Below are positions 1 through 35,201 of a stretch of DNA of 35,201 bases, piece after piece; the first letter of the stretch is position 1, and the number at the start of each line of letters is the position of its first letter. The notes beneath the pieces were generated by a model. It was not told the origin of the DNA. It worked only from the letters and a program-made list of their open reading frames with translations, and searched no databases. The stretch is from a virus, in IMG/VR virus record IMGVR_UViG_3300028840_003472, positions 1 through 35,201 of that record. One strand, given 5' to 3'. The translations under genes were made by a program, and so were the position numbers.

Positions 1-144
1 CTATTATCCAGAAGGTAACGATGATGTCTCCGTTTAATGCTACGCCTCCATTATTTTGCAAATCTAGTGTAAATGATCCTGCTGCCGGTTTCACTCTTTC
101 TAAAGACATTAAAGCTGCATTTGTTCCAACATTACTTACAGTTG
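1..144. repeat. Left copy of 144-bp terminal overlap
   Basis: Bases 1-144 are identical to 35058-35201. Both copies lie inside the C-terminal part of the tail-fibre gene and keep its frame, so this is the overlap of a circular assembly rather than a repeat between genes. The real unit is 35,057 bp, either circular or circularly permuted with terminal redundancy. Confidence 0.95.
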
Positions 145-2947
145 AAAGTATAGCTGAGGTTGTAGTACATATGCTATTCGTTATTGTAAGAGTAACGGTT
201 GCGCCAGCTGCAGTTGTCTGCCCTGTAAATGTTGCAACTCCAACATTAGCATTGATTGTTAAACTTACGCCAGCTACAGAAGCAGTTGCAGGTGTCATTG
301 TCATTATACCAGCTGCATCCATATCTATACCGCCTGAACCAGCTTTTAATGCAAGCGTTGCAGAACCACCTGTTGCACCTACAGTTGTAGTTCTATTACC
401 TTGTGTAGAAATATTTACTGCTTGATTTACATTATCATTGGCAATATTAACAGCTGCTCCAGATGAATTAACTGAAACTGCTCCTGTTCCATCTACATCA
501 ACGGTTCCTGTAGAAGTGATAGAAGTATTACCAGAACCAGATTGAATAGTTGTAGAAGCCGCTCCTGTGGTAGAACCTAGTGTACATGCTTTTGCTGCAG
601 CGTCTGCGCCAAGCGAAATTGCACCAGTTCCAGTCTGCAAAGTAAATGCGCCATTTGTTGCATCTACAGTCATACCACCAGTTCCGTAGTCTACGTCAAT
701 ACCACCAGCTGCATCCGAAGCATTAATAACAATAGAGTTAGCAGCTGCGAGGCCTGCTGCTAATGTAACACCACCAACATCTGACAATAATTGTACTGAA
801 GCTGAAGCTGTACCTTGGTCAGCGTGTAGTCGTATAGTTTCTGTAGTACCACCATTAGCATGGAGATAAATTGCATCTGCTGCATCTTCCGTAGCGCCTA
901 TTGTAACGGAACCACCTGTTGCTAATACGTCTATACCATTAGTACCAGCATCGATATCTATACCACCTGCAGCATCTGAGGCAGTAATATTAATAGCATC
1001 TGCTGAGGCTAAGCCTGAAGCAACTGTTACACCACCAACATCAGAATGTATATTAACAGAGGTTACACCTGTACCTTGATCTGAATGAATATCAACAGTT
1101 TCAGAAGTACCACCGTTAGCATGTAAATATATTGCCTGAGCAGCATCTTCTGTAGCACCTAAAGTAAGAGATCCGCCAGTTGCCAACATATCTAATCCGG
1201 CTGTTCCACAATCAATATCAATACCACCTGCTGCATCTGAAGCAGAGATATTAATAGCATCTGCTGAAGCAAGTCCAGAATCTAGAGTAAGACCACCAAC
1301 ATCTGAAATTATTCCAATAGAGTTAATAGCTGTACCCTGATCAGCATGTAATCTAATCGTTTCAGAAGTACCTCCATTAGCGTGTAAATATATCGCATCT
1401 GCAGCATCTTCACTTGCTGTAGCTGTTATAGAGCCGCCAGTCGCTGTTACTGCAATACCACCAGTTCCAGATTGCAAAGTGGAAGCACTTGTTGTATTTG
1501 TTGATCCTGCAGTAAATGTTCTAGCTGCTGCACCTGTACAAATATTGACTGCTTGTGCGTCAGCATCGTTACCAATCGAGATTGCACCCGCACTAGAGTT
1601 AAGCTCTAGAACACCATCTGCATCTAATAAAAGAGTATCATCAGAATCTATGGTTATATCACCGGTTCCCGTAGATGCTAATGCAATTGATCCAGTTCCA
1701 GCATTTATCGCAACTCCTGTTGCACCAGTTACGTTACCTATTGTAATAGTTCTAGCCGCAGCTCCCGTTCCCACATTAATATTCTGAGCCACTGCGTCGT
1801 TTCCAATTCCTATAACGCCTGCGGAAGAATTAAGTTCTAATACGCCTGCAGAATCAATAGTTACAGCGTCTGTAGAAGTAAGAGCTAAATCTCCAGTTCC
1901 TGATTGAACTGTTGTAGAAGAAGTAGTTGTTGTAGAACCAAGAGTAGTGGCATGAGCTATTGCAGAAGCTCCAAAAGTTGCGCCACCTGTTCCACAATCT
2001 ACTGCAATAGCAGTTGCACCAGTTGTATTTCCTATTGTAATATTTTTAGCTGCTGCGTCTGTACCAACTCCTATAGCACCTGTTCCTGTAGCCAATGTAT
2101 AAGCACCATTTGTTCCTGTTACAGTCATACCGCCTGTACCGTAATCTACGTCTATGCCACCTGCTGCGTTAGAAGCATCGATTATAATAGAATTTGCTGC
2201 CGCTAAGCCTGCATCTAGAGTGATACCTCCAACATCTGATATGATACCTACAGAGTTAACTCCTGTTCCTTGATCCGAGCGAATTCTAATTGTTTCACTT
2301 GTTCCACCATCTGCATGCAAATATATCGTGTCTGCACCATCAGTATCAGCTGTAATTGTCATGTCTCCTGAGCTCATATTAAGATCTACGCCTGCAGTAA
2401 CTGAAGTTCCTGCTGTGACTGAAGTAGCTGCAGTTAAAGAGCCTGCAACACTTGGACTAGCATCTAAATTCACGGTAACGGTCGCACCAACACCTGTAGT
2501 ACCTATATTTGTTCCACCCGCTATTGAGGTTGCACCAGCTAGTGGAGTTGCTGTTCCTGCATCTGTTGGGAATGAGCTTGCCGTTGCACCTGGTGCTCTT
2601 AGATCTATCGAATTAGCACCATTAACAAATGTAATACTGCCATCTCCTGAAGTAAGATTGGCCCATGCTGCTGCTGCTCCTGTCGCACCTATTCTGACTT
2701 GTCCATCAGTACCATCCGGAGTAGCATCTGCTATTTCTGTCCATGTAGCTGATAGTGGACTACCTGTCTTTGCCGTAAGTATATATATCTTACTAGTTGT
2801 AGTATCGACCCATAATCTCCCTAATTGTGTTAGATCACTAGTTGTGGGAGCTCTCTCATATTCAAGGGCAATATTCTTTAAGCCTATTGCCGCTATCTTT
2901 TTACCGTATGATGTAAATATACGAGGAAGTTGTTCTTTAATAGCCAT
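1..2947 (-). CDS. Large repeat-built tail fibre / tail spike-like protein, continuing across the circular junction
   Basis: The frame starts at ATG 2945-2947 (protein begins MAIKEQLPRIFTSYGKK) after a GGAGATAC-type ribosome site. I read it without a stop down to base 1. On the circle it continues for eight more bases to a TAA at 35050-35052, giving about 984 residues ending in FWIIAA. The N-terminus (about 1-110) is probably the virion-attachment part. The middle is made of beta-rich Gly/Ala/Thr repeats, including a module of exactly 261 bp (87 residues) seen three times in tandem near residues 526, 613 and 700 and once near 215, with motif IYLHANGGT followed by SDVGG and DAAGGID. The last 100 residues, rich in Thr, Asn and hydrophobics, look like a trimerisation or tip domain. 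It follows the ejection-protein genes and is followed by the HNH gene. Adsorption role is inferred from composition and place; no catalytic motif was recognised. Confidence 0.85.
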   Translation of the reverse strand, partial: MAIKEQLPRIFTSYGKKIAAIGLKNIALEYERAPTTSDLTQLGRLWVDTTTSKIYILTAKTGSPLSATWTEIADATPDGTDGQVRIGATGAAAAWANLTSGDGSITFVNGANSIDLRAPGATASSFPTDAGTATPLAGATSIAGGTNIGTTGVGATVTVNLDASPSVAGSLTAATSVTAGTSVTAGVDLNMSSGDMTITADTDGADTIYLHADGGTSETIRIRSDQGTGVNSVGIISDVGGITLDAGLAAANSIIIDASNAAGGIDVDYGTGGMTVTGTNGAYTLATGTGAIGVGTDAAAKNITIGNTTGATAIAVDCGTGGATFGASAIAHATTLGSTTTTSSTTVQSGTGDLALTSTDAVTIDSAGVLELNSSAGVIGIGNDAVAQNINVGTGAAARTITIGNVTGATGVAINAGTGSIALASTGTGDITIDSDDTLLLDADGVLELNSSAGAISIGNDADAQAVNICTGAAARTFTAGSTNTTSASTLQSGTGGIAVTATGGSITATASEDAADAIYLHANGGTSETIRLHADQGTAINSIGIISDVGGLTLDSGLASADAINISASDAAGGIDIDCGTAGLDMLATGGSLTLGATEDAAQAIYLHANGGTSETVDIHSDQGTGVTSVNIHSDVGGVTVASGLASADAINITASDAAGGIDIDAGTNGIDVLATGGSVTIGATEDAADAIYLHANGGTTETIRLHADQGTASASVQLLSDVGGVTLAAGLAAANSIVINASDAAGGIDVDYGTGGMTVDATNGAFTLQTGTGAISLGADAAAKACTLGSTTGAASTTIQSGSGNTSITSTGTVDVDGTGAVSVNSSGAAVNIANDNVNQAVNISTQGNRTTTVGATGGSATLALKAGSGGIDMDAAGIMTMTPATASVAGVSLTINANVGVATFTGQTTAAGATVTLTITNSICTTTSAILSTVSNVGTNAALMSLERVKPAAGSFTLDLQNNGGVALNGDIIVTFWII

Positions 2948-3316
2948 TAGTATCTCCTAAATTAGAATTAAAAAAATATCATAGCATTTCTCTCGTGGAA
3001 ACTCCTGAATTAATTCAGGAGAGGAAACGAGCTTTAAAAAGCTTGCATTTCCAGGGTTCTCTGTTAAACTATAACCATTACTAAGAATTCGCTACAATAA
3101 TTGAAATTTAAACTAAAGGCACGAAGTTATAATAACGGATACAGTTTCAACAGTTATATAAAAATTTCAAAATATATGATGCATAGCTACATGCCGTGCA
3201 CCTAGGCTGCAGTCAATCAGCCAATCGTAATTTGTATTTCAAGTTACAAGCTTTCGACTTTAGTCGAGGGTAGTTGACATTCACTATACTTAGCCACACA
3301 AAAAAATAATATAGAT
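2948..3316. other. Gene-free 369-bp leader before the tail-fibre gene, with stem-loops
   Basis: No credible reading frame on either strand. It separates the ejection gene (stop at 3317) from the fibre start (2947), both on the minus strand, so it is the fibre 5' leader and may hold a late promoter. It contains a nested stem-loop (2992-3031), an AAGCTTTTTAAAGCT-like palindrome near 3030-3042 and a short TCGACTnnAGTCGA hairpin near 3254-3268. I could not pick out a convincing sigma70 promoter for the minus strand, and the TTGACA on the plus strand near 3273 has no matching -10. Confidence 0.5.
2992..3031. repeat. Nested inverted repeat / stem-loop in the fibre leader
   Basis: A perfect 20-base palindrome (3002-3021, arms CTCCTGAA/TTCAGGAG, loop TTAA) is flanked by 6-nt segments TGGAAA and AGGAAA and closed by an outer CTCG/CGAG stem. 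It would fold as two stems separated by a symmetric purine internal loop. No T-run follows on the minus strand, so it is not a classic terminator; it may be an operator, an RNA-processing site or a leader structure. Confidence 0.55.
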
Positions 3317-4981
3317 TTAGTCTATAGCCGTTCTTCTTAATTCTGCTACTTGTTGTGGAGTAAGTACATCTGCAAGTCTACCGGTACGGCTAGCAACATA
3401 CTCAGGAGATGCACCTAATGCAGCATATATATTGCCCATTGCTGGACTGTGTCCTTTGGCCATTTCTACCGCAGGCTCTGCAAGTCTTTCACCTGCAAAT
3501 GCTCCTCCAAAGCCGAGAGCCAATCCGCCAAGGCCACCCATAATTGCTCCTGGTATACCACCTGCAGCTCCACCAGCTGTAGCTCCATAAAGCCCATAAG
3601 TCAACCCTCCTGCTACTCCTGCTTTTGCACCAGTCACGCGTCTATCATAGATCCTTTGCTTTTGCTGCAACCCTTTATCATTTTCTATTTTTTTAGGTAT
3701 TTCTCTAAGAGTCTTAAAATATTTTTTATAATTGGGTTTCATTTTTTTATCTACTCTGGTAAAGAAACCTGGAACAAATTTATAATTATTTTTTTCATAT
3801 AATTTTTGGGCTTCATTGATTTTACTTAAATGAAGTTCAGTTTCAGCTATCGCATTATCTATAACAAATGCACGTGCCCTATATGATTGATATAGATTAG
3901 GATTTTTTTTAGCTGCGGCAGTAATAACTTTTGCTGCTCTTATACCGGAACCTCTAAGATCTCCTAAAAGCCTAAATAATAATCCTGCAGTCTGCTTCTC
4001 AATAATTTGTGCAGCATCTCCTCTAAATCCACTAGCATCTATCCCCATTTTATCTTGTAAGAACCCTATAAAAGTATTGAAAGCAGGATATCCAAAGTCA
4101 ACATTAGGATTTCTATTAGCTTCTTGCATATATTTCAATGCTTCAAGATCTTCTAGCTTACTATTTTTTGAATCAATTAGTTCGGCATACCTTTTACCAT
4201 ATTGTTCAATTAGCTTATTTTGCTGCTTTTCTTCTTGTTCTAGCTTCTTTAACTTATGGGCTCTATCTTCAGTAAGAATTTTTCTTTCGAATTTTGCCTG
4301 TTCTAATGCAGTCTTCTGCTCATCTAATAATCTCTTTCTATCTGCTTCTGCTAGTTTCATTTGAAGTTGCTGGTCACTAAGAACAGTATCGCGTAATGCT
4401 TTCTTGCTATCGTCAATATACTTTCTTATTAGCATGTATTGATTTTCATCTAAGCTTGCATTTTTTAAGTTGTCTTCTAATGCAGCTATTCTATTTGCTT
4501 CATCTGAGATAGCTAAAGCATCTTCTGTAGTATATGGCTGTTGTTGAGGAAACACTTGTTGAGAAGGTAACTGTGGCATATCAGGCATTTGCCCAACTTC
4601 TTCTGGAGCCATACCAGGCTGCATTTCTTGAGGTGCCATGCCAGGTTGCATCTCTTGTGGAATTTGTCCTGGTATTTGTTCTGGCATTTCTTGCTGTGGT
4701 GCTTGACCTCCCAACACTTGTTGAAATTCTCGTGCTCCTAATCCCTGTAATAATTGTGGTAGTTGCTGCGATGGAACTTGCGCATATTCGCTCAATTGTT
4801 CCTCAGATATATTAGGATACCTAGCTTTCAATATTCTTCTGTTAGCATCGAATTCTCGTTGCATTTTGTCTTGTTCTAACTTTGCTCCAAGATAGCCGCC
4901 TAAAATCTGGCTAAGACTAGTTCCTAGCATTCCGGCGAATTGGCCTCCCGGAGTCATACCTCTATATGGATCGTAAGGCAT
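3317..4981 (-). CDS. Internal virion / DNA-ejection protein (554 aa)
   Basis: Probable pilot protein packaged in the capsid and injected with the DNA. Visible layout: N-terminal region with a Gly-rich start, a Pro/Gln/Met-rich low-complexity stretch (about 90-150) with the unit PQEMQPGMA twice, a charged coiled coil (about 150-270), a helical region, and near 450-505 a long Gly/Ala-rich hydrophobic segment (GGLTYGLYGATAGG... GGLALGFGGAFAG) of the kind that could insert into a membrane. AAGGAG precedes the ATG. It is the third of three adjacent genes of similar composition (7924 down to 3317), in the position of P22 gp7/gp20/gp16-type ejection proteins. No sequence family was recognised, so the role rests on composition and order. 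No transglycosylase motif was seen. Confidence 0.6.
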   Translation of the reverse strand: MPYDPYRGMTPGGQFAGMLGTSLSQILGGYLGAKLEQDKMQREFDANRRILKARYPNISEEQLSEYAQVPSQQLPQLLQGLGAREFQQVLGGQAPQQEMPEQIPGQIPQEMQPGMAPQEMQPGMAPEEVGQMPDMPQLPSQQVFPQQQPYTTEDALAISDEANRIAALEDNLKNASLDENQYMLIRKYIDDSKKALRDTVLSDQQLQMKLAEADRKRLLDEQKTALEQAKFERKILTEDRAHKLKKLEQEEKQQNKLIEQYGKRYAELIDSKNSKLEDLEALKYMQEANRNPNVDFGYPAFNTFIGFLQDKMGIDASGFRGDAAQIIEKQTAGLLFRLLGDLRGSGIRAAKVITAAAKKNPNLYQSYRARAFVIDNAIAETELHLSKINEAQKLYEKNNYKFVPGFFTRVDKKMKPNYKKYFKTLREIPKKIENDKGLQQKQRIYDRRVTGAKAGVAGGLTYGLYGATAGGAAGGIPGAIMGGLGGLALGFGGAFAGERLAEPAVEMAKGHSPAMGNIYAALGASPEYVASRTGRLADVLTPQQVAELRRTAID

Positions 4982-5001
4982 TATAGTCTCCTTATATTTA
5001 A

Positions 5002-7116
5002 TTACTTAATTACTGGATTTGTGAACTTAACCGGCTTTCTAAGAATATCTGATATTGATTGTTGAATATATGGAGTTGTTGCTTGTTGTAATTTACTTGC
5101 TGCAATATCTAATCCTTCAGGAAGGCCTGGTTGAGGTTGAACTCTTTCAAGTGGTAATGGTCTTGCAACCTGCTGACCTGAAAGTAGCTCTGCGGCAGAT
5201 AATCTTCCCCTTTGTGCACCTACTTTAGCTCTTGCAACCATTTCTCTTGCAGCTAGGCCTTGTCTTCTTTGTGCACGTTGAAACTTTTGTTGTTGTTGCA
5301 TACCCTGTAATTTACTTAAGGCTTCTTGAGTTGCTTTATCAACTTTCAAGCCGGCTTTTTTAAGCTTAAGAGCTTCTTTTTTCCCTCTAATTTCAGATTC
5401 TTTAATATCTTGTGCCGCTATTTGTGGCCCAAGCGCTGCTAACATTTGCTGATCTAACCCCTGTACAACTTCTTCTGCCGGAACAGGACGTCCATAAAAT
5501 CGTGCTGCTTGTTGTTGTAATTCAGGAACTGCAAATTGTAATGCACTTGGTAAAGCTGCACCTGCTATTCCCATCCCTGTACCACCTCGTAATCTTGTGC
5601 CATATTGTTCAGGACTAACTAACCCTAATCTTTCACCTAATCTTCTTACATATGGATTTATACCAAGCTCTTCTCCAAGGCCATATAGAGCTTCTCCCGT
5701 TGCTAAGATATTTCTTAGTTGTTGTGCACGCCCAGGAGCTCCTATGAATTGCCCTAACCCTCTTACTCCACCACCAAGTGCTTGTCGTAATTTACTAATT
5801 CTTCCTGTAGGTCTTTGCCTAAATAATCCAAAGCCTTTTCTTAAGGTAGATCGAGGATCTTCACCTGCTATGAGCCCGGCAAGTCCTCTGGTTCCACTCT
5901 GTAAATATCCTGCAGGAGTTCCCGATAAAAATCGTCCCAATTGTGCAAATTCTGGATCTGGTTGCCCATATCGTCTAGCGATTTCTTGTGCACCTAGACC
6001 AAGTAATGATCCTACTGTGCCTCCTACGGCAGGTCCTAATGGGGTACCTGTCAATGTACCTATTGTTCTTCCCAGCGTAGCACCAGCTTGAGTTCCATAA
6101 GGAGCAAGCGCGGCTGCAATAGATTGTGGAGTTGTACGCTCAGGACGTAGCATATTTACTAAGGCATCATATCTATCTAGCATTTCGCTTTGACCAGGAG
6201 TTCCAAATCTTTCTACTGGTGGCGCACCTCTTCGATAAGCCTCAGCGCCCATACCAAGTAATTCTCCGCCAGCCTTTCCTATTTCTCTAGATGCTACTCT
6301 TATTTTTGCATACTTTGTTCTTACTGCATCTATTTCTTCTTGTGCCTTTCTTTCAAATAATTTAGGGCCAGATTTACCTAACTCTCCTGGAAAAATATCC
6401 TCATATGCTTCATAAAGATCTTTATATTTCTTTTTTATTGATTCTTTTTCTTTTTCCTCTCTATCTCGTAATTTTCTTTCCGCGATAGGAGATAATTTCT
6501 CACCTAATCTTCCTACTTGTTCTGCTACTATTCCTCCAGGCGTAGTAACTTCTTTTTCAGCTGCTCTTTGAGCTTTTACAGGTTCAGGGGATACCACCTC
6601 ATATGCTGGCTCATCCAATAATTTCTGAGAAGTCTCTGCGATTGCTTCTTGCTGCTCTTTACTCTTTAGCGTTTCTACATCTCTAAATTCTTTAGCTCTG
6701 TCATATAAATCTGCTAAATCTTTAAATTCAGGATCTTCTCTCATAGATTTTGAAATATCCGTAAATTTTTTACCTTCAAATGTCTTTAGATAATCGTCAT
6801 AAGCTTGTTGTTCGCGCTTGCTTTGTGGATTATTACTAATGACATTAAGTAGCTCTTTATCACTTAATTTCCACTTTTGTCTAAAATTTTTAAAATCTTC
6901 AATACTCATCTTTTTTTCCTTTTCCTCGTCATACTTATTCATTGTTGTAAGAAATAGATCAGCAAAGCTTCTTTTTCCGCCCGCCTTTACATGATCGTCA
7001 AGTGCTTTGTCATAATCTTTTTTAGCTTTTTTTAAAAGATTTTTAGCATATGCTTTTGAGTGTGCTTTCTTAAAAGCTGCTATTATCGCTTTTTCTGACA
7101 TATCAGGCTTAGCCAT
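5002..7116 (-). CDS. Large internal virion / DNA-ejection protein (704 aa)
   Basis: The frame is open from 7167, but the start at 7116 (MAKPDMSEKAI) is preferred: it has GGAG eight bases upstream and lies just past the stop of the preceding gene (7118), whereas the longer start would overlap it by 50 bases. Residues about 1-290 are Lys/Glu/Asp-rich and helical. Residues about 290-500 are rich in Gly, Ala, Arg and Pro with repeated hydrophobic glycine segments (for example TLGRTIGTLTG and GGTVGSLLGLG), and the C-terminal third is Gln/Ala/Arg-rich helix. That amphipathic, low-complexity pattern and the place between two similar genes suggest a capsid-internal protein ejected with the genome. 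No enzymatic domain such as lysozyme or peptidase was recognised. Confidence 0.6.
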   Translation of the reverse strand: MAKPDMSEKAIIAAFKKAHSKAYAKNLLKKAKKDYDKALDDHVKAGGKRSFADLFLTTMNKYDEEKEKKMSIEDFKNFRQKWKLSDKELLNVISNNPQSKREQQAYDDYLKTFEGKKFTDISKSMREDPEFKDLADLYDRAKEFRDVETLKSKEQQEAIAETSQKLLDEPAYEVVSPEPVKAQRAAEKEVTTPGGIVAEQVGRLGEKLSPIAERKLRDREEKEKESIKKKYKDLYEAYEDIFPGELGKSGPKLFERKAQEEIDAVRTKYAKIRVASREIGKAGGELLGMGAEAYRRGAPPVERFGTPGQSEMLDRYDALVNMLRPERTTPQSIAAALAPYGTQAGATLGRTIGTLTGTPLGPAVGGTVGSLLGLGAQEIARRYGQPDPEFAQLGRFLSGTPAGYLQSGTRGLAGLIAGEDPRSTLRKGFGLFRQRPTGRISKLRQALGGGVRGLGQFIGAPGRAQQLRNILATGEALYGLGEELGINPYVRRLGERLGLVSPEQYGTRLRGGTGMGIAGAALPSALQFAVPELQQQAARFYGRPVPAEEVVQGLDQQMLAALGPQIAAQDIKESEIRGKKEALKLKKAGLKVDKATQEALSKLQGMQQQQKFQRAQRRQGLAAREMVARAKVGAQRGRLSAAELLSGQQVARPLPLERVQPQPGLPEGLDIAASKLQQATTPYIQQSISDILRKPVKFTNPVIK

Positions 7117-7117
7117 A

Positions 7118-7924
7118 CTACACTCCTTGAGGCGCTTGTTGAGCAATGTATGGTTCTTGCTGTCCAATTCTGTATTGTCTTACACCTTGTCTATATCTTT
7201 CACCTTCTAAAATATTTCTTAATTGCGCTTCGTCTATACCAAGTTGTTGTTGACCTAGATATTCAGCCTGTTGACCACCTAATTGTTGTTGTCTAAGTTG
7301 TTGTAAGAAATTTTGCAATCTATTTTCTGCTTCTCCACGCTGCAAGCCAGTAGCACCTGCTTCAAGTTCTGCCATAGCTGCTCTATTTGCATAATCTGAA
7401 AGCAATCTAAATCTATCTCTAGCAAGACCAGTAGCACGTCCTCTTAAGGCTTCAGACATCATAGCAAGTTGTCCTGAAGTTCTTCCCACTGGGTTACGTA
7501 CAGGTCCTCTTCTTGCGCCAATACGAGCTAGATCTTCTTGATATCCTGTCCGTGCAGTCTGGCCCATAGCATTTAAAATTGCAGTAAGATTTCCAGGACG
7601 TGCTGGTCGTGCTTCTTCTCCAATTTCTTGTGGTAATCCTGCGGTAATATCTTCACCTCGTTGCATTCTAGCCTGTTGTGGTAAAAATACTCGCTGTGGC
7701 TGCTCTAATGATTGCAATGCTTCTGCAAGATTTTGCCTGCGAAGTTGATATTGCTCTGGAGTAACTCCAATTCTTTTTAATACCTGTGCTCTTTGAAATC
7801 TTGCATGTCTGCCAGGATCTCTCCAATCTTTAAATTTGCGAACTAAAGCAGCTGCACCACTAATAGCAAAAGGTGCAGCTATTGATGCTCCAGTCTTAAG
7901 TAGTGTTGCTAATGGAATAGCCAT
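7118..7924 (-). CDS. Internal virion / DNA-ejection protein (268 aa)
   Basis: Starts MAIPLATLLKTG with AGGAGAAAAATATT before the ATG. A hydrophobic Ala-rich N-terminal helix (about 5-27) is followed by Arg/Gln-rich helices; the last 70 residues are strongly Gln-rich (QQLRQQQLGGQQ). It is the first of the three ejection-type genes and almost abuts the next one (2-bp gap), so they are probably co-translated. Basic, Gln-rich helical proteins with a hydrophobic N-terminus are typical of short-tailed phage pilot proteins, but I recognise no specific family. Confidence 0.55.
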   Translation of the reverse strand: MAIPLATLLKTGASIAAPFAISGAAALVRKFKDWRDPGRHARFQRAQVLKRIGVTPEQYQLRRQNLAEALQSLEQPQRVFLPQQARMQRGEDITAGLPQEIGEEARPARPGNLTAILNAMGQTARTGYQEDLARIGARRGPVRNPVGRTSGQLAMMSEALRGRATGLARDRFRLLSDYANRAAMAELEAGATGLQRGEAENRLQNFLQQLRQQQLGGQQAEYLGQQQLGIDEAQLRNILEGERYRQGVRQYRIGQQEPYIAQQAPQGV

Positions 7925-8013
7925 AATATTTTTCTCCTATCTATGATATACATATCATTGAACGCGTTCACATTTATAGTAGTAGTGATAATAAAAAAAT
8001 TAGAGGAAAAGAT
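7925..8013. promoter_or_regulatory. Divergent intergenic region with a perfect 12-bp palindrome
   Basis: This 89-bp gap lies between a minus-strand ejection gene (start 7924) and a plus-strand fibre-like gene (start 8014). It holds the perfect palindrome TGAACGCGTTCA (7959-7970) next to a second dyad GATATACATATC (7945-7956). The place suits an operator governing the lone plus-strand gene. No canonical -35/-10 pair with 16-18 bp spacing was found. Confidence 0.4.
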
Positions 8014-8472
8014 ATGGCTCAAGAGATTTTAATAGCAAGTAAAGTTTCATATTCACAAAATGAGAAGGAATTGGTACGAAATATATTTAATAAAGTGAAT
8101 GAGCTTGTCAACATAATAAATACTAAAGATACTGCAATATTTGATGGTGATGAATTTTTTACATCGCAGCAATGGTATGTTGGTAAAGATCAAGGACAGC
8201 AATTAATGATTTACAGAAAAGTCTTTCCAAATGTTGGTGCACTTCCAAATGCAGGAAGATTAAATTTTCCTCATGGATTAGCTCTTGATAATACTTGGGA
8301 TTTTGTAAAAATTTATGGAGTCTCAAAAGATCCTGTTTCACTTTTTTTTGCTCCACTTCCTAATGAGAATATTTTTATGGGACTCACTGCAACAGATATA
8401 CAAATAGATACTACTTCAGATTGGAGTAACTTTACCGATACGCGAGTTGTCATAGAATATACGAGACCTTAA
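8014..8472 (+). CDS. Fibre- or appendage-like structural protein (152 aa), lone plus-strand gene
   Basis: GAGGAAAAG precedes the ATG. The N-terminal 40 residues look helical (KELVRNIFNKVNELVNII). Residues about 70-152 follow a pattern common in phage virion appendage proteins: a FPNVGALPNAGRL segment, HGL, a Trp-containing strand, and the ending TDTRVVIEYTRP, suggesting a beta-sandwich. It is on the opposite strand to all neighbouring structural genes and its last four bases overlap the end of the convergent tail-factor gene (8469-8472). It may be a receptor-binding or decoration protein with separate timing. The fold is inferred from the strand pattern; I cannot name a family. Confidence 0.6.
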   Translation: MAQEILIASKVSYSQNEKELVRNIFNKVNELVNIINTKDTAIFDGDEFFTSQQWYVGKDQGQQLMIYRKVFPNVGALPNAGRLNFPHGLALDNTWDFVKIYGVSKDPVSLFFAPLPNENIFMGLTATDIQIDTTSDWSNFTDTRVVIEYTRP

Positions 8473-10547
8473 ATATATTTTGCTGGTTCTGTATAAAGCA
8501 TTATTGCATTAATTGTAAGTTCTTGGTATGGAATATTTGCATCTAAAATTTCATTTGCACCAAATGATATAACCAATGAAACACTTTCACCAGTTGTCTG
8601 AGTATATACATGGTGCCATACTCTATCTTGCTCTGCTTCTTCTGGGACTAATGCATAAGCTGCTGTTTCAAGTTGCCTATCTCCCAAGTAATAGTTGAAA
8701 ATAAAATTTTCTATATTGGAATTATTTGGTCTTCCAATAATATCATATATTCCATTTGTTGCAGTACGATTGACATTGAACGCAATTTTATTTATTGAAG
8801 TTCCAAATCCCTGTTTCATATATGGATTAAATTGCTTTGTTATAATTCTTATACTATCAACAAGCGCTATAGTTCCATCTCCCAAATAATTACCAACTAC
8901 TGATGCATCATTGAGAATTCTAATAGTATTAGCATCTACAACTTGCTGAATTTCATAAGAACCATTAAGATCTGCAAGCAAAGAATTTTCTATTCTAACT
9001 ATAGAATCTACTTCTAATTGATGATTATATATTCGTAAATCAATATTATTTGCATCAAAGCGTGAAACAGCAATTATACTTTGAGATGAATAATTCTTAT
9101 AACTACTTGGGTTAAATAGTAATGTATACCCTTTATGATTACCATATAATGGTAATGGCTGCACATAGGTAGATCCATTTGGTGCAGTATATAATGTTCC
9201 GGAAGTGGTATAAAGATCTTTTATTATACTAAAAGTATTATTTCTATAGTTATACATAAGTATTCTATTAGGATAATATCTATCAGGGGCATCAAGGCTT
9301 CTAGCCATTAATATATAGATAACTTCTAATCCTGAATCTTTCAGTATTCTACCATATCTATATTCATATGAATCATAATCATCATCTAGCGTAAGACTTA
9401 TCTTATTTACATTTCTACCATCATAAATATAGATTCCAAAATTATTTGCAAATAATAATGTATTATTAACTTCAACAGTATTGCGTGATTCAGATCCGTG
9501 CGTTTCATCTACTAATGCAAGTTGAAATGGTTCTCTATAGTTACCAGTCGGTACTAATTCATATATTGAATATTCTGCAAATATAATTAATCTTCCATCG
9601 AGAATCTCTGCGCAAAATATCTGTTCTCCAGCAGGTAGATCAACAAAGCCACCTTTATTTGTCACAGCTGTAGGCTGATACCAAGAATCAGCATTGAATA
9701 CTTCTCCATATTCACTATATCTGATTCTATTTACGTGAGGTTGCTCTACTGCAGCACCTTCATATTCATAGGTATTTAACAAAAGCATTCTGCCTTGAAA
9801 ATCAATTATAAATCTACAACGTCTTACATTATAATTTGCCACGGCTGAAGTAGCAGGATAAAAATTTGTAAATATTGTAGTAGTATCATTATAATACTTA
9901 ATAGCAGTTCTATGATCAGTTACAAATAAGTGGCTCTCAACAGCATTTCTGCCTTGCCACGTCATACTTTGATAGCGTGCTGAATCAGGAATAGCAGGTG
10001 TTGGAACAGGCCCTGTGACACGTTGCCATGCATTAGGTGGATCATATTTATAAAAAAATTGCGTATCGTATGCAAATTCTTGAACTGTTCCGTTAGTCTT
10101 TTCATATAGACCAATTCCAAGAACTGGAAGACTAGGATACCAATATACTATTGTAGTAGCAGCTGCTCCAGTTATAGTTACGGTATTTGTTCCAGTATTA
10201 AATGTTCCTGTTGCTCCAGCAGGGGATACGTACATTGCACCATTAGCCTGATATACGGTAAATATTGTTGCGCCAACAGAAAATTGCTGCCCTATTGCAC
10301 CTGTTCCAGGAACTACGGTTGCACCTAGATTACCAGCTCCGTCAGTTGTGCCTATATTAATACGTAAGCGTGAAGTAAGGCCACGCGCATCAGTAATATC
10401 TAAAAATCTTGCTCCAGGACGACGCCTAATCTTTCCTTCGTATATGAACATATTTCTGAGTTGCTGAAATGTATCTTCAGGAATCATAAAAGGTACTAAA
10501 TTAGTCTTTATTCCTCCTTTTATAGGAGCTATTAGGAACTTATCCAT
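8469..10547 (-). CDS. P22 gp10-like beta-propeller tail/DNA-stabilisation protein
   Basis: Likely tail hub component that plugs the neck and keeps packaged DNA in. The frame opens at 10595, but the start at 10547 (MDKFLIAPIKGGI) is preferred: it overlaps the upstream stop by eight bases, suggesting coupled translation, and removes an odd Leu-rich leader. The N-terminus with RRRPGARFLD (about residues 40-55 of the shorter form), then repeated blades carrying motifs such as FLLNTYEYEG, GRLIIFAEYSIYEL and FGIYIYDGRNV, match packaged-DNA-stabilisation propeller proteins of short-tailed phages. Residues about 60-125 form an extra Gly/Thr-rich beta insert (GAIGQQFSVGATIFTVYQAN) not expected in a plain propeller, and a second beta insert sits near 480-540. 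It follows the neck-adaptor gene, the order expected for P22-type tails. Confidence 0.7.
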   Translation of the reverse strand: MDKFLIAPIKGGIKTNLVPFMIPEDTFQQLRNMFIYEGKIRRRPGARFLDITDARGLTSRLRINIGTTDGAGNLGATVVPGTGAIGQQFSVGATIFTVYQANGAMYVSPAGATGTFNTGTNTVTITGAAATTIVYWYPSLPVLGIGLYEKTNGTVQEFAYDTQFFYKYDPPNAWQRVTGPVPTPAIPDSARYQSMTWQGRNAVESHLFVTDHRTAIKYYNDTTTIFTNFYPATSAVANYNVRRCRFIIDFQGRMLLLNTYEYEGAAVEQPHVNRIRYSEYGEVFNADSWYQPTAVTNKGGFVDLPAGEQIFCAEILDGRLIIFAEYSIYELVPTGNYREPFQLALVDETHGSESRNTVEVNNTLLFANNFGIYIYDGRNVNKISLTLDDDYDSYEYRYGRILKDSGLEVIYILMARSLDAPDRYYPNRILMYNYRNNTFSIIKDLYTTSGTLYTAPNGSTYVQPLPLYGNHKGYTLLFNPSSYKNYSSQSIIAVSRFDANNIDLRIYNHQLEVDSIVRIENSLLADLNGSYEIQQVVDANTIRILNDASVVGNYLGDGTIALVDSIRIITKQFNPYMKQGFGTSINKIAFNVNRTATNGIYDIIGRPNNSNIENFIFNYYLGDRQLETAAYALVPEEAEQDRVWHHVYTQTTGESVSLVISFGANEILDANIPYQELTINAIMLYTEPAKYI

Positions 10548-11544
10548 AGTAGAACCATCCGTCATAATTCCAAGGAGCAGTAAGATTCGCAGCACCAGTA
10601 AATATAGTAGAAGTTCTATCTTTTGATTTATTCAAGTGAGTCTTGCGCATTACAAATAATTTTTGTCGCTCAAATTCAGGCATTATACTATTAACAGTTT
10701 CAAGATCTGATCTATCTTCTAATACTTTCTTTGCCGCGCCGTATGCTATAAATTGCCACCACTCTTTTATTAAAGGCGTATCTGCATTGTTATCAAATTC
10801 TGTGGGTTGCACTCGTACTTGTAATTTGACTTCATATACTTTGTCAGGAACAGGCCTTAAAGTAAAAGTATTATCAAAAAATAATATCCCGGTTGGCATA
10901 GTAGCAGTAAATGCAAATATCTCATACGTAATATCTTCGCCATCTGCTGGTGCGGCTCCAAAAGTGATATCTATAGCTCCAGTAAGATAATTAATAGTGC
11001 CTATATTATTATCACCATTGTCGCGTAGCTCTCCAGTATTACCTTCACGACCATATGCATCGGTATCAGGTACATCATGTGCAATTAAGGCCTCGCCAGC
11101 TGCATTTAAAGTTCCTATAAGGACCGAATTATGTAACACAGTAGTAGGCAAATTATAAGTAAAATTAGTAGTGACACCATCACCAGTTCCTATTGACCCT
11201 AGACTTTTTACTTGACTAAATTGATTATAAAAATCATTTGGATCTTGATAAATCTTAATCTGTCTGCCAGATAAATATACTGGCTGGTCAGTCATTATTA
11301 CAAAGTCTTTAAAATCTTTCAAATTAAAAATAAAGTTGCCGTCAGTAGTAGAATATGAATCAACATTAGGAGTAGTAGAGAACGATAAATTTCTAAAAAG
11401 ATCTGAGGTCTGAACTATCTGAGGAAAATCATACAAATAGAATGTATTTACATATTCTTTTAACGAATCTTCTGATAATTGAGTAGTTGAGAAACTTTTA
11501 GTTAACTTTCTAACTTTTTCTTTAATCTTTTCAAATGTTGCCAT
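10540..11544 (-). CDS. Neck / tail adaptor protein (P22 gp4-like position), 334 aa
   Basis: Starts MATFEKIKEKVRKLT after AAAGGGGAGTGGT. The N-terminal helical segment (1-60) and the C-terminal helical segment (about 265-320: IKEWWQFIAYGAAKKVLEDR) resemble head-tail adaptor proteins that bind the portal ring. Between them (about 115-210) is a beta-sandwich insert starting GTGDGVTTNFTYNL and ending GEDITYEIF, a pattern like the small beta inserts carried by many phage tail proteins. The gene sits directly upstream of the propeller tail factor and overlaps it. Assignment rests on order and general pattern rather than strong motif identity. Confidence 0.6.
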   Translation of the reverse strand: MATFEKIKEKVRKLTKSFSTTQLSEDSLKEYVNTFYLYDFPQIVQTSDLFRNLSFSTTPNVDSYSTTDGNFIFNLKDFKDFVIMTDQPVYLSGRQIKIYQDPNDFYNQFSQVKSLGSIGTGDGVTTNFTYNLPTTVLHNSVLIGTLNAAGEALIAHDVPDTDAYGREGNTGELRDNGDNNIGTINYLTGAIDITFGAAPADGEDITYEIFAFTATMPTGILFFDNTFTLRPVPDKVYEVKLQVRVQPTEFDNNADTPLIKEWWQFIAYGAAKKVLEDRSDLETVNSIMPEFERQKLFVMRKTHLNKSKDRTSTIFTGAANLTAPWNYDGWFYYG

Positions 11545-11575
11545 ACCACTCCCCTTTTAAATTTTAAATTTAAAT

Positions 11576-11935
11576 TTAATCAGTGTCACCCATAAGATCA
11601 TCTACTCTTCTGAATGTATAGCGTCTTACCATGCCTTCACGCTTTCTAAGATAATGTCCATGCTTATCAGTCTCTGCTTGACTTACAGGATAAGCACATC
11701 TATTAATATGCTTTGCTACTTTTAATGGTAATACATATTTTTTACCATCTTCTAGAGTATATTTTTTTGCAGGACCTTTATCATCACAATAAGAAAAAGT
11801 AATAGGGGCGCCACGGACTTCCCAATTTTTAAATATACCCTCTACCATTTGCTCTTTATTTTTAGACTTCTCTTTAGCATTAATAGCTTCTTCTAACTTA
11901 GTAGTAGATTTTATTTTTTGCTGATCATTTTGCAT
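11576..11935 (-). CDS. Small conserved-looking virion-region protein (119 aa), function unknown
   Basis: The ATG follows AAAGGAGAAATAT. The first 35 residues are Lys/Gln/Glu-rich and probably disordered; the rest looks like a small beta domain (WEVRGAPITFSYCD; KYTLEDGKKYVLPLKVAKHINRC; YTFRRVDDL). It lies between the capsid-region gene and the neck adaptor and directly after a terminator, so it may have its own promoter or depend on read-through. A minor head or head-completion protein is possible from position only. Confidence 0.6.
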   Translation of the reverse strand: MQNDQQKIKSTTKLEEAINAKEKSKNKEQMVEGIFKNWEVRGAPITFSYCDDKGPAKKYTLEDGKKYVLPLKVAKHINRCAYPVSQAETDKHGHYLRKREGMVRRYTFRRVDDLMGDTD

Positions 11936-11950
11936 ATATTTCTCCTTTAC

Positions 11951-11971
11951 AAAAAGGGGGCTAATGCCCCC
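11951..11971 (-). terminator. Rho-independent terminator after the capsid-region genes
   Basis: Perfect 6-bp stem GGGGGC/GCCCCC (11956-11961 and 11966-11971) with a 4-nt loop. Read on the minus strand it is followed by TTTTTG and lies seven bases past the stop of the 302-aa gene. It probably sets the high ratio of capsid to neck transcripts. Confidence 0.8.
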
Positions 11972-11977
11972 ATATAA

Positions 11978-12886
11978 TTATATTCCGAATGAATCGCCTG
12001 CAACCCAATAGATTTCGTCATTTGCAACACCACCTGCGGCAGTTGCTCCTGCTTTTAGTTCAAATCCCCTAAATTGGACATTTGTTACAGGACCACTAAG
12101 TGGTACTACTTCTGCATAAGTTGGTAACTCAGTACCAGTTACAGGAAATGCAAATGCTGTATATCCTGTAGAATCAATATTTACTGTAATAGTATTAAGA
12201 GTTGTATCAATTGCTGTTATTCTAGCTTCTGCTAGATTCATTTCTTTCATACCAAATGTATCTGGAACCATGATTCTTACATAGTCTCCTACTGCATAAT
12301 CATGAGCAACAGTCAATTCAATAACTGCTGAAGATGCTTGTGTAATAGAAGAGATGAATCTAGTACGTGGATACCATAATTTATCATATTTAACTCTATA
12401 GAAACTGTTAGCACCAGCAGCTACTATTTGAGCCATATATGGAAGCCTGAATGAAGTATTAGCAACAACTGTATCAATAGAAAAATCCATTCCATCAAGT
12501 TGTGTACCACCAGTTACGCTTTGAAATCTCACAATGCTTCCATTAACAAGACCTGTTGTAGAAGTTGCAGAGACAATAGGAATAGCAGCATTACTTATAG
12601 CAGTACCTGTAGTATTAATAGTATCTAACGGATTATCTCCAGTATTGATCTTTGTAATTCCAGTAGCAGCAGCCAACCCTATAGATGATAATGATTCATC
12701 AGCAGCTAACTTTATATATCCAACACCATATACCATTGGGTCTTGCCAATACGCTTGTGCTAATTCATCGGCACCCGCAGCTTCAGTAACTGTAAGATTA
12801 ACTATTTTTAACCAGTTAGCATCAAATGGTACCTCTAATAATTTATCTTTTCCGTCGGCAAGATAATATCCTTGCATCATAGCCAT
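11978..12886 (-). CDS. Probable capsid-associated / decoration protein (302 aa)
   Basis: The frame opens at 12913, but the start at 12886 (MAMMQGYYLADGK) has a strong AAAGGAG five bases upstream and avoids overlapping the capsid gene, so I prefer it. The protein is rich in beta-strand, Thr, Ala and Val. Residues about 95-150 (ATSTTGLVNGSIVRF ... DGMDFSIDTVVANTSFRL) have the pattern of small beta domains repeated in phage head and tail proteins, and the C-terminus (about 255-302) ends in strands. It lies just after the major capsid gene and before a terminator, so it is probably made at a high level. Head decoration or a head fibre is an inference from this. Confidence 0.6.
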   Translation of the reverse strand: MAMMQGYYLADGKDKLLEVPFDANWLKIVNLTVTEAAGADELAQAYWQDPMVYGVGYIKLAADESLSSIGLAAATGITKINTGDNPLDTINTTGTAISNAAIPIVSATSTTGLVNGSIVRFQSVTGGTQLDGMDFSIDTVVANTSFRLPYMAQIVAAGANSFYRVKYDKLWYPRTRFISSITQASSAVIELTVAHDYAVGDYVRIMVPDTFGMKEMNLAEARITAIDTTLNTITVNIDSTGYTAFAFPVTGTELPTYAEVVPLSGPVTNVQFRGFELKAGATAAGGVANDEIYWVAGDSFGI

Positions 12887-12896
12887 AATTTCTCCT

Positions 12897-13838
12897 TTAA
12901 GACAATGTTGCACGAACTCTTAATAGATAAGAGTCGTTAAGGATTCTAGGTACTTGTACCCATTTGACAGCAGCAGTAAAGTTCTGATGTAAAGGATCTA
13001 TCGGAGGTGTATACAAGAATTTAGCATTGCCTTCAAGTGAAACACGTGCAGCAGCTTCTTTACCAACGCAGAATATGTTATATACATCAGCACCATCAGC
13101 AGATTTCACTGAATCTATAGATCCTTGCGATGATACATGGAACGCAAATCCATTCACTGTACCATGCTCAGAATGTCTTATACCAATTTGATTTGGATAT
13201 TTTATTTTTTCAACAAATGTTTCAATCGAGTCCAAATCACTAATAAGATCTGTGTGACATAAAGCATAATATGCTTCACGTGTTGGTGTAGTATTTATTT
13301 TTGGCGATCCTTCACGGCCCATTATGCATGGATATGCATCATTACTACGTAGTGTCTGATATGCTCTAGCCATATCATCAGCAGTAACTTCTGTGGGTGT
13401 ATCACCATTATCACCGTCTACACAATTCTGGAATGAAGCAGTACTTGCTAAGACATTTCTGATTAACTCATCATCAGTCTCTTTCATAAAGACACCAAGT
13501 CTTTCAGCAAGGACATTTAATACCGGATCTTGGGAGGTTAATACTACTTGCTCATTCGAGGTAACATAAGTTCCATACCATTGAACCTGCGCATCGATAT
13601 CGATAGCAGTAAGTTGTTGGCCTGGAGGCGTTGCACCTGAATTTCCAAGAGGGGTGGTATTTGTTACTAACGGTATATATCGTCTGAATCTAAGAGTATT
13701 ACCATTATTACGTTGCAATACTTTTTGTTCTAATGGAAGACCATGTATTAAAGCTCTAGTTCTAGAGCGTAAAAGCTTATATGCGTAACTTTGAGCAATA
13801 GGAGGAGGCAACACAGTTGTAGTTGTAATATTACTCAT
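12897..13838 (-). CDS. Major capsid protein, N4-gp56 family type (313 aa)
   Basis: HK97-fold shell subunit. The N-terminus has the family pattern: YAYKLLRSRTRALIHGLPLE, then QRNNGNTLRFRRYIPL, and QVQWYGTYVTSNEQVVLTSQ followed by DPVL and a helix ERLGVFMKETDDELIRNVL, matching the N4-gp56 group. A middle A-domain with ALCHTDLISDLDS (about 195-210) and a C-terminal strand ending SYLLRVRATLS follow. AAGGAGTAGTT precedes the ATG. It is preceded by the scaffold gene and a terminator and has a structured leader (13888-13935). Length suits a small capsid protein. Confidence is high from motif pattern and gene order. Confidence 0.82.
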   Translation of the reverse strand: MSNITTTTVLPPPIAQSYAYKLLRSRTRALIHGLPLEQKVLQRNNGNTLRFRRYIPLVTNTTPLGNSGATPPGQQLTAIDIDAQVQWYGTYVTSNEQVVLTSQDPVLNVLAERLGVFMKETDDELIRNVLASTASFQNCVDGDNGDTPTEVTADDMARAYQTLRSNDAYPCIMGREGSPKINTTPTREAYYALCHTDLISDLDSIETFVEKIKYPNQIGIRHSEHGTVNGFAFHVSSQGSIDSVKSADGADVYNIFCVGKEAAARVSLEGNAKFLYTPPIDPLHQNFTAAVKWVQVPRILNDSYLLRVRATLS

Positions 13839-13887
13839 AACTACTCCTTGAATTAATTTTACATAAATAACATCACTATAACTGGGA

Positions 13888-13935
13888 GAGCGACGCCCTT
13901 ACAGCTCATGGAATGGCGAGTTCCTTACAGCCATT
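13888..13935 (-). promoter_or_regulatory. Tandem hairpins with matching 12-nt loops in the capsid-gene leader
   Basis: Two adjacent stem-loops lie 50-100 bases upstream of the capsid start. The stems differ (GAGC/GCTC at 13888-13891 and 13904-13907; AATGGC/GCCATT at 13912-13917 and 13930-13935) but the 12-nt loops (13892-13903 and 13918-13929) are nearly the same. In the minus-strand RNA they read TGTAAGGGCGTC and TGTAAGGAACTC. Conserved loops on unlike stems suggest a protein or RNA target. Confidence 0.55.
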
Positions 13936-13975
13936 TTTATGGTAGAACAGAAAAGAAAAAAATTTAAAGTAAAAT

Positions 13976-14013
13976 GTTGGGCACCTGAAAGGAAGTCACT
14001 TCAGGCACCCAAC
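13976..14013 (-). terminator. Terminator between scaffold and capsid genes
   Basis: A 14-bp stem (13976-13989 with 14000-14013, two G-T wobbles in minus-strand RNA) lies 13 bases past the scaffold stop and is followed on the minus strand by ATTTTACTTTAAATTTTTTT. It would separate scaffold and capsid transcription, implying a capsid promoter in the following 140 bases. Confidence 0.75.
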
Positions 14014-14025
14014 TAAAAAAGAGTG

Positions 14026-14793
14026 TTAATAACGAGAAATAGCATCATACATTTCTTCTTCAAGCTTAGCACCAACCTCTTCACTATAGCCATTAGCAAA
14101 TAAATTTGCATGCGATAATGGCGAATTTTCTTTCTCTTTTATAGACGAAGTTGGCCTAGGCTTTCCAGTATTATCATATACTTTTTTTTGATTATTTTTA
14201 TTTACAGAAGATTTTTTATCATCTTTCATAAATTTCTTAATTAATTTATAGGTTGCTTTACCTCTATTATAAAGCGGATCATTATTTTGCACTGAACTAC
14301 GCATTTCAGGATGCTCTTTTAAAAAAGATTTTACATTATCAGCGGTAACTACTTCACTAAAATCTGAAAATTCATTATTTAATTTTAATTCAGCTGTCAT
14401 TTCTTCACTATAAGCTTTCCATTGCTGTAACTGTTGCTCCATCTGTTTCATTTTAGAAGTAACTTTTCCAAGGTGCTTGCCTTCTACGTATTCATCATCT
14501 TTTATACCAATGTCATTTTGTGGTTGTTGAGGACTTTTTAATTGATGTTGAATATTTTCAACATATTTTGCCAACTGATCGCGCTCATATTCAGCCTGTG
14601 CAGCACGTTCTTCTTCACGCTTCTTTGCCTCTCTAAGGCTTTTAACATTTTCTTCAAAGGCATTATGTTCAAAATTTTGCTCTTTTTGTGGCTCTGGTTC
14701 AGCTTGAGATACCTCTTGAGCTTCTTGTACTTCCTCTGGAATAGTCTCAGTATTTTCAGGTTGTATCTCAGGTTCTAATATTTCTTCACTCAT
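14026..14793 (-). CDS. Capsid scaffolding protein (255 aa)
   Basis: Guides capsid assembly and is absent from the mature shell. The N-terminal 45 residues are strongly acidic (Glu/Gln/Pro), followed by a long charged coiled coil (about 45-150: REAKKREEERAAQAEYERDQ), a helical KSFLKEHPEMRSS segment and a Lys-rich C-terminal part (about 188-225), as expected for a scaffold whose basic tail binds the shell. AAGGAG precedes the ATG. It sits directly before the major capsid gene with a terminator between them, the usual scaffold-capsid order. Confidence 0.75.
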   Translation of the reverse strand: MSEEILEPEIQPENTETIPEEVQEAQEVSQAEPEPQKEQNFEHNAFEENVKSLREAKKREEERAAQAEYERDQLAKYVENIQHQLKSPQQPQNDIGIKDDEYVEGKHLGKVTSKMKQMEQQLQQWKAYSEEMTAELKLNNEFSDFSEVVTADNVKSFLKEHPEMRSSVQNNDPLYNRGKATYKLIKKFMKDDKKSSVNKNNQKKVYDNTGKPRPTSSIKEKENSPLSHANLFANGYSEEVGAKLEEEMYDAISRY

Positions 14794-14794
14794 G

Positions 14795-15325
14795 CTAACT
14801 CCTTGTTACTGCAAATACTTGCTTAGGAATGCTCTTATTTTCAAGATGCTCTCTTTTAGCAAGTTCTCCGCTATAATAATCCATAATATTTTTATATAAA
14901 TCTTTCTCATCTTCGGGAACGAGTCCAAGATTATATCTATAGAGCTCACATAGATCTACATCAGGAACTACCCAAAGAAATTCTATGCTCCCATTTTTAT
15001 GATGATACTTGTAAACTGCTTGGTCAAAAAAAGGCTTAGGACAAGTTCTTTGTGCAACAAATATATTCTTTTTTGCACCCTCGATAACTCTATCCAAACA
15101 GAATAATACTTGAATGTAAAAATCTTTGTCAAAATGCTTTTTGCCATTATTGATACACTCATTTATTTCATCAGGATATTTTTTAAGCTCTTCATCTACT
15201 TGTTCTTGTGCGCAATGAGTATTATCTTTTCTTGCAGATGCTAACTTGGATGACTGTTCTCCAATTGTAGACTGCTTTTTTTCTTCTAACTTAGTATATC
15301 TGATCCAACCTTTATATCTTTGCAT
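14795..15325 (-). CDS. Unknown protein between portal region and scaffold (176 aa)
   Basis: The frame opens at 15370; I prefer ATG 15325 (MQRYKGWIRYTKLEEKK), which has GGGAG five bases upstream. The N-terminal third is Lys/Glu/Gln-rich and helical; residues about 75-176 contain strands and conserved-looking aromatic and Cys residues (IQVLFCLDRVIEGAKKN; YKYHHKNGSIEFLWVVPD; LCELYRYNLGLVPEDE). Its stop lies one base before the scaffold ATG. The pattern resembles small proteins found near portal and scaffold genes of other phages, but I cannot name a family or function. Confidence 0.6.
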   Translation of the reverse strand: MQRYKGWIRYTKLEEKKQSTIGEQSSKLASARKDNTHCAQEQVDEELKKYPDEINECINNGKKHFDKDFYIQVLFCLDRVIEGAKKNIFVAQRTCPKPFFDQAVYKYHHKNGSIEFLWVVPDVDLCELYRYNLGLVPEDEKDLYKNIMDYYSGELAKREHLENKSIPKQVFAVTRS

Positions 15326-15343
15326 ACAACTCCCTTTACATTT

Positions 15344-15351
15344 GTTATAAT
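15344..15351 (+). promoter_or_regulatory. Extended -10 promoter candidate for the 88-aa gene
   Basis: TGTTATAAT-type extended -10 (TATAAT at 15346-15351 with upstream TG) without a good -35. A start near 15358 would give a 34-nt leader before the ribosome site and ATG 15392. It overlaps the divergent upstream region of the minus-strand 176-aa gene. Confidence 0.45.
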
Positions 15352-15391
15352 TTATATGACATAGGAACAATTTAAATGGAAGGGGAATTTT

Positions 15392-15658
15392 ATGAAAGTA
15401 CTTAAATTCGTTATCATATCAATGTTACTTTCTTGCGCAACAGTATGTCCAAGTACTAAAAAGCTACAGATTTCAAAAAAATCAATAGTTACTCTGAAAA
15501 AAGAGAAACGATACACTATAAGCGCTCAAGAATATCAAGACAGAATACAAAGAATATGCTCTCCAAATATAATTAAATCAGCGACAAGATTAGGAGTGAC
15601 TTTAATAAAAAGCTCTGCTATAATTATAGCAGCAGTTCTAAGATCAGTAATAAGATAA
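15392..15658 (+). CDS. Small predicted lipoprotein or membrane protein (88 aa)
   Basis: GGAAGGGG precedes the ATG. The N-terminus MKVLKFVIISMLLSCATVC is a short secretion signal with a possible lipobox (LLSC, Cys15). A Lys/Arg-rich middle (about 22-55) follows, and the C-terminal 30 residues (ATRLGVTLIKSSAIIIAAVL) form a second hydrophobic helix. A rho-independent terminator follows at once, so it is a single-gene unit. It may act in the envelope (superinfection exclusion, lysis help or host modification), but nothing identifies the role. It is divergent from the scaffold-side gene. Confidence 0.6.
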   Translation: MKVLKFVIISMLLSCATVCPSTKKLQISKKSIVTLKKEKRYTISAQEYQDRIQRICSPNIIKSATRLGVTLIKSSAIIIAAVLRSVIR

Positions 15659-15676
15659 AAAAGCGTTTCATGTAAC

Positions 15677-15708
15677 GGTCTGCGGTAGAAATACCCAGAC
15701 CATTTTTA
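15677..15708 (+). terminator. Terminator after the 88-aa plus-strand gene
   Basis: Stem GGTCTG/CAGACC (15677-15682, 15696-15701) with an inner GGTA/TACC stem, followed by ATTTTTAT. It ends the first plus-strand unit 20 bases past its stop and lies just before the promoter of the second unit. Confidence 0.75.
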
Positions 15709-15725
15709 TATCTATTTTATATTCT

Positions 15726-15754
15726 TTGACACGAGTAATATTTTGTGTTAAAAT
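15726..15754 (+). promoter_or_regulatory. Strong sigma70-like promoter of the plus-strand cassette
   Basis: Perfect -35 TTGACA (15726-15731), 17-bp spacer, -10 TAAAAT (15749-15754). The spacer shares TAATATT and TGTGT with the early promoter at 28602-28630. Transcription would start near 15761 and drive the cassette 15793-17591. It lies right after a terminator, so the cassette is an independent unit. Confidence 0.8.
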
Positions 15755-15792
15755 ACTTAATAGAAAGGGATTTTACCATACGAAAGGACAAC

Positions 15793-15981
15793 GTGACCGA
15801 TTTTATTTTTTACGTACTTCTTATATCAATTATTTTCCCAATAATTCATCTCTTCACAAGCTGGATGTTCTCCCCATTTTATAAGATCAGAAGAGAATAT
15901 TGTGCATGCTGCTCAAAAAGCTTGCATTGCCAAAGTTGTCGTGAAAAAATGACAGATTGTTGTAGCAAAAAAGGGAACTGA
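15793..15981 (+). CDS. Cys-rich single-pass membrane protein (62 aa)
   Basis: The frame extends back to a GTG at 15745, but that codon is upstream of the expected transcript start. The GTG at 15793 has GAAAGGA just upstream, so I choose it. Residues about 3-25 (FIFYVLLISIIFPIIHLFTS) form one transmembrane helix. The tail after a basic KIRR stop-transfer carries eight cysteines in about 30 residues (C-A-CC, C-x-x-C, CC), suggesting a metal-binding or disulfide-bonded module. First gene of the cassette; the next ATG is one base after its stop. Unknown function. Confidence 0.6.
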   Translation: MTDFIFYVLLISIIFPIIHLFTSWMFSPFYKIRREYCACCSKSLHCQSCREKMTDCCSKKGN

Positions 15982-15982
15982 A

Positions 15983-16195
15983 ATGTATAAATTATTCTTA
16001 TTACTGTTACTTTGTTCTCAAATTCATACTATGAAAAAAAGTCCTAAATGGATAGATGAAGATTTCAAAAAAGCTAGAAATTTATTTAAACTTCACAAAA
16101 AAATTAAATCTATCAAAGAAGAAGAATCAAAAAAGAAATATCTTAAAGATCAAATAAAAAGAAAGGATTTTAATGAAAGACAAGATTACATTTAA
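15983..16195 (+). CDS. Small secreted or membrane-anchored Lys-rich protein (70 aa)
   Basis: GGGAAC lies before the ATG. MYKLFLLLLLCSQIHTM is a short secretion signal; the rest is a strongly basic, probably helical stretch (LHKKIKSIKEEESKKK). Its end overlaps the next gene by 23 bases. Such peptides could act in the periplasm or at the membrane. No family recognised. Confidence 0.55.
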   Translation: MYKLFLLLLLCSQIHTMKKSPKWIDEDFKKARNLFKLHKKIKSIKEEESKKKYLKDQIKRKDFNERQDYI

Positions 16196-16514
16196 AGATT
16201 TAAATACAAAAGGTAAAGAAATAATCTGGAATTCTAAAAAGAATGAAGATGATACACATAAAGTTACTATTGTGTACGACAATAAAAAAGAAATTGTTCT
16301 ACAGAAGGTTCCTTGTCAATATGTAAAAGAAGATGGAGATTTTGAGCAAAAAGTTCTTGATGAGAAAGAATCTCAAAAATTAGTTGACCGAAGAATACAA
16401 TCACTTATCAATCAAATGCAGCAATCTATATTTACAACTAAATTTTATGGTGGAAATATAGAAGGATATGTGACATCTGGATCGGAAAAAGAGGTAGAAA
16501 ATGGAAAAGGCTAA
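16173..16514 (+). CDS. Unknown cassette protein (113 aa)
   Basis: GAAAGGA precedes the ATG, which lies inside the end of the previous gene. Residues about 18-55 suggest a small antiparallel beta sheet (HKVTIVYDNKKEIVLQKVPC), followed by a charged helix (about 60-90) and a Gly-rich end. No signal peptide or membrane segment, so it is probably cytoplasmic. Overlaps the next gene by 14 bases. No family recognised. Confidence 0.55.
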   Translation: MKDKITFKDLNTKGKEIIWNSKKNEDDTHKVTIVYDNKKEIVLQKVPCQYVKEDGDFEQKVLDEKESQKLVDRRIQSLINQMQQSIFTTKFYGGNIEGYVTSGSEKEVENGKG

Positions 16515-16845
16515 TAAGAAATATCAAGAACTACTAAATAAAGTAATCAGCAAAGCAATTCTGATGAACACAACTACAGAACACAATGAAGATCTAGATG
16601 ACAAAGTAAAAGTAGTACAAAAAGCAACTTCACTTTCTATTTTGGAACCACTTTTTGACTATATGGAAGAAAGTGGTAATGAAGAAGTAAAAAAGCTTGT
16701 AGGAAGATATAAGAGCCATATAAAGACTCTAAAAGATCATGGGGTAATACAAGATATAGATAATATCGAAGAGCATGTTAAAGAATTAAAAAAGAAAATC
16801 GAAAAGAAATCAAAAGATGAGAAAAATAACGGTAGTACTAAATGA
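16501..16845 (+). CDS. Unknown helical cassette protein (114 aa)
   Basis: AGAGGTAG precedes the ATG. Almost wholly helical and highly charged; the C-terminal 40 residues (EEHVKELKKKIEKKSKDEK) form a coiled coil. It overlaps genes on both sides (14 and 29 bases), so translation is probably coupled. Could pair with the preceding 113-aa protein or with the ribbon-helix-helix proteins, but there is no direct evidence. Confidence 0.55.
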   Translation: MEKANKKYQELLNKVISKAILMNTTTEHNEDLDDKVKVVQKATSLSILEPLFDYMEESGNEEVKKLVGRYKSHIKTLKDHGVIQDIDNIEEHVKELKKKIEKKSKDEKNNGSTK

Positions 16846-16990
16846 TGAAACTGAAGAAAAGTTTCAATTTATACTTACTTGTCGAGGAAGGCGTCTTAAA
16901 TGGCAAAGACTTCCAACCTACAAAGAGATAATGATCGACGCAATGGAGCTTCTCTATCAAAAAGAAAAGGAGCTCAATGGTAAAGATTAA
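16817..16990 (+). CDS. Very small ribbon-helix-helix-like protein (57 aa)
   Basis: A short frame starting MRKITVVLNDETEEKF, beginning 29 bases before the end of the 114-aa gene and ending 14 bases inside the next gene. The pattern strand (ITVVLND), helix (ETEEKFQFILTCRG), helix (TYKEIMIDAMELLYQKEK) is that of MetJ/Arc-type ribbon-helix-helix DNA-binding proteins. No strong ribosome site; coupling to the upstream gene is likely. The frame's codons avoid stops through the only gap in the cassette, which supports it being real. Confidence 0.5.
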   Translation: MRKITVVLNDETEEKFQFILTCRGRRLKWQRLPTYKEIMIDAMELLYQKEKELNGKD

Positions 16991-17288
16991 AAAGTCAATA
17001 GGCCTCGACAAAAAAAGTTGTAATATAATAAAAAAAAAGCAACAACAAATCAGAAGACTACGTAAAAATAATTCTGAAAGATTAATATCTGAAATTTTTG
17101 AGAATGCAATAGTATTATTTTATAATAAGATAAATGAAAAGCTAGATCCATTTAATAAAGAAATAATCAAAAGGCAAACTGTATACATAACTGAAGAATC
17201 TAATGCAAAATATAATGAGCTTGCATTCAAATATAAATATAATCTTCAGCAGCTTGCAAATTTAATTATTAGGACAGCCTATAAATAA
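16977..17288 (+). CDS. Ribbon-helix-helix-like protein (103 aa), possibly tandem
   Basis: AAGGAG lies immediately upstream of the ATG. The N-terminal half has a strand (KIKKSIGLD) then helices (SERLISEIFENAIVLFY). The C-terminal part repeats the pattern: strand (QTVYITEE), helix (SNAKYNELAFKYK), helix (NLQQLANLIIRTAY). The second motif fits the ribbon-helix-helix fold well, so this may be a cassette or phage regulator. Next to the 57-aa protein of similar pattern, they could form a heteromeric repressor. Assignment is by secondary-structure pattern only. Confidence 0.5.
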   Translation: MVKIKKSIGLDKKSCNIIKKKQQQIRRLRKNNSERLISEIFENAIVLFYNKINEKLDPFNKEIIKRQTVYITEESNAKYNELAFKYKYNLQQLANLIIRTAYK

Positions 17289-17300
17289 GAAAGGTAAAAT

Positions 17301-17591
17301 ATGAAACATTTAGGCAGATATGTAATAGGAATGTCATTATTAATCTCAACCCCTATAATTACAATGCAAAAAAATAGTCAACCTACAAAGAGATTTACCA
17401 ACTCATACTGCTATAATACATATAAAGAATTAAAGAATCACAAAGGTAAAGTTGGGTTAGCGGTCGGGTCAATTGGGACAATTGTTATATCTAAAATATT
17501 TAATAAAGAAATTAATGGTTATATTAAGCCACTTATCAAAAGTCTATGGAATAAGACTACAGGCTGGATAAAAAGAATCTTTGGTAAATAA
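17301..17591 (+). CDS. Signal-bearing small membrane protein (96 aa)
   Basis: AAAGG before the ATG. MKHLGRYVIGMSLLISTPIITM is a probable secretion signal; a second hydrophobic helix follows near 50-64 (KVGLAVGSIGTIVISKIF), and the C-terminus is a cationic amphipathic segment (SLWNKTTGWIKRIFGK). Last gene of the cassette. A pore-forming, exclusion or lysis-related function would suit the sequence, but none is shown. Confidence 0.55.
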   Translation: MKHLGRYVIGMSLLISTPIITMQKNSQPTKRFTNSYCYNTYKELKNHKGKVGLAVGSIGTIVISKIFNKEINGYIKPLIKSLWNKTTGWIKRIFGK

Positions 17592-17665
17592 ATTTTTTAT
17601 ACGTAACTATTCTTAATACGGTATTTTGTTATTTGTTTAAATTATTTTAAATTATTACTTTGCGT

Positions 17666-17695
17666 ATAAAAAAAAGGGCGGTGAGCACCGCCCTT
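17666..17695 (-). terminator. Strong terminator for the portal-side minus-strand genes
   Basis: Perfect 10-bp stem AAGGGCGGTG/CACCGCCCTT (17674-17683, 17686-17695), followed on the minus strand by a run of T residues. It ends the portal transcript before the opposing plus-strand cassette. On the plus strand only AAAAGG follows, so it is not a good terminator there. Confidence 0.85.
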
Positions 17696-17722
17696 AAAAG
17701 GAGGAAAATACAAAAAGTAGCA

Positions 17723-17815
17723 TTAATTCTTTTTTATATTCTTAGGCTTTTTAATCCCCAAAATATTCTCAGCTATTTTTCTAGCCTTCCCCCCTGGTCG
17801 TAGTGAAGCAGGCAT
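17723..17815 (-). CDS. Tiny basic protein (30 aa)
   Basis: The frame MPASLRPGGKARKIAENIL ends in a Lys-rich tail. Its ATG overlaps the stop of the preceding gene as TAATG, a typical coupled arrangement, and the strong terminator follows 30 bases later. Size and basic charge suggest a nucleic-acid- or capsid-binding peptide. Very short, so it may be spurious. Confidence 0.4.
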   Translation of the reverse strand: MPASLRPGGKARKIAENILGIKKPKNIKKN

Positions 17816-18042
17816 TATTTCCCCAGTCCAAATTTAGGAGCTGGTTCTCCCTTTTTTCCAACATCATTTGCCATTGGAAGATCCATTTCCATGAACTGTT
17901 GAGGAATTACTCCCTTAGAGGTCTTTACCATGTTCCAATATACTGCCTGATCTTTGTTAGAATTATAATATCCTGCAAATGGCTCATAGTATCCTGAATC
18001 GTAGCTCTTTATGCCACCATTCTTTTTCATTTTCTTTGCCAT
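17815..18042 (-). CDS. Small protein after the portal gene (75 aa), unknown
   Basis: ATAGGAGTAATATT precedes the ATG. Basic N-terminus (MAKKMKKNGG), then Tyr/Gly/Asn-rich (YDSGYYEPFAGYYNSN), and a Gly/Lys/Pro end. No membrane segment. Its place between portal and a terminator suggests a minor virion protein, but no family was recognised. The opposing plus-strand frame here (17803-17997) is a shadow. Confidence 0.6.
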   Translation of the reverse strand: MAKKMKKNGGIKSYDSGYYEPFAGYYNSNKDQAVYWNMVKTSKGVIPQQFMEMDLPMANDVGKKGEPAPKFGLGK

Positions 18043-18132
18043 AATATTACTCCTATATAGTAGTTAAAATATTAATATTCAAATCTAATTTGAGGTAGCC
18101 GCTAAAGACTACCCCAATTAAACGGAGAACCG

Positions 18133-20250
18133 CTAAAGCAACCCCTGTTCCCCCTCATTTGGTTGAAGCATTTCTTCCTGGAAGGCCTGCTCCTCAGGAA
18201 ACTCTTGCTGAGCAATAGGTTCTTGATCCATCTCTTGTTGAATCATAGCATCCTCAAAAGGCATCGGCATATCCTGATTCATCTGATTACGTTCAGCTTG
18301 TATAATCCTCATAAGCTCTACAAGCTCGTCTATCTTATTAGGATCAGACTGTTCAAGATCTTTCAGAACCTTAATTGCATCTAAATCAGTCTTCTGCTCG
18401 TCTCTTGCAGTTTCCATAGTCTTATTAATCATGTCAAATGTATCTTTTCCTATCTCGCTCTGGCGTCTCTTGGCCATTGCTCTATCAGATTCGGCCTTAG
18501 CATTCATCATATTCATTGTCGCTTGCTGCTCTTTCATATTAGCCTGCGTCTGCTGTTCTGTAAGTTGCTGAGCTTCTTGTTGCTGTTGTTGAATTGACTG
18601 TATGAGTTCATCTTTATTTTGAATTGTAGCCGCATTAATAAGAGCAGAGTCAGGAATCTGAATTCCCATCTCTCTTAGTACAATAAGCTGGGTAAATTCA
18701 TGCTGACGTTGTGTAGAGGTATCAAATCCTTCTTCAATGGCAATATCATACTTTGCAAATTTCTTATTATAAAATTCTTGAGTAGGCTCTTCGCCTATTA
18801 TTCTCTTAACTTTCCCAGGAGTATAATTATTCTGCATAACTTTAACAATTATTTCACCAAGTAATTTCTGAGAATTGTCAAGCTGATCAAATAGAGTCTG
18901 CTGTTGTATTAACGCCCATCCATGACGCATCTTAGCCAGTGCTGCTGATTTAAAGTCATCTGCTACTCCAAGTAGCTCTTCACTAGCCCCAGATATCTCC
19001 TGAAATTCTCGACCCAATGCTTCTGTAAGTTGGAAGAATGATTTAGGTATATCTACAGGCTGGATCGGCATAAAATCACCCATATCAGCACTTTTTTTGA
19101 GTCTGATCATACGACCATTGCCAGTCTTCATTGGAGCATCAGGATCTATAAGAGAGTCCTCTTTATATATATACCCTGAATTAGCACGAGACTCAGCCAT
19201 GTCAAATTCTATAATCTTTCTTCTGTTGTAAAGATACTGCACATCGCGTAAGCCCCTGACTATACCTTGTATACGTAATGGGAAATTATAGACGTCTTGG
19301 TCAAAATATCCAAATACAGGCACAAAAGGATAAGTATCTATACCCAAAGGATTCACATCGTTATATACAACAGAGCCATTAACTAAAAGCGCAAGCTTTA
19401 CTGTAGGTATAGTTGTATCTATTACTTTAACTTGAGGATATTGAGCTAAAAATTCACGAAGATTTGCATCATCTCCAGTCCATTCTAATGTCTCACCTAG
19501 ATTTACATCGACAAGTAATTTCTGCTTTCTGTAATCCCTATAATAGAACTCGTCATATGCTAATAGATTCTTTCTTAGAAGCTCATTTTCAGGTAAGTAT
19601 GGAAACTTACCGTCGTTGTAGTATGATGTCATCTCTTTTATCTGATCTTTTTTATCAGGAACAAGAGACATACAGGCTTCTTTTGTCAGAAATGATCTCT
19701 TCCACATTGCATTGCAGTCTGATAGATCTTTCTTTCTGAAATATGGATCCATAATAAAGCTATTATAACTACAGTTGTCAACTTTAATTTCTCCAGAAAT
19801 AGGATCATTCCGATAATCTACCCAGACTTGCATTAAATTCATACCGGTAACTAATGCACCGTTATAGGCTTCTGATATTACATCTAGTATATTTGCATTT
19901 CTTGTAGCCGATGATAAAAGCTTAGTGAGCTGATCGGCAGTCCGCTGATCGCTATTCTCAACAGGCGTAGCTATCATAGATTTGCGAGTTCTCCGTTGAT
20001 AACCTGAAAGGAGATTAGTTATACGTCTAATTCTATTGAAACTAAAATTTTTTCTGGTTCTTATAGGAACACTATACAATTCACTCCATAAGGTCTGATC
20101 GCCTGCATTAAATCTTGCGTCTATACTGGCTTCATGCCAATATGTCTGATTGACCATCATTGCATCGTTGTAGAAGGTCTCGACCATCTCTCTTATGGCT
20201 GCATCTCCACTCCCATATGATATAATGTTTCCGCTAGGAAATAAGGCCAT
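18133..20250 (-). CDS. Portal protein, P22-like (705 aa)
   Basis: Dodecameric ring at the capsid vertex through which DNA is packaged and ejected. The N-terminal region (NQTYWHEASIDARFNAGDQ; RRITNLLSGYQRRTRKS) and motifs such as RGLRDVQYLYNRRKIIEFD (about 330-350) and SGASEELLGVADDFKSAALA (about 415-435) are typical of P22-type portals, and the length is near the usual 700-750. The C-terminal 175 residues are Gln/Met/Glu-rich with a coiled coil (IQQQQQEAQQL onward), like the barrel or tail of long portals. AGGAGTAGTTTA precedes the ATG. A TATAAT with a poor -35 lies upstream near 20293-20298 on the minus strand. Confidence 0.85.
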   Translation of the reverse strand: MALFPSGNIISYGSGDAAIREMVETFYNDAMMVNQTYWHEASIDARFNAGDQTLWSELYSVPIRTRKNFSFNRIRRITNLLSGYQRRTRKSMIATPVENSDQRTADQLTKLLSSATRNANILDVISEAYNGALVTGMNLMQVWVDYRNDPISGEIKVDNCSYNSFIMDPYFRKKDLSDCNAMWKRSFLTKEACMSLVPDKKDQIKEMTSYYNDGKFPYLPENELLRKNLLAYDEFYYRDYRKQKLLVDVNLGETLEWTGDDANLREFLAQYPQVKVIDTTIPTVKLALLVNGSVVYNDVNPLGIDTYPFVPVFGYFDQDVYNFPLRIQGIVRGLRDVQYLYNRRKIIEFDMAESRANSGYIYKEDSLIDPDAPMKTGNGRMIRLKKSADMGDFMPIQPVDIPKSFFQLTEALGREFQEISGASEELLGVADDFKSAALAKMRHGWALIQQQTLFDQLDNSQKLLGEIIVKVMQNNYTPGKVKRIIGEEPTQEFYNKKFAKYDIAIEEGFDTSTQRQHEFTQLIVLREMGIQIPDSALINAATIQNKDELIQSIQQQQQEAQQLTEQQTQANMKEQQATMNMMNAKAESDRAMAKRRQSEIGKDTFDMINKTMETARDEQKTDLDAIKVLKDLEQSDPNKIDELVELMRIIQAERNQMNQDMPMPFEDAMIQQEMDQEPIAQQEFPEEQAFQEEMLQPNEGEQGLL

Positions 20251-20439
20251 TAAACTACTCCTATTCTTATCCTAATTTTTACGAATATATTATAATGCTA
20301 AAACAAATAAAAATTTAAGTGATTAAAAAATAGACAGAGAACGTCAACTAGAAAAAGAAAGATGCGAAACAGAGAACATCATCGACCATCTTTCCCAAGT
20401 AGAAAAAAAGCTTAAAATAAATCAGTACGTGATATTTTG

Positions 20440-20979
20440 TCACGACCTCAATACTTTTTCTATCTCATCTTTATCTGCAATTTTAGTCATCTGATCTTCT
20501 CGAACAAATATTGATCCATGATCTCCATGGGTAGGTGCATAACGTCCTTCATTAATAACTTTATTTAACCAGATTCCATAAAGGCCATAGGGCGTAGGTT
20601 CACCATATTCGTCGTTACCACCCTCATGGAGTAAAGCCAAGTATATTTCGAAAGGCCAACGTGCCTGCAAATCACAGTAACTTTTATGCTGCTCAAAGCC
20701 AATTCCAGTTTCAAGTACACCAAATTTTCTAGAAAATGCCTCTTGACGCTTTATCTCTAACCAATAAGGACCAAATTTATTATTATAAGCTAAATAATCT
20801 GGCAACTTTATATCTCCGATACAACTAAATAGTCGTGGACCCCCATTTTCATCACGCGGCTTTATATCACATATTGGCACCACGTCATTGCCTAATCTTT
20901 TGAAAAATTCTTCTAACAATTGCTCTCCTTCATGGCCATATTTAAATTTGTGTTCAAACTTCTTATCACTTCTCTTCAC
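20440..20979 (-). CDS. PD-(D/E)XK nuclease-fold protein (179 aa)
   Basis: GTG start after AAGGAAATTCT. The catalytic pattern is visible: helix with HEGEQLLEEFF (Glu17/Glu19), LPDYLAY (Asp61), WLEIKRQ (Glu75-x-Lys77), and FEQHKSY (Gln97). This resembles Holliday-junction resolvases and VRR-type or Cas4-like nucleases. Placed between large terminase and portal, it may resolve branched DNA before packaging, or it may act with the ERF recombinase. The motif is clear; substrate and role are inferred. Confidence 0.65.
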   Translation of the reverse strand: MKRSDKKFEHKFKYGHEGEQLLEEFFKRLGNDVVPICDIKPRDENGGPRLFSCIGDIKLPDYLAYNNKFGPYWLEIKRQEAFSRKFGVLETGIGFEQHKSYCDLQARWPFEIYLALLHEGGNDEYGEPTPYGLYGIWLNKVINEGRYAPTHGDHGSIFVREDQMTKIADKDEIEKVLRS

Positions 20980-20997
20980 AGAATTTCCTTTAATAAT

Positions 20998-21038
20998 AGC
21001 GAGTACTAGAGAAAAGGAACCGAAAACTAGTACTCGCT
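20998..21038. repeat. 12-bp inverted repeat spanning the terminase stop codon
   Basis: Perfect arms AGCGAGTACTAG (20998-21009) and CTAGTACTCGCT (21027-21038) with a 17-nt loop. The 5' arm of the minus-strand RNA holds the last codons and stop of the large terminase; the 3' arm ends 19 bases before the nuclease GTG. No T-run follows, so it may be a processing or translation-control hairpin rather than a terminator. Confidence 0.7.
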
Positions 21039-24000
21039 GTCCCTAAAAATAGGAGGAAGGTTAGTATTGGAACCGTACATTATTTCTTTACACTTTTTAT
21101 CAAATTCTTCTGGAGATCTTTCATTGGAATCAATATAAGACAATGACTGGCATACATAGCGTAGACAATCACAATGATCATTAGTCCAATCTACTTTATC
21201 TTTATTTATAAATCGCTTTGTAACTGGATCCCACTTTCTTGAATAGGCTTCAAGAGCATCAAGAAGCAAGCTACAATTCTTTTCATCAAAAAATATTCTC
21301 TTAAACGAATGCTTAACCACTTCGATACCATCATTGAGAAATGTCCTATCGAGAACGGTTATCTTTAAACCAAGCTGCTCCAAAATTTGCAATCTGGTTT
21401 CACCACTACCAAGCTCATGCTTCTTAGCATCATGAGGAAAGAAATGATTGCCGTATACATAGCCTTTTGACTCAGAATATGAGCGCAACAGACTCACATA
21501 ATGTGATAAGTCTTGATTAGATTTATGGTAATGATCTATTACACAAATTTTACGACCTATAACCTGATAAAAGATTATAACAGAAGGACTGTGATAGCCT
21601 AGATCCCAAGCAGTATAGACTTCATGAGAAGAATCATGTGGCACATATCCAATACGTCTATCTGCATAAGCCTGTTGAACATACTTTGCATAATATGCAC
21701 CAGTATTGGCAACTTCAAAGCTGCAGTTATGGACTGCTCTACCATTTGCAATATAACTCTCATCGTATTGAACTTTTAAGTTATATACATTTCCATCATA
21801 ATCAAAGCTTCTAACATTTTTAACAAGGGCTGCTATGCAATTTTTTGCGCGTAATAGATTACTTTTAAATCTAGGTTTCAGATATCCAATATTTACGCAA
21901 TATGATTCTTTACATTTAACGATTCTGCCTTCAATTATTGAAGTTGTGGATCGTCTTCTTGTAATTCCAGCAGCATATCCAAGATTTAGACTATTAGCTA
22001 ATAATTGTACTTGGTAGGCAAGTTGCTTGCTTGTTGTAGTATAACAAAATTTTTTATATCCATTGTGTACAGAGAAACAACCATCACCTTCAATTAATTC
22101 GTGAAAGAAGCTTTTCTCATGACCAATAATTAATGTCATTGGAATATGCTTATTATAAGATATTGATCCACAATTTGACTTAAAGAAATCCACTAGATAT
22201 ACACTATTTACAGTAATAGTTATCGCAGTTTCACCTCTCTGGATTTTATAACTATATCCAAGAGATTTAAGTAGATCAATAACTCTAGATTTTTCATTTT
22301 CATTACCAACTGTAAATTGTAGACCATTTTTAAAGCTACTTCCTTCAGTTATATACCAAGCCATTAACATACAAAGATTGTAGGATATCACACTTTCGTT
22401 AGATATATTTCTTTTTGGAAATACAACCCTATCACCATATTTTATATTAGCAGCAGGGACCCAGCTATATGACTGAGTAGATTGATTATAAATTTGAATT
22501 GGATGATTTGGTGTACAGATTATATTTTCATATGAACCATATGAACTAATTTCAATCATCTTACCAGTATAAGGTCTATCTATTACACCAAGTACTCTTC
22601 TAAATCTGCCAGAATGTGACACGACAATATCATCAGCCTGGATCTGATTAATCATAGTAACACCATTTGGTGTTAATATTCCTGTATTAGCAGGAAAGCA
22701 AAAATATTCCTGAAGAAATAACTCATCAGACATTCTTCCTTTTTCTTTAGCTAATACTTTCTCACTAACATGCTTAGTTTCATCAATAGTTAGAATCTTG
22801 GCGTACCATTCTTCATCATCACCAGAAGTTGCATATTTATATACATTATAGAATTCATTGTGACCATTAGGAGTGGAAATAAATACTACCCAACCACTAT
22901 TGGCTGCTAGAATTGGGGCTACAACACCATTATACGCGTCAGGATGATTAACACGACTATACTCAGAAAATACCACCCCAACAGGATTTGTGCCACGAAG
23001 TGAGTTTCCGGACCAACATTCTTTTCCATTACGTCTTACCTTTATTACCCCAGATGGAACTGTTATACAATATACGTTGCCACAATAATCTTCCATCTGA
23101 ATATAGTTGGCTTTGCTCGAGCAAAATCGCTTAAATTTAGACTTTCTAACCCTTATAGAATATAGATCATGATTGCTAATTATTTCTCTACCGCGTATCA
23201 AACCGCCAGAACTTCCAGCCTTAGACTTAATCTTTACATACCCGCTATAGCCAATCTTTAATATAAGCTCCTGAACATCATCAATAAGTTGCTTTGAGCA
23301 TGAATAATAATATATGGAGCCATTCTTATGTATAGTTCCATCACCAAGTACAAGCCAAGTAAATAACTCTTCTAGATATATCTTGTCATATTTAAGAACA
23401 TCTCTCGGAATAAATCTATCAGGCTGCTTTCCAAATTGAGAAAAATAATTATACATGTCTTTACTGTAGAACACATATCTATCATCTCTCTTGCTATACT
23501 TAATTCCACATCGATCTAATAATTCTTCAATCTTTGCTCTAGTGTGAAATTTCTTTTGTGCTATAGAAACCTCATAACCTTCTGATTGTCTATAAGACGA
23601 AGACCCTTCCGACAAGTATATACCAAGCAAAGCCATATAATCCATCATAGATATGGTTATATCTGTACCAGGAAATGTAAATGAACTTTGCTTCTTGCCT
23701 TTCCAGTCACACATAGACGGAATTGAATAATATTTAATAGTAGGATCAGATATTCTTTTAAACTTATAAGCACCCTTAGGAGATTTAACATAGAATTTAT
23801 GATTTGGGGTGACCAACATATCCATAGCTTTGTTCTTAATAGAATACATAGGTCCAGAATAAGATTGCTTAATATAATCAAGTGGCTTTTCGTAAACCAT
23901 ACAACCATCTTTAAGCGTTGCTACTTTTATATTCTCGAACTTTCTGTCTATAAGTTCTTGGAATAACATCCAGCCATTATCGGTCAAAATTTCTGTTTCG

Positions 24001-24371
24001 GCATCATAGCAATCTGCATTATCGGCTCCGTTAAATTGTATTATGCTGCCATTTACAAGAACAATTTTCATTTCTACGTTATTTTTTTTGGCGATTAATC
24101 TAGCAGGTATAAAGTCTAAAAATCTTTCGCCTGTGCTTAAAATTGAGTCCCATACTGCACGACGACATTGATCATATTTTGGATAGAGATAGTAATATAC
24201 CCCGACACGCTTAAAAGCTTGCCTTAGCATTAGGTTAAGAGCAGCAACATCTTTACCTGCACGTCGAGGCCATACAATCACAAATTTCTTTTTGCCTTCA
24301 TACTCTAAAGCATTTATTAAGTCACGTTGGTACCAACGTGGCTCAAATGTATCGACTTTTACTTCTTGCAT
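21027..24371 (-). CDS. Terminase large subunit interrupted by two inteins (1114 aa precursor, 453 aa mature)
   Basis: ATP-driven DNA packaging motor with nuclease. The extein parts show Walker A WPRRAGKD (34-41), a Walker B-like VGVVFSEYS (464-472), the STPNG coupling motif (499-503), and nuclease acidic residues in AWDLGYHS (Asp923), FPHDAKK (Asp981) and DWTNDHCDC (Asp1066/1068). Residues 121-456 and 558-882 are inteins; removing them joins NGADNAD to SLRG and QEYF to CSFEV, both typical terminase sequence, leaving 453 residues, a normal size. Translation start overlaps the end of the upstream membrane-protein gene by 13 bases, with no strong ribosome site, so it is probably coupled. Packaging mode is not certain; the circular assembly suits headful packaging. 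Confidence 0.92.
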   Translation of the reverse strand: MQEVKVDTFEPRWYQRDLINALEYEGKKKFVIVWPRRAGKDVAALNLMLRQAFKRVGVYYYLYPKYDQCRRAVWDSILSTGERFLDFIPARLIAKKNNVEMKIVLVNGSIIQFNGADNADCYDAETEILTDNGWMLFQELIDRKFENIKVATLKDGCMVYEKPLDYIKQSYSGPMYSIKNKAMDMLVTPNHKFYVKSPKGAYKFKRISDPTIKYYSIPSMCDWKGKKQSSFTFPGTDITISMMDYMALLGIYLSEGSSSYRQSEGYEVSIAQKKFHTRAKIEELLDRCGIKYSKRDDRYVFYSKDMYNYFSQFGKQPDRFIPRDVLKYDKIYLEELFTWLVLGDGTIHKNGSIYYYSCSKQLIDDVQELILKIGYSGYVKIKSKAGSSGGLIRGREIISNHDLYSIRVRKSKFKRFCSSKANYIQMEDYCGNVYCITVPSGVIKVRRNGKECWSGNSLRGTNPVGVVFSEYSRVNHPDAYNGVVAPILAANSGWVVFISTPNGHNEFYNVYKYATSGDDEEWYAKILTIDETKHVSEKVLAKEKGRMSDELFLQEYFCFPANTGILTPNGVTMINQIQADDIVVSHSGRFRRVLGVIDRPYTGKMIEISSYGSYENIICTPNHPIQIYNQSTQSYSWVPAANIKYGDRVVFPKRNISNESVISYNLCMLMAWYITEGSSFKNGLQFTVGNENEKSRVIDLLKSLGYSYKIQRGETAITITVNSVYLVDFFKSNCGSISYNKHIPMTLIIGHEKSFFHELIEGDGCFSVHNGYKKFCYTTTSKQLAYQVQLLANSLNLGYAAGITRRRSTTSIIEGRIVKCKESYCVNIGYLKPRFKSNLLRAKNCIAALVKNVRSFDYDGNVYNLKVQYDESYIANGRAVHNCSFEVANTGAYYAKYVQQAYADRRIGYVPHDSSHEVYTAWDLGYHSPSVIIFYQVIGRKICVIDHYHKSNQDLSHYVSLLRSYSESKGYVYGNHFFPHDAKKHELGSGETRLQILEQLGLKITVLDRTFLNDGIEVVKHSFKRIFFDEKNCSLLLDALEAYSRKWDPVTKRFINKDKVDWTNDHCDCLRYVCQSLSYIDSNERSPEEFDKKCKEIMYGSNTNLPPIFRDSEY
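21726..22700 (-). other. Intein 2 of the large terminase (325 aa) with LAGLIDADG-type endonuclease
   Basis: Residues 558-882. Starts at Cys558 (CFPANTGILTPNGV, splicing block A), block B is IICTPNHPIQIY (618-628), the two dodecapeptide endonuclease motifs are LMAWYITEGSS (669-679) and FHELIEGDGCFS (756-767), and it ends RAVHN with Cys883 as the next extein residue. All canonical splicing residues (Cys1, TxxH, penultimate His, Asn, Cys+1) are present, so splicing is expected. Acidic residues at the ends of the endonuclease motifs (Glu676, Asp763) are retained, so homing activity is plausible. Confidence 0.9.
23004..24011 (-). other. Intein 1 of the large terminase (336 aa) with LAGLIDADG-type endonuclease
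   Basis: Residues 121-456. Begins CYDAETEILTDNGW (block A), block B is MLVTPNHKFYV (185-195), endonuclease motifs are ALLGIYLSEGSS (247-258) and FTWLVLGDGTIH (337-348), and the end is ECWSGN followed by Ser457. It interrupts the ATPase a few residues before Walker B. The residue before the last Asn is Gly, not the usual His, so splicing may be slower or use a variant mechanism. The joined sequence NGADNADSLRG is what an uninterrupted terminase would have. Confidence 0.9.
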
Positions 24372-24622
24372 TCTGCAGTTTCAGACTTTAAGCTTCTTCT
24401 TTTTCTATTACCTGATCTCATTTTTTTAACTACATCTATAACTCTAGTATCAAAAGTAGTTCTATGCGTGCAAAATTCATGTTGAAGTAGACATAATTTT
24501 TGATTTATCTTTTTAACATGCTCATCACTTTCACTTATACCAGATTGATACAATTTGTAAGTTATAAATATGTCTAGCAATAATAAAATTACTAATGATA
24601 GAAACATTACTTTAATAGTCAT
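24359..24622 (-). CDS. Small membrane-anchored protein with coiled coil (87 aa), possible spanin-like
   Basis: AAAGGAGTCGCG precedes the ATG. Residues about 5-22 (VMFLSLVILLLLDIFITY) form an N-terminal membrane anchor, then a helical region (about 30-65) and a basic end (SGNRKRRSLK). Short N-anchored coiled-coil proteins next to a holin-like gene often are inner-membrane spanins. It overlaps the terminase start by 13 bases and the upstream gene by 11. The spanin idea is inference from shape and neighbour only. Confidence 0.55.
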   Translation of the reverse strand: MTIKVMFLSLVILLLLDIFITYKLYQSGISESDEHVKKINQKLCLLQHEFCTHRTTFDTRVIDVVKKMRSGNRKRRSLKSETAECKK

Positions 24623-24821
24623 CGCGACTCCTTTGAATAAGATAGTTTAAGATATTATTTGCTAATTCATACCAGAACATTCCACACACACAGGTAATAG
24701 GAACTCCAAATAGAATAAATCCTAAAACGAGGAAATCTATTTCGAAGAATTCTACTACAAAAAAAAGTGTAATAAGTAAAATAAAGAGCGAAACAAATCG
24801 CATTATATTTTTTTCATTCAC
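24612..24821 (-). CDS. Two-helix membrane protein, holin candidate (69 aa)
   Basis: The frame is open from a TTG at 24839, but the GTG at 24821 has AAGGA five bases upstream and is preferred. Two hydrophobic helices (about 6-26 and 28-50 of the shorter form; FVSLFILLITLFFVVEFF and DFLVLGFILFGVPITCVCGM) are followed by a short charged tail (QRSRDDY). Small size, two helices and charged end match class II holins, and the gene just downstream is a spanin-like candidate. No endolysin was found nearby, so this remains tentative. Confidence 0.5.
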   Translation of the reverse strand: MNEKNIMRFVSLFILLITLFFVVEFFEIDFLVLGFILFGVPITCVCGMFWYELANNILNYLIQRSRDDY

Positions 24822-25203
24822 GATCTTCCTTTTTGCCAATCAACGTATTACTTTCATCCAAACTTTTCGAACCATTGGACGACATACAGGTATTAATTAT
24901 CTGAGCCATTAATTCAATAGCTTCCTGAAACTCTTCAAGACAAGAATCACAGAGCTTAATTTCCGGAGACAAGATTATCTTCACAGCCATCTCATCACCG
25001 GGAACACCCAAATTTGGCACATATTCCTCTTCCACCTCTGGGCCAACTATACTTGGATAACTTTGATTTAATTGCGTGTCAAAGAGTTCTGAATAGCGTA
25101 CAGCTAACTTTGTTGGCTTATTCTGTGATGCACGACAGGTACAGGAAGATCCACGATCCAAATTTTCAAAGCAGTAGCCACACACTGTGTATGAGCTAAT
25201 CAT
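24814..25203 (-). CDS. Zinc-ribbon-like small protein (129 aa)
   Basis: AAGGAATTAG precedes the ATG. Cysteine pairs Cys8/Cys11, Cys21/Cys23 and Cys85/Cys88 (GYC, SSCTC, LCDSC) suggest metal-binding sites, with an acidic middle (VGPEVEEEY) and a helical C-terminus. It overlaps both neighbours by 8-26 bases, within the leftward early/middle operon. Metal binding is a reasonable guess; function unknown. Confidence 0.55.
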   Translation of the reverse strand: MISSYTVCGYCFENLDRGSSCTCRASQNKPTKLAVRYSELFDTQLNQSYPSIVGPEVEEEYVPNLGVPGDEMAVKIILSPEIKLCDSCLEEFQEAIELMAQIINTCMSSNGSKSLDESNTLIGKKEDRE

Positions 25204-25417
25204 CTAATTCCTTAAAGGGGGATGATGGGTCTTTACTTTCCTCTTTGTCGCATTCATCTTGCACCATAAGTGTAAGAGCCCAGGTAAGGGTAGTGCGCTC
25301 TTTAATCATAGGATTAAAGACACTATCCATCGCTTCCATAGCCCTTTTAAGCTCTTCTTTGGTCCACTCGTTGGCTATTTTTCTAGCTTTAGCTTTCATT
25401 TCTTTATCGTTAATCAT
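25196..25417 (-). CDS. Small helical protein (73 aa), unknown
   Basis: AAGGACAAAGA precedes the ATG. Highly charged, all-helical pattern (MKAKARKIANEWTKEELKRA) with an acidic C-terminus. Overlaps the genes on each side by a few bases. No family recognised; may be an accessory to the terminase small subunit encoded just upstream. Confidence 0.55.
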   Translation of the reverse strand: MINDKEMKAKARKIANEWTKEELKRAMEAMDSVFNPMIKERTTLTWALTLMVQDECDKEESKDPSSPFKELDD

Positions 25418-25911
25418 TCTTTGTCCTTTTCTTTATAGTCCTGAAATATAACTTTAACAGGTTGCGATTTGCCTTCTTCTTCTATCTTTTTAAGATTAGC
25501 TCTATCATGGTTCGCCTGCTTCCATTCTTTACTATAAAGGTGGAGGGTATGAGCAAGTGTCTTAGAGTCATGAGAAGCCATTTTCTTTTCGCGTCGTAGG
25601 CCTAGAAATTCTTTGCAATAATCATGACGCATCTTTAGATACTCATATTTTTCAAGCCATGTCATATACGTGCATTCAGGCACACCCTTAAGTATTCTAA
25701 ATTCGTGCACATGAAAGACATTTGGATTTCCATTGATATATTCGACCATCTGATCTGCAAAATAAGCAATAATTTTTTCATTGACGTGTTCACCGGAAAG
25801 GTAGAACTGCTTGGCCTCCATGCTAAATGGGTGACTATAGGTTTCTGGAGGCTTTTTTGTATCTGAAGTATTATTTTTAGCTTGAGATTTTTTTCTTTTT
25901 TTGATTGGCAT
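25414..25911 (-). CDS. Probable terminase small subunit (165 aa)
   Basis: AAGGAACTGGT precedes the ATG. A basic disordered N-terminus (KKRKKSQAKNN) is followed by helices, a possible helix-turn-helix with LKGVPECTYMTWLEKYEYLK (about 79-98), then FLGLRREKKMA and a long helix, and the C-terminus ends in a short strand KVIFQDYKEK. This order, DNA-binding helix, oligomerisation helix and C-terminal strand, is typical of small terminases that recognise packaging sites. It lies about 1 kb upstream of the large terminase in the same transcript. No diagnostic motif, so moderate certainty. Confidence 0.5.
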   Translation of the reverse strand: MPIKKRKKSQAKNNTSDTKKPPETYSHPFSMEAKQFYLSGEHVNEKIIAYFADQMVEYINGNPNVFHVHEFRILKGVPECTYMTWLEKYEYLKMRHDYCKEFLGLRREKKMASHDSKTLAHTLHLYSKEWKQANHDRANLKKIEEEGKSQPVKVIFQDYKEKDKE

Positions 25912-26287
25912 TACCAGTTCCTTTCTTGAGTGGTCGAATGACTATTTCGGTGTGTGGATAGTCACTGTATTCTTTTTCTAATTTCACATTATATAATAGA
26001 TAATCTTTTTTATATATAATCCCCTGGGCAGTCTGATTGGCAAATTTAAATAGTTCAATTATGGATACACGGCTTTGTCTGTATTTATAATTTTTGGGTA
26101 GAAAGAATTTGAATATAGCTTCAATGGGATCATTGATCATATCTAGGTTCTCGCATTGATTTTCGAATGTAATTCTGTATCGTAATTTATTTTCCATGTA
26201 TGTATCGAGTGGCTGTCGCCCTTCATCTTCTGATTTAAATACGCGTACGGGCTCGCCGGGGATATTGAACACGTATCTTTTTTTCAT
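25877..26287 (-). CDS. RusA-like protein with weakened active site (136 aa)
   Basis: GGAGTTA precedes the ATG. The start YVFNIPGEPVRVFKS, central strand AIFKFFLPKN, and end DYPHTEIVIRPLKK follow the RusA Holliday-junction resolvase pattern (a substrate strand, a D-rich helix, and a final strand). The expected acidic cluster before the helix reads SIIELFKFANQTAQG, and only one Asp (Asp95 in YKKDYLL) lies where the DD pair is usual. So it is either an inactive or diverged RusA or a look-alike. Overlaps both neighbours. Confidence 0.4.
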   Translation of the reverse strand: MKKRYVFNIPGEPVRVFKSEDEGRQPLDTYMENKLRYRITFENQCENLDMINDPIEAIFKFFLPKNYKYRQSRVSIIELFKFANQTAQGIIYKKDYLLYNVKLEKEYSDYPHTEIVIRPLKKGTGNANQKKKKISS

Positions 26288-26601
26288 TTAACTCCTACGT
26301 TATCGTTGAATAGCATATTATATTTCTCAAAATAGTCTGATCGGGATATTTTCTTATGTCTTTGTTCTCTTTTTTTAAGTATATCAAGTATTTTGTCTCT
26401 AAATTGGGTATTTGGTAATATATTTTGTATTTTAGAGTACTCATTGCACTGTTGATGAAATATATCAAAGTTGATGAAGTTCTGGCTACATGAATTTACG
26501 TACTGTATGACTTTGGCAGGAAATTTGGATAGCTCTGCTATCTGTGGTGGTGAAAGATCGATTTTTACTTTGTCAATTTCGGTAAAGATATTGCTACTCA
26601 T
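26284..26601 (-). CDS. Unknown small protein (105 aa)
   Basis: AAAGGAATTAAA precedes the ATG; the stop overlaps the next start (ATGA type). Helical, with a phrase LSPPQIAELSKFPAKVIQYV that suggests a short recognition-helix motif, and a Lys/Arg-rich C-terminal part (KKREQRHKKIS). No membrane segment and no recognised family. Part of the early leftward operon. Confidence 0.55.
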   Translation of the reverse strand: MSSNIFTEIDKVKIDLSPPQIAELSKFPAKVIQYVNSCSQNFINFDIFHQQCNEYSKIQNILPNTQFRDKILDILKKREQRHKKISRSDYFEKYNMLFNDNVGVK

Positions 26602-26622
26602 TTTAATTCCTTTTTGTGAATA

Positions 26623-27450
26623 TTATATATTTGCTCCTTGCTTTAGCTTTAGTCCTGTAAGATAACGTTCTGTAATTTTAACTCGTTCTTCTAAGGTCCT
26701 GCCATTTTCCATGAGTCTGTTAAATGTATCAGCAGGTAACTCTTGGGATAATTTATTTAATTTTGCTAATAGAGTATCTTCATCTACTTTAGGTATATTT
26801 ATAATCTCTTTGGAGACTTTTTTATTGGGAGATTCTTTTGTATTTTTTGAGAAGCCAGAGAAGACTGATGATATATGTTTAAATCCTGAAAAGAGTTGTG
26901 ATGATGGGGTAGTATTGCCTTTCCATGGCCTATGATATGGAGCACTGTATGTGCGCTTTTGTGCTTCTTCTTTTGCTAGTTCTCCAAATAACGTATCGTC
27001 ATCATATTCTTTTTTTTGCATGGTATTCTCTCTAAAAATGGAGGTAATAGTTGAGGATAAGAGTTGTTGAATAGAAAATGCTAAGTCTACAATATTGGGT
27101 ATTATTTTTTTAAGTAATTTCTTGATTGAATCTTGCTTAAAAAAGTCTGGTATTCGATACAGTGAGGTATTATATTCTCTGTAAATTTTTGTAATTATTC
27201 CTAAGGAAGCTAATTTAGAGATCACTCTATTGACTTGACGTCTTGTTATTCCGAGCCATGAGGCTAGATTTGCTTGGGATACGAAGACATCTGGATATTT
27301 TGCTGATAGTTTAAAAAGATGGTTAACTACAGCAGTTTCTGTATTAGTGAGAGCAGAAAATTGCAATAGAGGATCTCTAAGAATTCTATCGTCTAAATTA
27401 TTTGAGGTGGTGTGCTTGTGATTGATTGAACATTTATTAACAACTTGCAT
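26623..27450 (-). CDS. Winged helix-turn-helix protein, possible replication initiator or regulator (275 aa)
   Basis: GAGGGAAGT precedes the ATG. Residues about 37-100 form a winged helix: TETAVVNHLFKLSAKYP, then VSQANLASWLGITRRQVNRV (helix-turn-helix), then a wing ending TSLYRIPDFF. A variable linker (about 140-215) and a helical C-terminus follow. This pattern is seen in plasmid and phage replication proteins and in DnaD-like or MarR-like regulators. An inverted repeat lies 13 bases upstream (27463-27490), suggesting self-control, and the likely origin is about 0.9 kb away. No catalytic initiator motif was seen, so the role is open. Confidence 0.6.
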   Translation of the reverse strand: MQVVNKCSINHKHTTSNNLDDRILRDPLLQFSALTNTETAVVNHLFKLSAKYPDVFVSQANLASWLGITRRQVNRVISKLASLGIITKIYREYNTSLYRIPDFFKQDSIKKLLKKIIPNIVDLAFSIQQLLSSTITSIFRENTMQKKEYDDDTLFGELAKEEAQKRTYSAPYHRPWKGNTTPSSQLFSGFKHISSVFSGFSKNTKESPNKKVSKEIINIPKVDEDTLLAKLNKLSQELPADTFNRLMENGRTLEERVKITERYLTGLKLKQGANI

Positions 27451-27462
27451 ACTTCCCTCGTT

Positions 27463-27490
27463 ATTTCATTTTGATATCTTAAAATGAAAT
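27463..27490. promoter_or_regulatory. Inverted repeat (possible operator) before the winged-helix gene
   Basis: Perfect 10-bp arms ATTTCATTTT (27463-27472) and AAAATGAAAT (27481-27490) with an 8-bp spacer. A further half-site TTATTTCATT lies near 27516-27525. No T-run follows on either strand in terminator position. A natural target for the protein it precedes. Confidence 0.55.
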
Positions 27491-27532
27491 ATTTGCTTCT
27501 CTTTTTTAATTTTTATTTCATTACAAAAGCTA

Positions 27533-28141
27533 CTATAACACGCTTTCTACATTAATGCAAGAAATATTTTTTTGTTCTGTTGTTGGAGATGATTGATCGT
27601 CTGTTTCGCTTTTTATATTATCTATCATTTCTTGTTCTACTTTGTAAATATATTTATTTATTTCGTGAACTAATTTTGGCTTTTTTGTTGCAAAGCAGCC
27701 GCGTAGGAATTTAAGGCCTTTAATATTTACGCCACCGGTCATGATAGCAAGAGTTAATGGTTCCATTGGATTTGGTGAAGATCCGTCTGGATTAAGAAAA
27801 AGTAATTTTTCTCTAAGGTCATGTAATTTTTGAGGATTTTTTTCTAGGTGTCGTTCTATTCTTAATACAAGTCGCATGGAGAATTTTTCTTTTTTTATAG
27901 TTATTGGCTGATTGATATCAAATTCACCAGCAAGGCTCCAGTCGGGATAACATTTTTGTATTTCGCAGAATCTAAGACAGATAGCGTAGTAAGTATTAGC
28001 TTGATAGCATGGTACGTATTGTCGTATATTATCAAAATCTTTTTTAGCCTTAAAGAGGATAGATTTGGGTATTGTTCTCAATAGTTGTCTACCGTTCTCT
28101 GTAAATCTAAAATCTCTCAATTGGTCAAATATATTTATCAC
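27533..28141 (-). CDS. First leftward early gene, unknown (202 aa)
   Basis: GTG start after AAAGGGACATT, about 25 bases past the expected start of the promoter at 28172-28200. Helical and basic in the first 130 residues (SILFKAKKDFDN; RLVLRIERHLEKNPQKLHDL), then a Ser/Thr-rich acidic tail. It is the promoter-proximal gene of the leftward operon. No recognised domain; a role in replication or host takeover is plausible by position only. Confidence 0.55.
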   Translation of the reverse strand: MINIFDQLRDFRFTENGRQLLRTIPKSILFKAKKDFDNIRQYVPCYQANTYYAICLRFCEIQKCYPDWSLAGEFDINQPITIKKEKFSMRLVLRIERHLEKNPQKLHDLREKLLFLNPDGSSPNPMEPLTLAIMTGGVNIKGLKFLRGCFATKKPKLVHEINKYIYKVEQEMIDNIKSETDDQSSPTTEQKNISCINVESVL

Positions 28142-28171
28142 AATGTCCCTTTCTATAATATATTATTATAC

Positions 28172-28200
28172 ATAGTAGCATAGTACTACACTAAAGTCAA
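28172..28200 (-). promoter_or_regulatory. Leftward early promoter
   Basis: On the minus strand, -35 TTGACT (28195-28200), 17-bp spacer, -10 TACTAT (28172-28177). It precedes the GTG-started 202-aa gene with a leader of about 25 nt and would drive the whole leftward operon. Confidence 0.65.
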
Positions 28201-28358
28201 CACAAATCTGAATTAAAGTTATATTATAAATTTAGACGTAGAAGGTAGATTTTATATAAATTGAGTAACTTATTTATAGACATACAAATATTGTCTTAGA
28301 ATTGAAATTTGATATAAAATTTAGCACATATATATATCTTTTGACCGAGCATTTTAAC

Positions 28359-28398
28359 CGTCGACAATTCGGAGACAGTTGCAGACAATTTGTCGACG
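28359..28398. repeat. Iteron-like direct repeats inside an inverted repeat
   Basis: GACAATT, GACAGTT and GACAATT start at 28363, 28374 and 28384, about one helical turn apart. The outer parts form a near-perfect inverted repeat (CGTCGACAATT at 28359-28369; AATTTGTCGACG at 28387-28398). Suits binding of an initiator or repressor on one face of the DNA. Confidence 0.6.
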
Positions 28399-28601
28399 AC
28401 TCTCGCGCGCGCGCACGCGTAGGAGTAAGTCTCTTATTTCTAAATATAGCTCTCTCTTGCTTAGAGTTACATATACAAAAGAGAGTAACTTCTAAGAGTT
28501 ATATATATATATATTAAGAGAGAAATATTGTGAGACATCTTAGTGAAGTCCCCTCCAGCAGCACATCTTAAAAATTAGTTAAAATTAATTAAAAATAATG
28601 C

Positions 28602-28630
28602 TTGACACGTAATATTATATGTGTTATAGT
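28602..28630 (+). promoter_or_regulatory. Rightward early promoter
   Basis: Perfect -35 TTGACA (28602-28607), 17-bp spacer, -10 TATAGT (28625-28630), 43 bases before the coiled-coil gene. The spacer shares CG, TAATATT and TGTGT with the cassette promoter at 15726-15754. Confidence 0.85.
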
Positions 28631-28673
28631 ATAAGTGTTGAAAGTGAGAAGTCCATAAAAATAAAGGGAAGAC

Positions 28674-29330
28674 ATGGAAAATAAAAAAGAACTAATGAAA
28701 ATGATCGAACTCTACGACAAAATGATCGAAGAAAAAGTAGATCAAAATGCTCCAGATAAAATAATAGGCAGACTAGAACTTAAAAGACAAAAGCTCATGG
28801 AAAAATATAAAAAAATAGATAGCACAGATGTATGTGATGTTCAAAAATCAGGGGATAAAGAAGAAGAAAATGTTCAAAAATCAGTGAAGATTGAAACCAT
28901 AGAAAAGCTCAACAAGACCATTGAAATATACGAAGACATGATCCTTAAAGTCACTATCAATAATCCAAATGATAAAATGCTTACAGTCATGAAAGAAAAA
29001 AGAGATAAGCTTGCCGCCGAAGTAGATAGACTTGTCAATCAAAAAGAACCAGAAGAAAAAGAATATATACCAACCGCTCAAGAAGTTCTAAGAAAAATAA
29101 ATGAGCTTGATATTATCAACGATAAATTATCTCAATCAAGAATAGGCATAAGAAGGGTAACCAAAAATCTATTTAAAATAGTCACTTCACCAGACTATAT
29201 AGCAGGCGATATGCCAATAGAAATAAATGAGCTTCTAGTACTAAAAAAATATAAAAAAAGAATAGAAGAACAAGAACAAGAACTTCTAAAATCTATAAGC
29301 AAATTCTTTAAAGCTAAAATAAATATATAG
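28674..29330 (+). CDS. Coiled-coil early protein with internal duplication (218 aa)
   Basis: AAAGGGAAGAC precedes the ATG. Two related helical hairpins are visible: residues about 5-45 (IELYDKMIEEKVDQNAPD then LKRQKLMEK) and about 76-118 (IEIYEDMILKVTINNPND then KEKRDKLAAE). A helical C-terminal region follows. Highly charged and Lys-rich. It lies nine bases upstream of the ERF recombinase under the same promoter, so it may help single-strand annealing. The partner role is inference. Confidence 0.65.
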   Translation: MENKKELMKMIELYDKMIEEKVDQNAPDKIIGRLELKRQKLMEKYKKIDSTDVCDVQKSGDKEEENVQKSVKIETIEKLNKTIEIYEDMILKVTINNPNDKMLTVMKEKRDKLAAEVDRLVNQKEPEEKEYIPTAQEVLRKINELDIINDKLSQSRIGIRRVTKNLFKIVTSPDYIAGDMPIEINELLVLKKYKKRIEEQEQELLKSISKFFKAKINI

Positions 29331-29338
29331 GAAGACAA

Positions 29339-30094
29339 ATGGATAAAAAAGAATTAATAGAAATAATAAATATGGTGTTAGATGCCAGAGAATCAAAAAA
29401 AGAACCTATAACACCACAAGGGAAATTGCGCAGCGATCAACTAGACAAATATGCAGAAGCTCTTTCAGGCATGCAAAGCGAATACAATTCAGTAATAGCC
29501 AACAGGACAAATCCATTTTTCAAAAGCAGATATGCCGACCTCGATGCAGCACTTAAATCTGTAAGGCCATTATTCAAAAAATATGGATTTTCATTAGACC
29601 AACATGAAGAAGAATGGGATGATAAAAAATATCTAAGAACTATGCTTCTTCATAAAAGTGGTCAATACTCTTCCTCTTTTGTGAAAATAATATTCGAAGA
29701 AAATCCAAAAAATAATAAAAAAAGTAAGATACAGGATTATGGCTCAGCACTTTCATACCATAAAAGATATTCAGCATGCACCATACTAGGCATAACAATA
29801 GACAACGATCCAGATGATAACGATGGTGAACCAAATAGATATCAAAGTTCAAATGTAAGAGAAGAAAATAATCAAAGCAGGGTGCAAGATCAGAAACATA
29901 CTCAACTTCTCACAGAAGGTGAAATTGAATATATAAATGAAAGCCTCAAAGATCATGACGACATAAAAGAAGATCTACTTAGAACACTTAAAGTAGATAA
30001 AGTAGAAGATTGCCCAAAAAGATTATTCGATACCATCGTATTATTTATAGATAGTAAAATTGATAAAAAAATAAAAAAAGAGTCTTCCTTTTAA
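29339..30094 (+). CDS. ERF-family single-strand annealing recombinase (251 aa)
   Basis: Anneals complementary single strands for phage recombination or genome circularisation. AGGAAGACAA precedes the ATG. The ERF core is clear at about 36-165: YAEALSGMQSEYNSVIANR, SRYADLDAALKSVRPLFKKY (63-82), HKSGQYSSS, DYGSALSYHKRYSACTILGI (133-152), ending in an acidic DNDPDDNDGE. The C-terminal 85 residues are charged and helical, usual for ERF interaction tails. Paired with the coiled-coil gene upstream; a terminator follows. Confidence 0.87.
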   Translation: MDKKELIEIINMVLDARESKKEPITPQGKLRSDQLDKYAEALSGMQSEYNSVIANRTNPFFKSRYADLDAALKSVRPLFKKYGFSLDQHEEEWDDKKYLRTMLLHKSGQYSSSFVKIIFEENPKNNKKSKIQDYGSALSYHKRYSACTILGITIDNDPDDNDGEPNRYQSSNVREENNQSRVQDQKHTQLLTEGEIEYINESLKDHDDIKEDLLRTLKVDKVEDCPKRLFDTIVLFIDSKIDKKIKKESSF

Positions 30095-30126
30095 CTCTAC
30101 AATTCTTTCTTAGCTCACTTCATACA

Positions 30127-30165
30127 AAATCCCTCCCATTAGAACTGCTTCTTCGGGGGGGATTT
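30127..30165 (+). terminator. Terminator after the ERF gene, between convergent genes
   Basis: An 11-bp stem AAATCCCTCCC (30127-30137) with GGGGGGGATTT (30155-30165), one G-T wobble, and then TATATTAATAAAATTTT. It ends the rightward early operon 33 bases past the stop, opposite the end of the leftward fibre cluster. Confidence 0.7.
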
Positions 30166-30179
30166 ATATTAATAAAATT

Positions 30180-30839
30180 TTAACAACATAGAACTCCACT
30201 GATTCCAGTTCTAAGCTGAGAAGTACCAGAGCCCCAAATATCTACTGTTTTAGTACCCCCTGATATAGTAATTGTTGCATATGCAGTATCGGAAGAATCC
30301 ATATCAACCAGAACATCATTGCAAGTAGCTAATTTTCCATCCGTTTGATATGCTATCCCCCAAAAATCAACTTTTTGCAATAAATAGGTTCTATTCGATG
30401 TAACTAATTTAAATTCTGTATCTGCATGTGAACTGTCTCCATCAAAAGGAGAAAGCATTATTGTAAACTTATATTTTCCTGTTACTGGTGCTGTAAATGT
30501 ATCTGCCGCAAAATTTGCACCTTGATCAAATATTTCCGACTCAAAATCTACTGTAACTACTGTAGAATCACCGGTCACATTCAAATCATGAGACGAATTA
30601 GCAACCAAAAAGGCTGGCTGCAATGGCATTGTACGCTCTCCAGCAGAACTCATTCTAAATGTATTATTTGTACCTATTGTGGCTCCCTGAGATATGACAA
30701 ATGCATCACTATCTGTATCATCAACACCTATTGTAAATTCTTCTGTTTCATTAATTGATAATTGTACAAATGAATCTCCGCTACCAGGATCAATAGTAAG
30801 CTGGCTAGATCTATTATCTACACTATTTATTTTAGCCAT
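30180..30839 (-). CDS. C1q-like tail appendage protein (219 aa), paralogue of the next gene
   Basis: Starts MAKINSVDNRSSQLTIDPG. An N-terminal beta segment with DDTDSDAF and NNTFRMSSAGERTMPLQ (about 58-75) leads into a C1q/TNF-like jelly roll: LQPAFLVAN, FDQGANFAADTFTAPVTGKY (about 103-122), and TGISGVLCC at the end. Such globular domains form trimers and bind receptors at fibre tips. It shares about half of its N-terminal 120 residues with the neighbouring 226-aa protein. Last gene of the leftward late run. Confidence 0.7.
   Translation of the reverse strand: MAKINSVDNRSSQLTIDPGSGDSFVQLSINETEEFTIGVDDTDSDAFVISQGATIGTNNTFRMSSAGERTMPLQPAFLVANSSHDLNVTGDSTVVTVDFESEIFDQGANFAADTFTAPVTGKYKFTIMLSPFDGDSSHADTEFKLVTSNRTYLLQKVDFWGIAYQTDGKLATCNDVLVDMDSSDTAYATITISGGTKTVDIWGSGTSQLRTGISGVLCC
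30784..30839. repeat. 56-bp direct repeat, copy 1
   Basis: Encodes the shared N-terminus of the 219-aa protein. It matches 31472-31527 at 52 of 56 bases, in the same orientation; the differences fit a recent gene duplication. Confidence 0.85.
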
Positions 30840-30846
30840 GAATTTC

Positions 30847-31527
30847 CTAACAGGTTAAATATCCACAGAACATCGTACTAACAGTAGCACTTCCAACAAC
30901 ATCAACAGTATCTGCACCTTCTCCTGAAACTGTACAACTAAATGTTGCCGTATCTGATGCATCCATATCTGCAAATATCGATATATTAATAGATAGTTGA
31001 CCACTACTCTGAGAATTACCACCGTTACAAATTCCTGATACATAAAGACGATTTGACGTTGTTATCCTCATCCGTGAAAATGCATTACCAACTGTAAAAG
31101 GTGTTGCAGACAAATCATCAAACAATACTATAGCATTTAGATAAAATCTTCCTGTCACAGGCGCGGTAAATGTGCCATTAGTATTAAAATCACCATTCTG
31201 ATCAAATACCTCTGTCAGCGCATTGCCAGAACCAACTTGAAATACCGTAGAGTTTCCAGTTACATTGCTGTCGGTTGTTCCTAGATACGCTAAAAATGCA
31301 GATTGCAACGGCATTATACGCTCTCCAGCAGCTGTCATTTTAAATGTATTATTTGCACCTAAATCTGATCCTGCACTTATTTTAAATGAATCGCCATCGT
31401 CGTCATCTATACCCAGTATAAATTTTGCAGAACTATTTATATCTAGTTGGATATACGAATCTCCCGAGGCTCCAGGGTCAATAGTAAGTTGGCTAGATCT
31501 ATTATTTATACTATTTATTTTAGCCAT
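30847..31527 (-). CDS. C1q-like tail appendage protein (226 aa), tandem paralogue
   Basis: Starts MAKINSINNRSSQLTIDPG and shares domain order with the next gene: DDDDGDSF, NNTFKMTAAGERIMPLQ, then FDQNGDFNTNGTFTAPVTG and a C-terminal strand ending MFCGYLTC. The first 18 codons are 52/56 identical at DNA level to the paralogue. The globular domains differ more than the N-termini, suggesting each binds a distinct target while using the same attachment part. Confidence 0.7.
   Translation of the reverse strand: MAKINSINNRSSQLTIDPGASGDSYIQLDINSSAKFILGIDDDDGDSFKISAGSDLGANNTFKMTAAGERIMPLQSAFLAYLGTTDSNVTGNSTVFQVGSGNALTEVFDQNGDFNTNGTFTAPVTGRFYLNAIVLFDDLSATPFTVGNAFSRMRITTSNRLYVSGICNGGNSQSSGQLSINISIFADMDASDTATFSCTVSGEGADTVDVVGSATVSTMFCGYLTC
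31472..31527. repeat. 56-bp direct repeat, copy 2
   Basis: Second copy of the repeat at 30784-30839, covering the start of the 226-aa C1q-like gene. Confidence 0.85.
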
Positions 31528-31535
31528 TATAGCTC

Positions 31536-31832
31536 CTAGATTTGAACTTCAGCATCCCTTACTTTTCTATCTTTATAATCAGGACGAGCAAATATTAATT
31601 CAGCAAAAGCATCTGGCTGTGCAGGAATAGTCTCTGCGCCCTCTGATATAAGCACAGGTTCCCATTGGGCTTTAAGCCTATTAAAGCATTGCTCATATTT
31701 ATGAATAAGGCTATGTTGAAGACGACGCTTCATATCTTCCTCAAAAATATCTGCATTAATATCATTTTTAATTACATTCTTTTGAATATCTGTAAGTATA
31801 AATAATTCTTTATCGTTAACTGAAATTTTCAC
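31536..31832 (-). CDS. Small phage protein of unknown function (98 aa)
   Basis: Contains KNVIKNDINADIFEEDMKRR, a KYEQCFNRLKAQWEP helix (about 46-60), then IPAQPDAFAELIFARPDYKDR near the end. This pattern (Lys-Tyr-x-x-Cys, Trp-x-Pro, and a closing PxYKDR) is one I associate with a widespread phage protein found near tail or holin genes, but whose function I do not know. Overlaps the upstream gene by four bases (ATGA). Confidence 0.65.
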   Translation of the reverse strand: MKISVNDKELFILTDIQKNVIKNDINADIFEEDMKRRLQHSLIHKYEQCFNRLKAQWEPVLISEGAETIPAQPDAFAELIFARPDYKDRKVRDAEVQI

Positions 31833-32041
31833 TTCTTCTCCTCTATATCTTTAGAATCTTCTTTTTTAGGCTTATCTTTTTCTTCAGGAGTAAAATCTAT
31901 TTCTATACCAGTCTGCTCTTCAATAATTTGCTCAGCTATTTGTTCAACAATATTATCTTTTTTCTTTAAAATCTTATGTGATATTGCACCAATAATCATT
32001 GATGCTCCAATTATAATTGCTCCAATAAATCCAATACTCAT
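31829..32041 (-). CDS. Single-helix membrane protein with acidic tail (70 aa)
   Basis: The frame is open from 32071; the start at 32041 (MSIGFIGAIIIGASMIIGAI) is preferred because AAAGGAAATT lies upstream and the longer version overlaps the fibre gene. One N-terminal transmembrane helix (3-20) is followed by a helix (DNIVEQIAEQIIEEQTGIEI) and a Lys/Glu-rich tail. Phages with similar tail regions carry such a small membrane protein next to fibre genes; a holin or accessory lysis role is possible, but not shown. Confidence 0.6.
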   Translation of the reverse strand: MSIGFIGAIIIGASMIIGAISHKILKKKDNIVEQIAEQIIEEQTGIEIDFTPEEKDKPKKEDSKDIEEKK

Positions 32042-32055
32042 AATTTCCTTTCTTA

Positions 32056-33666
32056 TTATGTAATGGTCCAATTACCTTTAGAACTTAAAACTGACCATCC
32101 ATTATTTGTAACCGTACAAATTAATTCTACCGCATCATGATCATCTGTAGATGCTAAAGATCCACCTACACCAGTTGTTGTTACGTTACTTTCATCCCAA
32201 CGTATATATTGAGAAGCATTCTGTCCAACTTTGACACCACCAGCTCCCAAGCCAATAACTCTAACTACATCTCCCACTGACGCTGTTGCTGGAAGTGTAA
32301 TTGTAACTAGGGCCACATTATTTCCAATGTAGCCATTATTCACAGCTGCTGTCTGTGATGTTCCAGTTACCTCGTTCCAGATTATACCACCACCACTAAT
32401 TGTAACTGTAGAGCCTGCTCCAGATGTAGAAATAGAACCAGAACCAGCTATAGTAAATGAGCCACTTGCAGGAGTAGCAGAGCCAGAATCAGTTGACACT
32501 GTTGTTGGAACTGCATCAAAATCTATATCTCTATCATCAACAGTCCATGTTCTTGTTGTAGATGCTGTTATACCTGAGCATTCTAGTGCTATTTTTTTAC
32601 TATTATCACCATCGTCATAGACTCTAAATAGATTATCAGCAAATTCATTGGTTGGTGATGCAGTTGAGCCTAATTCGCCATTAGCATCTATAACGACTGT
32701 CTGTGTAGCACCAGCTGGAGTTACACCATGTATACCTGCTATAAAGCAATTATCTTGTTGGCCATCACCTGTGCCTTGTGTTCCTATTCTAATGGTATTA
32801 TAATCACCAGCTGTTCCTGTATTTCCAATACAAATATTATCTGAATCATCTGTATTTAAAGAAGATCCTGCGAGGTATCCAAGTACTACGTTATAATCTC
32901 CTGTAGTAATACTTGTGAGTATATCAGCACCAACACCAGTATTCTTCTCACCTGTATTAATAGTATTACCTGCATTTCTACCTACACAGGTATTATAATC
33001 TCCCGTAGTTGTTGCAGTTAAAGAGGAATGTCCAACTCCGGTATTATACGCACCAGTTGTAATAGATGGTCCTGATAGCTCTCCAAAGAAGCTATTATTT
33101 GTTCCATAGTTATGTATAAAGAAAGTGCCACCGGTAGTAATAACACCTTCAGTAAATGCTAGATTAGTTACTGGTAAATTTAAATTACCAGCTGAAATTG
33201 TTGCATTACCTGTTGTAACTGTAAGTCCTGTTCCAGCTGTAACAGACCCAGGAAATGAAGGTGATATTAAACTTAGATCTTGGTCGCACATAGTAATAGT
33301 ACGAGTATTTGCTGTAGTAATTTGGTCACATTCAAAGGCTAATTTTCTAGTATTATCTCCATCATCAGTGACTCTAAATAAATTATCCGCAAATTCAGGA
33401 CCTACTCCCGTAGCATCTATGGTTATAGATCCGGCAGCATTAGTTATATTTATATTTGTTCCAGCTGTAATAGTAGCTAAAACAGGTGCATTTCCTGTAG
33501 ATCCAATTGGGATTTGACCATCTGTGGCCACAGCTAGTGGGGTAAGTGCGCCGCCTGCAGCTCCTACAACAAGCGCATTTTGCGTAGCACCTGTAATCTC
33601 TCCGGAATCTGTAATATCAAGTGGCAATCCTATAGATACAGATGGATTTATATATATTTGTGACAT
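32056..33666 (-). CDS. Tail fibre with YadA-like head repeats (536 aa)
   Basis: AGGAGCTGTT precedes the ATG. N-terminal adaptor about 1-90; two related EFADNLFRVxDDGDN segments (near 91-103 and 340-352) bracket the middle. Residues about 190-290 show repeated NTGVG, NTCVGRNAG, NTGVGADI, NVVLGYLAG and NICIGN phrases, as in YadA-like trimeric head repeats, then NTIRIGT and FIAGIHGVTP with VVIDANGELG. The C-terminal region (VGDVVRVIGLGAGGVKVGQN) is a beta domain seen at the tips of other phage fibres. Likely a trimeric receptor-binding fibre. Confidence 0.75.
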   Translation of the reverse strand: MSQIYINPSVSIGLPLDITDSGEITGATQNALVVGAAGGALTPLAVATDGQIPIGSTGNAPVLATITAGTNINITNAAGSITIDATGVGPEFADNLFRVTDDGDNTRKLAFECDQITTANTRTITMCDQDLSLISPSFPGSVTAGTGLTVTTGNATISAGNLNLPVTNLAFTEGVITTGGTFFIHNYGTNNSFFGELSGPSITTGAYNTGVGHSSLTATTTGDYNTCVGRNAGNTINTGEKNTGVGADILTSITTGDYNVVLGYLAGSSLNTDDSDNICIGNTGTAGDYNTIRIGTQGTGDGQQDNCFIAGIHGVTPAGATQTVVIDANGELGSTASPTNEFADNLFRVYDDGDNSKKIALECSGITASTTRTWTVDDRDIDFDAVPTTVSTDSGSATPASGSFTIAGSGSISTSGAGSTVTISGGGIIWNEVTGTSQTAAVNNGYIGNNVALVTITLPATASVGDVVRVIGLGAGGVKVGQNASQYIRWDESNVTTTGVGGSLASTDDHDAVELICTVTNNGWSVLSSKGNWTIT

Positions 33667-33674
33667 AACAGCTC

Positions 33675-34016
33675 CTATACTTTATAACCTATTGAAACAA
33701 TTATATCACCACTTGTTGGAGCATCTCCGGGAGTATATCTTTTTGCATAAAATGTAGTTCCCTTTGATATAGATATCCCATTAGTAGCATCGTCAATTAG
33801 TAAATTGCCGCCGGCTACTATAGCGAAATGATTATTTGTTCCATCAAGACTGATCCAGGCATCTTTATTTGTAGTATTATTAATAATAAATATTCTCGTA
33901 GGATGATCTATTGGAGTGCCAATTGCAGAGTACGCATCAACTATTGCACCAAATGCTTTCGTACGTGCTGTTTCGAACCATCCTCGCTTAGGTGCCAGAG
34001 CAATATATCCACTCAT
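33675..34016 (-). CDS. Small beta-rich virion protein (113 aa)
   Basis: Its ATG overlaps the previous stop. After KRGWFETARTKAFG it has strands RIFIINNTTNKDAWISLDG, HFAIVAGGNLLIDD and FYAKRYTPGDAPTSGDIIVS, a jelly-roll-like pattern common among phage neck and fibre accessory proteins. Lies between the DUF6496-like gene and the YadA-like fibre. Likely a fibre-attachment or collar protein; inference by pattern and place. Confidence 0.6.
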   Translation of the reverse strand: MSGYIALAPKRGWFETARTKAFGAIVDAYSAIGTPIDHPTRIFIINNTTNKDAWISLDGTNNHFAIVAGGNLLIDDATNGISISKGTTFYAKRYTPGDAPTSGDIIVSIGYKV

Positions 34017-34255
34017 TATTTACCCTTCTTTTTTTTAGACTTTTTTACAGATTTCTTAACAGATCCACGCTTTGCTGCTTTTGATGCTTCACTCAAAGCT
34101 ATTGCCAATGCTTGCTTTTTATTTTTAACTTTCTTCTTGCTTTTTCCAATATTGAGTTCACCAGCTTTTGCTTCTTTTAATACTATCTCCATTTTCTTTT
34201 TAAATATTTTCTTTTTCTTCCCTTTTTTAGGAACTTTGATCTTTTTCTTGGCCAT
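34016..34255 (-). CDS. Lys-rich DUF6496-like basic protein (79 aa)
   Basis: Very basic, with long Lys runs at both ends and a conserved-looking core KKKVKNKKQALAIALSEASK (about 40-59), which matches the small DUF6496-type proteins (KxVxNxKQAxAIALSEA) found in phages and bacteria. A DNA-compacting or packaging-related role is possible but unproven. Its ribosome site and start lie in the 3' arm of a perfect 15-bp inverted repeat (34245-34305), so translation may be controlled. Confidence 0.65.
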   Translation of the reverse strand: MAKKKIKVPKKGKKKKIFKKKMEIVLKEAKAGELNIGKSKKKVKNKKQALAIALSEASKAAKRGSVKKSVKKSKKKKGK

Positions 34256-34305
34256 ATTATTCCTTCAAATATAACGTTATATCTAAAGAGTAATATGGCC
34301 AAGAA
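34245..34305 (-). promoter_or_regulatory. Inverted repeat covering the start of the basic-protein gene
   Basis: Perfect 15-bp arms (34245-34259 and 34291-34305) with a 14-bp palindrome ATATAACGTTATAT (34269-34282) at the centre. In the minus-strand RNA the 3' arm contains the ATG and first codons. The layout resembles that at the HNH gene. The 5' arm holds TATTAC but no good -35 was found. Confidence 0.7.
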
Positions 34306-34318
34306 TTTTTAAGAAATA

Positions 34319-34951
34319 TTATTTTACATGGCGCCAGGTATTTCCATATTTTATATTGTATATGGTACTACTTCCAACGCCAAAATCTCTTGCTATTTTA
34401 GTTGCCATTACTCCTAATTTTAAAAGCTGCTTTATTTTTTTTACTTGCTTTCGCGTAAGAACAGCTTTATTATGATCTTCTTCTTTTGGTTGATTGCCTC
34501 TTCCTTTAGACTCTTTATCTAGTACATTATCATGATTCGTACCTAAAAAAAGATGTGATGGGCATGTACATCGAGGATTATCGCAGCGGTGCAACACATG
34601 CATTCCTTTTGGAATTTCACCTTTATGTATTATCCATGAAATTCTATGGGCTTTCATAGATTTTGGCTTATATCTACCGCCAATTTTGATTTCAAAATAC
34701 CCAGTACTACTGATAGTACCTTTAAATTCCCAACATCCATCTTGCCTAATTACTCTACGCTCAAACAATTCTTTCATACGTTGGAATTTTTCTTGTTCAG
34801 TAGCATTCTTCCAAAAATCATTCCAACCATAATGACAATCATGACATGTATTTGTAACATATTTTGTAAGCTTTCTTCGATTCTTATAACTATGTGTAAA
34901 TTTATCTAACTCGAATTTTCTGTTACACTTCTTACATATTTTTGTGTCCAT
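34319..34951 (-). CDS. HNH endonuclease, probable homing type (210 aa)
   Basis: Free-standing site-specific endonuclease that likely spreads its own gene. Cys6/Cys9 and Cys36/Cys39 form an N-terminal zinc site. The HNH domain (about 73-145) has CWEFKGTISSTGYFEI, KAHRISWIIHKGEIP, HVLHRCDNPRCTCPSHLFLG and NHDNVL, with His118/His121 and Asn139/Asn142 as candidate catalytic or metal residues. The C-terminal 45 residues (TRKQVKKIKQLL; ATKIARDFGVGSSTIYNIK) form a helix-turn-helix for target binding. It sits between a fibre gene and the basic-protein gene, with a perfect-consensus promoter and an inverted repeat over its start, as expected for a mobile gene whose expression is limited. Confidence 0.85.
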   Translation of the reverse strand: MDTKICKKCNRKFELDKFTHSYKNRRKLTKYVTNTCHDCHYGWNDFWKNATEQEKFQRMKELFERRVIRQDGCWEFKGTISSTGYFEIKIGGRYKPKSMKAHRISWIIHKGEIPKGMHVLHRCDNPRCTCPSHLFLGTNHDNVLDKESKGRGNQPKEEDHNKAVLTRKQVKKIKQLLKLGVMATKIARDFGVGSSTIYNIKYGNTWRHVK

Positions 34952-35000
34952 ATAATACTCCTATAAAAATTAATAATATCTTCAAGAGTATTATATGGAC
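34946..35000 (-). promoter_or_regulatory. Inverted repeat over the HNH ribosome site and start
   Basis: Perfect 15-bp arms GTCCATATAATACTC (34946-34960) and GAGTATTATATGGAC (34986-35000). In RNA read through from the fibre gene, the GGAG ribosome site and ATG would be paired. The other arm contains the -10 box of the promoter at 34990-35018, so RNA started there lacks that arm and leaves the ribosome site free. Confidence 0.8.
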
Positions 35001-35018
35001 ATTCTTTTTATATGTCAA
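34990..35018 (-). promoter_or_regulatory. Perfect-consensus promoter before the HNH gene
   Basis: On the minus strand TTGACA (35013-35018), 17-bp spacer, TATAAT (34990-34995). Start expected near 34983, giving a leader of about 32 nt. It also reads into the basic-protein and fibre genes downstream. Confidence 0.8.
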
Positions 35019-35049
35019 ATATCACCACAATAAAATCCTAGATATTGCC

Positions 35050-35201
35050 TTAGGCAGCTATTATCCAGAAGGTAACGATGATGTCTCCGTTTAATGCTAC
35101 GCCTCCATTATTTTGCAAATCTAGTGTAAATGATCCTGCTGCCGGTTTCACTCTTTCTAAAGACATTAAAGCTGCATTTGTTCCAACATTACTTACAGTT
35201 G
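35050..35201 (-). CDS. 3' end of the tail-fibre gene (second copy of the overlap)
   Basis: Same frame as the fibre gene at 1-2947, seen again through the terminal overlap. It provides the stop TAA at 35050-35052 after FWIIAA, completing the gene on the circle. Not an extra gene. Confidence 0.9.
   Translation of the reverse strand, partial: TVSNVGTNAALMSLERVKPAAGSFTLDLQNNGGVALNGDIIVTFWIIAA
35058..35201. repeat. Right copy of 144-bp terminal overlap
   Basis: Identical to 1-144; shows that the contig closes into a circle. Confidence 0.95.

Follow-up and report, generated by a model that had tools for sequence, protein, structure and literature searches.

A shared arrangement of promoter and hairpin is listed for the T4 genes I-TevI, I-TevII, I-TevIII and segB and for mobE of phage Aeh1 (PMC2988022). 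The internal promoters of the T4 genes are of the late or middle class, and earlier RNA is blocked by the hairpin (PMC2988022). The T4 late genes e, soc and 49 follow the same logic of two transcripts (PMC3014915), and in IS200 a leader stem-loop that buries the ribosome site keeps the nuclease gene at a low level (PMC12594629).

Here we analyse the leader of an HNH endonuclease gene in the viral record IMGVR_UViG_3300028840_003472 (35,201 bases; hereafter the window, analysed whole unless stated). As for T4 I-TevI, I-TevII and I-TevIII, the long RNA is predicted to bury the ribosome site and RNA from an internal promoter, which would lack the 5′ arm, to be open to translation; we recomputed this for I-TevI. 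However, I-TevI has a phage late promoter, its early and middle RNA is blocked and it is an intron-encoded GIY-YIG enzyme, whereas the gene considered here is free-standing and has a promoter of host-type consensus. By its description, Aeh1 mobE is likewise a free-standing HNH homing endonuclease gene with a hairpin-sequestered ribosome site and a similar promoter arrangement, but it is inserted in nrdA of a T4-like Aeromonas phage and has T4-type regulation. T4 segB, e, soc and 49 share the two-transcript logic but use T4 late promoters, and the last three encode no mobile nuclease. IS200-type transposase genes are alike in that the nuclease gene of a mobile element is kept low by a ribosome-site stem-loop, and in IS10 and IS50, with host-type promoters, read-through RNA is blocked by leader stem-loops; in insertion sequences, unlike here, the arms belong to the element ends, and none such were seen at the HNH gene. 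A sequence-only reading of this DNA had already drawn the parallel with I-TevI, which our calculations bear out, and had also set the locus apart by its nuclease family. The latter distinction falls, since I-TevIII and Aeh1 mobE, for which the same arrangement is reported, are classed as HNH (PMC2988022, text and Table 1). At their annotated starts, T4 I-TevIII (annotated as defective) and T4 mobE show no such hairpin by the measure used below. We consider a hairpin-gated promoter with two-transcript logic the likely explanation of the HNH leader, and the mechanism that the sequence-only reading proposed is probably right.

The window begins and ends with an exact 144-bp repeat (1–144 = 35058–35201); the record is therefore circular or circularly permuted, and a fibre-like gene spans the contig ends (2–2947 plus 35050–35201). 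The HNH gene starts 98 nt downstream of the stop codon of this gene (35050–35052). Its product belongs to the HNH_3 family (PF13392, E = 6.6e-13, 48.5 bits against a cut-off of 24.8), and it is followed by a gene for a DUF6496 protein. Neither a sequence search of solved structures with the HNH protein nor a search of the phage collection with the DUF6496 protein returned a match; for a 113-aa neighbour, a short-peptide pattern search of viral contigs gave no relative, and relatives were obtained by genome search. Elsewhere in the window, an intein splicing domain and two LAGLIDADG stretches within the 1114-aa terminase ORF (21027–24371, minus strand) suggest the presence of two inteins.

Table. 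Coordinates of the features at and around the HNH gene
Feature	Position	Strand	Basis
Upstream fibre-like gene, 3′ end (remainder 2–2947)	35050..35201	(-)	ORF and 144-bp terminal repeat
-35 box TTGACA	35013..35018	(-)	12/12 consensus, 17-bp spacing
Hairpin 5′ arm (first in RNA), TGTCCATATAATACTC, whole -10 box inside	34986..35001	(-)	Sequence
-10 box TATAAT; predicted transcript start ~34983, from spacing	34990..34995	(-)	Consensus match
Shine-Dalgarno AGGAG, 6 nt before ATG	34958..34962	(-)	Read from sequence
Hairpin 3′ arm, GAGTATTATATGGACA, holds Shine-Dalgarno GAG and ATG	34945..34960	(-)	Sequence
HNH start codon ATG	34951-34949	(-)	Sequence
HNH_3 endonuclease gene, 210 aa, with C-terminal helix-turn-helix	34319..34951	(-)	PF13392 profile and PHROG HNH endonucleases
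Second hairpin, over DUF6496 ribosome site and ATG	34245..34305	(-)	15-bp perfect outer arms 34245-34259 / 34291-34305
Lys-rich DUF6496 protein, gene following HNH	34016..34255	(-)	PF20106, 26.2 bits vs cut-off 24

The start of the HNH gene lies within an inverted repeat with a 25-nt loop (on the plus strand, TGTCCATATAATACTC at 34945–34960 and GAGTATTATATGGACA at 34986–35001). The repeat is perfect, as first described, but 16 bp long rather than the 15 bp given at that time. Similarly, the ribosome site and start had been placed in the 3′ arm, which is correct for the ATG and the GAG but not for the whole Shine-Dalgarno sequence, only part of which is covered by the perfect arm; beyond the perfect repeat the stem continues with a G-U pair and another helix of 7 bp. 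The proposed TTGACA-17-TATAAT promoter, with its -10 box (34995–34990) wholly in the 5′ arm, is confirmed as a 12/12 consensus match, and it is the sole σ70-type site of that quality in the 20 kb scanned. The T4-type late motif TATAAATA is absent from the HNH leader, which has the σ70-like promoter in place of a T4-type late or middle one. We assume this σ70-like promoter to be host-type. Throughout the window, the only perfect repeats longer than 12 bp are this one and the 15-bp repeat at the DUF6496 gene, and the longest perfect repeat in 12 Markov shuffles of the window was 12 bp. Shuffling the leader 3000 times yielded no 16-bp stem (the maximum, 14 bp, arose once). An Rfam search of the window returned nothing at gathering score, the sub-threshold hits being chance microRNA-like stems. 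Separately, the exact arm GAGTATTATATGGACA was searched for in viral contigs and gave 14 matches, judged to be about the number expected by chance.

The computed cost of opening the HNH ribosome site is ~22–24 kcal/mol for RNAs with 5′ ends at or above 35000, and falls to 2.8 for a 5′ end at 34984, 5.1 at 34988 and 2.8 at 34980. The low cost in the short RNA is thus insensitive to the exact transcript start, and the contrast (~22–24 vs ~3 kcal/mol, computed) agrees with the earlier suggestion that read-through RNA hides the ribosome site and short RNA does not. When only the upstream sequence was shuffled, the cost was 5.7 ± 2.0 against 23.6 observed, and none of 150 shuffles reached the observed value. 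Folding z-scores follow the same pattern: the long RNA scores −6.5 and the RNA starting at 34983 scores +1.0. The same calculation on T4 I-TevI, used as a positive control, gave ~14.5 for the long and ~5 for the shortened RNA; by this measure the HNH hairpin would be the stronger switch. Among the 36 gene starts in the window, a ribosome-site hairpin is present at two only, HNH and DUF6496. As the fibre stop codon lies 48 nt before the base of the HNH hairpin, a fibre ribosome terminating there should not melt the stem.

Related phages were collected via their portal, capsid and fibre proteins. In these, G003, G005, G007 and L048 among them, the fibre gene is followed by the next gene with no HNH gene in between; the gene's absence from the relatives' site is the mark of a free-standing homing endonuclease used here. 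The four named phages have a terminator-like G+C-rich hairpin at the HNH-less site. No ribosome-site hairpin was found in the next-gene leaders of G007, L047, L048 and L051 (z −1.3 to 1.4). Alignment of G007 with the window begins at the HNH stop codon and continues past it (score 69 vs a shuffled maximum of 48), and the stretch from the fibre stop to the HNH start is unalignable between the two (score 25, equal to the shuffled mean of 25). The simplest reading of this one close comparison is that promoter, hairpin and HNH ORF form one unit that replaced the terminator region. The HNH gene is free-standing and probably a mobile endonuclease gene with its own expression cassette; a search for a close relative with the same HNH gene found none. 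The last codons of the window's HNH gene (34320–34333, minus strand; TGGCGCCATGTAAAA) include GGCGCCAT, 8 bases identical to the 3′ arm of the terminator-like hairpin after the G005 fibre gene; the match may be due to chance or may mark what is left of the insertion site.

The sequence-only reading had called for the same layout to be sought before HNH genes of related phages. HNH_3 genes were gathered from viral contigs by two alignments, and the layout was scored as an upstream -10-like hexamer whose predicted start lowers the opening cost by 8 kcal/mol or more. It precedes 14 of 129 non-redundant viral HNH genes and, among 118 other genes from these contigs, one (Fisher p = 6e-4). In these counts the HNH genes are partly non-independent, start codons followed a simple rule, only controls with a good ribosome site were kept and a promoter of the E. 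coli type was assumed throughout. All 14 fall among the 72 HNH genes with an upstream gap of at least 30 nt (0 of 57 in the remainder), and 19 permuted pairs of -10 and -35 motifs found 3.8 genes on average and never more than 7, against the 14 found with the real pair. In bacterial genomes the layout was present at 3 of 79 HNH genes vs none of 189 controls; one case is in Paraburkholderia kirstenboschensis (L217). Further cases, both in annotated phage records, are the uncultured podovirus MW202691 (GATTCCCGTATAATGTCGGG-CGCGT-CCCGCATTATACGGAGAATCTATG) and the cultured Rhizobium phage RHph_Y1_10, in which the opening cost drops from 25.4 to 3.8; for the leader of the latter, the relatives found were too few for comparison. 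Most HNH_3 genes do not have the layout. Stem sequences differ strongly between the cases that do, loop lengths vary widely and many stems are only ~9–15 bp.

The second hairpin of the window is as strong as that of the HNH gene, with an opening cost of 23.0 vs 6.2 ± 1.7 in shuffled sequence. A scan of its 5′ arm for a σ70-like promoter found none, so the DUF6496 hairpin would be present in transcripts from the HNH promoter too. The two hairpins are alike in 5′ arm and loop (2 of 1000 shuffles are as similar), and the relative G007 encodes DUF6496 without such a hairpin. The DUF6496 hairpin is possibly a processing site, a duplicate of the HNH leader or simply a repressing element. Promoter-in-hairpin logic leaves it unexplained, and this counts against our preferred explanation. 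It would fit a different switch, in which the HNH stem (17 + 7 bp) is an RNase III processing site and cutting frees the ribosome site in read-through RNA, the hairpin then activating the gene. Both window hairpins are near-continuous helices of ~24–27 bp, which is long enough for RNase III. However, the shorter stems of many recurrent cases are too short for typical cutting, and the -10 boxes within the 5′ arm are left unaccounted for; we regard RNase III activation as unlikely.

Compensatory change was assessed in one clade of HNH genes (L071, L102, L120 and L140; 61–69% protein identity to L071), which lie downstream of P22-type coat genes. In the four-gene stem, 97.5% of cells are paired and both sides have changed in 6 of 11 pairs. 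The covariation is 0.576 vs 0.290 ± 0.074 in shuffled and 0.06–0.17 in slid alignments, in a test that leans towards structure because it includes only four sequences and the aligned stretch was cut to the hairpin. Compensatory change alone cannot separate an RNA stem from a DNA dyad, and the arms do flank and include the -10 box, as would an operator bound by the helix-turn-helix of the nuclease or by a phage repressor; autorepression through an overlapping operator is reported for I-TevI, which represses its late promoter. Yet an operator needs neither a 3′ arm that always tracks the ribosome site and ATG, nor varied loops, nor G-U pairs in a conserved stem. These three features favour an RNA stem and make an operator in its place quite improbable, although operator action could occur in addition to the RNA hairpin.

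The long perfect repeats at two neighbouring genes, with their similar 5′ arms and loops, might also be thought functionless by-products of template switching that made near-perfect palindromes at both gene starts. Such an origin would not account for recurrence of the layout at HNH genes elsewhere, as opposed to control genes, for the coupling of hairpin to -10 box or for the compensatory changes in the related clade, and it seems to us very improbable. Finally, we give almost no credence to the repeat being mainly a 3′-end or antisense feature: on the plus strand each hairpin has a U-rich stretch after it that could end antisense RNA (TTCTTTTTAT after 35001 and TTTTT after 34305), but the window is AT-rich, the terminator scan listed neither site and there is no plus-strand gene nearby.

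Under the hairpin-gated promoter, read-through RNA from the fibre gene would carry both arms and its ribosome site and ATG would be buried, whereas RNA from the gene's own promoter, with a predicted start at ~34983, would lack the 5′ arm and leave the ribosome site open, as computed above. If such occlusion operates in the cell, the level of the nuclease would be set by a promoter for host RNA polymerase and insulated from the strong structural-gene transcript. We infer that the HNH gene would be expressed early in infection and silent once late structural RNA dominates, since a host-type promoter reverses the timing relative to T4 I-TevI. This timing reversal is the main new prediction; the sequence-only reading had noted the host-type promoter but neither the reversal nor the equally strong, promoterless hairpin of the DUF6496 gene. 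What is new here is a host-type promoter with opposite predicted timing, and the spread of the device beyond T4-like phages; a literature search, with subscription papers mostly outside it, found nothing on such hairpins with host-type promoters before free-standing HNH genes, which is weak evidence of novelty.

The recurrent cases examined mostly follow directly on a major head or fibre gene. Of ten proteins encoded upstream of layout genes, seven have matches among major head or tail fibre families, and the other three resemble, by eye, the repeat-rich fibre proteins of the window's group. Upstream of genes with a gap but no layout, 20 proteins comprised 6 head or fibre, 5 DNA-metabolism or other and 9 unmatched proteins; three of the six head or fibre cases (L149, L155 and L116, the last on the contig of L140) have ribosome-site hairpins nonetheless. 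A broader proposal, to which we give an even chance of being right, is that in many non-T4 phages the free-standing HNH genes have a portable cassette in common, a ribosome-site hairpin with a host-type promoter inside it. The cassette would allow the nuclease to lie behind the structural genes of strongest expression, active early and silent late (the reverse of T4), and would have arisen or been rebuilt repeatedly with unrelated stems. If true, this would reveal how selfish nuclease genes can occupy sites behind capsid and fibre genes and avoid over-expression, and a regulatory device described for T4-like phages would be extended to further groups of phages and to another class of promoter. 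The cultured RHph_Y1_10 would make the timing directly testable, and the layout would serve annotators as a sequence signature of free-standing HNH genes.

Other leaders were also observed among the HNH genes. Strong ribosome-site hairpins with no σ70-like -10 box precede the HNH genes of L251 (~1440–1477, a Zoogloea bin) and L288 (~1363–1435, an actinobacterial bin). In Vibrio phage 1.232.O (L053, 525–795), a group I intron (RF00028) extends from the end of the annotated capsid gene and lies before the HNH gene, which may be intron-associated. In Shewanella phage ZP9 (L303, 860–929), an int-alpA RNA (RF02996) lies directly 5′ of a gene matching the HNH protein.
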